From: Limimaricola variabilis | Lineage (GTDB): Bacteria; Pseudomonadota; Alphaproteobacteria; Rhodobacterales; Rhodobacteraceae | NCBI RefSeq assembly: GCF_014195545.1 | Contig: NZ_JACIBX010000007.1 | Coordinates: forward strand, 124,001-188,000 | Reading direction: 5' to 3' | Length of the DNA stretch: 64,000 bases | Shown here: positions 1 to 64,000 of the stretch, piece by piece | Layout: every line of letters starts with the position of its first letter | How positions within the stretch are numbered: position 1 is the first letter of the stretch | The notes under the pieces: model-generated | Told to the model about the DNA's origin: nothing | Database searches by the model: none | The model's input: the letters and a program-made list of their open reading frames with translations, nothing else | Translations under genes and position numbers: made by a program

Positions 1-1
1 G

Positions 2-238
2 ATGCTGGCCGACCGCACCGCCGGGCTCGAGGACAAGCTGAGCCAGGCGGAGACCTATGTGCGCCAGGTCGAGCGGCGGCTGAGCCAGACCGAGGCGGCG
101 CTGGCCAAGGCCCGGGCCGAGCCCGAAAAGGTCAGGGTCGAGGTGCCGGTGATCCCGCACGGTCTCGTCGAGATGCTGGCCGAGATGACCGCACGCGCCG
201 AGGCTCTGGCCGAGCGGGTGGAGAAGGCCGGGGTCTGA
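2..238 (+). CDS. C-terminal part of a coiled-coil protein (5' end outside window)
   Basis: Reading frame open from the left edge to a TGA at 236-238; the first visible ATG need not be the true start, so this is treated as 5'-partial. The visible 78 residues are rich in Ala, Glu, Arg and Gln with heptad spacing (two long helices, about residues 1-42 and 55-76) separated by a short Pro/Val linker, which suggests a coiled coil. No catalytic motif is visible and the family is not recognised. It could be the tail of a larger structural or tail-fibre-like protein. Function unknown. Confidence 0.5.
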   Translation: MLADRTAGLEDKLSQAETYVRQVERRLSQTEAALAKARAEPEKVRVEVPVIPHGLVEMLAEMTARAEALAERVEKAGV

Positions 239-317
239 CCTCAGCCATTTGCAGCGCGGCCGTCGAAACTTCGGCGGCTGCGTTACGACCGAGGCGGCTT
301 TGGCCGCGCTCCCGATT

Positions 318-863
318 TCAGAGAGGCTTCACGAGGCGATGAAGCACATGGCCGAGGCCGTGTGCATTGTCCTCCTTGGTGACCCCGGTCGCAGTAAACC
401 CCACACGCTCCCAAAACGCGCGCCCCCGTGGATTTGCCTCCAGCACGCCCACATACAGCTTGGTCGCCCCGTCCGAGCGCGCGAGCCGTTCGATCTCTGA
501 CAGGAGCGCGGTTCCGTGCCCGACCCCTTGGGCCCATGGACCGATGATCATCAGGCCTAGATAGGCATCGCTGTCCGTGGGGAAGCCGTAATGCAGCTCG
601 GCCAGCCCCGAGAGCCGGCCGCCCAGGAACAGCCCCAGAAACCGGGAGCGATCGATGTCGCATCCCGGCGCGCCGGCGGTGAAGAATTCCTCCGCCTTTT
701 CGTGGGCGTCCGGACGTCCTCCTTCTGCGAGGACCCAGTAGTCAGGCGCCTGCATATAAAAGGCGGCAACCTGATCCAGGTGCTCCGCGATATTCAGCGC
801 CGTGAAGCGAACTGCGGCGCCTCGATCCTCTGTCATGCGAAGAAATCCCGTAAGCGCATTCAT
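318..863 (-). CDS. GNAT-family N-acetyltransferase
   Basis: Predicted acetyl-CoA-dependent N-acetyltransferase of about 181 residues. The GNAT core is visible in the second half: motif A (LMIIGPWAQGVGHGTALLSEI, about residues 104-123) carries the acetyl-CoA-binding Q/G-x-G-x-G/A loop, and the C-terminal part (VGVLEANPRGRAFWERVGF) has the typical N-x-x-A-x-x-F/Y-E-x-x-G-F ending. Substrate cannot be inferred. The start is uncertain: ATG at 863 and at 836 are both possible and neither has a strong ribosome-binding site. It is a stand-alone minus-strand gene, separated from grxD by that gene's terminator. Confidence 0.75.
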   Translation of the reverse strand: MNALTGFLRMTEDRGAAVRFTALNIAEHLDQVAAFYMQAPDYWVLAEGGRPDAHEKAEEFFTAGAPGCDIDRSRFLGLFLGGRLSGLAELHYGFPTDSDAYLGLMIIGPWAQGVGHGTALLSEIERLARSDGATKLYVGVLEANPRGRAFWERVGFTATGVTKEDNAHGLGHVLHRLVKPL

Positions 864-910
864 GCGGTCCCATCGAGCTGGCGTCTGACAACCACTCCCG
901 ACGGGGCATG

Positions 911-943
911 AAAAAGGCCGCGCACCCGGTGGGGTGCGCGGCC
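911..943 (-). terminator. Rho-independent terminator of grxD
   Basis: A perfect 12-bp inverted repeat (GGCCGCGCACCC at 916-927 and its complement at 932-943) with a 4-base loop. On the minus strand it is followed by five T residues (911-915). It lies 20 bases beyond the grxD stop and so ends the minus-strand bolA/grxD transcript. Confidence 0.85.
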
Positions 944-963
944 CTTTCGCGTCGGTATCCGGC

Positions 964-1338
964 TCAGCCCTTGTTGGCTTCGCGGATCTTCTCGGCGGCG
1001 TCCTTGTCGAAAGCCACGCCGTTCTGCGCGAAGAGCTGGTCGAGCTCGCCCGACAGGGTCATCTCGGTGATGATGTCACAACCACCGACGAATTCGCCCT
1101 TCACGTAGAGCTGCGGGATGGTCGGCCAGTCGGAGTAGTCCTTGATGCCCTGACGGATCGCGTCGTCGGCCAGCACGTTCACGTCCTGGTACTCCACGCC
1201 CATGAAGTTCAGCACGCCCGCGACGCGGCTGGAAAAGCCGCATTGCGGCATGGTCTTGGTGCCCTTCATGAACAGCACCACGTCATTGGCGGTGACGGTC
1301 TCGCGGATCTGGGTCTGGGCGTCGGCGGTCTCGGCCAT
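964..1338 (-). CDS. grxD: Monothiol glutaredoxin, Grx4 family
   Basis: Monothiol CGFS glutaredoxin, a cytosolic carrier that binds [2Fe-2S] clusters with glutathione and works with BolA in iron-sulfur cluster delivery and iron sensing. The 124-residue length is normal. The active-site motif MPQCGFS is at residues 30-36 (Cys33), followed by the WPTIPQLYVKGEFVGGCDI glutathione-binding segment. The start is backed by AGGAG 6 bases upstream. It lies downstream of bolA on the same strand, the common alphaproteobacterial purL-bolA-grxD order, which supports joint action of GrxD and BolA. Confidence 0.95.
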   Translation of the reverse strand: MAETADAQTQIRETVTANDVVLFMKGTKTMPQCGFSSRVAGVLNFMGVEYQDVNVLADDAIRQGIKDYSDWPTIPQLYVKGEFVGGCDIITEMTLSGELDQLFAQNGVAFDKDAAEKIREANKG

Positions 1339-1416
1339 CGTCGTCTCCTGGGAATGGGGGCACCGCTGGCGCGGCGCGAAATGGGGCGGCCGCGGCGACG
1401 CGGCACAAGGTGGGGG

Positions 1417-1659
1417 TCAGTCGGGCGCCTTGGTGGTCAGCGCCAGCGCGTGCAGATCGCCCGAGGGGCCGTCCATCCGGCCCTTCAAAGCGGCGTAGAC
1501 GGCGCGCTGCTGCTGCACCCGGTTCTTGCCGCGGAAGCTCTCGTCGATGATCTCGGCGGCGTAGTGATTGCCGTCGCCGGCAAGGTCGGTGATGGCGATC
1601 TTGGCCTCGGGAAAGGTCTCGCGGAGCAGATCCTCGATTTCCTGCGCGCTCATCGCCAT
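1417..1659 (-). CDS. bolA: BolA-family protein
   Basis: Small BolA-like protein (80 residues from the ATG at 1659), predicted to form a [2Fe-2S] heterodimer with monothiol glutaredoxin. Visible features are the N-terminal helix MSAQEIEDLLRETFPEAKI and the class II KH-like core with the conserved FRGKNRVQQQRAVYAAL segment. A longer upstream reading in the same frame begins at 1719, but GAGGA 5 bases before 1659 and the normal family length support the shorter form. It sits between purL and grxD, the expected partner. Confidence 0.9.
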   Translation of the reverse strand: MAMSAQEIEDLLRETFPEAKIAITDLAGDGNHYAAEIIDESFRGKNRVQQQRAVYAALKGRMDGPSGDLHALALTTKAPD

Positions 1660-1702
1660 GGGTCGTCCTCGCTTGCTTCGTGTCGTCTCAGATGTAGGCA
1701 GC

Positions 1703-1734
1703 GCCCCGGCGGCACGCAAGCCCGCCGCCGGGGC
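1703..1734. other. Perfect GC-rich stem-loop between purL and bolA
   Basis: GCCCCGGCGGC at 1703-1713 and its exact complement at 1724-1734 form an 11-bp stem with a 10-base loop, 17 bases after the purL stop. No T-run follows on either strand, so it is not a clear intrinsic terminator. It may stabilise the purL 3' end or reduce read-through into bolA. Confidence 0.6.
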
Positions 1735-1751
1735 AGCCGGAGGCCGCGCGG

Positions 1752-3941
<2,190 letters not shown>

Positions 3942-4044
3942 GCGGGCGCTCTCCTGCTGGTCGCGCGCGTCATACAATCAGCCCGCCGCAGGGGAAAGCG
4001 GGTTTCGGCCGGGCCGGTCGATGAGCCGCAGCCAGGCCATGGCC

Positions 4045-4072
4045 AAAAAAAAGCCGGGCACACAGGCCCGGC
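4045..4072 (-). terminator. Rho-independent terminator upstream of purL
   Basis: GCCGGGC (4053-4059) pairs with GCCCGGC (4066-4072) across a 6-base loop and is followed on the minus strand by eight T residues (4052-4045). It is a textbook intrinsic terminator. It lies about 100 bases before the purL start and 168 bases after the LysR stop, so it ends either LysR read-through or, more interestingly, a short RNA beginning near 4127. Confidence 0.88.
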
Positions 4073-4127
4073 AAGTCCAACAGGGAGGTATGAAGCGACG
4101 CACCGTGAGGCGCCATCGGCTTCGAAC
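4045..4127 (-). ncRNA. Candidate small RNA or purL leader attenuator
   Basis: A predicted transcript of about 80 nt. It starts just after a promoter-like element (4133-4165) and ends at the T8 terminator at 4045-4072. The 5' part can form a small hairpin (GCGCC / GGTGC with a TCAC loop, about 4099-4112). An unpaired stretch containing CCTCCCTG (complementary to Shine-Dalgarno sequences) follows, then the terminator. This hairpin, C-rich single strand and terminator layout is typical of base-pairing sRNAs. Because purL lies downstream on the same strand, an attenuated purL 5' leader is an alternative. No family is recognised. Confidence 0.45.
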
Positions 4128-4132
4128 GCTGA

Positions 4133-4165
4133 AATATATAGCGGGATGTGAACGATCAAGTTCAA
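4133..4165 (-). promoter_or_regulatory. Promoter of the candidate small RNA
   Basis: On the minus strand TTGAAC (4165-4160) is followed after 18-19 bases by an AT-only box, CTATAT/TATATA (4141-4135). This resembles a sigma-70 promoter and stands out in GC-rich DNA. The -35 region overlaps a TGAAC-N6-GTTCA inverted repeat (4149-4164), a possible regulator site. Confidence 0.5.
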
Positions 4166-4240
4166 AACCCCTGCCGGCGCGGCAAGGCCGCCATGCGCCC
4201 CGCGCATGGCTGAAAAAGAGGCAGATCGGTGGTCGCGTGC

Positions 4241-5146
4241 TTAATCCGCGCGCTGTTCGCGAAGCTTGCGGCGATGGGCGAGGACTTCTTCCTGCACGAA
4301 ATCGCGGAAGGCGGCGACGCGCTTCGATTGGCGCAGCTCCTCGGGATAGGCGAGGAAGACCGGCACTTCGCCGGATTCGATGTCCGGCAGCACCCGTTCG
4401 AGCGAGGGGAAGTGGTCGGGCAGGTAGTCCGGCAGCACGCCGACGCCGAGATCGTTCAGCACCGCCTGCAGCACCCCGAAATAGTTGTTCACGGTGAGCA
4501 GCGAGGGGATGTTGTTTGTCAGCAACTCCTGCACCATCGCCGCGCCGGCCGAGACCTGCGCCGAGGACGGGTTCTGGCAGATCAGCCGGTGGTTCTCGAA
4601 ATCCTCGACCCGGTCGAGCGGCCCGGCCTTGTCGAGGTAATCCTGCGTCGCATAGAGCCGCATGCGCACGTTCATGAGCCGCTTGCGGATCAGGTCGGCC
4701 TGCGACGGCTCCTTCATCCGGATCGCCACGTCGGCCTCGCGCATCGGCAGGTCGAGCACCCGCTCCTCGAGGATCAGGTCGATCTTCAGATCGGGATAGC
4801 GCTCATAGAGCTTGGGCAGGCGCGGCGCGAGCCACAGCGTACCGAAGCCGATCGGCGTGGTGATCTTGATCTCGCCGAACACCTCCTCCTCGCTGTCGCG
4901 GATGCGCGCGGCGGCGGCGTCGAGCCGCTTGGTCATCGAGCGGGTCGCCTCGAACAGAAGCTCGCCCTGCTCGGTGAGGATCAGCCCGCGCGCGTGGCGG
5001 TGGAACAGCGTGGTGTTGAGCTGTTCCTCGAGCGCGCGGATCTGCCGGCTCACCGCCGACTGGCTCAGATGCAGCGAATCGCCGGCATGGGTCAGGCTGC
5101 CCGCATCCGCCACCGCGTGGAATATCCGCAGCTTGTCCCAATCCAT
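4241..5146 (-). CDS. LysR-family transcriptional regulator
   Basis: 301-residue LysR-type regulator. The N-terminal winged helix-turn-helix is clear (residues 1-62: [54 protein letters not shown]). A type 2 periplasmic-binding-like effector domain follows (about residues 90-295). The divergent gene is murI, 310 bases away, but LysR/murI pairing is not an established regulatory link and the effector is unknown. The C-terminal tail is Arg/Lys rich. Neighbouring terminator structures suggest it is transcribed alone. Confidence 0.9.
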
Positions 5147-5456
5147 CGCACCGTCCTGTCATTTCGTCCTGCGTCGCGCCATCTACGACCCGACGCGGCG
5201 CTTGCAAAGCGCCCGCATTGCATTTCCGCGACCTCATCCGCGAACTCTCGCACAGCATAACGGCAAATCCCGGTTTTTGCCGATTTTTTTGCCGTTTTAC
5301 GCACCGTTCCCCCGCCCTGAGGGGCCGGCGGCGGCACGCCGCGCCGCGGCGGGCCAAACCATAGATGGATTTCCCGCCCGATCCCCCTTATGTCCCGAGG
5401 AACGATGCTCCGGCGCCGACCGGGGCAAAAGACGTGGCGAAAAGCGGGGTTGCGCG
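5147..5456. other. LysR-murI divergent intergenic region with hairpin and T-tract
   Basis: About 310 bases without a gene. It must hold the promoters of both flanking genes, though no consensus is convincing. The main structure is CGGCAAA (5261-5267) and TTTGCCG (5276-5282), a 7-bp stem followed on the plus strand by seven T residues (5284-5290), which looks like a plus-strand intrinsic terminator upstream of murI. The same left arm, extended to AACGGCAAA (5259-5267), can instead pair with TTTGCCGTT (5288-5296), so two mutually exclusive hairpins are possible. Confidence 0.5.
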
Positions 5457-6269
5457 ATGGCGGTCGGGATCTTCGATAGTGGCTTGGGCGGGCTCACGGT
5501 GCTGGGCGCGGTCGAGCGGCGGCTGCCGGACCTGCCGCTGGTCTATTTCGGCGACAACGCCCATGCGCCCTATGGCGTGCGGACCGCCGACGACATCTTC
5601 GACCTTACCACCGCCGCCACCGAGCGCCTGTTCGACGCCGGCTGCGATCTCGTCATCCTCGCCTGCAACACCGCCTCGGCGGCCGCGCTGCGGCGCATGC
5701 AGGAGGGCTGGGTGCCCAAGGGCAAGCGGGTGCTGGGCGTGTTCGTGCCGCTGATCGAGGCGCTGACCGAGCGGCAGTGGGGCGACAACTCGCCGCCGCG
5801 CGAGGTCGGCGTGAAGCATGTCGCGCTGTTCGCCACCCCGGCCACTGTACGCTCGCGCGCCTTCCAGCGCGAGCTGGCCTTCCGCGCCATCGGCGTCGAT
5901 GTCGAGGCGCAGGCCTGCGGCGGCGTGGTCGACGCGATCGAGGAGGGCGACATGATCCTCGCCGAGGCGCTGGTGCGCAGCCATGTCGACGCGCTCAAGC
6001 GCAAGATGCCCGAGCCCGACGCCGCGGTGCTGGGCTGCACCCATTACCCGCTGATGGAAGAGATCTTCCAGGACGCGCTGGGCCCGCAGGTCAAGGTGTT
6101 CAGCCAGGCCAGCCTGGTCGCCGAGAGCCTCGCGGACTACCTGCAGCGCCGCCCCGAGATGATCGGTTCGGGCACCGAGAGCCTGTTCCTGACCACCGGC
6201 AACCCCAAGGCCGTCTCGAACCGCGCCACGCAGTTCCTGCGCCGCAAGATCGAGTTCACCCCGGCCTGA
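5457..6269 (+). CDS. murI: Glutamate racemase
   Basis: Interconverts L- and D-glutamate, supplying D-Glu for peptidoglycan; cytosolic and cofactor-independent. At 270 residues it has normal length. Signature elements: [12 protein letters not shown] near the N-terminus (residues 5-16), the first catalytic cysteine in LACNTASA (Cys70) and the second in GCTHYPL (Cys194). The ATG at 5457 is chosen because the protein begins directly with the MAVGIFDSG start typical of the family. An open frame extends much further upstream but has no homology there. argC follows 42 bases downstream on the same strand. Confidence 0.95.
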
Positions 6270-6311
6270 ACCGGACGCCGTGACCGCCGCCTTTCCGACG
6301 AGGAGCCAGAC

Positions 6312-7340
6312 ATGACCCATTCCGCCGCCATCCTCGGGGCTTCCGGATATACCGGGGCCGAGCTGGTCCGCCTGATCGCCACCCATCCGGGGCTGGAGAT
6401 CGCCGCGCTGTCTGGCGATCGCAAGGCCGGCATGGCGATGGGCGAGGTCTTTCCGCATCTCGGCCATCTGGATCTGCCGAAGCTCTGCACCATCGACGAG
6501 ATCGACTTCTCCGCCATCGACATCGCCTTCTGCGCGCTGCCGCACGCGATGAGCCAGGCGGTGATCGCGGAGCTGCCCAAGGATCTGAAGATCGTCGACC
6601 TCTCGGCCGATTTCCGGCTGCGGAACGACGGCGAATACGAGAAGTGGTACGGCAAGCCGCACGCCGCGATGGATCTGCAGGCCGAGGCCGTCTACGGCCT
6701 GACCGAGTTCTACCGCGAAGAGATCCGCGATGCCCGCCTCGTCGCCGGGACCGGCTGCAACGCCGCCACCGTGCAGTTCGCGCTGCGGCCGCTCATCGAG
6801 AAGAGCCTGATCGACCTCGACGACATCGTCTGCGACCTCAAGAACGGCGTCTCGGGGGCGGGTCGCTCGCTCAAGGAGAACATGCTCTTCGCGGAACGCT
6901 CCGAGGACGTGCTGGCCTATTCGGCCGGCGGCACGCACCGGCATCTGGGCGAGTTCGACCAGGAGTTCAGCCAGATCGCCGGGCGCGACGTGCGCATCCT
7001 CTTCACCCCGCATCTCGTGCCGGTGAACCGCGGCATCCTTGCCTCCTGCTACGTGAAGGGCGACCCGCAGGCGGTGCACGAGGCGCTGCAGACGCGCTAT
7101 GCCAGCGAGCCCTTCCTGCGGGTGCTGCCCTTCGGCAAGCTGCCGGGGATGAGCCACGTGCAGGGCTCGAATTTCTGCCATCTGGGCGTGGCGGGCGACC
7201 GGGTGTCGGGCCGCACGCTGGTGGTCTCGACCCTCGACAACCTGTGCAAGGGCTCCTCGGGCCAGGCGTTGCAGAACGCCAACCTGATGCTGGGCCTGCC
7301 CGAGACCGAGGGGCTGATGCTCGCCCCGGTCTTTCCCTGA
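6312..7340 (+). CDS. argC: N-acetyl-gamma-glutamyl-phosphate reductase
   Basis: NADPH-dependent reduction of N-acetylglutamyl phosphate to the semialdehyde in arginine biosynthesis. The 342-residue length is normal. The N-terminal Rossmann segment is [16 protein letters not shown] (residues 6-21). The active-site cysteine is in [12 protein letters not shown] (Cys149), and the C-terminal SNFCHLGV / [17 protein letters not shown] segment is also characteristic. An AGGAG-like site precedes the ATG. The stop overlaps the ccmE start by one base (TGATG), so argC and ccmE are probably co-transcribed, perhaps with murI. Confidence 0.96.
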
Positions 7341-7798
7341 TGCGCGGCCTCAAGAAGACCCGCCGCATCCAGGTGCTGGCGCTGGCGGCGGTGGCGCTGG
7401 TGCTGGCCACCGGGATCATCGGCTTCGCGATGCGCGACGGGATCAACTTCTTCCGCTCGCCGGCGCAGCTTCTGGCCGAGCCGCCGGGCCCCGAGGAGGT
7501 GTTCCGCCTCGGCGGGCTGGTCGAGGAGGGCACGCTCAAGCGCGGGCAGGGCGAGACGGTGACCTTCTCGGTCACCGATGGCGCGGCCTCGGTGCCGGTC
7601 GCCTATACCGGCATCCTGCCCGACCTCTTCGAGGAGGGGCAGGGCATGGTCGGCCAGGGCCGCTGGACCGGCGAGCGCTTCGAGGCAATCGAGATCCTCG
7701 CCAAGCATGACGAGAGCTACATGCCCAAGGAAGTGATCGACGCGCTGGAGGAGCAGGGCGTCTACAAGGCACCGGACGCAGCCGCACCGTCGAATTAA
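7340..7798 (+). CDS. ccmE: Cytochrome c maturation haem chaperone CcmE
   Basis: Periplasmic, membrane-anchored haem chaperone of the System I (Ccm) cytochrome c maturation pathway. It holds haem covalently on a histidine and passes it to CcmF/H. 152 residues: a basic N-terminus and one transmembrane anchor (residues 9-30), then an OB-fold domain and the haem-binding motif LAKHDESYMP with His123 and Tyr127. The start overlaps the argC stop by one base. It is separated from ccmF by two phage-like lysis genes, an unusual interruption. Confidence 0.95.
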   Translation: MRGLKKTRRIQVLALAAVALVLATGIIGFAMRDGINFFRSPAQLLAEPPGPEEVFRLGGLVEEGTLKRGQGETVTFSVTDGAASVPVAYTGILPDLFEEGQGMVGQGRWTGERFEAIEILAKHDESYMPKEVIDALEEQGVYKAPDAAAPSN

Positions 7799-7843
7799 CC
7801 TTGCCGCGGCATTCTCCCGTCCGGGGTCACGGAAGGGGGCGGA

Positions 7844-8455
7844 ATGAAAAGCGTGGAAGAGATCGCGGCGGAGATCGTCGCGCGCGAAGGCGGCTATATC
7901 GACGATCCGGATGATCCGGGCGGCGCCACGAAACATGGCGTGACCATCGGCACGCTGCGGCGTCTCGGCATGGATCTCGACGGCGACGGCGTCGTCACCA
8001 AGGCCGATCTGAAACTCCTCTCGCCCGGTCAGGCCGCCGGGATCTTCGTGGAGCATTACTATCGCCGCCCGCGCATCGACGCGCTGCCCGCGAGCCTGCA
8101 GCCATCGGTCTTCGACATGTATGTCAATTCCGGCGCCAACGCGGTGAAGATCCTGCAGCGCCTGCTGGTGGCGATGCGCATCCCGGTAGCGATCGACGGC
8201 ATCATCGGCCCCCAGACCATCGCCGCCGCGCGGCAGGCCCATGCCGCCGCGCCCGAACATCTGGCAGACGCCTACGGCATCGCCCGGCGCAACTACTACT
8301 ACGCCCTGGCCGACCGCCGCCCGGCGAGCCGCAAGTTCGCGCGGCGGCGTGACGGCGGCAAGGGCGGCTGGATCAGGCGGGCCGAGGAATTCATATCGCC
8401 GCGCCACCATCTGAGCGCGGCACAGCATCGGGCGAGGGTCTCGGCATGGGGATGA
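7844..8455 (+). CDS. GH108-family endolysin (predicted gene-transfer-agent lysis enzyme)
   Basis: 203-residue predicted peptidoglycan hydrolase of the glycoside hydrolase 108 type. The N-terminal catalytic motif is visible as AREGGYIDDPDDPGGATKHG (residues 13-32), where the first Glu is the expected catalytic acid. A C-terminal putative peptidoglycan-binding part includes IDGIIGPQTIAAAR. A GGAAGGGGGCGGA ribosome site precedes the ATG. The next gene is a GTA-type holin whose start overlaps this stop by 10 bases. Rhodobacter gene transfer agents use a comparable endolysin/holin pair outside the main GTA cluster. A prophage remnant is the alternative, but no other phage genes are nearby. Confidence 0.8.
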   Translation: MKSVEEIAAEIVAREGGYIDDPDDPGGATKHGVTIGTLRRLGMDLDGDGVVTKADLKLLSPGQAAGIFVEHYYRRPRIDALPASLQPSVFDMYVNSGANAVKILQRLLVAMRIPVAIDGIIGPQTIAAARQAHAAAPEHLADAYGIARRNYYYALADRRPASRKFARRRDGGKGGWIRRAEEFISPRHHLSAAQHRARVSAWG

Positions 8456-9000
8456 ACACCGGACTGATCGGGGGGGGCGCCTCGACCCTGTTCGGCGCGT
8501 GGCGCAACATGGTGGTCGAAACGGTCGAGGCTTTCCGCGAGAATGTCGAGGGACGCGCGGCGCGCGATGCCGATCACCGGGCCGACGTGCTGTCGCAATT
8601 CGCCGCCGAGATGGTGCGCGAGCGGCGCGGCGGCTGGGACCGCTTCATCGACGGGCTCAACCGGCTGCCTCGCCCGCTGATGGCCTTCGGCACGCTCGGC
8701 CTGATCGTGGCGGCGATGACCGACCCGGCATGGTTCGCGGCGCGCATGGAGGGGCTGGCGCTGGTGCCCGAGCCGCTGTGGTGGCTGATGGGGGCGATCG
8801 TCAGCTTCTATTTCGGCGCGCGGATGCAGGCGCATGGGCAGGGCTTCGAGCGCGAGATGCTGGTGGCGCTGGCCCGGATGCGGGCGCGCGTGCCCGAGCC
8901 CGACCCCGCGGTTCCGAAAGGCGCGGCGCGCGGTCAGAGCAGTGGCGGGCCGGTCTGGCCCAACGCCGCGCTCGAGGACTGGCAGCGCACGCGAGGGTGA
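8446..9000 (+). CDS. Three-transmembrane holin of the gene-transfer-agent type
   Basis: 184-residue predicted inner-membrane pore protein for release of gene transfer agent particles. An amphipathic N-terminal region (residues 1-70, helical, with Arg/Glu-rich VEGRAARDADHRADVLSQ) is followed by the hydrophobic segments PLMAFGTLGLIVAAMTD and LWWLMGAIVSFYFGARM, then a hydrophilic C-tail. This matches the layout of the '3TM GTA holin' family as I know it. ATG 8446 is favoured over 8452 by the spacing to GAGGG. It overlaps the endolysin gene, so the two form a lysis cassette between ccmE and ccmF. Confidence 0.78.
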   Translation: MGMNTGLIGGGASTLFGAWRNMVVETVEAFRENVEGRAARDADHRADVLSQFAAEMVRERRGGWDRFIDGLNRLPRPLMAFGTLGLIVAAMTDPAWFAARMEGLALVPEPLWWLMGAIVSFYFGARMQAHGQGFEREMLVALARMRARVPEPDPAVPKGAARGQSSGGPVWPNAALEDWQRTRG

Positions 9001-9079
9001 TCGCCCGAGAGGGGCCGCGACGATCTGCCAGCGCGCTGCGCCATGGCCCGGTGCGCGCGGATCGGTTAGAACTTGGGCC

Positions 9080-11050
9080 ATGCTGATCGAACTTGGACAT
9101 TTCGCGCTGATTCTGGCCTTCGTCACCGCCATCGTGCAGATGGTGGTGCCGCTGATCGGGGCGCAGAAGAACTGGCGCGGCTGGATGGCCGTGGCCGAGC
9201 CCGCCGCCACCGCACAGTTCCTGCTCACCGGCTTCGCCTTCGCGGCGCTGACGGCGGCCTTCGTCACCTCGGACTTCTCGGTGGCGCTGGTGGTGGCGAA
9301 CTCGCACTCCCTGAAGCCGATGCTCTACAAGGTCAGCGGCGTCTGGGGGAACCACGAGGGGTCGCTGCTCCTGTGGCTCCTGATCCTCGCGGGCTTCGGC
9401 GCCTGCGCGGCCTGGTTCGGCGGCGACCTGCCCGAGAAGCTGCGCGCCCGCGTATTGGCGGTGCAGGCCTCGATCGGCGTGGCCTTCTACGCCTTTCTGC
9501 TCTTCACCTCGAACCCGTTCCTGCGGGTCGCGGTGCCGCCCTTCGACGGGCAGGATCTGAACCCGCTGTTGCAGGATCCGGGCCTCGCCTTCCACCCGCC
9601 GTTTCTCTACCTCGGCTATGTCGGGCTCTCGATGTCCTTCTCCTTCGCGGTCGCGGCACTGATCGAGGGGCGCGTCGACGCCGCCTGGGCGCGCTGGGTC
9701 CGGCCCTGGACGCTGGCGGCCTGGCTGTTCCTGACCATCGGCATCGCGCTGGGCTCCTGGTGGGCCTATTATGAGCTGGGCTGGGGCGGCTTCTGGTTCT
9801 GGGACCCGGTCGAGAATGCGAGCTTCATGCCGTGGCTCTTTGCCGCCGCGCTGCTGCACTCGGCGATCGTCACCGAGAAGCGCGAGGCGCTGAAGAGCTG
9901 GACCGTGCTGCTCGCCATCCTCGCCTTCAGCTTCTCGCTCTTGGGCACATTCATCGTCCGCTCGGGCGTGCTGACCAGCGTGCACGCCTTTGCAAACGAC
10001 CCCGAGCGCGGGGTGTTCATCCTCGCCATTCTCGCCGTCTTCACCGGCGGCGCGTTGACGCTCTACGCGGCGCGCGCCCATGCGATGCAGGCCAAGGGCG
10101 TGTTCGGGCTGGTCAGCCGCGAGAGCGCGCTGGTGGCCAACAACGTGCTGCTCGCGGTCTCGGCGCTGGTGGTCTTCGTCGGCACCGTTTGGCCACTGGT
10201 GGCCGAGATGGCCTTCGGCCGCGTGCTTTCGGTCGGCCCGCCCTTCTTCGACGCCGCCTTCACGCCGTTCTTCGTGGCGCTGGCGCTGCTGCTGCCGCTG
10301 GGCACGCTGATGGCTTGGAAGCGGTCCCAGGGTGGCCGGCTGATGCGCCAGCTGATGCCGGCGCTGGCGCTGGCGGCGGCGTTGCTGCTGCTGGGCTACG
10401 CGCTGGGATCGGGTCGTTCGGCCTTCGGCCCGCTCGGGCTGGCGCTAGGCGGTTGGGTGCTGGGCGGGGCTATGGTCGATCTCTGGGCCCGCGCGGGGCG
10501 CGGCGCCGTCGCGGCGCGGCTCGGCCGGATGCGCCGGCTGCCGCGGGCCGATTGGGGCCGGGCCCTGGCGCATGGCGGCCTCGGCGTCACCATCATCGGG
10601 ATCAGTGGCCTGCTGGCCTGGCAGCGCGAGGACATCCGCGTGGCCGAGATCGGCGACAGCTGGACGCTCGGTCGCTACGAGATCACGCTGCAGGCGGTGC
10701 GCGAGACCGAGGGGCCGAACTACCTCACCACCATGGCCGAGATGAGTGTGCAGGCGAATGGCCGCGAGGTCGCCACGCTCTACCCCGAGAAGCGGTTCTA
10801 CCCGGTGGCCGGGATGCCGACCACCGAGGCGGGAATCGATGGCGGGCTGTGGCGCGACGTCTATCTGGTGATCGGCGATCCGCAGGACGGCGGCGGCTGG
10901 GCCGTGCGCAGCCATCTCAAGCCGATGGCGGCCTGGATCTGGCTCGGCGGCATCCTGATGGCGCTGGGCGGGGTGGTCTCGCTCACCGATCGCAGGATGC
11001 GGGTGGCGGCCGGCGCGCGCCGCGCCCCGGCGCCTGTGGCGGCGGAATGA
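9080..11050 (+). CDS. ccmF: Haem lyase CcmF
   Basis: Large polytopic inner-membrane subunit of the haem lyase that attaches haem to apocytochrome c (Ccm System I). 656 residues with about 14-15 hydrophobic segments. The tryptophan-rich WWD motif is seen as LGWGGFWFWDPVENASFMPW (about residues 233-252), and conserved periplasmic His residues occur in NSHSLKP, GNHEGSLLLW and HPPFLYLG. The ATG at 9080 fits the family start MLIELGHFALILAF. The stop overlaps the ccmH start (ATGA at 11047-11050). ccmG, ccmI and ccmA-D are not adjacent. Confidence 0.95.
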   Translation: MLIELGHFALILAFVTAIVQMVVPLIGAQKNWRGWMAVAEPAATAQFLLTGFAFAALTAAFVTSDFSVALVVANSHSLKPMLYKVSGVWGNHEGSLLLWLLILAGFGACAAWFGGDLPEKLRARVLAVQASIGVAFYAFLLFTSNPFLRVAVPPFDGQDLNPLLQDPGLAFHPPFLYLGYVGLSMSFSFAVAALIEGRVDAAWARWVRPWTLAAWLFLTIGIALGSWWAYYELGWGGFWFWDPVENASFMPWLFAAALLHSAIVTEKREALKSWTVLLAILAFSFSLLGTFIVRSGVLTSVHAFANDPERGVFILAILAVFTGGALTLYAARAHAMQAKGVFGLVSRESALVANNVLLAVSALVVFVGTVWPLVAEMAFGRVLSVGPPFFDAAFTPFFVALALLLPLGTLMAWKRSQGGRLMRQLMPALALAAALLLLGYALGSGRSAFGPLGLALGGWVLGGAMVDLWARAGRGAVAARLGRMRRLPRADWGRALAHGGLGVTIIGISGLLAWQREDIRVAEIGDSWTLGRYEITLQAVRETEGPNYLTTMAEMSVQANGREVATLYPEKRFYPVAGMPTTEAGIDGGLWRDVYLVIGDPQDGGGWAVRSHLKPMAAWIWLGGILMALGGVVSLTDRRMRVAAGARRAPAPVAAE

Positions 11051-11490
11051 AGCGGCTGGCGCTCATCCTCGCGCTGATCGCGGCGCCTGCCTTCGCGGTC
11101 GAGCCGGACGAGGTGCTCGACGATCCGGCGCTCGAGGCCCGGGCGCGCGATATCAGCGCCGGGCTGCGCTGCCCGGTCTGCCGCAACGAGAGCATCGACG
11201 AGAGCAATGCGGGCGTCAGCCGCGACCTGCGGCTCTATGTCCGCGAGCGGCTGCTGGCGGGCGACAGCGACACGGAAGTGGTGCGCGCCGTGGTCGACCG
11301 CTACGGCGAATACGTGCTGCTCAAGCCCGACACCTCGGGCGCCAACCTGATCCTGTGGCTGGCCGCGCCCGCGCTGCTGGTGCTCGCTGGTGGCGTCGCC
11401 TTCATCTCGATCCGGCGCCGGGCCTCCGGACCCGAGGACCGGCTGTCGGAGGAGGAAGAGGCGCGGCTGCGGGACCTGCTCGACCGCTGA
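11047..11490 (+). CDS. ccmH: Cytochrome c maturation thiol oxidoreductase CcmH
   Basis: Periplasmic membrane-anchored thioredoxin-like protein that keeps apocytochrome c cysteines reduced and works with CcmF. 147 residues: signal peptide (MKRLALILALIAAPAFAV), the redox motif LRCPVCRNESIDES (Cys42, Cys45), and a C-terminal transmembrane anchor (about residues 102-122) followed by a charged tail. It is the short CcmL-type form without the TPR domain (CcmI would be separate). The ATGA overlap with ccmF shows translational coupling. Confidence 0.94.
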   Translation: MKRLALILALIAAPAFAVEPDEVLDDPALEARARDISAGLRCPVCRNESIDESNAGVSRDLRLYVRERLLAGDSDTEVVRAVVDRYGEYVLLKPDTSGANLILWLAAPALLVLAGGVAFISIRRRASGPEDRLSEEEEARLRDLLDR

Positions 11491-11560
11491 CGCTTGGTTC
11501 CCCCTTTCGCGATGCGCCGCGCGCTGTAGGCTCGGCCGCAACCTTGGGGGGAGAGCTTGC

Positions 11561-12337
11561 ATGGACTACCAGACGATCAGCTTGACGGTGGAGGAGGGCG
11601 TGGCGGTGCTGACGCTCGACCGGCCATCGGTGATGAACGCGCTCAACACCCAGATGCGGGCCGAAATCACCCACGCGCTGCGCAATCTCGACGCCGCCGC
11701 GCGGGTGTTGGTGATCACCGGGGCCGGACGGGCTTTCTGCTCGGGCCAGGATCTCGGCGATGCGGGCAGCGCCAACGCCACCGATCTCGAGCGGGTGCTG
11801 CGCGACGAATACGTGCCGATGCTGCTGGCCCTGCGCGACCTCGAAGTGCCCAGCATCGCCGCCGTGGGTGGCGCGGCGGCGGGCGCGGGCGCCAACCTGG
11901 CGCTGGCCTGCGACGTGGTGATCGCCTCGGAAGAGGCACATTTCACCCAGGCCTTCACCCGGATCGGCCTGATCCCCGATGCCGGCGGTACCTGGACCCT
12001 GCCGCGCCAGATCGGCAACGCGCGGGCGATGGGGGCGATGCTCTTCGCCGATCGCATCCCGGCCCGTCAGGCGGCCGATTGGGGAATGATCTACGAAGCC
12101 GCGCCGGAGGCCGATTTCGAGGAGCGCTGGCGCGCCCGCGCGGCGCAGCTGGCGCAGGGGCCGACGCTGGCCTACCGGCAGCTACGCGCAGCGATGCGCG
12201 ACAGCGCCGAGAGCGGTTTCGAAGCGCAGCTCGCGCGCGAAGCGCAGCTGCAAGGCATCTGCGGCCGCAGCCGCGACTTCAAGGAAGGGGTCGTGGCCTT
12301 CGTGGAAAAACGCGCCCCGCGTTTCGAGGGGCGCTAG
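11561..12337 (+). CDS. Enoyl-CoA hydratase/isomerase family protein (PaaG-like)
   Basis: 258-residue crotonase-fold enzyme acting on acyl-CoA substrates. Visible: LDRPSVMNALNTQM near the N-terminus, the oxyanion-hole segments AGRAFCSGQDLGD (about residues 56-68) and VGGAAAGAGANLALACDVVIA (about 104-124), and IGLIPDAGGTWTLPRQIG. This last pattern with Asp after IP is shared with ring-opening epoxidase/isomerase PaaG-like proteins as well as generic hydratases. The substrate is not determined. The gene stands alone, starting 70 bases after ccmH, with GGGGGGAGAG as its ribosome site. Confidence 0.88.
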   Translation: MDYQTISLTVEEGVAVLTLDRPSVMNALNTQMRAEITHALRNLDAAARVLVITGAGRAFCSGQDLGDAGSANATDLERVLRDEYVPMLLALRDLEVPSIAAVGGAAAGAGANLALACDVVIASEEAHFTQAFTRIGLIPDAGGTWTLPRQIGNARAMGAMLFADRIPARQAADWGMIYEAAPEADFEERWRARAAQLAQGPTLAYRQLRAAMRDSAESGFEAQLAREAQLQGICGRSRDFKEGVVAFVEKRAPRFEGR

Positions 12338-12341
12338 GCCT

Positions 12342-12950
12342 TCAGGCCGCGTCGCCCATCTGGGCGGCGCGCCGGCCCATCAGCGGCAGGATCTGCTCGA
12401 ACACCCCACCGAAGACCGAGCCATCCGTGGCGCCGGCATCGCGCGTCTGGCGGGCCGGGCGGCCGGGCAGGCGACCCTCGATGACGAGGCCGTGGCCGGA
12501 GGCCCGGTTCGCCGCCGTCGGCACCAGATGCAGCGCGAAATCGCGGCCGGCGAGATCGTCGATCGTCAGGCACAGGCTGTCATGCGCCAGCTGCAGCGCC
12601 GTGGCGCGGGGCGCGGGCATGCCGTGCCGCGTGTCACGCTCGAAGCGCACGCCGCAATCATAGCCGCGCGCATCGTCGCCTGCCGCCCGCACCCGGCCGG
12701 AGGAGACGTTGCGACCGCGCAGCCGGGGGCCGTCCATGTGCAGGCCGCCCAGGATCTCGTGATCGGCGAAATCGAAGACCAGCGCCCCGAGGCCGAGGCC
12801 GTGGCCCGCCTCGTCGTCGATCCGGATATCGATGGTGATGGCGCCATCCGCGGTCTCGTGCAGCGCCAGACGCACCGGGACATCCCGACCGAAGCTTGCT
12901 TCGGCGCTTTCGGGGCTGGGGGTGAACCGCACTTCGATATGAGCCGACAT
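12342..12950 (-). CDS. Hypothetical protein
   Basis: 202-residue protein of unknown family. It is predicted soluble, largely beta-rich, with repeated Gly/Asp patches (for example IRIDDEAGHGLGLGALVFDF and HMDGPRLRGRNVSSGRVRAAGDD). There is no signal peptide or membrane segment. ATG 12950 is preferred because AAGGA lies 8 bases upstream. Longer same-frame starts at 12959 and 13004 lack this spacing. The convergent neighbour ends only 4 bases away. The upstream region is the AT-rich, palindrome-containing stretch at about 13058-13209, which probably contains its control sites. Confidence 0.65.
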   Translation of the reverse strand: MSAHIEVRFTPSPESAEASFGRDVPVRLALHETADGAITIDIRIDDEAGHGLGLGALVFDFADHEILGGLHMDGPRLRGRNVSSGRVRAAGDDARGYDCGVRFERDTRHGMPAPRATALQLAHDSLCLTIDDLAGRDFALHLVPTAANRASGHGLVIEGRLPGRPARQTRDAGATDGSVFGGVFEQILPLMGRRAAQMGDAA

Positions 12951-13408
12951 GACAGACATCCTTTCGCTCGAACCTGAGAACCGCACTCGTCGATCTGACT
13001 GCATCCTGTATTGCAGCAGATTGGGGCGCCGGGGTGGCAGGCGGTCCGACTTCCGGTGAAATAGCCTATTTCTTCAATGACTTAGCCTAACGGATAGGTC
13101 TCTTTGGTTGAGGTGACCTATACGAAAGAATTGAAGCATTAGATTTACTGAATAAATGCCGCTCTCTTTTGAGACAGGAATTTTCCCTTACCTATCCGAT
13201 CGGTTAGGCGCGCCTTTGGACAATGCGCGGCTCTTGAGGGGATTGGTTCCTCGGGCCGAGGCGCGGCACGATTGCGCGTCGAATGCGGCGAAATCTGGGC
13301 GGTCGGCGCGGTCAAATGACGCCGACTCGCGGTCCTCGCCCACGAAAAAAGGGCCCGGCATCGCTGCCGGGCCCTTCGCGCCCCTGAGGGGGCCGAGACG
13401 CGCTGAGA
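12951..13408. other. Long intergenic region: AT-rich operator-like block and gltA terminator
   Basis: About 460 bases without a convincing gene. Bases 13058-13209 are strikingly AT-rich for this genome and contain a 7-bp palindrome (GAAATAG-C-CTATTTC, 13058-13072). CCTAT/ATAGG motifs occur at 13065, 13094, 13117 and 13191. GCCTAACGGATAGGT (13085-13099) recurs inverted with a 3-4 base insertion as ACCTATCCG-atc-GGTTAGGC (13190-13209). The remaining part is GC-rich and ends with the gltA terminator (13345-13374). The AT-rich block probably controls the minus-strand gene at 12342-12950. Confidence 0.55.
13345..13374 (-). terminator. Rho-independent terminator of gltA
   Basis: GGGCCCGGCA (13351-13360) and its exact complement (13365-13374) with a TCGC loop, followed on the minus strand by six T residues (13350-13345). 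It lies 35 bases beyond the gltA stop. Confidence 0.9.
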
Positions 13409-14704
13409 TCAGCGGTTCTCGATATCGACATAATCGCGCTGTGTGGCGCCCAGATAGAGCTGGCGCGGACGGCCGATCTTGAGCTGCGGATCGGCGAGCT
13501 GCTCCTTCCACTGCGACACCCAGCCGACGGTGCGCGCGAGCGCGAAGATCGGCGTGAACATCGAGGTCGGGAAGCCCATCGCGTCGAGGATGATGCCCGA
13601 ATAGAAATCGACGTTCGGGTAGAGCTTCTTCTCGGCGAAGTAGGGATCCTCCAGCGCCACGCGCTCGAGCTCCTTGGCGACCTGCAGCGTCGGGTTGTTC
13701 TCGATGCCCAACAGTTCGAGCACCTCGTCGGCGCTCTCCTTCATCACCTTCGCGCGCGGGTCGAAGTTCTTGTAGACCCGGTGGCCGAAGCCCATCAGGC
13801 GGAACGGGTCGTTCTTGTCCTTCGCGCGGGCGATGAACTCGGGGATCCGGTCCGGGGTGCCGATCTCGCGCAGCATCTCGAGGCAGGCCTGGTTGGCGCC
13901 GCCATGGGCGGGGCCCCAGAGGCAGGCGATGCCGGCGGCGATGCAGGCAAAGGGGTTGGCGCCCGACGACGAGGCGAGACGCACGGTCGAGGTCGAGGCG
14001 TTCTGCTCGTGATCGGCGTGCAGGGTGAAGATCCGGTCCATCGCGCGGGCGAGGATCGGGTTCACCTCGTATTCCTCGGCCGGGACCGAGAAGCACATGC
14101 GCAGGAAGTTCGACGCGTAGTCGAGATCGTTGCGCGGATACACGAAGGGCTGGCCGATCGAGTACTTGTAGGCCATCGCCGCGATCGTCGGCATCTTGGC
14201 GATCAGGCGGATCGAGGCGACCTCGCGCTGGTGCTCGTCATTGATGTCGGTGCTGTCGTGGTAGAAGGCCGACATCGCGCCGACCACGCCGACCATGGTG
14301 GCCATCGGATGCGCGTCGCGGCGGAAGCCGCGGAAGAAGTTGTGCATCTGCTCGTGGATCATGGTGTGACGCGTCACCAGCGTCTCGAACTCCTCGAGCT
14401 GCGCGGCCGAGGGCAGCTCGCCGTAGAGCAGCAGGTAGCAGACCTCGAGGTAATGCGAATCCTTGGCGAGCTGGTCGATCGGGTAGCCGCGATGCAGCAG
14501 CACGCCGGCTTCGCCGTCGATATACGTGATCGTGGAGTCGCAGGCCGCGGTCGAGGTGAAGCCCGGGTCATAGGTAAAGACACCCGCCTGCGCATAGAGC
14601 TTGCGGATGTCGATCACCTCGGGTCCGCCGGTCGGGGCGTACATCGCCAGATCGTAGCTTTCGCCGTCGATGGTCAGCTTTGCGGTCTTGGTCGTCTCGG
14701 CCAT
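13409..14704 (-). CDS. gltA: Citrate synthase
   Basis: Condenses oxaloacetate and acetyl-CoA to citrate, the entry step of the TCA cycle. 431 residues, the large hexameric Gram-negative type. Recognisable are [16 protein letters not shown], the catalytic His region [12 protein letters not shown], and [18 protein letters not shown] with the second active-site His, plus the Asp region [20 protein letters not shown] 14704 is preferred over 14719 because AAGGGG lies just upstream and family members begin MAET/MTE. It is monocistronic with its own terminator; gltX lies upstream on the same strand. Confidence 0.97.
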
Positions 14705-14805
14705 ACAGGTCCCCTTCATGTTCCCGCCGCCGCCCTAGGCGACGCGCGACTCTGATCTCTCGATGCCGCGGTGCAACATAGCGGATGGTGTCTGACCGGC
14801 CAGTA

Positions 14806-16212
14806 TCAGGCGGCCGCGTCCTCGATCCGCGCCACGCTTTCGTCGCGGCCGAGCACCAGCATCATGTCGAATACGCTGGGGCTGACCATGCGCCCCGCCA
14901 GAGCCGCGCGCAGCGGCCCTGCCAATTTGCCCAGGCCAAGACCATGCGTCTCGGCCAGAGCGGTCACGACCCCCTCCAGCGCGTCCCGCTCCCAGCTAGC
15001 AGTTTGCAGCTGCGGCGTCAATTCTGCCAGTATACCACGGGATACATCGTCGAGGCTCTTGGCCGATTTCTCGTCCGGGACGATCGGGCGCTCCGTCAGA
15101 ACAAAATGCGCTTTTTCAATGAGTTCCGGGAAGATCTTCGCGCGATCCTTGAGGTGAGGCATCGCCTTGAGCAGCCCCTCGCGCTGACCTTCGGTCAGGG
15201 GCAGCTGCCCGGTCGCGGCGAGAAATGCCTCAAGTTCATGCAGCAGCGCGGCATCGTCGGAGATGGCGATGTGCTGGCGGCAAAGATTCTCCAGCTTCTT
15301 GGTGTCGAAGCGGGCGGGCGACTTGCCGATGCCCTTCAGGTCGAACCACTCGCGCGCCTCGGCATCGGTAAAGAACTCGGCGTCGCCGTGGCTCCAGCCC
15401 AGCCGGGTGAGGTAGTTGCGCATGCCGGCCGAGGGGTAGCCCATCTGCTGGTACTCCGCCGCCCCGGTCGCGCCATGGCGCTTGGACAGCTTCTTGCCAT
15501 CGGGACCGAAGATCAGCGGCACATGCGCGAAGACCGGAAGCTCCCAACCCATGGCGCGATAGATGAGCGCCTGACGATGGGCGTTGGTCATGTGGTCGTC
15601 GCCGCGGATCACGTGGGTCACGCCCATGTCGTGATCGTCGACCACGACGGCCAGCATGTAGACCGGCGAGCCGTCCGAGCGGAGCAGCACCATGTCGTCG
15701 AGCTGGTCGTTGCCAATGGTGATCTCGCCCTGCACCTCGTCGTGGATCGTGCTCGCGCCCTCGCGCGGGGCCTTGAGGCGGATGACGAAGGGCGCGTCGT
15801 CGGGGTAGTCGGCCTCGCTCGCGTCGCGCCAAGGCGAGCGGTAGAGCGTCGAGCCGCCCAGCGCGCGTGCCTCCTCGCGGAAGGCCTCAATCTCGGCCTG
15901 CGTCGCAAAGCATTTGTAGGCGGTGCCATCGGCCAGCATCTGGCGGGCCACCTCGGCGTGGCGCTCGGCCCGGGCAGCCTGGCTGATCGGCTCACCGTCC
16001 CAGTCGAGGCCGAGCCAGCTAAGCCCGTCGAGGATCGCGCGGGTGTTCTCGTCGGTCGACCGGGCGCGGTCGGTATCCTCGATCCGGAGAAGGAACTTGC
16101 CGCTGCGGCCGCGGGCATAGAGCCAGTTGAACAGCGCGGTGCGGGCGCCGCCGATATGCAGCGCGCCGGTGGGCGAAGGGGCGAAGCGGGTGACGACCGG
16201 GGTCTGGGACAT
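14806..16212 (-). CDS. gltX: Glutamate--tRNA ligase
   Basis: Class I aminoacyl-tRNA synthetase that charges tRNA-Glu (and often tRNA-Gln in alphaproteobacteria, with later amidation by GatCAB). 468 residues. The HIGH signature is in [20 protein letters not shown] (residues 9-28) and KMSKS is present as KLSKRHGA. The middle catalytic core has [11 protein letters not shown]. The C-terminal anticodon-binding helical domain follows. It lies divergent to comEC, with about 50 bases between the starts. Confidence 0.96.
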
Positions 16213-16262
16213 GCGGGGGGTATTTACCTTTCGCTAACCATGCGGCGCGCAGCCTTGTTGGC

Positions 16263-18347
16263 ATGGGGGATACTCAGGTCGGGGCTCGGAAACAAGCGTG
16301 GGCCATGGGCGCGGCCCCGGCGCCCGGTCCCCGGATCGAGGCGGCGCTGGCGCGGCAGAGGGCCTATCTGGCCTGCTGGACGCCGGTTTGCCTCGGTGCC
16401 GGCATCGGGATCTGGTTCGCCCTGTCGCGCGAGCCGGGTGCCGCCATCTATGGCGGTGTGGCCGGACTGGCGGCGCTCTGCCTAGCCCTGCGGATGCTTT
16501 CGCGCGGACTGGCAGGGCGTGTACTCGCCATGGCGCTGCTCCTCATCTGCGTGGGCTTCCTGCTTGCTGGTGCGCGGGCGAACAGCCTTTCCGCGCCGGT
16601 GCTGGGGTACCGCTATTACGGGCCGATCGAGGGACGGATCGTCGATGTCGACCGCTCGCAGAGCGACCGGCTCCGGATCACACTAGACCGGCTCCGGCTC
16701 GAGGATGTGCGCGGGGTCCCGCATCGCGCCCGGCTGTCGCTGCATGGCAACCACCTTGCCCCGCTGGCCCCGGGCACGCGGGTGATGACCACCGGGCATC
16801 TGTCGCCGCCGCCGGGGCCGGCCGAGCCGGGCGGCTTCGATTTCCGCCGCCACGCCTGGTTTCTCGGGCTGGGCGCGGTGGGCTATTCCCGGGTGCCGCT
16901 GCTGCTGGCCTCCGATGCGCCGGCCAAGGGGGCATGGCTCGCCCGGCTCAGGGTCCGGCTCAGCGCGGCGATCCGGTCGCGGATCGGGGGCGAGGCGGGG
17001 GGCTTCGCGGCGGCGGTGAGCACCGGTGACAGGTCCGGGCTGGGCCGCGCCGCCAATGACGCGATGCGCGAGGCCAATCTCTATCACCTCGTTTCGATCT
17101 CGGGGATGCACATGGCGATGCTGGCGGGCTTGGTGTTCTGGCTGGTGCGGGCCGGGGTCGCTGCGCTGCCGCCGCTCGCGCTGAGGCTCAATGGGCGCAA
17201 GGTGGCCGCGGCCATGGCACTGCCCGCCGCGGCCTTCTACCTCGCCCTCGCGGGCCGCGACGTGGCGACCGAGCGGGCCTTCATCATGGTCGCGGTCAGC
17301 CTGGGGTCGGTGCTGGCGGACCGCCGGGCCCTGAGCCTGAGAGGGTTGGCGATCGCGGCGCTGATCGTGCTCGGGCTGCGGCCCGAGACCCTGCTGAACC
17401 CCGGCTTCCAGATGTCATTTGCCGCTGTTCTGGCGCTGGTCGTCGCGATGGGGCGGCTACCTTCCGCCTGGCACCGTCCACGTGGGCTGGCGCGGCTCTG
17501 GATGCCGGTGGCGCTGTTGTCGCTGACCTCGCTGGTGGCGGGCAGCGCCACCGCGCCCTTCGCCGCCGCGCATTTCAACCGCGTGGCGCATTACGGCCTG
17601 CTGGCCAATCTCCTCGCCGTGCCGGCGATGGGCGGGCTGGTGATGCCGGGGGCGGTGATCCTCGCCGTGACGGGACCGCTCGGGCTCGACCAGCCGGCGG
17701 TCTGGATGATCGACTGGGGCTCGCGCTGGATCTTGTGGGTGAGCGCGCGGATCGCCGAATTCGACGGCGCCAGCTCGGCGGTGATCGCCCCGCCGGGGGC
17801 CGTCGTGGCGCTGGTGGCGTTCGGTGGGCTATGGGGCACGCTGTGGCAGGGGCGGGGACGGGTGGCGGCGCTGCTGCCGCTGGCACTGGCCGCCGGGCTG
17901 TGGGCGCGGGCGGAGCGGCCCGACCTGCTGATCAGCGACAGCGGCGCGCTGCTCGGGCTGATGACGCCGGAGGGGCGAGCGCTGTCGAAGCCGACGGGCG
18001 ACGGTTTCGCGGCCGGGGTCTGGCTGGAAAACGACGGTGACGGGCGCAGCCAGTCCGAGGCGCATGACCCGCGCGCATTGCCCCGCCATGACCGGCTATT
18101 GCGGATAAGCTTTCAAGGGACCGAGATCGTGCAGGTCACGGGAAGGACGGCCTTGGCAAAGCTCCAAGGCTGCGGCGGCGCCGACATACTGATCACCAAC
18201 CAGCCCGATCCAGCCCCGCGCCCCTGCCTGCGCTTCGATGCCACGCGGCTGCGCGACACCGGTGCGATCGCCCTGTGGCGCGGCCCGGACGGCCCCCGGA
18301 TCGAGACCGTGGCCGAACGGGCCGGGCGCAGGCTCTGGACTCAGTAG
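16263..18347 (+). CDS. comEC: ComEC/Rec2-family DNA-uptake channel
   Basis: Polytopic membrane protein predicted to carry single-stranded DNA across the inner membrane during natural transformation. 694 residues: an N-terminal hydrophobic part with an OB-like DUF4131 region ([15 protein letters not shown]), then the Competence core with the signature [21 protein letters not shown] (about residues 277-297) and many transmembrane helices to about residue 560. The C-terminal soluble region lacks a full metallo-beta-lactamase HxHxDH motif, so the nuclease-like domain looks reduced or lost. The start is uncertain (an ATG at 16305 is also possible). It overlaps the lexA 3' end by 7 bases, convergently. 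Confidence 0.87.
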
Positions 18348-19021
18348 TTGCGGATCAGCCCGACGAGGCGGCCCTGCACGCGCACCTGATCATCGCTGTA
18401 GATGCGGGTTTCATAGGCCGGGTTGGCGGCTTCGAGCGCGATGCGCCGACCGTTGCGGCGGAACCGCTTGAGCGTCGCTTCCTGATCCTCGATCAGCGCG
18501 ACGACGATGTCGCCATTGTCGGCCGAGGCGGTCTCGCGGATCACCACGAGGTCGCCATCGTTGATGCCGGCCTGGATCATCGAATCGCCGTGCACCTCGA
18601 GCGCGTAATGGTTGCCCTGTCCCAGCATCGAGCCGGGAACCGCGACCTCGTGGCTGATCTCGCTGATCGCGGAGATCGGCACACCGGCGGCGATCCTGCC
18701 CATCACCGGAAGGTTCATCGCCATCGCCGCGATTTCGGGCGGCATGTCCGATGGCTTCGGATCGGCCTCAGTCGAGAGCCCTTCGGCGGCGAAGCGGTTC
18801 TCCATCGCCTCGGGCAGCTTGATGATTTCCAGCGCGCGGGCGCGGTGGGCGAGCCGGCGGATGAAGCCGCGCTCCTCGAGCGCGGTGATCAGCCGGTGGA
18901 TGCCCGATTTAGAGCGCAGGTCGAGCGCGTCCTTCATCTCGTCGAAGGAGGGCGGAACGCCGTCGGCCTTGATCCGCCGGTGGATGAATTCCAGCAGGTC
19001 GGACTGTTTGCGGGTCAGCAT
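18341..19021 (-). CDS. lexA: SOS repressor LexA
   Basis: Self-cleaving repressor of the SOS DNA-damage regulon. 226 residues: N-terminal winged helix ([40 protein letters not shown]), the Ala-Gly cleavage site in GRIAAGVP (Ala112-Gly113), and the Ser/Lys dyad in HGDSMIQAG (Ser147) and EATLKRF (Lys185). The promoter immediately upstream contains a GTTC-N7-GTTC box (19058-19072), so LexA represses itself. AAAGGGG precedes the ATG. It lies downstream of moeA on the same strand but has its own promoter. Confidence 0.96.
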
Positions 19022-19057
19022 GGTTGCCCCTTTTTGCGCGCGGACGGTTGGGGCTCC

Positions 19058-19086
19058 GTTCTATGCACGTTCCCGTTTTGTGTCAA
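19058..19086 (-). promoter_or_regulatory. lexA promoter with alphaproteobacterial SOS box
   Basis: On the minus strand TTGACA (19086-19081), a 17-base spacer, then TAGAAC (19063-19058) forms a near-consensus sigma-70 promoter. Bases 19058-19072 read GTTC-N7-GTTC on the plus strand, the direct-repeat LexA operator of alphaproteobacteria, covering the -10 box and the end of the spacer. This is direct evidence of LexA autorepression. Confidence 0.88.
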
Positions 19087-19090
19087 GCCC

Positions 19091-20263
19091 TCACAGCGCG
19101 ATCACTTCCACCACGTCACCCGTATCGCGGGCAGGGTCGTGCGGCGGCTGCACGATCAGGCAGTCCGCATCCGACAGCACCGACAGAAGCGAGCTGTCCT
19201 GCTTGGAGAAGGCGGTCACGCCGTCCGGCCCGGTCGCGGCACGCAGGTAGTGCTCGCGGGGGCCGTTCGCCGCCAGCGGCGCGGCCAACCGGGCGCGGTG
19301 GCGCGGCGCCGGGGCAGGGGGCAGGCCTGAAAGCGCCCTAATTAGTGGAACGAGAAAGACATGCGCGCAGACCATCGAGGAGACCGGGTTGCCCGGCAGC
19401 CCGAGAAGCAGCGCATCGCCGAAACGCCCGGCCATCAGCGGCTTGCCCGGGCGGATCGCCACCTTCCAGAAGGCCCGCTCCATCCCGGCCTCCGAGGCGG
19501 CCTCGCCGACGAGGTCGTGATCGCCGACCGACGCGCCGCCGATGGTCACCACGATATCGGCGCCGCGCGCCAGCTCGAACGCCTGCGCCAGCGCGGCCAT
19601 GCTGTCGCCGGCGATCGGCAGCAGCCGCGGCGCGCCGCCGGCCTGTGCCACGATGCCGTGCAGCCCGTAGGCGTTCGATGCGATGATCTGGTCGGCGCGC
19701 GGTGCGCCGCCCGGCGCCACCAGCTCGTCGCCCGTGGCGATGATCGCCACTTCGGGCCAACGCGAGACGGTGAGCCTGTCGGCGTTCATCGACGCGGCCA
19801 ACGCTATGTCGGCGGGCCGCAACAGGCGCGGCGCCGACAAGGCGTCGCCGGCGCGGAAATCGACACCGGCGGCGCGGATGTTGCGGTTCTCGGAGATGCC
19901 GGGCGACAGCGTCACCTCGTCGCCGTCGCGCGTCGTGTCCTCCTGGATCACGACGCGGTCCGCGCCCGCAGGCACCGGAGCGCCAGTAAAGATGCGCACC
20001 GTCTCGCCCGGCCCGACGCGGCCGGCAAAGCCATGCCCGGCCGCTGCCTCGCCGATCACCGTCAGCCGCGCGCCGGGCGCGCAGTCGGCGTCGCGGATGG
20101 CATAGCCGTCCATCGCCGAGGCCGCGAAGGGCGGCTGGTCGCGCGTCGCGATCACCGGAGCGCGCAGCACGCGGCCCGAGGCGGCGGTCAGACCGACCTC
20201 CTGCGTGTCGAGCGGCGTGACGAGGGCAAAGAGCCGGTCGAGGGCCTCGGAGACGGGGATCAC
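19091..20263 (-). CDS. moeA: Molybdopterin molybdotransferase
   Basis: Inserts molybdate into adenylated molybdopterin, the last step of Mo-cofactor synthesis. 390 residues from a GTG at 20263 that overlaps the moaC stop (GTGA). Family signatures: [17 protein letters not shown] (residues 45-61), [17 protein letters not shown], and the MogA-like domain with GDELV and [13 protein letters not shown]. The C-terminus ([28 protein letters not shown]) is also typical. An open frame extends further upstream across moaC but there it is only a shadow. It belongs to the trp-moaC-moeA strand. Confidence 0.94.
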
Positions 20264-20730
20264 GCCTGCCAGCGTCCCGACTTGCCGCCCTCCTTGAGGG
20301 TCAGGCGGACGCCGCCGATGACCATGTCCTTCTGCGCGGCCTTGAGCATGTCGTAGATCGTCAGACCGGCCACGGAAACCGCCGTCAGCGCCTCCATCTC
20401 GACGCCGGTGCGGCCGGTGGTGCGCACCGTCGCGGTGATCCGCACGCCCGGCAGGGCCTCGTCGGCCTCGAGGTCGAGCGTCACCTTCGACAGTGGCAGC
20501 GGGTGGCATAGCGGAATCAGGTCGGCCGTCCGCTTGGCGGCCATGATCCCGGCCAGCCGGGCGGTGCCCAGCACGTCGCCCTTGCCGGCGCGGCCCGCCT
20601 GCACGAGGGCGAGCGTCTCGGCGGTCATGGTCACGTGACCCTCGGCCACCGCCATGCGGTCGGTGACCGACTTGTCGGTGACATCGACCATGTGGGCGCG
20701 GCCGGCGGCGTCGAAATGCGTGAGCGGCAT
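20260..20730 (-). CDS. moaC: Cyclic pyranopterin monophosphate synthase
   Basis: Second step of molybdopterin synthesis, turning 3',8-cyclo-7,8-dihydro-GTP into cPMP. 156 residues, normal length. Conserved elements: [47 protein letters not shown] (split about residues 50-80, includes the catalytic region), and [21 protein letters not shown]. The start overlaps the trpC stop and the stop overlaps the moeA start, giving tight translational coupling. Confidence 0.96.
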
Positions 20731-21536
20731 CAGGCCCCCGGCGCGGTCAGCGGGCTCGCCAAAAGGCTGCGCGTCGCCGCGGTCACGTCGTCCTGCCGCA
20801 TCAGGCTTTCGCCGATCAGGAAGCTGCGCACGCCGTAGCGCGCCATCTCGGCGAGATCGGCCGGCGTCGACAGCCCGCTCTCGCCGACGATCATCCGGTC
20901 GACCGGCACGTGCTTGGCCAGTTTGCGGGTCACGTCGAGCGAGGTCTCGAAGGTCTGCAGGTTGCGGTTGTTGATGCCGATCATCCGCGACGACAGCTCG
21001 GCCGCGCGGTCGAGCTCGGCGCGGTCATGCACCTCGATCAGCGCGTCCATGCCCCAGCGCGTCGCCGCGTCCTCGAGCTCGCGCGCCTGCGCGTCCGACA
21101 CGCTCGCCATGATGATCAGGATGCAGTCGGCGCCCAGCGAGCGGCTCTCGGCCACCTGCCACGGATCATAGAGGAAATCCTTGCGCAGCACCGGCAGCGA
21201 GGTCGCCTCGCGCGCCTGCACGAGAAACTCGTCCGCGCCCTGGAAGGAGGGTCCGTCGGTCAGCACCGAGAGACAGGCCGCACCGCCGGCCTCGTAGGCG
21301 GCGGCAAGCGCGGGCGGGTCGAAATCGGCGCGGATCAGCCCCTTGGAGGGGCTGGCCTTCTTCACTTCGGCGATCAGGCCGTAGCCCTCGCGCGCGGCCT
21401 CGGCCAGCCGGTCGGCGAAGCCGCGCGGTGCCGGCGCCTGGGCGGCGCGTGCCTCGATATCGGCGAGCGGCAGCGCGGCCTTGCGCTGCGCCACCTCCTC
21501 GAGCTTGTAGGCCTTGATCTTGTCGAGAATGTCCAT
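20730..21536 (-). CDS. trpC: Indole-3-glycerol phosphate synthase
   Basis: Fourth step of tryptophan synthesis: ring closure of CdRP to indole-3-glycerol phosphate. 268-residue TIM barrel, monofunctional (no fused TrpF). Visible: [20 protein letters not shown] at the N-terminus, the catalytic Lys in [12 protein letters not shown] (about residues 54-65), [12 protein letters not shown], and the phosphate-binding [12 protein letters not shown]. The stop overlaps the moaC start by one base. It is 39 bases downstream of ung in the trp gene string. Confidence 0.96.
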
Positions 21537-21575
21537 GTCGTCGTTCTACCGGGCAAAAAGGGGCTTGGAAAGCGT

Positions 21576-22223
21576 TCAGGCGGGGCCGCACCAGTCGATC
21601 GGGCGCTCGCCGCGCGCGGCGAGCCAATCGTTGACCCGGCCGAAGGGGCGCGAGCCGAAGAAGCCACGCCGCGCGGCCAGCGGCGAAGGATGGGCGGTTT
21701 CGATCACCAGGTGATCCGGGCCGATGAAGGGCGCGGCCACCTTCTGGGCATGCGCGCCCCACAAGAGAAAGACGCAAGGTGTCGCGGCGGCGCGTTCGAG
21801 GACCTGTGCCACCAGCACGTCCCAGCCCAACCGGGCATGGCCGCCGGCGCCACCCGGCTCGACCGAGAGGGCGGTGTTCAAGAGCAGCACGCCCTGGCGC
21901 GCCCAATGCGTCAGGTCGCCGGTGGCGGGCGCGCAGCCCAGATCCTCGCGCATCTCCTTGAAGATGTTGCGCAGGGAAGGCGGCAGCTTGGCCAGCTCGG
22001 CGGGGACCGAAAAGGCGAGGCCGGTCGCATGGCCCGGCGTCGGGTAGGGGTCCTGGCCCAGGATCACCACGCGCACGGCGTCGGGCGGCGTCAGCTCCAG
22101 CGCGCGGAACCGCGCCTCAGGGGCGGGCAGCACGGCGGGCAGGGCATCGAGACGATCGCGCAGGGCGGGCCATTGCGCCGAAAAGAACGGCAGGTCTGCC
22201 CAGCCCTCGGGCGGCGCGCTCAC
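21576..22223 (-). CDS. ung: Uracil-DNA glycosylase
   Basis: Removes uracil from DNA to start base-excision repair. 215 residues, family 1 type: the water-activating motif [17 protein letters not shown] (Asp58), a central [11 protein letters not shown], and the [20 protein letters not shown]-minor-groove loop with the catalytic His. The N-terminus is shorter than in E. coli Ung but the core is intact. Its start overlaps the trpD stop by 4 bases (ATGA), so this repair gene is co-translated with trp genes, with no functional link evident. Confidence 0.93.
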
Positions 22224-23239
22224 GCCTGCCCGGAGGTGATCGCGGCGAGCCGGTCGATGGCGCGACGCGCGGCGCCCGAATCGATGCTTTCGGCGGCGAG
22301 ATCGGCGCCGCTGCGCAGATCGGAAGCGCGACCCGCCACAACCAGCGCGGCGGCGGCGTTGAGCCGGACCGCGTCGCGATAGGCGCCCGGCGCCCCGTCG
22401 AGCAGCGCGGCCAGCGCGCGGCCGTTCTCCTCGGGCGTGCCGCCGATGATCGCCTCGAACGGGTGTTCCTGCAGCCCCGCATCCGAGGGGCTGATCTCGA
22501 ACTCCTCGACCTGTCCAGCCTCGAGCGCCGCGACCCGGGAGGGGCCGCAGATCGACAGTTCGTCGGTGCCGTCGCCGCCATGCACGAGCCAGGCCCGCTC
22601 GGAGCCGAGACGGCCGAGCACCTCGGCCATCGGCCGGATCAGGCGCGGATCATAGGCGCCGGTGAGCTGGCGCTTCACCCCGGCGGGGTTGGTGAGCGGC
22701 CCGAGGATGTTGAACAGGGTGCGGATGCCGATCTCGGCGCGGATCGGGCCGACATGCTTCATCGCCGGGTGGTGCATCGGCGCCATCATGAAGCCGATCC
22801 CGGCCTCGGCCAGCGCGCGCTCCACCACCTCGGCGCCGACCATCACCTGCACGCCCATCTGGCCCAGCGCATCGGCGGTGCCGGATTTCGACGACAGGTT
22901 GCGGTTGCCATGCTTGGCCACCGGCACGCCCGCGCCGGCGACGACGAAGGCGGTCGCGGTCGAGATATTCAGGGTGTTCTTGCCGTCGCCACCGGTGCCG
23001 ACGATGTCGATCGCGCCCTCGGGGGCCGCGACCTTGAGGCAGCGCGCGCGCATCACGCGGGCGGCGGCGGCAATCTCTGGCACGGTCTCGCCGCGCATCC
23101 TGAGCGTGACGAGAAAGGCGGCCATCTGCGCGGGCGTGGCGTCACCGTCGAACAGGATGCCGAAGGCGGCCTCGGCCTGCTCTGTGGAGAGCGGGCCCTC
23201 GAGCGCGGCGGCGATCAGCGGCTTGAGCCGGTCGCTCAT
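22220..23239 (-). CDS. trpD: Anthranilate phosphoribosyltransferase
   Basis: Second step of tryptophan synthesis, transferring phosphoribose from PRPP to anthranilate. 339 residues. The glycine-rich PRPP loop is [18 protein letters not shown] (about residues 78-95), followed by [21 protein letters not shown] and the anthranilate-site segment [19 protein letters not shown]. It overlaps trpG upstream and ung downstream by 4 bases each. Confidence 0.96.
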
Positions 23240-23838
23240 GCCGCCACCGGGGCGCCGGGAGCGTGGCCGGGCAGCCGCTCCAGGAAATTCCTGAGCATCT
23301 GGTGGCCATGCTCGGAGGCGATGCTCTCCGGGTGGAACTGCACCCCCTCGATCGGCAATTCGCGGTGCCGCAGCCCCATGATCGTGCCGTCGGTGATGGT
23401 CGCGGTGATCTCGAGGCTGTCGGGCAGGCTGTCGCGGTCGACCACCAGCGAATGGTAGCGCGTCGCCTTGAAGGGCGAGGGCAGCCCGGCGAAGACGCCC
23501 TTGCCCTCATGCAGCATATCGGCGGTCTTGCCGTGCACGATCTCGTGGCAGCGCACGACCTGGCCGCCAAAGGCCTGACCGATGGTCTGATGCCCGAGGC
23601 AGACGCCAAGGAGCGGCGTCGCGCTGTCGGCAGCGGCGCGGGTGAGGTCGAGGCAGATCCCGGCCTGATCGGGATCGCAGGGGCCGGGCGAGAGCACGAT
23701 GCCCTCTGGCCGCAGCGCCATCGCCTGATCGACGCTGATCTCGTCGTTGCGCTTGACCACGACATCCGCGCCCAGCTCGCCCAGATAATGCACGAGGTTC
23801 CAAGTGAAGCTGTCGTAATTGTCGATCAGGAGAAGCAT
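23236..23838 (-). CDS. trpG: Anthranilate synthase component II (glutamine amidotransferase)
   Basis: Class I glutamine amidotransferase that supplies ammonia to TrpE; may also serve aminodeoxychorismate synthase (PabA role). 200 residues from ATG 23838 with GGAGGGA just upstream. N-terminus [20 protein letters not shown]. The nucleophilic Cys is in [17 protein letters not shown] (Cys80) and the His-Glu pair in [11 protein letters not shown]. trpE lies about 2.4 kb upstream on the same strand, separated by two plus-strand genes, so the anthranilate synthase genes are split. Confidence 0.95.
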
Positions 23839-23996
23839 TGTCCCTCCGGGCCGCTCGCGCCGCCGTTGAAATTCGGGGCTACCGTTCGGCGGTGGTCCCT
23901 TGGTAAGGTCGCGCCATAAATGGGGCCGAGAGGCGGGAAACGTCAAGGTCCGGGACTAGGCGACGCCGGAAGCAGCGGCGCAGCGGGGCGGGAAAC

Positions 23997-25685
23997 GTGG
24001 GATCTGGATTCATCATCGGCGGAATCTGGGGTCTGTTGGTATCGGCGGGGGCGCTGGCCGTGGCCTCGCTCATCGGCGACCCGCCGGCGCGCGAGATCGC
24101 GCGTCCTTTCGGCGAGGCGGCTGACGAACGCGAAGTTGAGACGACCGACGAGGCGGCCCGCGCCGCCGCAGAAGGGCCGGGCGGACAGCCCGACGACACG
24201 ATCATCGTCTCCGGCGAGGTCGAGGTCGTTCCCGTGACACCCGCACAGGACGAAGCCGACGACGCGCCTGCCGCCGAGCTGGCCGAGGGGCCGCCGCCGC
24301 CGGTCAGCGCCGAGGCGCCCGAAGCGCCGGTCGGGGGCGAGGTTCTGGCCGAGGCGCCGGACGCACCTGCGCTGGCCCCGCGCCGCGAGGCCCTGCCGCT
24401 GACGCCGCGCGCCGACGTGCCGGCCGGGCGCGGCGCCGTGCCCGAAGCCGAGACCGAGGCCGAGGACCGGCCCGGCGCCGCGCCCGACGCCGGCTCCGCC
24501 CCGCAACCCGCCCCCGACACCGCGGCCGCGCCGGGCCCCGCGCCCGAGGGGGATCAGCCGGTGCTGCCCGGCCCGCCCTCGCGGGTGATCGAGGTTCCGG
24601 CCGGGGAGGCCGACATCACTGTCGTCACCGACCCGCCGCCGCCGCCCAGCGAGGCGCCGCGCCAGGTGGTCGACGCCCGACCCGAGCCTTCGACGGAAGA
24701 GGCCCAAGAGGTGGAAGCCTCGGAGGACAGCGAAGCGCCCGAGATCGCCGCGCTCGCCGAGCCGCCCGCCAGCCCGCCCCTCGCCATGCCCGCGCCGCCC
24801 GAGCGGCCGGAGGCGCTGCCCGACATGTCGGGAACGATCACCGTGCTGCCGGCACCGGGCGAGGCGGGTGAAGACGCAGCCCGTCCGCTGCCCGGCCGCG
24901 CCGCCGGGCTGTCGGGCGGCGACGCGGTGCCGGTGCGCCGGCCCGGCCTCGACGACGAGGAAGCCCCCGCCGAGGCAGCGCCGCTGCCAGACGACGCGCC
25001 GGCCCTGATGCGCTTTGCCGCGCCCGATCTGGCCGATGCCGGTGAGCCGCGGATGTCGATCGTGCTGCTCGACACCGGGGCGCTCGACAACGCGGTGGCC
25101 GCCGCCTCGACCATTCCCTTTCCGGTGACGATCGGCATCGACGCCGAGGCGCCCGACGCCGCCGCGCGGGCCGCGCGCTGGCGGGACGCGGGCTACGAGA
25201 TCGCCGCCATCGCCCGCCTGCCGCAGGGCGCCGCGCCCTCCGATGTCGAGGTCACCTTCGAGTCCGCTTTCAACACGCTGCCCGAAGCGGTGGCATTGCT
25301 CGATCTCGGCGATGCGGGGCTGCTTTCGGATGCGGACGTGACCGCGCAGGCGCTGGACCGTCTGGCGCGCGACGGGCGCGGGCTGGTGGCGCTGCCCCGG
25401 GGGCTGGCGACGCCGATGCGGCAGGCCGAGGCGCGCGGCGTCCCGGCGCTCGAGGTCTATCGTGATCTCGGCGAGGTCGGGCAGGACGACCGGGTGATCC
25501 GGCGCTTTCTCGATCAGGCCGCCTTCCGCGCCCGCCAGCAGGGCGCGGTGACGCTGCTGGCGCCGCTCAACCCCGAGAGCATCACCGCGCTGACGCTCTG
25601 GGGCAATCGGGTCGACCGGGAAGGGGTGGCGCCGTCGCCGGTCAGCGCGCTGCTGCAGTTGCAGCTGGCCGGGCCGGTCAAATAG
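23997..25685 (+). CDS. Divergent polysaccharide deacetylase family protein
   Basis: 562-residue predicted envelope protein from a GTG start. A signal anchor (IGGIWGLLVSAGALAVASLIG, residues 8-28) is followed by a very long low-complexity linker (about residues 30-345) rich in Pro, Ala, Glu and Asp. The C-terminal domain (about 346-555) resembles the YibQ/DUF610 'divergent polysaccharide deacetylase' fold (SIVLLDTGALDN, PFPVTIGIDAEAPDAAARAARWRDAGYEIA). The usual metal-binding residues of true deacetylases are not obvious, as expected for this divergent family. Probably periplasmic; substrate unknown. It is divergent from trpG. Confidence 0.8.
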   Translation: MGSGFIIGGIWGLLVSAGALAVASLIGDPPAREIARPFGEAADEREVETTDEAARAAAEGPGGQPDDTIIVSGEVEVVPVTPAQDEADDAPAAELAEGPPPPVSAEAPEAPVGGEVLAEAPDAPALAPRREALPLTPRADVPAGRGAVPEAETEAEDRPGAAPDAGSAPQPAPDTAAAPGPAPEGDQPVLPGPPSRVIEVPAGEADITVVTDPPPPPSEAPRQVVDARPEPSTEEAQEVEASEDSEAPEIAALAEPPASPPLAMPAPPERPEALPDMSGTITVLPAPGEAGEDAARPLPGRAAGLSGGDAVPVRRPGLDDEEAPAEAAPLPDDAPALMRFAAPDLADAGEPRMSIVLLDTGALDNAVAAASTIPFPVTIGIDAEAPDAAARAARWRDAGYEIAAIARLPQGAAPSDVEVTFESAFNTLPEAVALLDLGDAGLLSDADVTAQALDRLARDGRGLVALPRGLATPMRQAEARGVPALEVYRDLGEVGQDDRVIRRFLDQAAFRARQQGAVTLLAPLNPESITALTLWGNRVDREGVAPSPVSALLQLQLAGPVK

Positions 25686-25781
25686 GGCGTTGTTCAAGGG
25701 CGCACAGGATCGGTGATTTGACCGCGGCGCTGCGGCTGCCCAGACGTGAGGGCAACGCAACCCAACGGATGGATCGCCCGA

Positions 25782-26186
25782 ATGACCACGCAACCCGCCT
25801 CGACCGGCATCGCCGCTCGTGCTCCCGAAATGCTCAGCGTGCTGCGCATCACCAGCGCGCTGATCTTCACGCTGCATGGCAGCCAGAAGCTGTTCGCCTT
25901 CCCGCCGACCGAGCAGCAGCCGCCGCTCCTGTCGCTGTTCGGCATCGGTGGCCTGCTCGAGCTGGTGGGCGGCCTGCTGCTGCTTGTCGGGCTGTTCACC
26001 CGCCCCGTGGCCTTCGTGCTGTCGGGAATGATGGCGGTCGCCTACTGGATGTTCCACGCGCCGGGCAACCTCTTCCCGACGCTCAACGGCGGCGACGCGG
26101 CGATCCTGTACTGCTTCGTCTTCCTCTACATCTTCGTCGCGGGTCCGGGGCCGTGGAGCCTTGATGCGCTGATGCGCCGCCGCTGA
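25782..26186 (+). CDS. DoxX family membrane protein
   Basis: 134-residue protein with four predicted transmembrane helices, of the DoxX/DoxD-like family. Features are LRITSALIFTLHGSQKLFAFP at the start of the core and the following GIGGLLELVGGLLLLVGLFTRPVAFVLSG hairpin. Family members are linked to redox or sulfur metabolism in some organisms, but the role here is unknown. ATG 25782 is preferred because the residues before it look unlike the family. A shared terminator separates it from trpE. Confidence 0.85.
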   Translation: MTTQPASTGIAARAPEMLSVLRITSALIFTLHGSQKLFAFPPTEQQPPLLSLFGIGGLLELVGGLLLLVGLFTRPVAFVLSGMMAVAYWMFHAPGNLFPTLNGGDAAILYCFVFLYIFVAGPGPWSLDALMRRR

Positions 26187-26206
26187 AGCAGGGGCGCCGG
26201 ATGCGG

Positions 26207-26233
26207 AAAGGGCGGGGATGTCCCCGCCCTTTT
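26207..26233. terminator. Bidirectional terminator between DoxX and trpE
   Basis: AAGGGCGGGGA (26208-26218) pairs exactly with TCCCCGCCCTT (26221-26231) across a TG loop. A short T-run follows on each strand (TTTT at 26230-26233; TTT on the minus strand). It is placed between the convergent DoxX and trpE stops. Confidence 0.8.
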
Positions 26234-26237
26234 CTCG

Positions 26238-27746
26238 TCAGCCATTGCCCTCGGGCCGGAACATCGCGGCGTCCGCCGCGGCGCGCCTGAGCGCGTTCGA
26301 CTTGTGCACTGTCTCCATGTACTCCGCCTCGGGGTCGCTGTCATGGACCACGCCGCCGCCGGCCTGGATGTAGAGCTTGCCGTTCTGGACGATGGCGGTC
26401 CTGAGCGCGATGCACATGTCCATGTCGCCATTCGCGCTGAAATAGCCCAGGCCGCCGCCATAGATGCCGCGCTTCTCGGGCTCCAGCTCGTCGATGATCT
26501 GCATCGCCCGCACCTTGGGCGCACCCGAGACCGTGCCCGCCGGCAGCCCCGCGAGCAGGGCCGACAGCGCGTCCTGATCCTCGCGCAGCTCGCCCACGAC
26601 GTTCGACACGATGTGCATCACGTGGGAATAGCGTTCGATGATGAACTGCTCCGTCGGCTTCACCGTACCCGGTCGGGCCACCCGGCCGACATCGTTGCGG
26701 CCCAGATCCAGCAGCATCAGATGCTCGGACAGCTCCTTGGCGTCCGCCAGCAGGCTTTCCTCGTTGGCGCGGTCCTCCTCGGGGGTGGCGCCGCGCGGCC
26801 GGGTGCCGGCGATCGGGCGGATTGTCACCTCGCCGCCCATCACCCGCACGAGGATCTCGGGGCTGGCGCCGACCACCTGATAGCCGCCGAAATTGAAGTA
26901 GAACATGAAGGGCGAGGGGTTGGTGCGCCGCAGCGAGCGGTAGAGCGCAAAGGGCGGCTCGGGAAAGTCCTGCGTCCAGCGCTGCGCCGGCACCACCTGG
27001 AAGATGTCGCCCGCGCCGATGTATTCCTTGGCCTTCGCCACGGCGGCGAGATAGCCCTCATGGGTGAAGTTCGACACCGGCTCGGCCAGCGGCGCGGCGG
27101 CCTGCAGCGCGCGTGCCTCCTGCGGCATCGGCCGGTCGAGCGCACGACGCGCCTCGGTCACCCGCTCCGCCGCCTGGGCATAGGCCGCGCGGGCCGACTG
27201 ACCCTGGCCCTGCCAGACCGGCGCCACGAGGATCACCTCGCCCTTCACCCCGTCGAGCACCGCGACCACGGTCGGCCGCATCATCACCGCGTCGGGCAGG
27301 CCGAGCGGGTCGGGGTTCACATGGGGCAGCCGCTCCACCAGCCGGATCATGTCGTAGCCGAGATAGCCGAACAGCCCGGCCGAGCCGGCGGGCAGGTCCT
27401 CGGGCAGGTCGATCCGGCTCTCGGCGAGGATCGCGCGCAGCGTGTCGAGCGGATGACCCTGCAGATCCTCGTAGGCGTCGTCGTCGTAGCGCGCGGCGCG
27501 GTTGACGCGGCTGCCTTCGCCCCGGCAGTCCCAGATCAGGTCGGGGTTCATGCCGACGATCGAGTAACGGCCCCGCACCTCGCCGCCGGTGACGCTTTCG
27601 AGGATGAAGGCGTGCTTGCCGGCATTGGCGAGCTTGAGCATCAGCGACACCGGCGTGTCGAGATCGGCGGCAAGGCGGGTCCAGACGACCTGGTTGGCAC
27701 CCTGCTCGAAGCCTTGGCGGAACGTCTCGAAATCGGGGCTGAGCAT
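26238..27746 (-). CDS. trpE: Anthranilate synthase component I
   Basis: Converts chorismate to anthranilate with ammonia from TrpG, the first committed tryptophan step. 502 residues. The N-terminal feedback domain contains the Trp-binding LLKLANAGKHAFILESV-like segment (residues 36-52). The chorismate-binding C-terminal domain has QRWTQDF, IAGTRPRGATPEEDRANE, LLDLGRNDVGRVARPGTV and LPAGTVSGAPKVRAMQIID. It begins 6 bases after the foldase stop at 27753, so the two are co-transcribed. No Trp-rich leader peptide was noticed. Confidence 0.96.
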   Translation of the reverse strand: MLSPDFETFRQGFEQGANQVVWTRLAADLDTPVSLMLKLANAGKHAFILESVTGGEVRGRYSIVGMNPDLIWDCRGEGSRVNRAARYDDDAYEDLQGHPLDTLRAILAESRIDLPEDLPAGSAGLFGYLGYDMIRLVERLPHVNPDPLGLPDAVMMRPTVVAVLDGVKGEVILVAPVWQGQGQSARAAYAQAAERVTEARRALDRPMPQEARALQAAAPLAEPVSNFTHEGYLAAVAKAKEYIGAGDIFQVVPAQRWTQDFPEPPFALYRSLRRTNPSPFMFYFNFGGYQVVGASPEILVRVMGGEVTIRPIAGTRPRGATPEEDRANEESLLADAKELSEHLMLLDLGRNDVGRVARPGTVKPTEQFIIERYSHVMHIVSNVVGELREDQDALSALLAGLPAGTVSGAPKVRAMQIIDELEPEKRGIYGGGLGYFSANGDMDMCIALRTAIVQNGKLYIQAGGGVVHDSDPEAEYMETVHKSNALRRAAADAAMFRPEGNG

Positions 27747-27752
27747 GGCGGC

Positions 27753-29651
27753 TTACCTGAAGGAGGAATGGACCGCCTGCACGGCGGATTCGTCGATGCG
27801 GATCTCGGTGCGCGACTGCACCGCGTTGGCATAGGCGGCGTAGATGTCCTGCGCCAGCCCGGTGCCGAGCCGCGCCTCGAGCGCCTGCCGCTCGGCGGCG
27901 ACGGCGGGGTCCTGCATGTCGGGGGCGTTCGCGGCGTCGAGACGGACTACGGCGGCGAAGCCTTCGCCCGCGATCGCGCGGGTCTCGCCTTCTTCCATCG
28001 CGAAGATCTCGCGGATGAACTCGGGCGAGGTGCCTTCGACGAAGTCGCGGCGGGTGAGGTTCTTGGCCGTGCGCGGGGCGAGGCCCGCCGCTTCGAAGCT
28101 TTCACCGGCGGTGATGCGGGCGGCCAGATCCTCGGCCCGCTCGGCGCGCAGCCGGGCACGGGTCTCGGCCTCGACATCGGCGATGACCTGGTCGCGCACC
28201 TCGTCGAGCGGCCGCAGCGCCGGCGGCGTCACCTCGTCGAGACGGATCGCGAAGACGCCGCCATCCTCGAAGCCCAGAAGCTCGGGGAAGTCGCCTTCCT
28301 GCGCGGCCGCGGCGGCCTCGCGGAAGGGGGCGTAGGCGGCGATGCCCTCGGTCACGTTCTCGGACCAGTCGATCGTGCCCAGCTCCATGCCGGTCCGCTC
28401 GGCCAGATCCTCGAGCGTCGCGCCACCGGCGAGCAGGTCGGTGATGTCGTCGCTCCGGCGCTCGATCTCGCGGCGTGCCAGCGCCTGGGCCAGCTCGGCA
28501 CGCAGGTCGGCCTCGACGGCCTCGAAGGGGACCTCCTCGGCGGCGAGGACGGCGTTGACGCGGAACAGGGCCGGGCCGAGCGTGGTCTCGACCGGGCCGA
28601 CCAGGTCGCCCGCCTGCGCGGCGAAGACCGGCTCGGCGGCGGCGCCGAGATCATCGGCGGCCACATCGCCCAGATCGACGGCGGACAGGCTCAGCCCGCG
28701 CGCCTCGACCAGATCCTCGAAACTGGCCTCGCCGGCCTCGACCCGGGCCAGCGCCTCAGCGGCGGCGGTCTCGTTCGGGTAGACGAGGCGCTCGACGAGA
28801 CGGCGCTCCTCCTGCACGTATTCGTCGATGCGCTGGTCGTAGAGGGCGCGCACCTCCTCGTCATCCACCTCGATCCCTTCGGCCACGTCCTCGGGGCGCA
28901 GCCAGGCATAGCTGATCTTGCGCATCTCGGGCGCGGTGTAGGCCTCGGGCGCCGCTTCGTAGCGGGCCTGGATCTCGGCCTCGTCGGGGGTGGGGACCTC
29001 GGCGTCGAGCAGGATCTCGGGCAGGATCACCCGCGGGCGGCCGTCATCGACCGGTGCCGGGCGGGCCGCGCCGAGCGTCACCGGCGCCCAGGTGACGTCG
29101 CGCCGCGCCATCAGGAAGTCGATCATCGCCTCGACCTGGGTCTCGGGGGCGGGCACGCCGCCGACCACCGCCTGCTGCAGCAGCGCCCGGGCCTCGGCCT
29201 CGCGCAGGCTCTCCTCGAAATCGGCCACGGACAGACCATTGCGCGACAGCGCGTCGCGGTAGGCGTTGCGGTCGAAGCCGCCCGACAGCCCCTGGAAGGC
29301 CGGGATCGCCAGAACCTGCTCGCGCACCGCCGCGTCGCCGACCGACAGGCCGAGCGCATCGGCTTCGGCGTCGAGCACGCGCTCGGTCACCAGCTGACCC
29401 AGCACCGCGCGGTCGAGCCCGATCTCGCGGGCCTGGGCGATGCCGAAGGCCGAACCGGTCTGGCTCTCGAGACTGCGCATCCGGTTCTGCAGGGCGCTGG
29501 CATAGGCCTGGATGTCGAGCTCCTTGTCGCCCACCGTGCCGAGCCGCGTGGCGTTGCCGGTGAGCCCGGTCGCACCGAAGCCGATCAGGCCCACGAAGAG
29601 CAGGATCAGGATGATCCAGACGAATACGCGGTTGCCCTTGCTCGATGCCAT
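27753..29651 (-). CDS. Membrane-anchored SurA/PpiD-like peptidyl-prolyl isomerase
   Basis: 632-residue periplasmic foldase attached to the inner membrane. A single N-terminal transmembrane helix (FVWIILILLFVGLIGFGATG, residues 10-29) is followed by a SurA-N-like chaperone region (QAYASALQNRMRSLES, REIGLDRAVLGQLVTERVLDAEADALG) and a long Glu/Ala-rich PpiC-like region. The PPIase domain is not sharply conserved, as in many PpiD proteins. ATG 29651 is chosen over an upstream start because the anchor begins there. It lies directly upstream of trpE, a placement I believe is common in related bacteria. Confidence 0.85.
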   Translation of the reverse strand: MASSKGNRVFVWIILILLFVGLIGFGATGLTGNATRLGTVGDKELDIQAYASALQNRMRSLESQTGSAFGIAQAREIGLDRAVLGQLVTERVLDAEADALGLSVGDAAVREQVLAIPAFQGLSGGFDRNAYRDALSRNGLSVADFEESLREAEARALLQQAVVGGVPAPETQVEAMIDFLMARRDVTWAPVTLGAARPAPVDDGRPRVILPEILLDAEVPTPDEAEIQARYEAAPEAYTAPEMRKISYAWLRPEDVAEGIEVDDEEVRALYDQRIDEYVQEERRLVERLVYPNETAAAEALARVEAGEASFEDLVEARGLSLSAVDLGDVAADDLGAAAEPVFAAQAGDLVGPVETTLGPALFRVNAVLAAEEVPFEAVEADLRAELAQALARREIERRSDDITDLLAGGATLEDLAERTGMELGTIDWSENVTEGIAAYAPFREAAAAAQEGDFPELLGFEDGGVFAIRLDEVTPPALRPLDEVRDQVIADVEAETRARLRAERAEDLAARITAGESFEAAGLAPRTAKNLTRRDFVEGTSPEFIREIFAMEEGETRAIAGEGFAAVVRLDAANAPDMQDPAVAAERQALEARLGTGLAQDIYAAYANAVQSRTEIRIDESAVQAVHSSFR

Positions 29652-29729
29652 TGCGGTCTCCTTGATGCGCGCCGGGTGCGGCGTCCGGGGATGCATAGGC
29701 AAGCGGGCGGGGCCGTGCAAGCCGCTGGC

Positions 29730-30905
29730 TCAGCCGGGCAGCGCCGCCAGACGTTCCTCGAGCCCGGCGATCCCTGCCGCATCGACATTGGCGAAGGCGA
29801 TGCGCAGCTGTCTCTTCCCAGCCTCGGCCCCCTCGGGCGTGAACATCGTGCCGGGCAGCAGCAGCACGCCCGCCTCGCGCACCAACCGCCGGGCCAGCGC
29901 ATCGGAGGGCTCTTCGAACGGGTGCCCGATCCAGCCGAAATAGGCGCCGCAGCCCATCAGATGCCAGCCCCGGGCCGCCAGCCGCTCGAAGCTCGCCTCC
30001 ATCGCACGACGACGCGACAGGATCTCCTCCCGCTCGCCGGCCAGCCAGTCGTCGAGGTTCTCCATGCCCCACAGCGCCGCCTTCTGGCCGAGGCTAGTGG
30101 GGCAGATCGTCACCGTGTCGAGGAACCGCTCCATCTGCGCGATCCGCGCATGGGAGGCGGTGACCGCGCCGATCCGGTGGCCGGTCAGGCGATAGGACTT
30201 GGAGAAGGAGTAGAGCTGCACCAGCACCTCGGACCAATCGGGATCGGTGAACAGGTCATGCGCCGGGCCCTCGCGGCTGTCGAAGTCGCGATAGGTCTCG
30301 TCGAGGATGAGGGCGAGGCCGCGCGCGCGGCACAGGTCGCGGAACGCGGCGAGCAGGGCGGCGGGATATTCGACGCCGCCGGGGTTGTTGGGGCTGACCA
30401 GCACGATGGCCCGGGTGGCCGGGTTGATCAGCGCAGCCGCGCGCTCCGGGTCGGGCAACAGGTCGGGCCCGGTCTCGAGCGGCACGGTCGCGGCGCCGGA
30501 CATGTCGTTCCACATGCGATGGTTGAAATACCACGGGCTCGGCAGGATCACTTCCGTGCCTTCGCCGCACAGCGCCGCGATGGCCGCGCAATAGGCCTGG
30601 TTGCAGCCCAAGGTGATCGCCACCTGTCCGGGCGCCACCGCGCCGCGATAGTCGCGCGACCAGCGCGCCGCCACCGCCGCGCGCAGCTCGGGCAGGCCCA
30701 GCACCGGGCCGTAGAGATGCGCGCTCGCATCCTCCATGACGATCCGCGCCATCGCCTCGCGCAGCGGCGCGGGCGGGGGATCGACCGGCGCCGCCTGGCT
30801 GACATTGATCAGCGGCCGCTCGGGCGGGAACGTCACCCCCTCGATCCAGCGCCGCGCCTCCATCACGGGCGGTGAAAAGGTCGATGCGGTGCGCGTGCTG
30901 CTCAT
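29730..30905 (-). CDS. PLP-dependent aminotransferase, class I/II
   Basis: 391-residue fold-type I aminotransferase. Visible: substrate region INVSQAAPVDPPPAP, cofactor region LGCNQAYCAAIAAL, the Asn in SPNNPGG, the Asp-x-x-Tyr in LILDETYRDF, and the PLP lysine in YSFSKSYRLTGHRIGA (about residues 225-240). The C-terminal substrate Arg is in KRQLRIAFANV. Substrate specificity cannot be assigned. It ends 78 bases before the foldase gene on the same strand, possibly a separate transcript. Confidence 0.88.
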   Translation of the reverse strand: MSSTRTASTFSPPVMEARRWIEGVTFPPERPLINVSQAAPVDPPPAPLREAMARIVMEDASAHLYGPVLGLPELRAAVAARWSRDYRGAVAPGQVAITLGCNQAYCAAIAALCGEGTEVILPSPWYFNHRMWNDMSGAATVPLETGPDLLPDPERAAALINPATRAIVLVSPNNPGGVEYPAALLAAFRDLCRARGLALILDETYRDFDSREGPAHDLFTDPDWSEVLVQLYSFSKSYRLTGHRIGAVTASHARIAQMERFLDTVTICPTSLGQKAALWGMENLDDWLAGEREEILSRRRAMEASFERLAARGWHLMGCGAYFGWIGHPFEEPSDALARRLVREAGVLLLPGTMFTPEGAEAGKRQLRIAFANVDAAGIAGLEERLAALPG

Positions 30906-30932
30906 GGGGCCTCCCTCGGGTTCGGGGGCACG

Positions 30933-31463
30933 CTAGCCCTGGGTCGAAGGCTGTGCAATCCGGGCCCGTGCGCCGCGCCACTCGGCGTGGACCAGCCAGA
31001 TCATCGCCACGTCGAACAGGCTCAGTGCCACCAGTGTTGCTGAAGGGGCGAGCACGAACAGATGGATCTGGTAGGCAATGAACAGCGCCAGCACACCCAT
31101 CGCGACAGGGTAGGCCCAGTGCATTCCGCGTGCCAGCAGCAACACCATCACCAGTTTCACACCGCCATGGGTGAGGAGATAGAGCGCGTAGAAATGCTGG
31201 GTCTCGATCGACAGCTTCTGGCTCGCATCAAGCAGGGTCCGCGCCAGCAGATCACGTGGATCCTGCGCCAGTTCCGGCGCGGTGACCCGATCGAGCAGCC
31301 CCAGAATCGCAGCGCCGGGCGTGACGAGAAGCGTCAGCCCGGCGAGGGTCTCGAAGCCTGCGAACAGGCCCTTGAACAGAAGGCTCGCCTCGAACAGGCG
31401 ATGGATCAGTCGCCGCCGTGGCGACGCCGTCCTCTCAGTCCTTGCCGCGATAGGGCTCGACAT
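30933..31463 (-). CDS. DUF2127 family membrane protein
   Basis: 176-residue predicted inner-membrane protein with four hydrophobic segments (about residues 29-55, 98-112, 116-134, 138-158) and a Lys/His-containing loop [17 protein letters not shown], matching the DUF2127 pattern. Function unknown. The ATG at 31463 overlaps the gpt 3' end by 29 bases and lacks a good ribosome site, so translation may begin slightly downstream near AGAGGA (about 31430). It follows gpt on the same strand. Confidence 0.75.
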
Positions 31464-31941
31464 ATTGCAGGGCCATGTCCCAGGGGAAGAAGATCCAGGT
31501 GTCCTGGCTCACCTCGGTGACATAGGTGTCGACCTGCTTGTTTCCCATCGGCTTGGCATAGACGGTGGCGAAATGCGCGTTGGGGTACATCTGCCGCACC
31601 AGTTCGAGGGTGCGGCCGGTATCGACGAGGTCGTCGACCACCAGGATACCGGTGCCGTCGCCCATCATCTCGGCATCCGGCGCCTTGAGCACCTTGGCGC
31701 CGGACTGGTTCTGATGCTCGTAGGACTTGACCGAGATCGTGTCGACGGTGCGGATGCCCAGCTCGCGGCTGACGATCATCGCCGGCGCCATGCCGCCGCG
31801 GGTGATCGCCACAACCGCCTTCCAGGCGCCCTCGGCCTCGGGGCCGCGCCCGTCGAGCCGCCATGCGAGCGCGCGGCTGTCACGGTGCAGCTGGTCCCAG
31901 CTGACATGGAAGCCCTTTTCATGCGGCAGTCGGTCGGTCAT
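31435..31941 (-). CDS. gpt: Xanthine phosphoribosyltransferase
   Basis: Salvages xanthine (and guanine) to the nucleotide using PRPP. 168 residues, Gpt type. The PRPP loop is [19 protein letters not shown] (about residues 98-116), preceded by [20 protein letters not shown] and ISVKSYEH. The length and C-terminus [10 protein letters not shown]...EPYRG match the E. coli-like family. It sits 6 bases after the fabI stop, so fabI-gpt-DUF2127 may form one transcript. Confidence 0.93.
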
Positions 31942-31947
31942 CTCTAT

Positions 31948-32754
31948 TCAGCCTTTCGTGATGTCGGGCGCGTCGGGGTTCTTCATGCCGATCACGTGGT
32001 AGCCAGCGTCGACATGATGAACCTCGCCGGTCACCGCCCGTCCCAGATCGGAGAGCAGGTATAGCGCGGAATTGCCGACCTCGTCTTGGGTGACGGTGCG
32101 GCGCAGGGGCGAATTGTACTCGTTCCACTTCATGATGTAACGGAAATCGCCGATGCCGGAGGCCGCCAGCGTCTTGATCGTGCCGGCCGAGATCGCGTTG
32201 ACCCGGATCGCGTCGCGGCCCAGATCCTCGGCCAGGTAGCGCACGCTCGCCTCGAGCGCCGCCTTGGCCACGCCCATCACGTTGTAATGCGGCATGACCT
32301 TCTCGGCGCCGTAATAGGTCAGCGTCAGCGCCGAGCCGCCATCGCGCATCATCGGCGCCGCACGCTTCACCACCGAGGTGAAGGACCACACCGAAATGTC
32401 CATCGACATCAGGAAGTTCTGCTTGGACGTATCGACGTAGCGACCGCGCAGTTCGGACTTGTCGGAGAATCCGATCGCGTGAACGATGAAGTCGAATTTG
32501 TCCCAATGTTTCCCGAGCGCGTCGAACAGCGCGTCGATGCTGTCCTCGTCGCCGACGTCGCAGGGCAACACGATATCGGAGCCGACTTCGGCGGCGAGCG
32601 GGTCGACCCGCTTCTTCAAAGCCTCGCCCTGGTAGGAGAATGCGAGCTCAGCGCCGGCATTGGCGCAGGCTTTGGCGATGCCCCACGCGATCGACTTGTC
32701 GTTGGCGAGCCCCATGATGAGCCCGCGCTTTCCCGCCATCAACTGCGATGTCAT
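31948..32754 (-). CDS. fabI: Enoyl-[acyl-carrier-protein] reductase (NADH), FabI
   Basis: Last reductive step of type II fatty-acid elongation; target of triclosan-type inhibitors. 268-residue short-chain dehydrogenase fold. N-terminal GKRGLIMGLANDKSIAWGIA (NADH binding), HAIGFSDKSELRGRYVDTS, and the catalytic Tyr-x6-Lys as YNVMGVAKAALE. C-terminal SGIGDFRYIMKWNEYNSPLRR is typical. ATG 32754 has GAGGG 8 bases upstream. It is divergent from pdxH, with a 167-base shared promoter region. Confidence 0.95.
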   Translation of the reverse strand: MTSQLMAGKRGLIMGLANDKSIAWGIAKACANAGAELAFSYQGEALKKRVDPLAAEVGSDIVLPCDVGDEDSIDALFDALGKHWDKFDFIVHAIGFSDKSELRGRYVDTSKQNFLMSMDISVWSFTSVVKRAAPMMRDGGSALTLTYYGAEKVMPHYNVMGVAKAALEASVRYLAEDLGRDAIRVNAISAGTIKTLAASGIGDFRYIMKWNEYNSPLRRTVTQDEVGNSALYLLSDLGRAVTGEVHHVDAGYHVIGMKNPDAPDITKG

Positions 32755-32863
32755 GAATGTCCCTCTTGCCGATCCGGCGCCGTTTCGATCCGGTGTAGGC
32801 GATGCGCCCCTAGGCATCAAGGCCGGGGCCGACGCGACGTCAGAACGGCGACCGCGAAACAAT

Positions 32864-32892
32864 GAGGCTGAAAACGGGAAATAGGCTATAAT
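32864..32892 (+). promoter_or_regulatory. Possible pdxH promoter
   Basis: A perfect TATAAT lies at 32887-32892, 30 bases before the pdxH ATG, in a locally AT-rich stretch. A -35 box at the right distance (near 32864-32869) is poor, so only the -10 element is well supported. Confidence 0.4.
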
Positions 32893-32921
32893 GGTGCGAT
32901 ACGAGTTGACGGGTCGGTACG

Positions 32922-33527
32922 ATGAATGAGCGTGGCGGTATTTTCGCCGGGGAGGATCCGTTCGAGATCACCCGGCACTGGTTGGATGAGGCCGCGCGGC
33001 TGGAGCCGTCCGACCCGAACGCCATTGCATTGGCGACGGTCGACGCGGACGGCATGCCCGATGTCAGAATCGTCCTGCTCAAGGAAATCGAAGCCGATGG
33101 CTTCGTCTTCTATACCAATTACGAAAGCGCCAAGGCACGCCAGCTCGATCAGGCGCGGCAGGCGGCCTTCGTGATGCACTGGAAGTCGCTGCGGCGACAG
33201 ATCCGCGTGCGGGGCCTCGTCGAGCGCGAGGATGGCGCCCAGGCCGACGCCTATTTCGCCAGCCGCCCGCTCGAAAGCCGGATCGGCGCATGGGCGTCAC
33301 CGCAAAGCCGGCCGGTGGCTTCTCGCGCGGCGCTCGAGGCCGAGGTCGCGCGCATGTCGGCCGAATTGGGGCCGGATCCGGAGCGGCCGCCCTTCTGGGG
33401 CGGCTACAGGATCAGGCCGCTCGAGATCGAATTCTGGGCAGATGGCGCGCACAGGCTTCACGACCGCTACAAATGGTCGCGAGCCTCGCTGGCCGATCCG
33501 TTCGACGTGTTACGTTTGGGGCCCTGA
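32922..33527 (+). CDS. pdxH: Pyridoxamine 5'-phosphate oxidase
   Basis: FMN-dependent oxidation of pyridoxamine/pyridoxine 5'-phosphate to PLP. 201 residues. The FMN- and substrate-binding elements are present: [49 protein letters not shown], and the C-terminal [17 protein letters not shown] and [10 protein letters not shown]. It is the first gene on the plus strand after the fabI divergence; a cold-shock gene follows after about 100 bases. Confidence 0.95.
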
Positions 33528-33626
33528 TTTCATGCGGGGTGAAAATCGACGCTTGTCGTGGCGGCCCGACTGTGCTGCACAGGCGCAAAAATCGATAGGG
33601 CCGCGCAACGGCCGCTGGAGGCGGAG

Positions 33627-34187
33627 ATGAACGACATGCTGGATAGGCAGGCGGAGGATCGCATAGAACTCGCGGGCCACGTCAAATGGTTCGATCCGGC
33701 CAAGGGCTTTGGTTTCATCGTACCCGATGATGGCGGATCCGACATCCTCCTGCATGCCAATGTTCTGCGCAATTTCGGCCAGAACTCGGTCGCCGACGGC
33801 GCTCGTATCCGGATCCTCGCGCAGCGGACCGATCGCGGCATCCAGGCGGCGGTGGTGCTGTCGCTCGAGCCGCCGGCGGACGCCCCCGCGGTGCCGCTGG
33901 CCGACTTTGCCGAGTTCGATCCCGAGTATCTCGCCAGCCGCCCGCTGGAGCCCGCGCGGATCAAATGGTTCGACAAGGCTAAGGGGTTCGGCTTCGCCAA
34001 CATCTTTGGCACCGATGACGACATCTTCCTGCATGTCGAAGTGCTGCGCAGCTCCGGCCTGGCCGAATTGCAGCCCGGCGAGGCGGTGGCCTTACGGGTG
34101 ATTCAGGGCAAGCGGGGCCGCATGGCGACAGAAATCCTGCCCTGGGATGCCGTGCTGCGCCGCGCACCGCAGGAGGATGCGCAGTGA
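33627..34187 (+). CDS. Double cold-shock-domain protein
   Basis: 186-residue nucleic-acid-binding protein with two cold-shock domains. CSD1 (about residues 12-78) begins GHVKWFDPAKGFGFIVPDD with RNP1 KGFGFI, and CSD2 (about 110-175) begins RIKWFDKAKGFGFANIFG with KGFGFA. RNP2-like ILLHANVL and IFLHVEVL follow each. A Pro/Ala linker joins the domains. The layout is typical of alphaproteobacterial tandem CSD proteins rather than the 70-residue CspA type. GGAGGCGGAG precedes ATG 33627. The stop overlaps the next start (GTGA), coupling it to the DUF192 gene. Confidence 0.92.
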   Translation: MNDMLDRQAEDRIELAGHVKWFDPAKGFGFIVPDDGGSDILLHANVLRNFGQNSVADGARIRILAQRTDRGIQAAVVLSLEPPADAPAVPLADFAEFDPEYLASRPLEPARIKWFDKAKGFGFANIFGTDDDIFLHVEVLRSSGLAELQPGEAVALRVIQGKRGRMATEILPWDAVLRRAPQEDAQ

Positions 34188-34663
34188 GGCTTGCCGCGCT
34201 GGCGCTCGGGATCGCCCTCGCGCCCGGCATGGTCGCGGCCGGCAGCGCCGCCTGCGCGCCGGATCGGCTGACGGTGCGCGGCGACTGGGGGCAAGCCAGC
34301 TTCAAGGTCGCGGTGGCCGACGAGGCGGCCGAGCGGGCGCAGGGGTTGATGAACGTGCCCGAGATGCCGCGCATGGCGGGCATGCTCTTTGTCTATGAAA
34401 CGCCGCAGCCGGTATCGTTCTGGATGCGAAACACGCTGATTCCGCTCGACATGATCTTTGCTGAGGCGGATGGCACGATTGCCAGCATCCATGCCCGCGC
34501 CACGCCGCTCGACGAGACGCCGATCCCGGGCGGCGACGACATCCAGTACGTGCTGGAGATCAATGGCGGCATGGCGGCACGGCTCGGCATCGCGCCGGGC
34601 GACACGCTGCGCCATCCGGATATCGGCAGCGAAGAGGTTCCGGCGGCAGATCCCTGCGATTGA
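34184..34663 (+). CDS. DUF192 family secreted protein
   Basis: 159 residues from a GTG that overlaps the cold-shock gene stop. Signal peptide ([20 protein letters not shown]), then the DUF192 core: [50 protein letters not shown] (split about residues 66-95) and ALEINGG-like [18 protein letters not shown]. Family members are small periplasmic beta-proteins of unknown biochemical function. A cysteine follows the signal region but without a clear lipobox. Confidence 0.87.
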
Positions 34664-34714
34664 GCCAGCCGGCGCTTGCGCCCGCGGCCGGCGCGGCCTA
34701 GAAGGGCGTCGGTC

Positions 34715-34791
34715 CGGGGCGTAGCGCAGCCTGGTAGCGCATCTGTTTTGGGAACAGAGGGTCGCAGGTTCGAATCCTGCCGCCCCGACCA
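34715..34791 (+). tRNA. tRNA-Pro (UGG)
   Basis: 77-nt cloverleaf including an encoded CCA. Acceptor stem CGGGGCG/CGCCCCG, D-arm with AGCGCAGCCTGGTAGCGC, anticodon arm TCTGT-TTTGGGA-ACAGA with anticodon TGG, and T-arm GCAGG-TTCGAAT-CCTGC. It ends ...ACCA at 34791. All invariant positions are present. Confidence 0.97.
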
Positions 34792-35284
34792 ATCTTCCAA
34801 CATCGACATTCCTGCTGCTGCCGCAGCCTGTGGCGCGCGGCTGCAGGCCGAATCCCGCCTTGGGTCGCGGGCAACGCCGCCATGCCTGCCCCGGGGGCAT
34901 GCCCTACACCTTGCCCGGATACCCCGAAATCGCCCCTGTGGCCGTGTTGCCACGCCCCCTCGTGGACAAGTTCCGGGGCGGTTTGTCACCCCCTGTGGAT
35001 GATTTTCGCCGGGCGTGGAAAAGACCCGTTTCCGGCGCCCGAGCACCTGCCCATCACCCAGCGTCGCATGGGCATCGCGCATCTGCCGCCATGGTCGAGC
35101 GCCTGTGGAAAACCCTGTGGGAGATCCGTGAACTGCGGTGGGCGAATCCGGCGCTGAAAATCATCGCTCCGTAATTCGCCGAGCGGGCTCCGACCGCGCG
35201 TTGACCCCATCCGCCATGCTGCACAGGTTCGTCCGACCGCGGCGCCTCAGCCCGTCGCATCACCGAGCGAGACGAGACCGAGAC
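34792..35284. other. Long non-coding stretch after tRNA-Pro with repeated GTGGANAA motifs
   Basis: About 490 bases without a convincing gene. GTGGA-containing motifs similar to the DnaA-box complement (TGTGGATAA) recur: CGTGGACAA at 34961, TGTGGATGA at 34994, CGTGGAAAA at 35014, TGTGGAAAA at 35104, and a further CTGTGGGAG just after. All are on the plus strand upstream of the NrdJ-like gene. TTGACC at 35201 could be a -35 box. No riboswitch was recognised. Confidence 0.5.
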
Positions 35285-37084
35285 ATGCGATTCGAGCGCC
35301 ACCAGACCCAGCCCGGACCGGATCATGCGATCGGTCCCGACGCGCGGGGCGTGGGGGTGGGGTTTGCCGGCTGGCCCGAACGCGCGGCGCGCGCCTTCGG
35401 GCAGCAGGTGCCGGGTGGTGCAGATCCGGTCGCGGCGACCGAGGCGCTGACCACGCGGCTCGAGGCGCGGGCACGGGTGCAGGGGATCGCGGCCGCCGAA
35501 GAATGGGCTGCGGACATCCGGGGCATGATCCTGTCGCGGCAGGTCGCGGTCGACTCGGCACTCTGGACCGGACGCCGGACCCCCGAGGCGGCGCTGCCAC
35601 TGCCCGTGGACCTCAAGGGGGCTGAGCCAGTCCCTATGCCGCTCGTCCAGGCGGTGGTCGCAGGTGCGCCGCTGGCTCTGGAGTTCGGCGCGCCGGATGC
35701 CAGCGGTCCCTGCGTCGCGCTCGATCTGCGCTGCTTCGTAGAAGGGGGCGCGGTGTCGGTCGACGCGCTGGAGCGGGCAGTGCGGACCTGGACACTGGCG
35801 CTTATCGTCGCGGCAGGGCCGGGGCGCCGGCCGGGGGCGATGATCCTGGCCGGGCTGGGGGGCGCGCTGATGCGGCTCGGGCTCGGCTACGCGACGCCCG
35901 AGGGCCGCGCGGCGGCGATGGCGATGGCGGCGCTGGCCGAGGCCGCGCGGTGGGCCGCGGCGGCTGAGCTGGGTCTCGATGCCGGGGCCGCGCCAATCAT
36001 CCGGCAAGTACCAGATCGCGTCCCGGCTGGCGCTCAGCCGGCCCTGCTGCGGGCGCGTGCGCTCGCGGCGGTGCGGAAGGATGCGCCCGAGGCGACCGGC
36101 AAGGCGCCAATGCTGATGGTCGCGCCGCTGGGGTCGTTGGCCGCGATTCTCGGGCTGGGGGACGATCCGCTCGCGCCGGTCTCATCGCTGCGGCTCGACG
36201 CCGAGCGGCCGGAGGGCCATATCGGCTGTCCCGTGCCCGAACTCGAGGCGGGCCTCGCGGCGCAGGGCCACGACCCCGACCGGATCGCCGCGGCGATCCG
36301 TCACGCCACCGGGCACGGGACCCTCGCGGCGGCGCCGGGCATCGATCATGCGGCGCTGCGCGCCTGCGGTATCGACGGCGACCGGATTGCCCGGATCGAG
36401 GCGGCGCTGGCCGAGGCGCGCGACCTGCGCGCGGTCGTCACCCCCTGGCGTCTCGGACCGGATTTCTGCCGCGACCAGCTCGGCATCGATCCCGAGACGC
36501 TGTCGGATCACGGGATGGGCCTTCTGGAGCGGCTCGGCTTCGACGCCGCGCGGATCGACGCGGCGAACCGGCACGTCTTTGGAGCGGGGACACTGCGCGG
36601 CGCGCCGGGGCTTTCCCCGGAAGCGGCGGCGCATTTCGACTGCGCCGAGACCGTCGGCCCGCGCCCCCGGTTGGCCATGGCGGCGGCGCTGGCATCGGTG
36701 CTGTCCGGGCCGGTACGGGCGCCGCTGGCCTTCGACGGGACGGAAACCGAGGCGAGGGTGCATAGCGCCATCCGCGCCGCGCGCCGCGCCGGGATCGCCG
36801 CGCTGCTGCCCCAGCGCCTCGACGCGCGGAGCGAGATCGCCACGCGGCTGCGCGAGATCCTCGCCATGCTGCCCGAGGGCATCCGCCCCGGCACGGCGCC
36901 GAGCGAGGTGCTCGAACTGCTCGACGCGGCAGGGCGGTCGCGCCCCGATGCCCGCCGCCATGCCCGCGATCTGCGGGCCCGGCTGCTGGCCGAACCTTGG
37001 TCCGGGCAGGACGCCGCAGCACCATCGCGCACGGGAGTGCGCGGGATGGAACGGCTTCGCCCTGGAGGTGTTGCAGACCCGTAG
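35285..37084 (+). CDS. NrdJ-derived protein, apparently catalytically dead class II ribonucleotide reductase homologue
   Basis: 599-residue protein whose order of motifs follows adenosylcobalamin-dependent RNR NrdJ (about 1200 residues) but is shortened and degenerate. The N-terminus MRFERHQTQPGPDHA echoes the NrdJ start. Residues 145-230 (LRCFVEGGAVSVDALERAVR, MRLGLGYATPEGRA, AAAAELG) correspond to the NrdJ barrel. Residues 276-290 replace the APTGTIG loop by APLGSLA. Residues 334-455 (HATGHGTLAAAPGIDHAALR, DFCRDQLGIDPETL, AANRHVFGAGTLRGAPGL, FDCAE) match the NrdJ C-domain well. The GSNPCSE finger loop, most of the barrel, the TSCPD region and the C-terminal Cys pair are missing. A pseudoenzyme or regulatory role is inferred. 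Confidence 0.75.
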   Translation: MRFERHQTQPGPDHAIGPDARGVGVGFAGWPERAARAFGQQVPGGADPVAATEALTTRLEARARVQGIAAAEEWAADIRGMILSRQVAVDSALWTGRRTPEAALPLPVDLKGAEPVPMPLVQAVVAGAPLALEFGAPDASGPCVALDLRCFVEGGAVSVDALERAVRTWTLALIVAAGPGRRPGAMILAGLGGALMRLGLGYATPEGRAAAMAMAALAEAARWAAAAELGLDAGAAPIIRQVPDRVPAGAQPALLRARALAAVRKDAPEATGKAPMLMVAPLGSLAAILGLGDDPLAPVSSLRLDAERPEGHIGCPVPELEAGLAAQGHDPDRIAAAIRHATGHGTLAAAPGIDHAALRACGIDGDRIARIEAALAEARDLRAVVTPWRLGPDFCRDQLGIDPETLSDHGMGLLERLGFDAARIDAANRHVFGAGTLRGAPGLSPEAAAHFDCAETVGPRPRLAMAAALASVLSGPVRAPLAFDGTETEARVHSAIRAARRAGIAALLPQRLDARSEIATRLREILAMLPEGIRPGTAPSEVLELLDAAGRSRPDARRHARDLRARLLAEPWSGQDAAAPSRTGVRGMERLRPGGVADP

Positions 37085-37105
37085 AGTCGCGACGGGAGCA
37101 GCTAT

Positions 37106-37702
37106 ATGGGCGCGCAGTCACACGCCGTCGAGGATATTCTCGACCGACTGGAGCAGGAGGGCCGGGACGATGACCGCGCCACGGTCGGCGACGTGACCGG
37201 GGCGCTGGGCGATCGCGGCTTCGGGCCGTTCCTCTTCGTCCCGGCGCTGATCGAGATCTCGCCCATTGGCGGCGTTCCCGGTGTGCCCACGCTGCTGGCG
37301 CTGATCATCGCGCTCTTCGCCGTGCAGATCGTCATGGGCCGGGACGAGATGTGGTTGCCCGGTTTCCTCGAAAGGCGATCGGTCTCTGGCGACAAGCTCG
37401 CCAAGTCGGCCGACAAGCTGCGCGGGGTGGGCCGCTGGCTCGACCGCTGGTTCCATGGCCGGCTTGAGGCACTGACCACCGACAAGGTCGCCCGGATCGC
37501 CGGGATCGCGGTGCTGTTGCTCTGCCTGACGGTGCCGCCGCTGGAACTCGTCCCCTTCGCCTCGACCGCGCCGATGGCGGCCATCGCGGCCTTCGGCCTC
37601 GCGATGACGCTGCGCGACGGGCTGCTGATGGCGCTTGGCTTCGTGCTGAGCCTCGTCGCGGTCGGCGTGGGATTTGGCATGATCGGCGGGGACGGCGGCT
37701 GA
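37106..37702 (+). CDS. ExoD-family membrane protein
   Basis: 198-residue protein of the ExoD family, known from rhizobial exopolysaccharide synthesis and alkali tolerance studies; biochemical function unknown. A cytosolic N-terminal helix (HAVEDILDRLEQEGRDDDRATVGDV) is followed by the conserved GPFLFVPALIEISPIGGVPGVPTLLALIIALF membrane segment (about residues 40-72). Paired C-terminal hydrophobic segments lie at residues 128-195. It begins 21 bases after the NrdJ-like stop, and nadE follows after about 70 bases. Confidence 0.88.
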   Translation: MGAQSHAVEDILDRLEQEGRDDDRATVGDVTGALGDRGFGPFLFVPALIEISPIGGVPGVPTLLALIIALFAVQIVMGRDEMWLPGFLERRSVSGDKLAKSADKLRGVGRWLDRWFHGRLEALTTDKVARIAGIAVLLLCLTVPPLELVPFASTAPMAAIAAFGLAMTLRDGLLMALGFVLSLVAVGVGFGMIGGDGG

Positions 37703-37771
37703 ATCCTCGGGCTGGCGCATCCGGCCCGGGGGCGGCATTGTCACCCCGCCCGCAACGCAGGAGATTTCGAC

Positions 37772-39835
37772 GTGACGCGCAACCGCAAGGGCCCCGGCGC
37801 CTTCCATTCCCTGCACCGCCACGGTTTCGTACGGGTCGCCACCGCAACGCCGCGGGTGCGGCCCGCCGATGTCGCCTTCAACCGCGACGCGGTGATCGCC
37901 GAAGCGCGGCGCGCGCATGACGCTCGCGCCGATCTGGTGGTGTTTCCCGAGCTGTGCATCTCCTCCTACGCGATCGACGACTTGCACATGCAGACCGCGC
38001 TGAACGACGCGGTGGAGACAGCGCTGGAGGCCGTGGTCGAGGCGAGCGCGAAACTCTCGCCGGTGCTGTTGGTGGGCGCGCCGCTGCGGCACGAGGGGCG
38101 GCTCTACAATTGCGCGGCGGTGATTTCGCGCGGGCGCCTGCTCGGCGTGGTGCCAAAGAGCTTCCTGCCAAACTACCGCGAATTCTATGAAAAGCGCTGG
38201 TTCGCCGAGGGGCGCGGCGTCACCGGGCGGACGATGCGGCTCGGCGAGAAAGAGGTGCCCTTCGGCACCGACCTGATCTTCGAGGCCGAGGATCTGCCGG
38301 GGCTGATCTTCCACACCGAGATCTGCGAGGATTTCTGGGCCCCGGTGCCGCCCTCGAGCCAAGCGGCGACCGAGGGCGCGCTGATCCTCACCAACCTATC
38401 GGCCTCGAACATCGTGATCGGCAAATCCGACGACCGCCACGTGCTGTGCCGCAGCCACGGCATGCGCAGCTTCGCGGCCTATGCCTACTCGGCGGCGGGA
38501 CCGGGCGAGAGCACCACCGATCTGAGCTGGGACGGGCAGGGCGCGGTCTACGAGATGGGCGATCTTCTCGCGCAATCAGGCCGCTTCGACGTCGAGCCCG
38601 AGCTGTGCATGGCCGATGTCGACACGCAGCGCCTGCTCAACGAGCGGATGCGCACCGGCACCTTCGACGATGCCGGCAAGGGCCAGGCGCCGGTCTTCCG
38701 CCGCATCCGGTTCGACCATCAGCCGCATTTCGAGGATGCCGGGCTCTTGCGTCCGATCCGTCGCTATCCCTACGTGCCCAATCGCGAGAGCCATCTCGAT
38801 CTCGACTGCTACGAGGCCTTCAACATCCAGGTCGAGGGGCTGCGCCGCCGGATGGAATCGATCGGCAACCCGAAGCTGGTCATCGGCATCTCGGGCGGGC
38901 TCGACAGCACCCACGCGCTGATCGTGGCGGCCAAGGCCTGCGACCGGATGGGCCTGTCGCGCGAGACGATCCTCGGCTACACCATGCCCGGCTTCGCCAC
39001 CGGCGACGCCACCAAGTCCAACGCGTGGAAGCTGATGCGCGCGATGGGCATCGAGGCGGCCGAGATCGACATCCGGCCCGCCGCACGGCAGATGCTCAAG
39101 GACATGGATCACCCGTTTTCGGGGGGCGATCCGGTCTATGACATCACCTTCGAGAACGTGCAGGCGGGCCTGCGCACCGACTACCTGTTCCGGCTCGCGA
39201 ACCAGAATGGCGGCATCGTCGTGGGGACGGGGGATCTGAGCGAGCTGGCGCTGGGCTGGTGCACCTATGGCGTCGGCGACCAGATGAGCCATTACAACGT
39301 CAATTCCGGCGTGCCCAAGACGCTGATCCAGTACCTGATCCGCTGGTCGATCCAGTCCGGGCAGTTCGACGACGCGGCCACCACCGACGTGCTGCAGGCG
39401 ATCCTCGATACCGAGATCTCACCCGAGCTGGTGCCGCAATCCGAGGAGGAGGAGCTGCAATCGACCGAGGACCGGATCGGGCCCTACGCGTTGCACGACT
39501 TCTTCCTGTTCCACACCATGCGTTACGGGCTGCCGCCCTCCAAGGTGGCCTTCCTCGCCTGGCACGCCTGGCACGACGCCGAAAAGGGGCTCTGGCCGAT
39601 CGGTTTCCCGGAGGAAAAGCGCCGCGCCTACGATCTCGCGGAGATCCGCAAATGGCTGGAGGTCTTCGTCTCCCGCTTCTTCGGCTTCGCGCAGTTCAAG
39701 CGCTCGGCCATGCCCAACGGGCCCAAGGTCTCGGCCGGAGGCTCGCTCAGCCCGCGTGGTGACTGGCGCGCGCCGTCGGATGCCAGCGCCGCGGTTTGGC
39801 TGGAGGAGCTTCGCGAAAACGTGCCCGAAGGCTGA
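37772..39835 (+). CDS. nadE: Glutamine-dependent NAD+ synthetase
   Basis: Final step of NAD synthesis, amidating NaAD with glutamine-derived ammonia. 687 residues, two-domain form. The N-terminal nitrilase-type glutaminase has Glu in [12 protein letters not shown], Lys in [18 protein letters not shown] and Cys in [10 protein letters not shown]. The C-terminal synthetase has the P-loop [17 protein letters not shown] (about residues 370-386) and [16 protein letters not shown]. The GTG start is backed by AGGAG 8 bases upstream. Confidence 0.95.
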
Positions 39836-39888
39836 TCTTTCCCGTCCCGCCCGGATGCGTTAGACGGGGCCGCCCGGAATGGTCCGGA

Positions 39889-39920
39889 CACCGGTCGCAG
39901 CCTACCCGGTCAAAACAAGG
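39889..39920 (+). promoter_or_regulatory. preQ1-I riboswitch controlling queCDE
   Basis: A compact aptamer directly in front of queC: stem ACCGG (39890-39894) with CCGGT (39906-39910), loop TCGCAGCCTAC, then the A-rich tail CAAAACAAGG (39911-39920). The loop GGTCGCAG and tail AAAACAAGG match the well-known thermophile (Tte) preQ1 aptamer almost exactly. The tail contains the AAGGA ribosome site of queC (ATG 39930). Ligand-induced pseudoknotting would therefore hide the ribosome site, giving translational repression by preQ1. Confidence 0.85.
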
Positions 39921-39929
39921 ACGGATAAG

Positions 39930-40628
39930 ATGAAAACCTATGTGATCTGCTCGGGCGGGCTCGACTCCGTGTCGCTCGCCCACAAGGTCGCCGCCGAGCA
40001 CGAGCTCGCGGGACTGATTTCCTTCGATTACGGCCAGCGCCATTCCAAGGAGCTGGACTTCGCGCGGGCCGCGGCCGACCGTCTCGGCGTGCCGTTCCAC
40101 CTGATCGACATGCGCTCGATCGGCGCGCATCTGTCGGGCTCGGCGCTGACCGACGATGTCGAGGTTCCCGACGGGCATTATGCCGAGGACACCATGAAGA
40201 CGACCGTCGTGCCGAACCGCAACGCCATCATGCTCGCCGTGGCCTTTGGCCTGGCGGCGGCGCAGAAGGCCGACGCGGTGGCCACCGCCGTGCATGGCGG
40301 CGACCACTTCATCTACCCCGATTGCCGCCCGGCCTTCATCAAAGCTTTCGATGCGATGCAGAAACAGGCGCTCGACGGCTATGCCGATGTGCGCCTCTAC
40401 ACCCCCTTCGTGCACGCGCCGAAATCCGCGATCGTCACCGAGGGCGCGAAGCATGGCACGCCCTTTGCCGAGACGTGGTCCTGCTACAAGGGCGGCGACC
40501 TGCATTGCGGCCGCTGCGGCACCTGCGTCGAACGCCGCGAGGCGTTCCACCTCGCCGGGGTCGAGGACCCGACCGAATATGCCGATCCGGATTTCTGGGT
40601 CGAGGCCGTCGAGCGGGGGGCGAAGTGA
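39930..40628 (+). CDS. queC: 7-cyano-7-deazaguanine synthase QueC
   Basis: ATP-dependent conversion of carboxy-deazaguanine to preQ0 in queuosine biosynthesis. 232 residues. The PP-loop is VICSGGLDSVSLAHKV (residues 5-20), followed by SFDYGQRHSKEL and VPNRNAIMLAVAFG. The C-terminal zinc site is WSCYKGGDLHCGRCGTCVERREAF. ATG 39930 follows AAGGA, which is part of the upstream riboswitch tail. The stop overlaps the queD start by one base (TGATG), beginning a queC-queD-queE operon. Confidence 0.96.
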   Translation: MKTYVICSGGLDSVSLAHKVAAEHELAGLISFDYGQRHSKELDFARAAADRLGVPFHLIDMRSIGAHLSGSALTDDVEVPDGHYAEDTMKTTVVPNRNAIMLAVAFGLAAAQKADAVATAVHGGDHFIYPDCRPAFIKAFDAMQKQALDGYADVRLYTPFVHAPKSAIVTEGAKHGTPFAETWSCYKGGDLHCGRCGTCVERREAFHLAGVEDPTEYADPDFWVEAVERGAK

Positions 40629-40984
40629 TGTACACGATCACCAAGGAGTTCCACTTCTCCGCCTCTCACCAGCTGTGCAACCTGCCGGGCGATCATCCCT
40701 GCGCGCGGCTGCACGGGCACAACTACATCGCTGAGGTGGAGCTGCGGGCCGAGAAGCTCGACGAGAACGGCTTCGTGCTCGACTACCGCGCGCTCGACCC
40801 GCTCAAGCGCTGGATCGACGACACGCTCGACCATCGGCACCTCAACGAGGTGTTCGGCCATGACGGCGTGACCTCCGAGGTGCTGGCGCGCGAGATCTTC
40901 GACTGGGCGCATGCGCGCTGGGCGCAGGTCAGCGCGGTACGCGTGTCGGAGACGCCCAAGACCTGGGCGGAATACCGGCCGTGA
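40628..40984 (+). CDS. queD: 6-carboxy-5,6,7,8-tetrahydropterin synthase QueD
   Basis: First committed queuosine enzyme, making carboxytetrahydropterin from dihydroneopterin triphosphate. 118 residues. Zinc ligands His14 (FSASHQL), His29 and His31 (RLHGHNY), the catalytic Cys25 (HPCARLHGH), and the LDHRHLNEV and [10 protein letters not shown]-like [13 protein letters not shown] segments are visible. It overlaps queC by one base and queE by 4 bases (GTGA). Confidence 0.95.
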
Positions 40985-41700
40985 GCGTGCTGCGCGTCTC
41001 CGAGATCTTCGGCCCGACCATTCAGGGCGAAGGCGCGCTGATCGGCCAGGCGACGGTGTTCGTCCGCCTGGGCGGCTGCGACTACCGCTGCTCGTGGTGC
41101 GACAGCCTGCACGCGGTGGAGAGCGAATACCGCCACACCTGGGCGGCGATGGAGACCGAGGCCGTCTGGGACCGGATCGCCGAGCTGTCCGGCGGGCGGC
41201 CGCTGACGGTGACGGTCTCGGGCGGCAACCCGGCGATCCAGGATTGCGGCCCGCTGATCGAGCGGGGGCGCAGCCTGGGCTACCGCTTCGCGCTGGAAAC
41301 CCAAGGTTCGGTGGCGCGGGACTGGTTTTCGCGGCTGGAGCCACTGGTGCTGTCGCCCAAGCCGCCCTCATCGGGCGAGACGCCCGACTGGGCACGCTTC
41401 GACGAGTGTCTCGCGGCGGCGGGCGACGCCGAGGCGATCCTGAAGATCGTCGTGTTCGACGAGACCGATTACCTCTGGGCCCGCGACGTGGCCGGTCGTT
41501 ACCCGCAGCTCCCGGTCTACCTGCAGCCCGGCAACCACACCCCGCCGCCGCCCGAGGCCGAGGATGCCGAGATCGACATGGACGGCATCACCGACCGCAT
41601 GGACTGGCTGGTGAGCCGGACGCTCGCAGATGGCTGGTTCGAGGCGCGCGTGCTGCCGCAGCTGCACGTGCTGATCTGGGGCAACAAGCGCGGCGTCTGA
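40981..41700 (+). CDS. queE: 7-carboxy-7-deazaguanine synthase QueE
   Basis: Radical SAM enzyme forming the deazaguanine ring in queuosine synthesis. 239 residues from a GTG start overlapping queD. The radical SAM cluster motif is [16 protein letters not shown] (Cys33, Cys37, Cys40), preceded by [16 protein letters not shown] and followed by [14 protein letters not shown]. The cysteine spacing CxxxCxxC is canonical. It is the last gene of the riboswitch-controlled operon and converges on the DapA-like gene. Confidence 0.95.
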
Positions 41701-41703
41701 GGC

Positions 41704-42582
41704 TCAGCCGATGGCGCCGAGCGCCGCTTCCAGCCGGGGCAGGGCGGCCTCGGGGATGGGCAGGACGGGGCGCGGCGGGTCGCAATCCGCCAGCCCCATC
41801 AGCCGGGCGATGCCGAACATGACGCGGAAGCTGCCATATTCGCGAAACAGCGCCCAGAGCGGCGCGAAGCGGTCCTCGGCCCTTGTCCGTCCGGCCTGCG
41901 CGGCGGCGGCAAGCTCCATCACCGGGCCGGGCAGCAGCCCGGCCGCCACCGCGAACCACGCATCCGCTCCTGCCGCCAGCGCCTCGGCCCCGATCCAGTC
42001 GCCGCTGTAGCCGATGGCAAAGCCCTCGGGCAGCGCCGCGCGCAGCCGCGCGAGATCCTCTGCCACGGCACCCGGGGGCGGCGGCATCTTGACCGCCGCG
42101 ACATTGGGCACCTCAGCCAGCCGCGCCAACAGCGCGTCGCCGAAGGTGAAGCCCGTGGTCGCAGGCGTGTTGTAGACGCAAAGCGGCAGCCCGATCGTAC
42201 CGGCCACGGAGGCATAATGAACCTGCACCTCCGCTTCGGTCAGCGGCGTGTAGGAGACCGGCGCCATCAGGAGGCCCTGCGCCCCCGCCGCCTCGGCCTC
42301 GCGCGCCAGCGCCATGGCCGTGTCGGTCCGGATCGCGCCGACATTCACCACCAGTGGCACCGCGCCGCCCAACACCTCGGTCGCCACGGCGAGCACCCGG
42401 CTCCGCGTCTCGGGCGTCAGATAGGCGTAGCCGCCGGTGCTGCCGAGCAGCCCGACCGAGCCGACCCCCGCCATGCGCAGCCGGTCGAGCATCACCGCCA
42501 GCGGCGCCTCGAGCACCCGGCCCGCCGCATCGGTCGGCGTGATCGGAAAGGCCATAAGCCCTTGGAACGGCGTGTCGGTCAT
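41704..42582 (-). CDS. Dihydrodipicolinate synthase/N-acetylneuraminate lyase family protein
   Basis: 292-residue Schiff-base class I aldolase of the DapA/NanA superfamily. Visible: FPITPTDAAGRV near the N-terminus, GLLGSTGGYAYLTPETRSRVL (about residues 43-63) where typical DapA has GTTGE, Tyr in PLCVYNTPATTGF, and the Schiff-base Lys in VAAVKMPPPPG. The altered GSTGGYA loop argues against genuine DapA; a keto-acid aldolase or dehydratase is more likely, with substrate unknown. ATG 42582 has GGAGG upstream. It is divergent from the oxidase cluster. Confidence 0.85.
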   Translation of the reverse strand: MTDTPFQGLMAFPITPTDAAGRVLEAPLAVMLDRLRMAGVGSVGLLGSTGGYAYLTPETRSRVLAVATEVLGGAVPLVVNVGAIRTDTAMALAREAEAAGAQGLLMAPVSYTPLTEAEVQVHYASVAGTIGLPLCVYNTPATTGFTFGDALLARLAEVPNVAAVKMPPPPGAVAEDLARLRAALPEGFAIGYSGDWIGAEALAAGADAWFAVAAGLLPGPVMELAAAAQAGRTRAEDRFAPLWALFREYGSFRVMFGIARLMGLADCDPPRPVLPIPEAALPRLEAALGAIG

Positions 42583-42758
42583 GGCGGTCCTCCCTCGTAT
42601 CGGCCCGCCGACTAGGCCCGGCAGACGGGGCTCCCGCAAGGGCGATCCGAAGGCGCGCGCGGGAAAATCCTGCGATCGGCACATATTCCTCGCCACGCGG
42701 TTGACCCGCAGGCGCGGCGCGCTCTCATTGTCGTGACCTGCCGCCTGACGGACCATTC

Positions 42759-43760
42759 ATGACGCCCACGCCGCGCCCTGCGCGCCCTCGATACCGCCAT
42801 GCCCTCTGGCTCGCGCCGCTGCTTCTCGCCGCCTGCGAAGGGCGGCAGTCGGCGCTGGTGCCGGCGGGTGAGGATGCGCGCATTCTGGGCGATCTGTTCT
42901 GGGTGATGCTGATCGGCGCGGTGCTGCTGTGGATCGGCATGAACGGGCTGTTCTACTGGGCCACCCGCCGCAGCCCGGCACCGCATTCGCAGACCCTCGC
43001 GAACTGGCTGGTCATCATCGGCGGAATCCTCTTTCCGACCGTCACGCTCGGCGCCTTGCTGGTCTATGGCCTGTCGATCATGCCCGACCTGCGCGCCACC
43101 GGCGACGGGCCGGTGATCCGCGTCACCGGCGAGCAGTGGTGGTGGCGCGTCGAATACGAGCGCGCCGACGGCACGACCGTGACCACCGCGAACGAGATCC
43201 GGCTGCCCGCGGGCGTCCGCTCGACCTTCCTCCTGGACAGCAAGAAGGTGATCCACTCCTTCTGGGTCCCCAGCCTGGGCGGCAAGATGGACATGTTCCC
43301 CGGCCGGGTGACCGAAATGACGCTCGGCCCCGAACGGCCCGGCATCTATCGCGGCCAATGCGCCGAGTTCTGCGGCGAGAGCCATGCCTGGATGGCCTTC
43401 GAGGCGGAGGTGATGGAGCCCGAAGACTTCGATGCCTGGCTCGAGGCCGAGGCCGCCGATGCCATGCCGCCCGAGGGCGATCTCGCCCAGCGCGGCGCGG
43501 CGCTGTTTCTCGCGCAGGGCTGCGGTGCCTGCCACGCGGTGCGCGGCACGCCTGCCGTGGGACGGGTCGGCCCGGATCTCACCCATGTCGGTTCGCGCCA
43601 TTCGCTCGCCGCCGGACGGCTCGGCACCAGCGCCGAGGATTTCGTCCGCTGGGTCGCCAATCCGGGCGCCTGGAAGCCGGGCGCCGAGATGCCCGCCTAT
43701 GCCCATCTGAGCGACGCGCAGCTCGCCGCGATCGCCGCCTATCTCGAGGGGCTCGAATGA
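42759..43760 (+). CDS. caa3-type cytochrome c oxidase subunit II with haem c domain
   Basis: 333-residue lipoprotein subunit of a terminal oxidase. Lipobox LLLAAC (Cys26), two transmembrane helices (about residues 45-70 and 82-108), then a cupredoxin domain with the CuA site split between HSFWVP and the QCAEFCGESHAWM motif (about residues 204-216). A C-terminal cytochrome c domain (about 240-333) has haem motif CGACH. The fused haem c marks caa3-type enzymes that take electrons from soluble cytochrome c. It overlaps the next gene by 4 bases (ATGA). Confidence 0.95.
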   Translation: MTPTPRPARPRYRHALWLAPLLLAACEGRQSALVPAGEDARILGDLFWVMLIGAVLLWIGMNGLFYWATRRSPAPHSQTLANWLVIIGGILFPTVTLGALLVYGLSIMPDLRATGDGPVIRVTGEQWWWRVEYERADGTTVTTANEIRLPAGVRSTFLLDSKKVIHSFWVPSLGGKMDMFPGRVTEMTLGPERPGIYRGQCAEFCGESHAWMAFEAEVMEPEDFDAWLEAEAADAMPPEGDLAQRGAALFLAQGCGACHAVRGTPAVGRVGPDLTHVGSRHSLAAGRLGTSAEDFVRWVANPGAWKPGAEMPAYAHLSDAQLAAIAAYLEGLE

Positions 43761-46327
43761 CCGACCGATCCATCCCGGCGGGCGAGCTTGCGCCCGAGGG
43801 CATCTATCCCCCGACCGAGGAGATGCTGCGCGAGCCGGTGCCCGAGGAGGTGCAGCGCGGCCAGAAGGAGCGGCTCGCCCGGGTGTGGAAGACGCCGGAG
43901 GGCTGGCGCTACTGGACGGCGGTGAACAACTCCGAGGTGGGCGTCTGGTACACGATGACCGCCTTCGTCTTCATGCTCATCGCCGGGGTAATGGCACTGT
44001 TGATGCGGCTCCAGCTCTGGGTGCCGGAGAACGACCTGATCTCGGCCGACCTGTTCAACCAGCTCTTCACCATGCACGGCTCGGCGATGATGTTCCTCTT
44101 CGCCGTGCCGATGTTCGAGGCGATCTCGATCCTGCTGCTGCCGGGGCTTCTGGGCGCGCGCGACATGCCGTTCCCGAGGCTCTCGGCCTATGGCTACTGG
44201 AGCTTCCTGATCGGGGGCGTCTTCGTGATCGGCTCGATCCTGTTCTCGGCCGCGCCCAAGGCGGGCTGGTTCATGTACCCGCCGCTGGCCACGCTGGAGT
44301 TGGGCATCGGCTCGGACATCTGGCTTCTGGGCCTGTCCTTCATCGAGGTGGCCTCGATCGCCGCCGCCGTCGAGCTGATCGTCGGCGCGTTGAAGTGCCG
44401 GCCCCCCGGCATGCGCGTCAACGTCATGCCGCTCTACGCGTGGTACGTGCTGGTCGTGGGCGGCATGATCCTTTTCGCCTTCCCGCCGCTGATCGCGGGC
44501 GATTTCCTGTTCGAGCTGGAGCGCAGCTTCGACTGGCCGTTCTTCGACCACACCCGCGGCGGCGATCCGATGCTGTGGCAGCACCTGTTCTGGATCTTCG
44601 GCCACCCGGAGGTCTACATCATCTTCCTGCCCTCGATCGCCATCGCCGCGATGATCGTGCCGACCGTCGCGCGGCGGCCGATCCTGGGCTATTCGTGGAT
44701 CGTGCTGTCGGCGGTGGGCACGGGTTTCCTGAGCTTCGGGCTCTGGGTGCACCACATGTTCACCACCGGGCTGCCGAACATCTCGCTCGGGTTCTTCTCG
44801 GCGGCTTCCGAGGCGGTGGTGATCCCGACCGGCATCCAGCTCTTCGCCTTCGTCGCGACGCTGATCGCGGGCCGGGTGGTGATGACCCTGCCGATGCTGT
44901 GGATCGCGGGCGCGCTGGCGATCTTCACCGCCGGCGGCCTGACCGGCGTCATGGTCGCGATCGCGCCCTTCGACTGGCAGGTGCACGACACCTACTTCAT
45001 CGTCGCCCACCTGCATTACACGCTGTTCGGCGGCATGGTGTTTCCGGTGATCGCGGGGGTCTATTACTTCTTCCCGTTCTTCCGAAAGAAGATGCTGTCG
45101 GACCGCCTCGGCCGCTGGGCGTTCTGGCTGATCTTCACCGGCTTCAACATCACCTTCCTGCCGATGCACCTCACCGGCCTCTTGGGCATGCCGCGCCGGG
45201 TCTATACCTACCCGGAGGGCCTGGGCATCGACTGGCTCAACCAGATCTCGACCGCGGGCTCGTTCATCGTTGCGGCGGGCTTCGCGGTGTTTGCCTGGGA
45301 CATCGTCCGCCCCAAGAAGAACCAGCCGCAGATCGAGCGTAATCCATGGGGCGCCGGCACGCTGGAATGGAGCCACGAGGTGCCCGAAGCCAAGTGGGGC
45401 GTGCGCTCGATCCCGCACATCACCTCGCGCTATCCGCTCTGGGACCAGCCGGAGATCGTCGAGCGCATGGATGCGGGCCGGTACTATCTCCCCGATGCCG
45501 AGGAGGGCCTGCGCGAGACCATCGTGACCTCCGTGATCGACGCGCGCCCGATCCAGGTGCAGCGGGTCACCGGGCCCGCCTACATCACCATCTGGGCGGC
45601 GGCCTTCACCGGCGGCGCCTTCATCCTGCCGACCTTCCACATCTACGGCCCCGCCATCGTCTCGGCGGCCTTCGCGGTGGTCTGCATCCTCTACTGGCTC
45701 TGGACCTCGACCGCGCGACCGCCGGAGAAGGACATGAAGGATGTGGGCCTCGGCCTCAGCCTGCCGACCTATGCGGCGGGACCGCAGGCGGTGGGCTGGT
45801 GGGCGGTCTGGATCACCATGCTGGGTGATGCCACCGCCTTCGCCTCGCTGGTCTTCGGGGTGTTCTTCTACTGGACCTCGAACACAGCCTTCCCGCCGCC
45901 GGGCGCCGAGCACGCATCCGGCTATCTTGTGGCGCTGGCGACGGCGGCCTTCGCCGCCGCCTGGGCGCTGACGCGCGGCGCGCGGGGGCTGAACCGGGCC
46001 GGACGCGTCGGCCTCGCGCGCGGCGCGCTGGCGCTGGCGCCGCTGATGACGCTGGCGGGGATGGGCGGCTTCATCCTCTCGGTGCTCGATCTCGACCCGA
46101 CCAGCCATGTCTACCCGGCGATGATGTGGGCGCTGATGGTCTGGATCGTGGCGCATGGGCTCGTCGGCACGATCATGCAGGGCTACTGCCTCGCCGGGTC
46201 GCTCTTCGGCAAGCTCACGCCGCGCTATGACGCGGATCTGTGGAACGTCACGCTGTTCTGGCACTTCCTCGGGCTGACCGCGCTGGTGACCGGCGCGATG
46301 ATCGGCCTCGTGCCGCGGCTGATGTGA
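43757..46327 (+). CDS. Cytochrome c oxidase subunit I/III fusion
   Basis: 856-residue catalytic subunit with subunit III fused at the C-terminus. Subunit I: haem a His in FTMHGSAMMFLFAVP (about residue 105), CuB His and Tyr in FGHPEVYIIFLPS (about 281), CuB His pair in WVHHMFTTG (about 331), haem a3/a His in AHLHYTLFGGMVF (about 418). Subunit III-like helices follow from about residue 675 (GWWAVWITMLGDATAFASLVFG) to the end. Proton-channel residues typical of A-type oxidases appear present, but assignment needs alignment. It overlaps the subunit II gene by 4 bases. Confidence 0.94.
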   Translation: MTDRSIPAGELAPEGIYPPTEEMLREPVPEEVQRGQKERLARVWKTPEGWRYWTAVNNSEVGVWYTMTAFVFMLIAGVMALLMRLQLWVPENDLISADLFNQLFTMHGSAMMFLFAVPMFEAISILLLPGLLGARDMPFPRLSAYGYWSFLIGGVFVIGSILFSAAPKAGWFMYPPLATLELGIGSDIWLLGLSFIEVASIAAAVELIVGALKCRPPGMRVNVMPLYAWYVLVVGGMILFAFPPLIAGDFLFELERSFDWPFFDHTRGGDPMLWQHLFWIFGHPEVYIIFLPSIAIAAMIVPTVARRPILGYSWIVLSAVGTGFLSFGLWVHHMFTTGLPNISLGFFSAASEAVVIPTGIQLFAFVATLIAGRVVMTLPMLWIAGALAIFTAGGLTGVMVAIAPFDWQVHDTYFIVAHLHYTLFGGMVFPVIAGVYYFFPFFRKKMLSDRLGRWAFWLIFTGFNITFLPMHLTGLLGMPRRVYTYPEGLGIDWLNQISTAGSFIVAAGFAVFAWDIVRPKKNQPQIERNPWGAGTLEWSHEVPEAKWGVRSIPHITSRYPLWDQPEIVERMDAGRYYLPDAEEGLRETIVTSVIDARPIQVQRVTGPAYITIWAAAFTGGAFILPTFHIYGPAIVSAAFAVVCILYWLWTSTARPPEKDMKDVGLGLSLPTYAAGPQAVGWWAVWITMLGDATAFASLVFGVFFYWTSNTAFPPPGAEHASGYLVALATAAFAAAWALTRGARGLNRAGRVGLARGALALAPLMTLAGMGGFILSVLDLDPTSHVYPAMMWALMVWIVAHGLVGTIMQGYCLAGSLFGKLTPRYDADLWNVTLFWHFLGLTALVTGAMIGLVPRLM

Positions 46328-46338
46328 GGGAGGGGCGC

Positions 46339-46761
46339 ATGGATCGCAGCGATCACGACCGGCAGCCGCACCCGCGCGAGGACGAGCACGAGTTCGCCGA
46401 GGAGCGCGAGAGCCTGTGGCGGATCACGCTGGGGCCGACGATCTGGGCCTTCCACTTCGCGATCAGCTATGCCGCCGTCTCTGTCTACTGCTTCCGCTTC
46501 GAGCGGATGTTCGAGATGGGCTGGCTGCGCGCCGGCCTGATCGCGATGACGCTGGCGATGCTGGTGGCGATCGCCTGGATCGGCTGGCGCGCCTTCCTGC
46601 GCTGGGACGTGCGCGGCACGGGCGAGTTCTCGAATCCCGAGGGCAGCGCCGAGGACCGGCACCAGTTCCTCGGCCATGCCGGCTTCCTGCTGGCATTGGT
46701 GTCGTTTATCGGCGTGGTCTACGACACGCTGCCGCTGATCCTGCTGGGGTCGTGCCGATGA
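46339..46761 (+). CDS. Small membrane protein of the caa3 oxidase cluster
   Basis: 140-residue protein with a charged His/Asp/Glu-rich N-terminus (DRSDHDRQPHPREDEHEFAE) and three predicted transmembrane helices (about residues 32-48, 63-82, 112-134). It lies between the I/III fusion and ctaG, overlapping ctaG by 4 bases, so it is probably an oxidase accessory or subunit IV-like protein. Family not recognised; function inferred only from position. GGGAGGGG precedes the ATG. Confidence 0.75.
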   Translation: MDRSDHDRQPHPREDEHEFAEERESLWRITLGPTIWAFHFAISYAAVSVYCFRFERMFEMGWLRAGLIAMTLAMLVAIAWIGWRAFLRWDVRGTGEFSNPEGSAEDRHQFLGHAGFLLALVSFIGVVYDTLPLILLGSCR

Positions 46762-47366
46762 AGCGGGCCTTCCCGGCAGCCGCGGCCATCCGTCCGGTGC
46801 CGCTGGTCCTCGGGCTGGGGCTCTTGGCGGCGGTCTGGGTGGCGCCGCTGCCGATGTGGCTCGGCTCGGCCTTCGCGGGGCACATGGCGCGGCACATGAC
46901 GCTGGTGGCGCTGGCCGCGCCGCTTCTAGTGCTGGGATGGCCCGCCCTGGGCCGGGCGCTGGCGCTGTCGCCGCTGATCGCCGCCGTGCTCGAATTCATG
47001 GTGGTCTGGGGCTGGCACCTGCCGCGCCTGCACGCGACGGCGCATCATTCGCAGCCCGTCTTCGTTCTCGAGCAGGGGAGCTTCCTGCTGGCCGGGCTGG
47101 TGGTCTGGGCCGGCTGCCTGCGCGCCGCGCATCCCCTCGCCGGGGCGGGGGGGCTGCTGCTGACCTCGATGCACATGACGCTTCTGGGTGCGCTGCTGAT
47201 CCTCGCGCCGCGCGACCTCTACGCCGCGCAACTCGGGTTGCTGCCGCAGCTGTCCGCCCAGCAGGTGGGCGGCATGATCATGCTCGGCATCGGCACGCCG
47301 GTCTATCTCGTGGCGGGGCTCGTGCTGACCGCGCGCGCCGTCAAGGAAAGGGAGATCGCGGCATGA
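46758..47366 (+). CDS. CtaG-like caa3 oxidase assembly protein
   Basis: 202-residue polytopic membrane protein with about six helices, of the caa3-oxidase-assembly CtaG type (not the Cox11 copper chaperone type). Conserved membrane histidines are visible in FAGHMARHMTLVALAAPLLVLG (about residues 33-54), VWGWHLPRLHATAHHSQP and SMHMTLLGALLIL, likely copper or haem ligands. It overlaps the upstream gene (ATGA) and the cytochrome c gene downstream (4 bases). Confidence 0.88.
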   Translation: MKRAFPAAAAIRPVPLVLGLGLLAAVWVAPLPMWLGSAFAGHMARHMTLVALAAPLLVLGWPALGRALALSPLIAAVLEFMVVWGWHLPRLHATAHHSQPVFVLEQGSFLLAGLVVWAGCLRAAHPLAGAGGLLLTSMHMTLLGALLILAPRDLYAAQLGLLPQLSAQQVGGMIMLGIGTPVYLVAGLVLTARAVKEREIAA

Positions 47367-48514
47367 AGCAGCGGACGCGGACGGTCCTCTACACCCTCGG
47401 CGCGCTCGGTCTCGCAGGGGCGGTGGCCGGCGGTGCCACCGTCGCGCTCGGCCTCTATAACGTCTCGGCCCGGGCCGGGCATTTCGCACCGGTCTACTGG
47501 GCGCTGCACACCACCTATCGCAACGCGGTCGAACTCTATTCCGGGGCGCCGGAGACCCCGGCGCCCAACCTCGACGACCCGGCGCTGATCGAGCTCGGCG
47601 CGCGGCATTTCGAGACCGCCTGCGCCATGTGCCACGCCGTGCCGGGCCAGACCCGCAGCGCCACCGTGCGCGGGATGAACCCGGTGCCGCCGCATATCGA
47701 GGAGGCGGTTGGAACGTGGGACCCCGAGGAGCTTCACTGGATCCTCTACGAGGGCGTGAAGATGTCGGGCATGCCGCAATGGCCCTCGGTGCGCGAGGAC
47801 GACGTCTGGGCCGGCGTCGCCTATCTGCGCGCGATCCAGAACGGCGCGGTGACGCCCGAGCAGCAGGCCGAGCTGACGGCGCGCGAGGAGACGGACGGTC
47901 CGGAGGGCGCGGCCTTCTGCGCCGGCTGTCACGGCGGTACCGAGGCGCATGTGCCGCGGCTCGACATCTTCGACGCGGACTACATCGAGGCGGCGCTGCT
48001 GGCCTATCGCGAGGGGCGGCGACAGAGCGGGATCATGCAGCACGCGGCCAGCCTGACCGACCCGGAACAGCTCCGCGAATTGGCGGTCTGGTTCGCGGAA
48101 GAGGTGCCTGCGCCCGAACGGCGGCGTCACGAGGCCTCGGTCGAGACGCTGGAGACCGGCGCGCAACTGGCGCGGGCGGGCGATGACGACGTGCCGGCCT
48201 GCACCGCCTGCCACGGCCCTGGCCCGCGCGACCTGTCGGGTTTTGGCGGCGAGGTGCTGGAGGGGAAGTTCCCGCCGCTCGCCGGGCAGGACGAGGCCTA
48301 TCTGATCACCCAGCTCCGGCTGTGGCGCGACGGCGTGCGCGGCGGCACCGAGGCACATGATCTGATGCGCGTCGCGGCGCAGGAGCTGGAGGAGGCGGAG
48401 ATCGAGGCGCTGGCGGCCTGGTATGCCGCGCTCGACCCTGCCACCGGAGAGCTGGCGCCGGGTGAAACCGGTGCCTCCGCGCCGAACCCGCTGCGCCAAG
48501 CCTCCGATCACTGA
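47363..48514 (+). CDS. Triheme cytochrome c of the caa3 oxidase cluster
   Basis: 383-residue exported cytochrome with an N-terminal signal anchor (TLGALGLAGAVAGGATVALGLY, residues 11-32). Three CxxCH haem motifs: CAMCH (about residue 87), CAGCH (about 190) and CTACH (about 280), arranged as three cytochrome c domains. Distal Met ligand candidates are MSGMP and IMQHA. It may be the electron donor or feeder to the oxidase CuA/haem c subunit. The ATG overlaps the CtaG-like gene stop, completing a five-gene cluster. Confidence 0.88.
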   Translation: MKQRTRTVLYTLGALGLAGAVAGGATVALGLYNVSARAGHFAPVYWALHTTYRNAVELYSGAPETPAPNLDDPALIELGARHFETACAMCHAVPGQTRSATVRGMNPVPPHIEEAVGTWDPEELHWILYEGVKMSGMPQWPSVREDDVWAGVAYLRAIQNGAVTPEQQAELTAREETDGPEGAAFCAGCHGGTEAHVPRLDIFDADYIEAALLAYREGRRQSGIMQHAASLTDPEQLRELAVWFAEEVPAPERRRHEASVETLETGAQLARAGDDDVPACTACHGPGPRDLSGFGGEVLEGKFPPLAGQDEAYLITQLRLWRDGVRGGTEAHDLMRVAAQELEEAEIEALAAWYAALDPATGELAPGETGASAPNPLRQASDH

Positions 48515-48622
48515 AACTGTTGCGAAGCCTGACATTTTGGTGTGTTGCGGCCGAGAGGCGGTGCAGGCAGTAAGCTGCAGGGACCGGGCACCGCAGCCCG
48601 GAGGCATCGCTGGGAGGGCGGC

Positions 48623-49840
48623 ATGACGCGGATGATGACGGCAATCGGGGCGCTGCTGATCGCGGGCACCGCGCAGGCGCAGGACGGCGACGTGCTGCTC
48701 GCGATGAGCTGGGACGAGATCGTCGAGACCGCGCGCGGCGGCGAGGTCAACGTCTTCATGTGGGGCGGCGCCGACACCATCAACGCCTATGTCTCCGATC
48801 ATATCGGCGGCATCCTGGCGGATGAGTACGACATCACCCTCAACCGCGTGCCGCTGGCCGACACGGCCGAGGCGGTCAACATCGTGCTGGGCGAGGTCGA
48901 GGCCGGGGCCGGCATGGACGCCGGTGCGGTCGACATGATCTGGATCAACGGCGAGAATTTCCGCACCATGAAGCAAGGCGATCTCGTCTGGTGCGGCTAT
49001 GTCGACAAGCTGCCCAATGCGAGCCTCGTCGATTTCGAGAACCCTGCCATCGCCAATGATTTCGGGGTCCCGGTCGAGGGTTGCGAAGTGCCGTGGAGCC
49101 GGGTGCAGTTCGCCTTTGCGCATGACACCGCCCGCACGCCGGAGCCGCCGCGCTCGATCCCCGAGCTGCTCGACTGGATCGAAGCCAATCCCGGCCGCTT
49201 CACCTATCCTGCGCCGCCCGATTTCACCGGCGCGGCCTTCGTGCGCCACGTCTTCACCCATGCGGCGGGCGGGGCGGACGCGCTGGTCGGCCCGTTCGAT
49301 CAGGAAAAGTTCGACGCGGTGGCGGCGGACACCTGGGAAATCCTGAACGGCATCGAGCCGCATCTTTGGCGCGAAGGGGTGACCTACCCGACCTCGATCA
49401 CCCAGCTGCAGCAGATGTTCGCCAACCAGGAGGTGGACCTGTTCTTCACCTATGACCCGGCCGAGATCGGCACGGCGGTGGAGAACGGCATCTTCCCCGA
49501 GACCGCGATGTCCTATGGGCTGAGCGACGGCACACTGGCCAACACCAACTACATGGCGATCCCCGTGAACGCTGCCAACAAGGCGGCCGCGATGGTCACC
49601 CAGAACCTGCTGCTGTCGGGCGAGGCGCAGCTCGAGAAGGCCCAGCCCGAGATCTGGGGTGCGGCCGCCGTGATCGAGCCGTCGCGCGCCTCGGCCGAGG
49701 TGCAGGAGGGTTTCGCGACGCTCGAACGCCACCCCTCGGTGGTTCCGGTCGAAGAGCTGGGGCAGGCGGCGCTGCCCGAGCTTACCCCCGACTGGACCCG
49801 CGCGATCGAGGATGGCTGGATCCGCAACGTCGGCAATTGA
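48623..49840 (+). CDS. YnjB-like ABC transporter substrate-binding protein
   Basis: 405-residue periplasmic binding protein with a signal peptide (MMTAIGALLIAGTAQAQ). It belongs to the YnjB-type family (COG4134-like): VFMWGGADTINAYVSDHIGG near the start and LLSGEAQLEKAQPEIWGAAAVI toward the end. E. coli YnjBCD has no established substrate. The two permeases and ATPase follow directly, so this is a complete importer. The permease start at 49812 overlaps this gene by 29 bases. Confidence 0.88.
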   Translation: MTRMMTAIGALLIAGTAQAQDGDVLLAMSWDEIVETARGGEVNVFMWGGADTINAYVSDHIGGILADEYDITLNRVPLADTAEAVNIVLGEVEAGAGMDAGAVDMIWINGENFRTMKQGDLVWCGYVDKLPNASLVDFENPAIANDFGVPVEGCEVPWSRVQFAFAHDTARTPEPPRSIPELLDWIEANPGRFTYPAPPDFTGAAFVRHVFTHAAGGADALVGPFDQEKFDAVAADTWEILNGIEPHLWREGVTYPTSITQLQQMFANQEVDLFFTYDPAEIGTAVENGIFPETAMSYGLSDGTLANTNYMAIPVNAANKAAAMVTQNLLLSGEAQLEKAQPEIWGAAAVIEPSRASAEVQEGFATLERHPSVVPVEELGQAALPELTPDWTRAIEDGWIRNVGN

Positions 49841-50669
49841 GGTGATCGGGCGCGGGCATCCATGGCTGTCGCTCGCGCCCGCGCTTTGCGTGATCGCGGT
49901 GCTGTTCGGCGGCGGCCTCGTGCTGGGGCTCGCGGGCTCCCTCGGCATGGGGCGCGGCGGCGTCAGTTTGGACGCGTGGATCGCGGTGCTGTCGGAAGGG
50001 CGGGTCTGGCGTTCGCTCGGCCTGTCGCTCTGGATCGCCTTCGCCTCGACCGCGCTTGCCTGCCTCATCGGTCTCGGCGCCGCGCTGCTGCTGCGCCGCC
50101 GGTTTCCGGGGCAGGGGCTGGCGCGGCTGCTGTTCCAGATCAACCTGACCATCCCGCACGCGGTCGGCGCGCTGGGCATCCTGTGGCTGCTGTCGCAATC
50201 TGGCTTCGTCTCGCGGCTGTCGGCGGGCGCCGGGCTGATCGACGGTCCGGCCGGGTTTCCGGCGCTGACGCAGGATCGTTTCGCCATCGGCATCATCGCC
50301 CATTACGTCTGGAAGGAGGTGCCCTTCATCGGGCTGATCCTGCTGGCCAACATGCAGTCGCTTGGTGACGATCCCGAAAGCGCGGCACGGTCCCTTGGCG
50401 CGTCGCCCTTCGCGGCGATGCGGCTGGTGCTCCTGCCGCTGCTGATGCCGGCGCTGATCCGTGCGGGCGCCATCGTCTTCGCGTTCTCCTTCGGAGCGTG
50501 GGAGGTGCCGGTGCTGTTGGGCCAGAGCGCGCCCGTGGCTCTGCCGGTGCTGGCGTGGCAGCGCTTCACCGATCCCGACCTCGCGACACGGCCAGAGGCG
50601 ATGGCGATCGCGATGCTGATCGCGCTGGTGGCGGCGCTGCTCATTCGCGTCGCGATGGTGCGGCGATGA
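49812..50669 (+). CDS. ABC transporter permease (first half of YnjC-like system)
   Basis: 285 residues with about six transmembrane helices. The EAA-type loop that docks to the ATPase is DDPESAARSLGASPFAAMRL (about residues 188-207). In E. coli YnjC both permease halves are fused; here they are separate genes. The start lies within the binding-protein 3' end, and the stop overlaps the second permease (ATGA). Confidence 0.9.
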   Translation: MAGSATSAIEVIGRGHPWLSLAPALCVIAVLFGGGLVLGLAGSLGMGRGGVSLDAWIAVLSEGRVWRSLGLSLWIAFASTALACLIGLGAALLLRRRFPGQGLARLLFQINLTIPHAVGALGILWLLSQSGFVSRLSAGAGLIDGPAGFPALTQDRFAIGIIAHYVWKEVPFIGLILLANMQSLGDDPESAARSLGASPFAAMRLVLLPLLMPALIRAGAIVFAFSFGAWEVPVLLGQSAPVALPVLAWQRFTDPDLATRPEAMAIAMLIALVAALLIRVAMVRR

Positions 50670-51463
50670 GCGCGCGCTGGCGGCTGGTGCTCGGCCTCAT
50701 GCTGGTCGTCGCGTCCATGGCGCCGCTGCTGCCGCTCGGGCTGTGGTCGGTGGCGCGGGGCTGGTACTTTCCGCAGATCCTGCCCGCCACATGGACGCTG
50801 GAGCCCTGGGCGCGGGCGCTGTCGCCACGCTCGGACATCCCCGAAGCCTTCGTGACGACCACCGCCATCGCGCTCGCGGCGGCAGCGCTGTCGCTGGTCT
50901 TGGGCATTCCTGCGGGGCGGGCGCTGGGGCTTTACCGCTTCCGCGGCAAGGCGCTGGTCGAGCTGGCGCTGCTGGCGCCGGTGATCGTGCCGGGCATCGC
51001 CGTCGGGCTGGGCATCCACGGCGTGTTCCTGCGGCTGGGCCTGACCAATTCGGCGCTGGGGGTGGTGCTGGTGCATCTGGTGCCGACGCTGCCCTATGTG
51101 GTCTTCGTGATGTCGGGCGTCTTCGCCAATTACGACGCCGCCGCCGAGGCGCAGGCGCGCAGTCTCGGCGCCCGGCCGCTGCAGGTGCTGTGGCACGTGA
51201 TGCTGCCGGCGATCGCGCCGGGCGTCGCGGTGGCCGGGCTCTTCGCCTTTCTCGTGTCGTGGTCGCAATACATCCTGACGCTGACCATCGGCGGCGGGCG
51301 GGTGGTGACGCTGCCCCTGCTGCTCTATGCGCAGGCCGGTGCGGGGCGCAACGACCAGGCCGGGGTGCTGGCGGTGCTGAGCCTCGCGCCCGGTCTCGTC
51401 ATCCTCGCGCTGGTGGCGCGCCGGATCACCGGGCGCGGCGTGATGATCGGAGGCGCGGGATGA
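50666..51463 (+). CDS. ABC transporter permease (second half of YnjC-like system)
   Basis: 265 residues with about six transmembrane helices and an EAA loop at DAAAEAQARSLGARPLQVLW (about residues 154-173). Resembles thiamine/iron type permease halves. Overlaps the first permease and the ATPase gene by 4 bases each, giving strict translational coupling. Confidence 0.9.
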   Translation: MSARWRLVLGLMLVVASMAPLLPLGLWSVARGWYFPQILPATWTLEPWARALSPRSDIPEAFVTTTAIALAAAALSLVLGIPAGRALGLYRFRGKALVELALLAPVIVPGIAVGLGIHGVFLRLGLTNSALGVVLVHLVPTLPYVVFVMSGVFANYDAAAEAQARSLGARPLQVLWHVMLPAIAPGVAVAGLFAFLVSWSQYILTLTIGGGRVVTLPLLLYAQAGAGRNDQAGVLAVLSLAPGLVILALVARRITGRGVMIGGAG

Positions 51464-52497
51464 CAGGATTGACGCTCGATCGGCTGTCGTTGCGCCATCC
51501 CGGCGCGGCGCGGCCCGCGCTGGAGGAGCTGTCGCTCGAGATGGCGCAGGGCGAGATGCTCGCGCTGCTCGGCCCCTCGGGCTGCGGCAAGACCACGGCG
51601 CTTCGGGTCGTCGCGGGACTGATCCAACCGGATTCCGGCGACGTGCGCTTCGACGGAGCATCGGTTCTGCACCTTCCGCCCGAACGGCGCGAGGCGGTGC
51701 TGGTGTTCCAATCGGGCCAGCTTTTCGCCCATATGGACGTGGCCACCAATGTCGGCTTCGGGCTGCGGATGCAAAGACGGCCCCGGGCCGAAATCGCGGA
51801 GCGCGTCGCCGAGGCGCTCGACCAGGTTCAGCTGCGCGACCTCGGCCATCGCCAGCCGCACGAGCTGTCGGGCGGGCAGCGGCAGCGCGTGGCGCTGGCC
51901 AGGGCGCTGGTGCTCAAGCCCGGCCTGCTGCTGCTCGACGAGCCGCTGTCGTCGCTCGACGCCCATCTGCGCGGCGAGATGCGCGGGCTGATCCGCAGGC
52001 TGCAGCGCGAAACCGGCATCACCACGCTGGTCGTGACCCACGACCAGGAGGAGGCCGCGGTGCTGGGCGACCGGGTGGCCCTTATGCTGGGCGGCCGCAT
52101 CCGCCAAGTCGGCGCCGGCGCGGCGCTTTGGAACCGGCCCGCCGATCTCGACGTGGCGCGCTTCTTCGGCGGCTGCAACTTCATCCCCGGCCGGTCGGCC
52201 GGCGGGCGGTTCGACTGCGCGCTGGGCCAGCTCGCGCTGCCGCCGGGGGCGCCCGAGGGCGAGGGCTGCCTGACCTTGAGACCCGAGGCGATCGAGCCGG
52301 GCGAGGGGCCGAACGCGGTGACGGTGCAGGTGCTCGAGACACGGTTCGAAGGGCTGCTGACCCGGATCACCGCCGAGGCGGGCGGCCTGCGGCTCGAGGC
52401 CCTGATGCGGGCGGGCGCGGCGCGCGGCGCGGCACCGGGGCGCGCGCTGCGCTGGCGGCTGCCGGCCGAGGCGCTCTGGGTGCTGCCCGGTGTCTGA
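51460..52497 (+). CDS. ABC transporter ATP-binding protein (YnjD-like)
   Basis: 345-residue ATPase. Walker A GPSGCGKTT (about residues 38-46), Q-loop VFQSGQLFAHM, signature LSGGQRQRVALARAL (about 137), Walker B LLLLDEPLSSLDAH, and switch His VVTHDQEEA. A C-terminal TOBE-like domain (about 245-345) is present, as in sugar, sulfate and polyamine importers; E. coli YnjD is shorter and lacks it. It completes the four-gene operon. Confidence 0.92.
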   Translation: MTGLTLDRLSLRHPGAARPALEELSLEMAQGEMLALLGPSGCGKTTALRVVAGLIQPDSGDVRFDGASVLHLPPERREAVLVFQSGQLFAHMDVATNVGFGLRMQRRPRAEIAERVAEALDQVQLRDLGHRQPHELSGGQRQRVALARALVLKPGLLLLDEPLSSLDAHLRGEMRGLIRRLQRETGITTLVVTHDQEEAAVLGDRVALMLGGRIRQVGAGAALWNRPADLDVARFFGGCNFIPGRSAGGRFDCALGQLALPPGAPEGEGCLTLRPEAIEPGEGPNAVTVQVLETRFEGLLTRITAEAGGLRLEALMRAGAARGAAPGRALRWRLPAEALWVLPGV

Positions 52498-52587
52498 CCC
52501 TGACACATTGCCGCACGACCAAGTGAGAGCGCCGGCAGTGACGCGGCGCGGCGCGACTGCTAGCCTCGCGGCTTACAAGGAGGCCCG

Positions 52588-53343
52588 ATGTTCTCAGCCG
52601 AAATGATCCTCGACGCGACCCTGCTGCCGGCGATGATGATCGCCCTGTCGGCCGGGCTGCTGTCATTCCTCAGCCCATGCGTTCTGCCGATCGTGCCGCC
52701 CTATCTCGCCTATATGGGTGGGGTGTCTGTAACCGAGCTGTCGGCGCCGGCGCGCGATAGGCGGCGGGTGATGACCGCGGCGCTGTTCTTCGTTCTGGGC
52801 CTGTCGACGGTGTTCCTGCTGCTCGGGGTCGCCTTCTCGGCGCTGGGCCGCGCGCTGCTGCAGTTCCAGGACTGGTTCAACCTGATCGCCGGGGTCACCA
52901 TCATGGTGTTCGGCGCGCATTTCACCGGCGTGATCCGCATCCCGTTCCTCGATCGCGAGGCGCGTCTTTCGGGCGGCGACCGCGGCGGATCGGCCTTTGG
53001 CGCCTACGTGCTGGGGCTGGCCTTCGCCTTTGGCTGGACGCCGTGCCTCGGTCCGATCCTCGGCACCATCCTCGGTCTCGCCGCGACCGAGGCCGACGTC
53101 ACGCGCGGGGCGCTGCTGCTGGCGATCTACGCCGCCGGGCTGGGCATTCCCTTCCTGCTCTTCGCCGCCTTCTTCCCGCGCCTGACCGGCGTCATGGGCT
53201 GGATGAAGCGGCATATGGGCCGGATCGAGCGGACCTCGGGACTGCTGCTGTGGACGGTCGGCCTGATGATGCTGACCGGGCAGTTCTCGGATTTCAGCTT
53301 CTGGCTGCTCGAAACCTTCCCGGCGCTGGCCGCGCTCGGCTGA
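52588..53343 (+). CDS. ccdA: Cytochrome c biogenesis protein CcdA
   Basis: 251-residue inner-membrane thiol-disulfide transporter that passes electrons from cytosolic thioredoxin to periplasmic CcmG/CcmH. Six transmembrane helices. The redox pair is LSFLSPCVLPIVPPYLAYMGG (Cys at about residue 31) and FGWTPCLGPILGTILG (about 152), in the inverted-repeat positions typical of CcdA. GGAGG precedes the ATG. It supports the Ccm and oxidase genes in this window, though it lies 41 kb from ccmH. Confidence 0.93.
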   Translation: MFSAEMILDATLLPAMMIALSAGLLSFLSPCVLPIVPPYLAYMGGVSVTELSAPARDRRRVMTAALFFVLGLSTVFLLLGVAFSALGRALLQFQDWFNLIAGVTIMVFGAHFTGVIRIPFLDREARLSGGDRGGSAFGAYVLGLAFAFGWTPCLGPILGTILGLAATEADVTRGALLLAIYAAGLGIPFLLFAAFFPRLTGVMGWMKRHMGRIERTSGLLLWTVGLMMLTGQFSDFSFWLLETFPALAALG

Positions 53344-53408
53344 CGCCCCGGATGGGCCTTATGGACGCCCGTTTCCTCCTCTAGTCTGGGCCCGAGAGGA
53401 GAGCGGCG

Positions 53409-54638
53409 ATGGATGGATCGACTACCGGGCGGGTGCGGCGGCGGATCGTGTTCTACGTGCCGGGCTTCGATCCCATCCACCCAAGGCGCTATCGCGAGCT
53501 CTACCGCCGCGAGGCGGCGGCGCAGGCGGAAATCTCGGACATCGACATCACGTTGTCGGCGGCGCAGGGGCGCCGTTTTGGCTGGGACGTGACGGCGCGG
53601 ATCGAGGGCGCCGAGGTGCGCTCCGAATTCGAGGTGCTGGTCTGGTCGGACATCGTGCGTGACCAGATGCGCGGCGGCGTAGCCGCGACTTATCTCCAGC
53701 TCCTGCGCACGGCCTGGACCTATATCGGCTCGGGCGCGCTGCGCCGATTGATGCGGCTGCGCAAGGGGCCGGTGATCGCCGCGCTTTACCCGGTGGCGAT
53801 GCTGCTTATGCAACTTGGCCTCGCGCTGGCCGCGGGCGCGCTGGCGGGGCGCGCGGCGGCTTGGGGCGCGACGCGGCTGGGGGTGCCGGGTGTGATCGCC
53901 TACTGGCCCGTGCTGGTGGCAGTCTGCTGGGCGCTGCTGGAGTGGTTCCGGCGCCACGATCGCCGCTTCTTCGCCTATTACCTGATGCATGACTACGCCT
54001 TCGCCGCGCGCTGGGGCGGGGCCAACCCGGACGCGCTCGAGGCGCGGCTGGCGCTGTTCGAGAACCGGATCGCGGCGGCGCTGCGCGAGGACGTGGACGA
54101 GGTGCTGGTAGTGGGTCACTCCTCCGGCGCCCATCTCGCCGTCTCGGTCCTGTCGGACCTCATCCGTGCCGGGCGGCGGCCCGAGGGCGGGCCGAGCCTC
54201 GGCTTCCTGTCGCTGGGGCAGGTTGTGCCGATGATGTCCTTCCTGCCGCGCGCGGCGCGGCTGCGCGCCGACCTCGCCTATCTGAGCGCGCGGGACGAGC
54301 TTGCCTGGGTCGACGTCACCGCGCCGGGTGACGGCTGCGCTTTCGCGCTATGCGACCCGGTGGCCGTGTCAGGCGTGGCGCCGGACCATCAGCGCTGGCC
54401 TCTGGTGATCTCCGCGGCCTTCACGCAGACGCTCAGCCCGGCGCGCTGGCGGGAACTGCGCTGGCGCTTCTTTCGGCTGCACTTCCAGTATCTTTGCGCC
54501 TTCGACCGGCCCGGCGATTACGATTATTTCCGCGTTACTGCCGGTCCGCTGACGCTGGCGGACCGCTTCGCGGGGCGCGCCGCCTCGCGTTCCGCGATCC
54601 GCCGCGCCCTGTCGCCGCACGTCACCACCGCCGCATGA
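53409..54638 (+). CDS. Membrane protein with alpha/beta-hydrolase-like domain
   Basis: 409 residues, family not confidently recognised. The N-terminus RRIVFYVPGFDPIHPRRYRE resembles the first strand and oxyanion region of alpha/beta hydrolases. Two transmembrane segments (about residues 118-145 and 155-178) interrupt the fold. The nucleophile elbow is VLVVGHSSGAHLAVSVLS (Ser at about residue 238). A downstream LDYVTAPGDGCAF-like VDVTAPGDGCAF (Asp) and late FRLHFQYL (His) could complete a triad. It overlaps the P450 gene by 4 bases, suggesting a shared lipid-like substrate pathway. Confidence 0.7.
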   Translation: MDGSTTGRVRRRIVFYVPGFDPIHPRRYRELYRREAAAQAEISDIDITLSAAQGRRFGWDVTARIEGAEVRSEFEVLVWSDIVRDQMRGGVAATYLQLLRTAWTYIGSGALRRLMRLRKGPVIAALYPVAMLLMQLGLALAAGALAGRAAAWGATRLGVPGVIAYWPVLVAVCWALLEWFRRHDRRFFAYYLMHDYAFAARWGGANPDALEARLALFENRIAAALREDVDEVLVVGHSSGAHLAVSVLSDLIRAGRRPEGGPSLGFLSLGQVVPMMSFLPRAARLRADLAYLSARDELAWVDVTAPGDGCAFALCDPVAVSGVAPDHQRWPLVISAAFTQTLSPARWRELRWRFFRLHFQYLCAFDRPGDYDYFRVTAGPLTLADRFAGRAASRSAIRRALSPHVTTAA

Positions 54639-56005
54639 GCCCGCTGCCGCCCAAACCGGTGCCGCGCGCGGCCCGGGTGTCGCTGTGGCGACATCTGCGG
54701 CTGTTCAGGGCCGACATTCTCTCGGCCCAGCCGGCGCGGCTCTACCGCGCCTGGATGGCCGATTTCCGCACGCCGTTCTTCCGCTCGGTGATGGTCAACG
54801 ACCCGGCGCTGCTGCGGCTGGTGCTGAAGGAGCGGCCGCGCGACTTTCCGAAATCCGACCGGATCGCCGCCGGGCTGCGGCCGCTTCTCGGCCATTCGGT
54901 CTTTCTCACCAATGGCGAGCAATGGGAGCGGCAGCGGCGGATCATCGACCCGGCGTTTGAGGGCGGACGCCTGCGCGAGAGTTTCGCCGCGATGCTGGCC
55001 GCCGGGGAGGCGGCCGCCGCGCGGCTCGCGCCGCTGGCCGATGGCCGTCCGGTCGAGATCGAACCGCAGGCGAGCCATGCCGCAGCCGACGTGATCTTTC
55101 GCACGCTGTTCTCGATCCCGATCGAGCACGAGGTGGCGGCCGCCACCTTCGCCGCCTTCCATGCCCATCAACGCAGCCAGCCGCTGCTCAATCTCGCGGC
55201 CTTCGTGAAGGGGCCGGGCTGGATGCCCCGGCTGCATTCGCGCCGGACGCGGGCCACAGCGCGCGAGATCCGGGCGCTGATTGCTAGGCTGGTCGAGGCG
55301 CGGGCGCGGGACATCGCCGAAGGCCGCGCGCCATCGGACCTCGCCACCAAGATCATGACCACGCCGGACCCGGAGAGCGGAGAGACCTTTTCCTCGGCGG
55401 AGATGGTCGATCAGGTGGCGATCTTCTTCCTCGCCGGGCACGAAACCAGCGCAGCGAGCCTGGCCTGGACGCTCTATCTGCTCGCAACGCATCCCGAGTT
55501 ACAGGAGCGCGCCGCCGAGGAGGCGAGGGGGTTCGACGGGACGTTCTCGGCGCTGTCGGGGCTGAGGCTGATCCGCGACGTCACGCGCGAGGCGCTGCGG
55601 CTCTACCCGCCGGTGCCGATGATGGTGCGCGAGATGACGCGCCCGGAGCGGTTCCGCGACCGGGCGCTCGGACGCGGCACGCAGGTGGTGCTGTCGCCAT
55701 GGCACCTGCATCGGCACGAACGGCTCTGGCGCGATCCGGACGTCTTCGATCCCGATCGCTGGAGCAGGCCCGAGGCCAGGGAGAGCGCCCGTGCCGCCTA
55801 CATGCCGTTCAGCGCCGGTCCCCGCGTCTGTCCCGGCGCGGGCTTTGCCATGGCCGAGGCGGCGGTGCTGCTGGCGGCGCTGCTGCGGCGCTATAGCTTC
55901 GAGCCGGTCGAGGGCGACGTGCCGGTGCCGGTGGCCCAGCTGACGGTCCGATCGAAAGGCGGGATCAGGTTGCGGGTGACCGAGCGGGGTCAGGGAAACC
56001 CCTGA
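54635..56005 (+). CDS. Cytochrome P450
   Basis: 456-residue monooxygenase. The oxygen-binding I-helix is FFLAGHETSAASLAW, the ExxR pair is in EALRLYPPVPMMVREM, and the haem-thiolate loop is FSAGPRVCPGAGFAMAEA with axial Cys399. No membrane anchor, so probably soluble; a ferredoxin/reductase partner is not adjacent. The layout resembles CYP families acting on fatty acids or isoprenoids, but no subfamily is assigned. It is translationally coupled to the upstream hydrolase-like gene (ATGA). Confidence 0.93.
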   Translation: MSPLPPKPVPRAARVSLWRHLRLFRADILSAQPARLYRAWMADFRTPFFRSVMVNDPALLRLVLKERPRDFPKSDRIAAGLRPLLGHSVFLTNGEQWERQRRIIDPAFEGGRLRESFAAMLAAGEAAAARLAPLADGRPVEIEPQASHAAADVIFRTLFSIPIEHEVAAATFAAFHAHQRSQPLLNLAAFVKGPGWMPRLHSRRTRATAREIRALIARLVEARARDIAEGRAPSDLATKIMTTPDPESGETFSSAEMVDQVAIFFLAGHETSAASLAWTLYLLATHPELQERAAEEARGFDGTFSALSGLRLIRDVTREALRLYPPVPMMVREMTRPERFRDRALGRGTQVVLSPWHLHRHERLWRDPDVFDPDRWSRPEARESARAAYMPFSAGPRVCPGAGFAMAEAAVLLAALLRRYSFEPVEGDVPVPVAQLTVRSKGGIRLRVTERGQGNP

Positions 56006-56111
56006 GGTCTGCCAGTTCGTAAGCGGGGAAAGGGGCGGCGTGCGGCGGGGTGCGCGGTCCAAGTCGGCCAATTCTGGCAGGGCGGCCAGGCCTCGACCCG
56101 GCGCGTCGCCC

Positions 56112-56330
56112 TCAGCGTTGCATGAAATGCCGGAGCACGAAGACCCGGATCGCCGAGGCGAGGCCGACATCGCCCCGGGCCTCGTCGATCTCGGCCGCCA
56201 GCCCGTTGATGGTTCGCCCCTCGGTCGCGGCGATGTCGCGGAAGGCGCGCCAGAACACGTCTTCCAGCGAAACGCTGGTGCGGTGCCCGTGCAGCGTCAG
56301 CGATCGCTTGACCGGGCGCCCGTCACTCAT
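56112..56330 (-). CDS. Ribbon-helix-helix domain protein
   Basis: 72-residue protein of the RHH_4 type: the N-terminal strand VKRSLTLHGHRTSVSLEDVFWRAFRDIA, then ATEGRTINGLAAEIDEARGDVGLASAIRVFVLRHF. RHH proteins often bind DNA as dimers, but targets are unknown. It overlaps the DUF4169 gene by 8 bases and ends the sspB-fumC-DUF4169-RHH strand. Confidence 0.87.
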   Translation of the reverse strand: MSDGRPVKRSLTLHGHRTSVSLEDVFWRAFRDIAATEGRTINGLAAEIDEARGDVGLASAIRVFVLRHFMQR

Positions 56331-56496
56331 CGCGGCGATGCTGGTCGAGCCGCTTCGCCGCCGCCTCGGCCTCGGCAGCGTCGCGGGTCTTCTCGGCCTT
56401 GGAGCGGCCGAACTTCGCGGCGTTGACGTCGGCGCGGGCCCGCTTCTCGGCCCGCGCCTTCTGCTTCCTGAACTGGTTCAGGTTCACCGGCTTCAT
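56323..56496 (-). CDS. DUF4169 family protein
   Basis: 57-residue, extremely basic and Ala-rich protein starting [20 protein letters not shown] and continuing with [15 protein letters not shown]. The sequence matches the small DUF4169 family found next to fumC in Rhodobacterales. It is predicted to be a long helix; the function is unknown, and nucleic acid or protein binding is likely from the charge. The ATG overlaps the fumC stop (ATGA) and its own end overlaps the RHH gene. It is too short for many gene finders. Confidence 0.82.
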
Positions 56497-57893
56497 TTCG
56501 GGCCGATCATCTCCTCGGGGCGCACCACGCGGTCGAAGGTCTCGGCATCGACGAAGCCGAGGTTGATCGCCTCTTCCTTCAGGGTCGTGCCGTTCTTGTG
56601 CGCGGTCTTGGCGACCGTGGTGGCGTTGTCATAGCCGATGGTCGGCGCCAGCGCGGTGACCAGCATCAGGCTCTCGCGCATCAGCTTGCCGATCCGCTCC
56701 TCGTTGGCTTCGATGCCCGCGACGCAGTTGTCGGTGAAGGCCACCGCCGCATCACCGATGAGCTGCATCGACTGCAGCACGTTGTAGGCGATCATCGGCT
56801 TGTAGACGTTGAGCTCGAAATGGCCCTGCGACCCGGCGAAGCCCACAGCCGCATCGTTGCCCATGACATGGGCGCAGACCTGCGTCAGCGCCTCGCACTG
56901 GGTCGGGTTGACCTTGCCGGGCATGATCGAGGAGCCGGGCTCGTTCTCGGGCAGCATCAGCTCGCCCAGGCCGCAGCGCGGGCCGGAGCCCAGGAGGCGG
57001 ATGTCGTTGGCGATCTTGAACAGCGAGCCCGCGACCACGCGCAGCGCGCCCGACATCTCGACCATCGCGTCATGCGCGGCCAGCGCCTCGAACTTGTTCG
57101 GCGCGGTGACGAAGGGCAGGCCGGTGATCTTCGCCATGTTCTCGGCCACGGTCTCGCCCCAGCCCTGCGGCGTGTTGAGCCCGGTGCCGACGGCGGTGCC
57201 GCCCTGCGCCAGCTCGTAGATCGCCGGCAGCGCCGCCTTGACGCGGCGGATGCCCATCGCGACCTGGTGGGCGTAGCCGCCGAACTCCTGGCCCAGCGTC
57301 AGCGGCGTCGCGTCCATGGTGTGGGTGCGGCCGATCTTGATGATGTCCTTGAACGCCTCGGCCTTGGCAGCCAGCTCGGCGTGCAGCTTTTCCAGCCCCG
57401 GCAGCGTCACGTCGCGCGCGGTGGTGGCGACGGCGATGTGCATCGCGGTCGGGAAGGTGTCGTTCGACGACTGGCCCATGTTGACGTGGTCGTTGGGATG
57501 CACCGGCTCCTTGGAACCGATCGTGCCGCCGAGGATCTCGATGGCGCGGTTCGAGATCACCTCGTTGGCGTTCATGTTCGACTGGGTACCCGAGCCAGTC
57601 TGCCACACGACGAGCGGGAAGTGGTCGTCGAGCTTGCCCGCCACGACCTCGGAGGCGGCCTGGATCATCGCGTCGGCGAGCTTCGGATCGAGCTTGCCGC
57701 GGGCCTTGTTGGCCTCGGCGCAGGCCTGCTTGATGACGCCCAGCGCGCGGACGATCGCCACAGGCTGCTTTTCCCAGCCGATCGGGAAGTTCATGATCGA
57801 GCGCTGGGTCTGCGCCCCCCAATAGCGGTCCGAGCGGACCTCGAGCGGGCCGAAGCTGTCGGATTCGGTGCGGGTGGGGCTGGTCTGGCTCAT
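56493..57893 (-). CDS. fumC: Class II fumarate hydratase
   Basis: Converts fumarate to malate in the TCA cycle, iron-independent. 466 residues. Substrate region [49 protein letters not shown], and the signature [15 protein letters not shown] (about residues 315-329) with the catalytic Ser loop are clear. ATG 57893 has GGGAG upstream. Overlaps DUF4169 by 4 bases. It follows sspB on the same strand after 77 bases. Confidence 0.96.
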
Positions 57894-57970
57894 CGCGATC
57901 TCCCTGGTATGCAGTCGCATGCCATCTACCGCGTGGGCCGCCCTCTGGGCAATCGTCTAAATGCCGGCGC

Positions 57971-58456
57971 TCAGGACTTGCGGAAGCTGTCGAGGCTGAC
58001 GACCTGGGCGGCGCCCTTCTTCGCGGGCTCCTCCTCGGGCTCGGCCATCTCCTGCATCGGGGCCTCTTCGTCCTCGTCCTCTTCCTCGTCGTCCTGCGTC
58101 TCGAAGCGCAGGCCGAACTCGACCGAAGGGTCGACGAAGGTGCGGATGGCGTCGAAGGGGATGTAGAGCGGCTCGGGGCTGTCGCCGAAATTCAGGGTGA
58201 TCGAGAAGCCCTCGGAGGTGACCGAGAGACCGTCGAACCAATGCTGGATGACGATGGTCATCTCGCCCGGATAACGATCGGACAGCCAGTCGGCGATCTC
58301 CACGTCGGGATGCATGGTGTCGAAGGTGATGAAGAAGTGGTGCTTGCCCGGCAGGCCTTCGGCCGCGACGCGCGACAGCACCTCCTGAATCAGCCCGCGC
58401 ATCGCCCGATGCATGAGGTTTCCATAGTCGATCGAGCGATTGGCAGGCCGGGTCAC
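57971..58456 (-). CDS. sspB: SspB-family ClpXP adaptor
   Basis: 161-residue alphaproteobacterial SspB, the adaptor that binds ssrA-tagged proteins and tethers them to ClpXP. A GTG start at 58456 (AAGGA upstream) gives RSIDYGNLMHRAMRGLIQEVL, then the peptide-binding fold with HHFFITFDTMHPDVEIADWL and ITIVIQHWFDGL-like MTIVIQHWFDGLSVTSEGFSITLNF. An acidic, low-complexity linker (about 120-145, Glu/Asp rich) precedes the C-terminal ClpX-binding SLDSFRK motif. The tmRNA gene is less than 1 kb upstream on the same strand, a functional neighbour. Confidence 0.9.
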   Translation of the reverse strand: MTRPANRSIDYGNLMHRAMRGLIQEVLSRVAAEGLPGKHHFFITFDTMHPDVEIADWLSDRYPGEMTIVIQHWFDGLSVTSEGFSITLNFGDSPEPLYIPFDAIRTFVDPSVEFGLRFETQDDEEEDEDEEAPMQEMAEPEEEPAKKGAAQVVSLDSFRKS

Positions 58457-58469
58457 GTTGCGTCATCCT

Positions 58470-59192
58470 TTAACGTTCGGGCCAAGCATAGGGGATTCGA
58501 TGCTGGATGAAAGGGGGTCCGGCATCCTGTGGCGGCGCGAGCCCGCCGATGAGCTGAACCAGCTCCCGGCGCAGTTTCAGCCGGATCGCGCGCGGGTAGT
58601 CCCGGTGGCCCCGCGCGGTGATGACGAAGCCGTCCCGCGTGGCGACACGATTGCGGTAGAAGCCGGTGATGGCGAGGCCGAGGCTCTCGATCGCGAGCCC
58701 GTTGACGGTCACGCCCATCGCCTGCGCCCGGCGCTGCGCCGCGCCGACATCGCCGCCGTCATTGGGGGTGCCATCGCCCGAGACGTCGACCACACGGCGA
58801 TGGCAGGCGGGCGCGACGGCAAAGAGGTCGAGCGCGGCGTCGAGCGCTTCGGCCGGGGCGGTGCCGCCCATGACGAAGGCGCGCGGCGTGGTCCGGACCG
58901 AGGTGGCGAGCGCCATGAGCGCGGCCCGGCCGCGCGGTTGAACCCAAGGCTGTGTAACGACCTGCTGGCGCGAATCCGACCATTGCAGCACCGCGATCGC
59001 GACCTGTCCCGAGAGCACGGCCTCGGCCACCACCGGATCGGTCAGCGCGTCGGCCAGCCCGTCGACCTGCAGCCGGTACTCGGCCTCATCGACGGAGTTC
59101 GACACGTCCATCGCCAGCACCAGCGCCGTGTCGCAGGCGCCTGCCATAGCGGGCCACAGCGCGCAGCCGAGGGCGAGGAACAGCCGGAGCAT
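58470..59192 (-). CDS. DUF1194 domain protein (von Willebrand A-like)
   Basis: 240-residue exported protein with a signal peptide (MLRLFLALGCALWPAMAGA). The DUF1194 domain begins CDTALVLAMDVSNSVDEAEYRLQV, where DVSNS resembles a MIDAS metal-binding motif of VWA domains, and continues with DVSGDGTPNDGGDV. Probably periplasmic; function unknown. It lies between ssrA and sspB on the same strand. Confidence 0.85.
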   Translation of the reverse strand: MLRLFLALGCALWPAMAGACDTALVLAMDVSNSVDEAEYRLQVDGLADALTDPVVAEAVLSGQVAIAVLQWSDSRQQVVTQPWVQPRGRAALMALATSVRTTPRAFVMGGTAPAEALDAALDLFAVAPACHRRVVDVSGDGTPNDGGDVGAAQRRAQAMGVTVNGLAIESLGLAITGFYRNRVATRDGFVITARGHRDYPRAIRLKLRRELVQLIGGLAPPQDAGPPFIQHRIPYAWPER

Positions 59193-59264
59193 GACCCATG
59201 CTGCACCGGGCCGAGGCGCGGCGGCAAGCGTCTTGTCCAGTCAGGGTGAATCTCGGCGGAGGGA

Positions 59265-59584
59265 GGAAGTGCAGGCTTCTGTTGCCAGGTGCCTGCGAAC
59301 CCCGCCTTACGCGGCTAGGCGCAAGGGCTTAAGTTTCGGCGGACCGAGACTGCTTAAGCAGCCACAGCCATTGCCGGAGCACGGTTGTCGTTGGCAACTG
59401 TACATATCGGACCGATAACGGTGGTACCTCACCGGGACAAAGCCATCCTCTTTACACGTTCGTCGATCCTATTTCGGCCCCATCTGCCCCCAACGAGGGA
59501 TGATTGGTGGAGCCGCCGGGTACCGCCCCCGGGTCCGATCCGCTTATTACAGGCGCGTTTATGTCCATAGTTCCACGAGGGAAC
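59265..59584 (-). ncRNA. ssrA: Permuted two-piece tmRNA
   Basis: Trans-translation RNA that rescues stalled ribosomes and tags nascent proteins. The gene is circularly permuted, as in alphaproteobacteria: the acceptor piece comes first (5' end near 59584, ending ...GGCTCCACCA at 59505), then a short spacer, then the coding piece starting GGGGCAG at 59490 and ending near 59265 with the hairpin GCAGGC...GCCTGC. The tag frame at 59395-59354 encodes ANDNRAPAMAVAA and a TAA stop, which fits an alphaproteobacterial ssrA tag. GGATCGACG after the 5' end and TTTGGTACCCGG-like acceptor bases are further hallmarks. Exact processed ends are estimates. Confidence 0.9.
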
Positions 59585-59590
59585 GGGTCG

Positions 59591-59619
59591 AATATAGGTG
59601 CGGGCGCGGGCGATGAAAA
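59591..59619 (-). promoter_or_regulatory. ssrA promoter
   Basis: On the minus strand TTTTCA (59619-59614), a 17-base spacer and TATATT (59596-59591) form a sigma-70-like promoter. Transcription would start near 59584, at the GTTCCCTCGTGGAAC hairpin that opens the precursor. Confidence 0.6.
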
Positions 59620-59724
59620 GGGGGGCGGGACCGAAAGCCTTGGCTCTCGTCGCGCCGGGTCGCATCGCGTTCCGGCATGCGCATTTCGGTGGCCGCGATC
59701 CGCACGCGCCGGTAGCTTGACCGG

Positions 59725-60276
59725 ATGAACGAGACATCCGCTCTAACCATCCGCGCGGCCGAGCCGCGCGACGCGGCGGCGCTGACCGCGATGACGAACC
59801 TGCCCGGCGTGCGGCACGGCACGCTGCAACTGCCATTCGGCCCCCATGCGCGGCTCGAGCAGAGGCTGGCGGCCGGCCGCGAGGATCATCTGCTGGTCGG
59901 GGTGACCCGCGACGCGACCGGCGCCGAAGAGATCGTGGCCCATGGCGGGCTGTTGCCTCGCCAGAGGCGCAGGGCGCATGTCGGCGAAATCCTCCTGATC
60001 GTGCATGACGATCATGTCGGCCGGGGCCACGGCACCGCGATGCTGCGGGCGCTTCTCGACCTTGCCGATCACTGGCTCGGGCTGCGCCGCCTCGAACTCG
60101 AGGTGAACACCGACAACGTGGCCGCGATCCGGCTCTACGAGCGGCACGGATTCGAGATCGAGGGCACCAAGCGGGGCGACACGCTACGGGCGGGCGAGCT
60201 GATCGACTGCCACATCATGGGGCGGCTGCGCCCGGCGCCGCGTCTGGCACAGACCCCCGTGTCGGACGTTCGGTGA
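59725..60276 (+). CDS. GNAT-family N-acetyltransferase
   Basis: 183-residue acetyltransferase. GNAT motif A is VGEILLIVHDDHVGRGHGTAML (about residues 88-109) with the acetyl-CoA loop GRGHGT. Motif B is in LRRLELEVNTDNVAAIRLYERHGFEIEG (about 122-149), resembling RimI/Pat-like or spermidine acetyltransferase-like members. Substrate unknown. The ATG at 59725 lies 106 bases from the ssrA -35 box on the other strand, so the two promoters are divergent. Confidence 0.85.
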   Translation: MNETSALTIRAAEPRDAAALTAMTNLPGVRHGTLQLPFGPHARLEQRLAAGREDHLLVGVTRDATGAEEIVAHGGLLPRQRRRAHVGEILLIVHDDHVGRGHGTAMLRALLDLADHWLGLRRLELEVNTDNVAAIRLYERHGFEIEGTKRGDTLRAGELIDCHIMGRLRPAPRLAQTPVSDVR

Positions 60277-60277
60277 C

Positions 60278-60299
60278 CGGGGCCGCGATCGCGGCCCCG
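60278..60299. terminator. GC-rich palindrome between convergent genes
   Basis: A 22-base perfect palindrome (CGGGGCCGCGATCGCGGCCCCG) directly after the GNAT stop and before the PotD-like gene end, which converges on it. T-runs are weak, so it is only a probable bidirectional terminator. Confidence 0.55.
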
Positions 60300-60321
60300 A
60301 CCATGTTTCGCTCAGATGGGC

Positions 60322-61362
60322 TCAGAAGCCCGACTTGATCATCTCGAAGGTCTCGGCGTGCTGCTCGCGCCGCTCGTTGGGGATCGACAGCTGCGCCAGC
60401 ACCGGCGCGTCGATCGGGGCGATGCCCGACGCCTCGAGCGTCGCTTCGTCGATCTCGCCCAGCGCGGCGGCGTTGGCCGAACCGAAGCCCGCCTCGAGCA
60501 GCGGCATCGCCGCCTCGGGCGCCAGCATCGCGTTGATGTAGTCATAGGCCTGGTCTTCGGAGCCCGGCGCGTCCTTCATGTTGACGTAGCCGCACAGCCA
60601 CAGCGAGGAGCCTTCCTCGGCCTCGCGCTCGAAGCCGATCGGGCGGCCTTCCTCGACCATGGTCGGATAGGTCTCGTTCCATGCCCAGCTCACCAGCACC
60701 TCGCCGGTGGCCATCAGCTGGCTCAGCTCGGCCGGGTCGGTCCAGTAGGTGCGCAGGTTGGGATGAACCTCGCGCAGCCAGTTCGCCGCCGCCTCGAACT
60801 GTTCGTCGGTGGCCTGGGTCCAGTCGGTGGTGCCGGTGGCGAGATAGGCCAAGGCGAAGGCGTCGTCGACGTTGTCGGGCAGCGCCATGCGGCCCGCATA
60901 GGCGGGGTTCTTGAACACCTCGAGCGTGGCGACGTCCTCGGCCGGGACCTCGTCGGGATTGTAGGCGATCGCGGTGGAGCCGAAATCGGTGGGGATGAAG
61001 AAGACATCGTCGCCCCCGGCGCTCACCTGCTGGCCGGTGAGATTGCGGTCGATCGTGTCCCAGGCGTCGATCCGGCTCGTGTCCCAGGGCTCGATCAGTC
61101 CGCTCTCGGCCCATTTGGTGACCGAGCCCGCGCAGATATGGGTGATGTCGGCACGGAAGCCCGAGCGCAGTTTCTGGAACGCCTCTTCCTCGTCCCCGAA
61201 GAAGGAGAAGCTCGGTTCGCCATGGGTTTCCGAGAAGGCCGGGTGGAAGGCCGGATCCTCGAAGCCGGGATAGTCGAGCACGGTCAGCCCGCCCTCCTGC
61301 GAAACGGCGGCGGTGGCGAGGGCGGCGAGCGACGCGGCACCCAAGAGGCGGAACTTGTTCAT
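60322..61362 (-). CDS. PotD-like periplasmic binding protein (spermidine/putrescine type)
   Basis: 346-residue exported binding protein with a signal peptide (LLGAASLAALATAAVSQ). PotD/PotF-like pattern: FRADITHICAGSVTKWAESGLIEPWD, FIPTDFGSTAIAYNPDEV, TYWTDPAELSQLMATGEVLVSWAWN. Polyamine or a related amine is the likely ligand from the family, but this is an inference. No permease or ATPase is adjacent, so it is an orphan or serves a distant transporter. Confidence 0.82.
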   Translation of the reverse strand: MNKFRLLGAASLAALATAAVSQEGGLTVLDYPGFEDPAFHPAFSETHGEPSFSFFGDEEEAFQKLRSGFRADITHICAGSVTKWAESGLIEPWDTSRIDAWDTIDRNLTGQQVSAGGDDVFFIPTDFGSTAIAYNPDEVPAEDVATLEVFKNPAYAGRMALPDNVDDAFALAYLATGTTDWTQATDEQFEAAANWLREVHPNLRTYWTDPAELSQLMATGEVLVSWAWNETYPTMVEEGRPIGFEREAEEGSSLWLCGYVNMKDAPGSEDQAYDYINAMLAPEAAMPLLEAGFGSANAAALGEIDEATLEASGIAPIDAPVLAQLSIPNERREQHAETFEMIKSGF

Positions 61363-61518
61363 TCATTGGCTCCCGTTGGCGCCGCGCTGACTGCGCGGCA
61401 GGTGGAGCCTAGAAGCGGCTCCGCGCCGCTTCAAGTGCCGTGCGTCACCGCCGATTGCACCATGCCGCGCGACGTGCATTCATGGCCGCCGACAGACGAG
61501 ACCCGGGGAGGGATGCAG

Positions 61519-62508
61519 ATGTTCAAGGCGCTTTTGGTCGAGAAGGACGAGGCGGGGGCCACCCATGCGGCGGTGCGCGAGCTCGAGGATGACCGGCTGC
61601 CCGAGGGCGAGGTCACGGTGGCGGTGGAGTATTCCACGCTGAACTACAAGGACGGGCTGTGCATCGGGCCGGGCGGTGGCCTCGTGCGGAATTACCCGCA
61701 TGTGCCGGGCATCGATTTCGCCGGCACGGTCGAGGCCTCCGACGACGCGCGCTACAAGCCCGGCGACAAGGTGATCCTCACCGGCTGGCGGGTCGGCGAG
61801 GCCTATTGGGGCGGCTATGCCACCCGCGCCCGGGTCAAGGCAGACTGGCTGGTGCCGCTGCCCGAGGGGCTGTCCACGCGCGACACCATGGCCGTGGGCA
61901 CCGCCGGCCTCACCGCGATGCTCGCGGTGATGGCGCTCGAGCAGCACGGGCTGAAGACCGGGCAGGGGCCGGTGCTGGTCACCGGCGCGGCGGGCGGCGT
62001 CGGTTCGGTCGCCACGGCGATCCTCGCCTCGCAGGGCCATGAGGTCGCCGCCGTCACCGGGCGGCCCGAGACCGAGGATTACCTGCGCGATCTCGGCGCC
62101 GCGTCGATCGTGCCGCGCTCCGAGCTGAACGAGGTCACCAAGAAGCCGCTGGAGAGCGAGCGCTGGGCCGGCTGCGTCGACGCGGTGGGCGGGGCGATGC
62201 TGGCGCGGGTGCTGGGGCAGATGAATTACGGCGCCTCGGTCGCGGCGGTGGGCCTTGCGGGCGGCGCCGACCTGCCGGCCAAGGTGATCCCCTTCCTGCT
62301 GCGGGGCGTGAACCTTCTGGGCATCGACAGCGTGATGCAGCCCTATGACCGCCGGGTCGAGGCCTGGGAGCGGATCGCGCGCGAGTTGCCGATGGAGAAG
62401 CTGCGCGCGATGATCCGGCCCGCGCGGCTCGAGGATCTGCCCGAACTCGGGGCCGAGATCCTCAAGGGCCAGGTGCGCGGCCGCGTCGTGGTCGAGGTTG
62501 CGGGCTGA
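61519..62508 (+). CDS. acuI: Acrylyl-CoA reductase, AcuI-type
   Basis: 329-residue zinc-free medium-chain dehydrogenase/reductase of the AcuI/YhdH type that reduces acryloyl-CoA to propionyl-CoA with NADPH. N-terminal FKALLVEKDEAGATHAAVRE, core YSTLNYKDGLCIGPGGGLVRNYP and GIDFAGTV, and the nucleotide site VLVTGAAGGVGSVATAILAS (about residues 152-171). ATG 61519 is preferred over ATG 61513 because GGGGAGGG is then 6 bases away. It is used in DMSP/acrylate catabolism in marine relatives; the BCCT transporter follows. Confidence 0.9.
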   Translation: MFKALLVEKDEAGATHAAVRELEDDRLPEGEVTVAVEYSTLNYKDGLCIGPGGGLVRNYPHVPGIDFAGTVEASDDARYKPGDKVILTGWRVGEAYWGGYATRARVKADWLVPLPEGLSTRDTMAVGTAGLTAMLAVMALEQHGLKTGQGPVLVTGAAGGVGSVATAILASQGHEVAAVTGRPETEDYLRDLGAASIVPRSELNEVTKKPLESERWAGCVDAVGGAMLARVLGQMNYGASVAAVGLAGGADLPAKVIPFLLRGVNLLGIDSVMQPYDRRVEAWERIARELPMEKLRAMIRPARLEDLPELGAEILKGQVRGRVVVEVAG

Positions 62509-62654
62509 GGTCTGTTTCGACACGCCCCGGTTGACCCCGCGCCGCGCCGCGCCGCGGGGTCGCGTTCCATGCTATGATATGACAGACGCACGATTTCTTG
62601 ACCTCGGGCCTCCGGGCCTAGGTTTTTGCGTGATATCAAGCATTGGGGGTGACG

Positions 62655-64000
62655 ATGACGACGCCGGACACCGATCCAGAGGCTGCGGAGACGACGCGGC
62701 TCATCGACGAGACCGACTACGAGGTCGGTCAGGACAACATCCAGACGCAGATCGGGCCATTCGGCCTCGACATCCACAACCCGGTCTTTCTGATCGCGGG
62801 GCTGGGGATCGTGGCCTTCGTTCTGGGCACGCTGATGGTGCCGGAGGCCGCCACCTCGGCCTTCAGCAGCCTGCGCGACTGGCTCACCGCCAACTTCTCG
62901 TGGTTCTTCATTCTCGGCGGCAACATCTTCGTGCTGTTCGGCCTGCTGCTGATCGTGACGCCGCTGGGCTCGGTCCGGCTGGGCGGCGCGAGCGCGCGGC
63001 CCGATTACGGCTATGCCGGCTGGTTCGCGATGCTGTTCGCCGCCGGCATGGGCATCGGCCTGATGTTCTACGGCGTCTCGGAGCCGTTGTCGCATTTCTC
63101 CACCTCGGTGGCCGAGGGCGCCGGTTCGCCCGAAAGCTGGGCCCCGCTGTCGGGGGCGCCGGGCGATCCGGAGGCCGCGCGCCAGCTCGGCATGGCCGCC
63201 ACGATCTACCACTGGGGCCTGCACCCCTGGGCGATGTACGCCGTGGTGGCGCTGGCGCTGGGGCTGTTCAGCTACAACCAGGGCCTGCCGCTGACGATCC
63301 GTTCCGCCTTCTACCCGATCTTCGGTGAACGGGTCTGGGGCTGGACCGGGCATATCATCGACGTGGTCGCGGTCTTCGCGACGCTGTTCGGCCTCGCCAC
63401 CTCGCTGGGCTTCGGCGCGGAGCAGGCGCTGGCGGGCATGAACTTCCTGTTCGGGACCGGTGATGCGACCGAGGGCGGGCGCTATCTCTTCGGGCTGAGC
63501 TACGACAACCCGGTCATCGGCGCCGATGGCGAGGAAGTCGGCCGCACCGGTGCGGGCCTCAAGATCCTGCTGATCCTCGCGATCACCGGCATCGCCACGA
63601 TCTCGGTCATGGCCGGTCTCGACGGCGGGGTGAAGCGCGCCTCCGAGATCAACATGGTTCTGGCCTTCCTGCTGCTGCTCTTCGTGCTGTTCGTCGGCCC
63701 GACCGCCGAGATCATCACCGGCTTCTTCGCGGCGCTGTGGGCCTATATCGTGAACTTCCCGGCGCTGAGCCAGCCCTTCGGGCGCGAGGATGCCAACTTC
63801 AGCCAGGGCTGGACCGCCTTCTACTGGGCGTGGTGGATCTCCTGGTCGCCCTTCGTCGGCATGTTCATCGCCCGCGTCAGCCGCGGCCGCACGGTGCGCG
63901 AGTTCATGATCGCGGTGCTGCTCGTGCCGTCGCTGGTCTGCGTGTTGTGGATGACCGTCTTCGGCGGCACCGCGATCACCCAGGTGGTGCAGGACAACTT
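62655..64000 (+). CDS. BCCT-family transporter (3' end outside window)
   Basis: Betaine/carnitine/choline-type secondary transporter, partial, 448 residues visible. Multiple transmembrane helices start at about residue 46. Hallmarks: YGYAGWFAMLFAAGMGIGLMFYGVSEPL, ATLFGLATSLGFGAEQALAGMNFLFG, and WTAFYWAWWISWSPFVGMFIARVSRGRTVREF. Substrate (betaine, choline, carnitine or DMSP) cannot be told. It starts 146 bases after acuI on the same strand. Confidence 0.92.
   Translation, partial: MTTPDTDPEAAETTRLIDETDYEVGQDNIQTQIGPFGLDIHNPVFLIAGLGIVAFVLGTLMVPEAATSAFSSLRDWLTANFSWFFILGGNIFVLFGLLLIVTPLGSVRLGGASARPDYGYAGWFAMLFAAGMGIGLMFYGVSEPLSHFSTSVAEGAGSPESWAPLSGAPGDPEAARQLGMAATIYHWGLHPWAMYAVVALALGLFSYNQGLPLTIRSAFYPIFGERVWGWTGHIIDVVAVFATLFGLATSLGFGAEQALAGMNFLFGTGDATEGGRYLFGLSYDNPVIGADGEEVGRTGAGLKILLILAITGIATISVMAGLDGGVKRASEINMVLAFLLLLFVLFVGPTAEIITGFFAALWAYIVNFPALSQPFGREDANFSQGWTAFYWAWWISWSPFVGMFIARVSRGRTVREFMIAVLLVPSLVCVLWMTVFGGTAITQVVQDN

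Follow-up and report, generated by a model that had tools for sequence, protein, structure and literature searches.

The nrdJ-derived frame and its locus

The window analysed here is a stretch of 64,000 nucleotides from the 3.65-Mb genome of Limimaricola variabilis, a member of a marine bacterial genus. Its plus strand carries a DUF192 gene (34184..34663; Pfam), a tRNA-Pro (TGG) gene (34715..34791; ARAGORN and Rfam), a frame coding for 599 aa plus stop (35285..37084), an exoD-like gene that starts 21 bp downstream of this frame (37106..37702; Pfam PF06055), and nadE, coding for an NAD synthetase with an amidase domain (37772..39835; Pfam). The 599-codon frame starts with ATG and lies within a 650-codon stop-free stretch, and two of 2000 sequences drawn from a first-order Markov model with matching composition had as many open codons. 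Its GC content is 75.5% compared with 69.4% for the whole window, and alanine makes up 21% of its residues.

Ribonucleotide reductase (RNR) is an essential and very conserved enzyme that makes the building blocks of DNA. The protein encoded by the frame matched the profile of long NrdJ significantly, although far under the cut-off (NCBIfam PRK07562, E = 3.1e-37, 127.7 bits, cut-off 1737), and remained below the cut-off of Pfam PF02867 (E = 0.11, 11.6 bits, cut-off 23.9); the PDB entries 7b9q and 7b9p of the R. sphaeroides reductase were matched with E-values of 3.8e-37 and 3.9e-37, respectively. Four related frames from the genus scored 109–173 bits with PRK07562, likewise under the cut-off. 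An earlier note on this DNA, made from the letters alone, had described the frame as open to its end and as derived from NrdJ. Both claims hold, and the frame is confirmed as a degenerate derivative of the long B12-dependent nrdJ of the PRK07562 type (hereafter, the relic). The note's mention of related 'TSCPD-like' annotations does not fit it: a Pfam profile search with E up to 10 gave no TSCPD match in the relic protein, and TSCPD sits in the short NrdJ of this genome (see below).

Matches to the relic were obtained in 119 of 147 relatives, including 79 of 82 genomes from elsewhere in the family, where the matching frames were about 1180 aa or longer except in two genomes in which they were cut by contig ends (G048 and G076). 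Among 19 loci from other genera (a twentieth was cut by a contig end), at least 12 have a DUF192 gene before their intact nrdJ, often together with pdxH and a cold-shock gene. Since pdxH, the cold-shock gene and DUF192, the upstream neighbours of the relic, recur at these loci, gene order shows the relic to be the positional orthologue of long nrdJ, that is, the ancestral gene at its original locus.

The relic was found at the same locus in all eight Limimaricola genomes, our own included, and full-length open frames of 599–668 aa were present in five of them (G000, G003, G004, G006 and G007). The G002 copy carries a frameshift near codon 390, which is probably an assembly or sequencing error because the G002 assembly also breaks the short nrdJ. 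In G005 the relic is split over two contigs, and in G001 it is present as two contig-end stubs; these two of the eight assemblies break within the gene. Absence from G001, where no match was obtained at first, was rejected, as both gene ends lie at contig ends and the gap is one of assembly. The TGA in the G004 relic is the stop of that frame itself. This copy lacks most of the first half, about 137 mostly unalignable residues remaining between the halves, and its C-terminal tail has diverged.

The gap between the relic and the exoD-like gene was 21–71 bp in all seven genus genomes examined, the gap between exoD and nadE was 69–74 bp in the five genomes in which nadE was located, and no terminator-like site was found on the plus strand from 34700 to 40200. 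The exoD-like gene is probably cotranscribed with the relic, with nadE in the same operon. A putative promoter (TTGACC, 16 nt, ACAGGT) is situated at 35201..35228 on the plus strand, and a similar layout precedes intact long nrdJ. As a scan with the sigma-70 consensus found no promoter upstream of the relic, we infer this one from comparison: GTTGACC was present at -85 to -89 in six of six relics, and among 18 stretches preceding intact nrdJ, 15 contain GTTGACC or GTTGACG, followed 49–51 nt downstream by the best match to CCACAACATATAGTGG. The CCACAACATATAGTGG box, which resembles what we take to be the NrdR box, occurred with at most four mismatches in 12 of the 18 intact stretches versus none of 300 random 400-bp segments of the window. 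The six relics were without such a box, their best matches having 6–8 mismatches, a level also seen in random segments. Before the live short nrdJ (L033–L039), TTGTGGATAA was observed, close to NrdR-box-like sequences.

Two DnaA-box-like sites were also noted on the plus strand, TGTGGATGA at 34994..35002 and TGTGGAAAA at 35104..35112, with similar sites at -291 to -295 in five of six relics and at -181 to -186 in all six, respectively; the corresponding TGTGGA pattern had seven matches in the 64-kb window and was present in 7 of 18 intact upstream stretches (600 bp). No cobalamin riboswitch was detected upstream of the relic at Rfam gathering thresholds, with which the window yielded tRNA and tmRNA (two models) only. 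The tmRNA, of the permuted alphaproteobacterial type, is located at 59268–59623 on the minus strand.

Parts lost and kept relative to intact NrdJ

The relic was mapped by alignment with intact long NrdJ proteins (25–28% identity), using the residue numbering of L061. Relic residues 1–94 correspond to intact residues 1–148 with five gaps and include the N-terminal helices (residues 27–94, 35363..35566), which align, with gaps, to intact residues of about 31–148. Intact residues 149–442 are without a counterpart except for a few weakly aligned residues, seven in one printed block, and relic residues 95 to 136 align weakly. Residues 107–562 track intact residues 443–970, poorly past 518, and for the remainder nothing clear was found. 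The start of the second half-barrel with its first strands and helices (residues 141–235, 35705..35989) aligns to about 479–586 and showed a protein identity among relics of 0.67 versus 0.53 at third codon positions. It is followed by the helical insertion of long NrdJ (residues 317–400, 36233..36484), one of the two most conserved parts, and by a conserved arginine-rich C-terminal tail (residues 519–572, 36839..37000) with no clear counterpart in intact NrdJ; aligned to the intact linker with MAFFT, the tail was identical at 6 of 24 and 4 of 21 positions.

The GSNPCSE finger loop of intact NrdJ lies opposite GAPLALE in the relic, and the column of the finger-loop cysteine held no cysteine in six of six relic rows; a non-conserved cysteine is found six columns before it in G002, G003 and G004. 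The redox cysteine of HACF (intact residue 189) falls inside the missing block, and the GGHKVYL (TSCPD) and CGECG/CMKCNTCG regions are without a relic counterpart. By contrast with these losses, the N-terminal helices, the second half-barrel and the helical insertion with GHGT..APG.NH survive, and the relic of this genome retains GHGT..APG.DH, FDCA and the AP.G loop, which reads APLG instead of APTG. The earlier note had thus been right about the loss of the GSNPCSE loop, the C-terminal cysteines and TSCPD and about the retained GHGT, AP.G-like loop and FDCA elements, but homology running end to end, as it also claimed, is not clearly seen, since residues 95–136 align weakly and the last 80 residues poorly. 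Judged by the residues lost, the relic should not act as a reductase.

The block deleted from the relic presumably held the first half-barrel with the dimer helices and specificity loop 1, both described in PMC9669993, as well as loop 2. With the usual dimer interface and the specificity site gone, the structural grounds for two proposals of the same note, that the relic dimerises with true NrdJ or senses nucleotides, fall away.

A model built with AlphaFold2 on 27 sequences had a pLDDT of 77.6 and a pTM of 0.77. Ten-residue blocks reached a mean pLDDT of at least 85 in 22 of 26 cases over residues 141–400; block means were 84–95 in the N-terminal helices (31–90) and at least 92 over residues 141–235 except for the last block (77), and the tail was of low confidence (pLDDT below 60 over 511–570). 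A model from nine relic rows alone gave nearly the same order of elements (pLDDT 61.1, pTM 0.57). Foldseek found 7b9p as the best match (E = 1.1e-17, TM 0.50 by query and 0.34 by target), followed by 7b9q and the T. maritima NrdJ, so that the second half-barrel fold was recovered when the fold was modelled as the note had suggested. The relic is therefore predicted, by these models, to keep the N-terminal helices, the second half-barrel and the insertion as a compact fold.

Selection, other reductases and a second genus

To gauge constraint, dN/dS was determined for G006 and G007, the sole close full-length pair (642 codons). The relic had a value of 0.301 (bootstrap 95% 0.206–0.418), with 30, 30 and 75 substitutions at codon positions 1, 2 and 3, respectively, and a value of 0.517 in its last quarter. 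In the same pair, DUF192 showed 0.116, exoD 0.027, nadE 0.047 and the live short NrdJ 0.022; the relic value is 6- to 14-fold higher than in exoD, nadE and the live NrdJ and 2.6-fold higher than in DUF192, and the constraint on the relic is therefore relaxed but real. Relic values of 0.44 and 0.41 were obtained for G005/G002 and 0.138 for G001/G005 over 36 codons. Third positions were the least conserved in 15 of 15 relic pairs, with NG86 values of 0.30 to 0.79, most pairs being saturated. Since every member is without the active site, purifying selection acts after that loss. The relic combines lost catalytic residues with a dN/dS significantly below 1, as a maintained pseudoenzyme does. The dN/dS and frameshift check suggested by the earlier note gave a value below 1 by bootstrap and a lone frameshift (G002) that is probably an assembly error, and its view of a maintained protein is borne out by purifying selection and by full-length open frames in five of eight genomes.

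Regional identities were calculated from the relics other than that of G001, leaving out pairs that involve G004 as well as the close pair. For the insertion (317–400), identity at codon positions 1, 2 and 3 was 0.874, 0.884 and 0.621 and protein identity 0.806; for the tail (519–572) the values were 0.882, 0.886 and 0.591 and 0.796, respectively. The region 236–316 as a whole was moderately conserved, and the last 27 residues showed no constraint. Constraint at the DNA level, such as an exoD promoter inside the tail, is not favoured because third positions of the tail are no more conserved than those of the insertion. A search of the own genome for paralogues of the tail gave nothing convincing, the best other match (E = 0.016) being in a frame that is not obviously related. 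Elsewhere in the protein, the rise in alanine (21–26% in relics versus 10–12% in three intact NrdJ) may be read as a sign of the drift expected under GC pressure. Preservation by selection of a protein that has lost its active site suggests that the relic now has a different, non-enzymatic job.

PF02867 has a single match above the cut-off in this genome, a short NrdJ (TIGR02504, 599.7 bits, cut-off 399.95). This protein is 758 aa long, carries NPCGE and TSCPD, ends in a cysteine-rich stretch and is intact by sequence. It is 95–97% identical in six other genus genomes and 94–96% identical, in two pieces, in G002. Among the 82 family genomes outside the genus, 72 had a strong short-NrdJ match (best E of 8e-225 or lower) and 70 matched both long and short NrdJ; the idea that a short NrdJ acquired by horizontal transfer had displaced the long one was rejected because these 70 genomes match both.

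In a wider survey of 394 evenly drawn family genomes, 219 matched the relic profile at E ≤ 1e-40 and 175 fell below this threshold. Among the matches listed, the sole short frame outside the genus that was not cut by a contig end belonged to G374 (739 aa, L096:4037-6253), and it follows cold-shock and DUF192 genes. Identity of this copy with an intact NrdJ was 49% across 462 residues; the alignment skips from intact residue 159 to 445 and does not extend past intact residue 906, and NPCSE is absent. Its tail is different, and a small CxxC-rich stretch is retained at its end. It scored 602 bits with PRK07562, below the cut-off of 1737, and, unlike the relic of this genome, passed the PF02867 cut-off (121.6 bits). 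The only other PF02867 match over the cut-off in G374 carries NLCSE, the class I motif (NrdA-like), and no short NrdJ was found there in a PF02867 search with E up to 1. An NrdR-like box match with four mismatches stands beside TTGACC, a different gene follows the copy, and nadE is on another contig. G374, the one genome of its genus in the set, holds a less degenerate dead copy in a second genus, at the same locus and with the same parts kept.

A tree of neighbouring genes (20 taxa with both genes, 307 columns; seven of 27 loci were dropped, having no pattern match) placed G374 near Limimaricola, with a support of 0.969 for a group that includes L065, the G039 locus with a long nrdJ frame of 1335 codons, and of 0.274 for the inner node. 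The NrdJ tree (24 taxa, without L059, which is cut by a contig end, and L065, whose start was not recognised) joined the relics with a support of 0.999, a grouping that is weak because of long branches. G004 was the first Limimaricola branch in this tree analysis. The 687-aa NadE (37772–39835) was matched at E ≤ 1e-100 in five of 28 genomes tested, namely in the four Limimaricola genomes among them and in G374, and in none of the 23 other family genomes. This long NadE may represent a replaced or laterally acquired NAD synthetase, and its sharing hints at a kinship of G374 and Limimaricola.

Interpretation and comparison with known systems

The best explanation of these findings, which we hold with middling confidence, is that the ancestral long nrdJ is now a pseudoenzyme held by selection, whose surviving module binds a putative partner as an adaptor or regulator. 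The ancestral gene would have lost catalysis together with the first half-barrel and the cysteines for catalysis and re-reduction, and the cell probably tolerated this because another reductase supplies dNTPs, the short NrdJ in Limimaricola and a class I-like NrdA in G374. The surviving module would work by binding, with the helical insertion and the arginine-rich tail as candidate contact surfaces for the putative partner. As TTGACC was kept and the NrdR-like box lost, the relic is probably expressed outside NrdR control, together with exoD and nadE. The relaxed constraint, the NG86 ratios of up to 0.79 in saturated pairs, the high alanine content, the low confidence of the tail, its divergence in G004 and the different tail of G374 count against this explanation, as do the cysteine near the finger-loop column in G002, G003 and G004, the negative sigma-70 scan and the dependence on a single close full-length pair.

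The closest competing explanation is that the relic serves as a translated leader of exoD and nadE: the old nrdJ promoter would drive both genes and the open frame would avoid Rho-dependent polarity, the protein being merely harmless. The short gaps to exoD and nadE and the plus strand free of terminator-like sites agree with a leader, but its open frame would need no amino-acid conservation, and yet dN/dS was 0.30 and two segments kept about 80% protein identity against about 60% at third positions; moreover, another gene follows in G374, with nadE on another contig. We regard such a leader as unlikely. It likewise seems improbable that the relic is a residual ligand sensor whose second half-barrel, though no longer catalytic, still binds and reports a nucleotide phosphate or cobalamin. 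The first half-barrel is gone, the region 236–316 is moderately conserved, and the AP.G loop (residues 280–283), although kept in outline, has changed from APTGTIG to APLG in relics other than G004 (AAIG) and G005 (SPLG), its threonines being lost or varied.

A slowly decaying pseudogene, open by chance in GC-rich DNA, would fit a dN/dS of 0.30 against 0.022 in live NrdJ, the frameshift in G002, the unconstrained last 27 residues and the alanine content. However, dN/dS is below 1 by bootstrap even though the active site was already lost in all members, 599 open codons arose in two of 2000 Markov sequences, full-length open frames are present in five of eight genomes, and the frameshift is itself probably an assembly error, and we consider decay very unlikely. 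Little credence is also given to the idea that the relic is a structural remnant which forms higher-order assemblies with the live short NrdJ, perhaps by receiving the C-terminal zinc-finger tail of that protein: the short NrdJ does have TSCPD and a cysteine-rich end, and class II tails are thought to mediate oligomerisation according to section 2.4 of PMC9669993, but the canonical dimer helices are lost and the PF02867 search (E up to 1) found no short NrdJ in G374.

Returning to a selection-held pseudoenzyme that binds a partner, a fuller scenario is possible but doubtful, in which an RNR was exapted in place. The second half-barrel, the insertion and a lineage-specific conserved tail would form a stand-alone binding protein that is off NrdR control and heads a NAD synthetase operon, perhaps linking replication to NAD or dNTP supply. 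If the relic protein is functional, it shows that one half of the reductase barrel is able to exist by itself, and it points to a non-catalytic role of the insertion; if the reduction in G374 was a separate event, a role apart from catalysis was already present in this half of long NrdJ. The intact enzyme of other genera, the copies in G374 and G004 with their partial reduction and the remaining, strongly reduced relics form a natural series for genetic tests.

In the open-licence PMC literature, searched by titles and abstract openings, no bacterial RNR derivative kept without its active site was found, and the sole match on inactive RNRs concerned a viral protein. Like the relic, vIRA of murine cytomegalovirus is a catalytically dead homologue of an RNR large subunit with another job. 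It is viral, of the class I type and has a largely complete large-subunit fold, whereas the relic is bacterial, of class II, reduced to a half-barrel and located at the ancestral chromosomal locus. Among class II systems, the split NrdJa/NrdJb (PMC9669993, section 2.4) has, like the relic, a chain without C-terminal domains, but NrdJa holds the catalytic barrel, and the relic is without half of the barrel and the active site, and no partner chain came to notice for it; the part of this paper on class II diversity considered here describes no half-barrel derivative. The short NrdJ (TIGR02504) of the same genome belongs to the same superfamily as the relic but is intact by sequence. With long NrdJ (PRK07562; 7b9p, 7b9q), the relic has in common the locus, the N-terminal start and helices, the second half-barrel and the insertion, and it differs in having half the length and in being without the first half-barrel, the catalytic and redox cysteines, the IscU-like/TSCPD part and the zinc-finger C-terminus.
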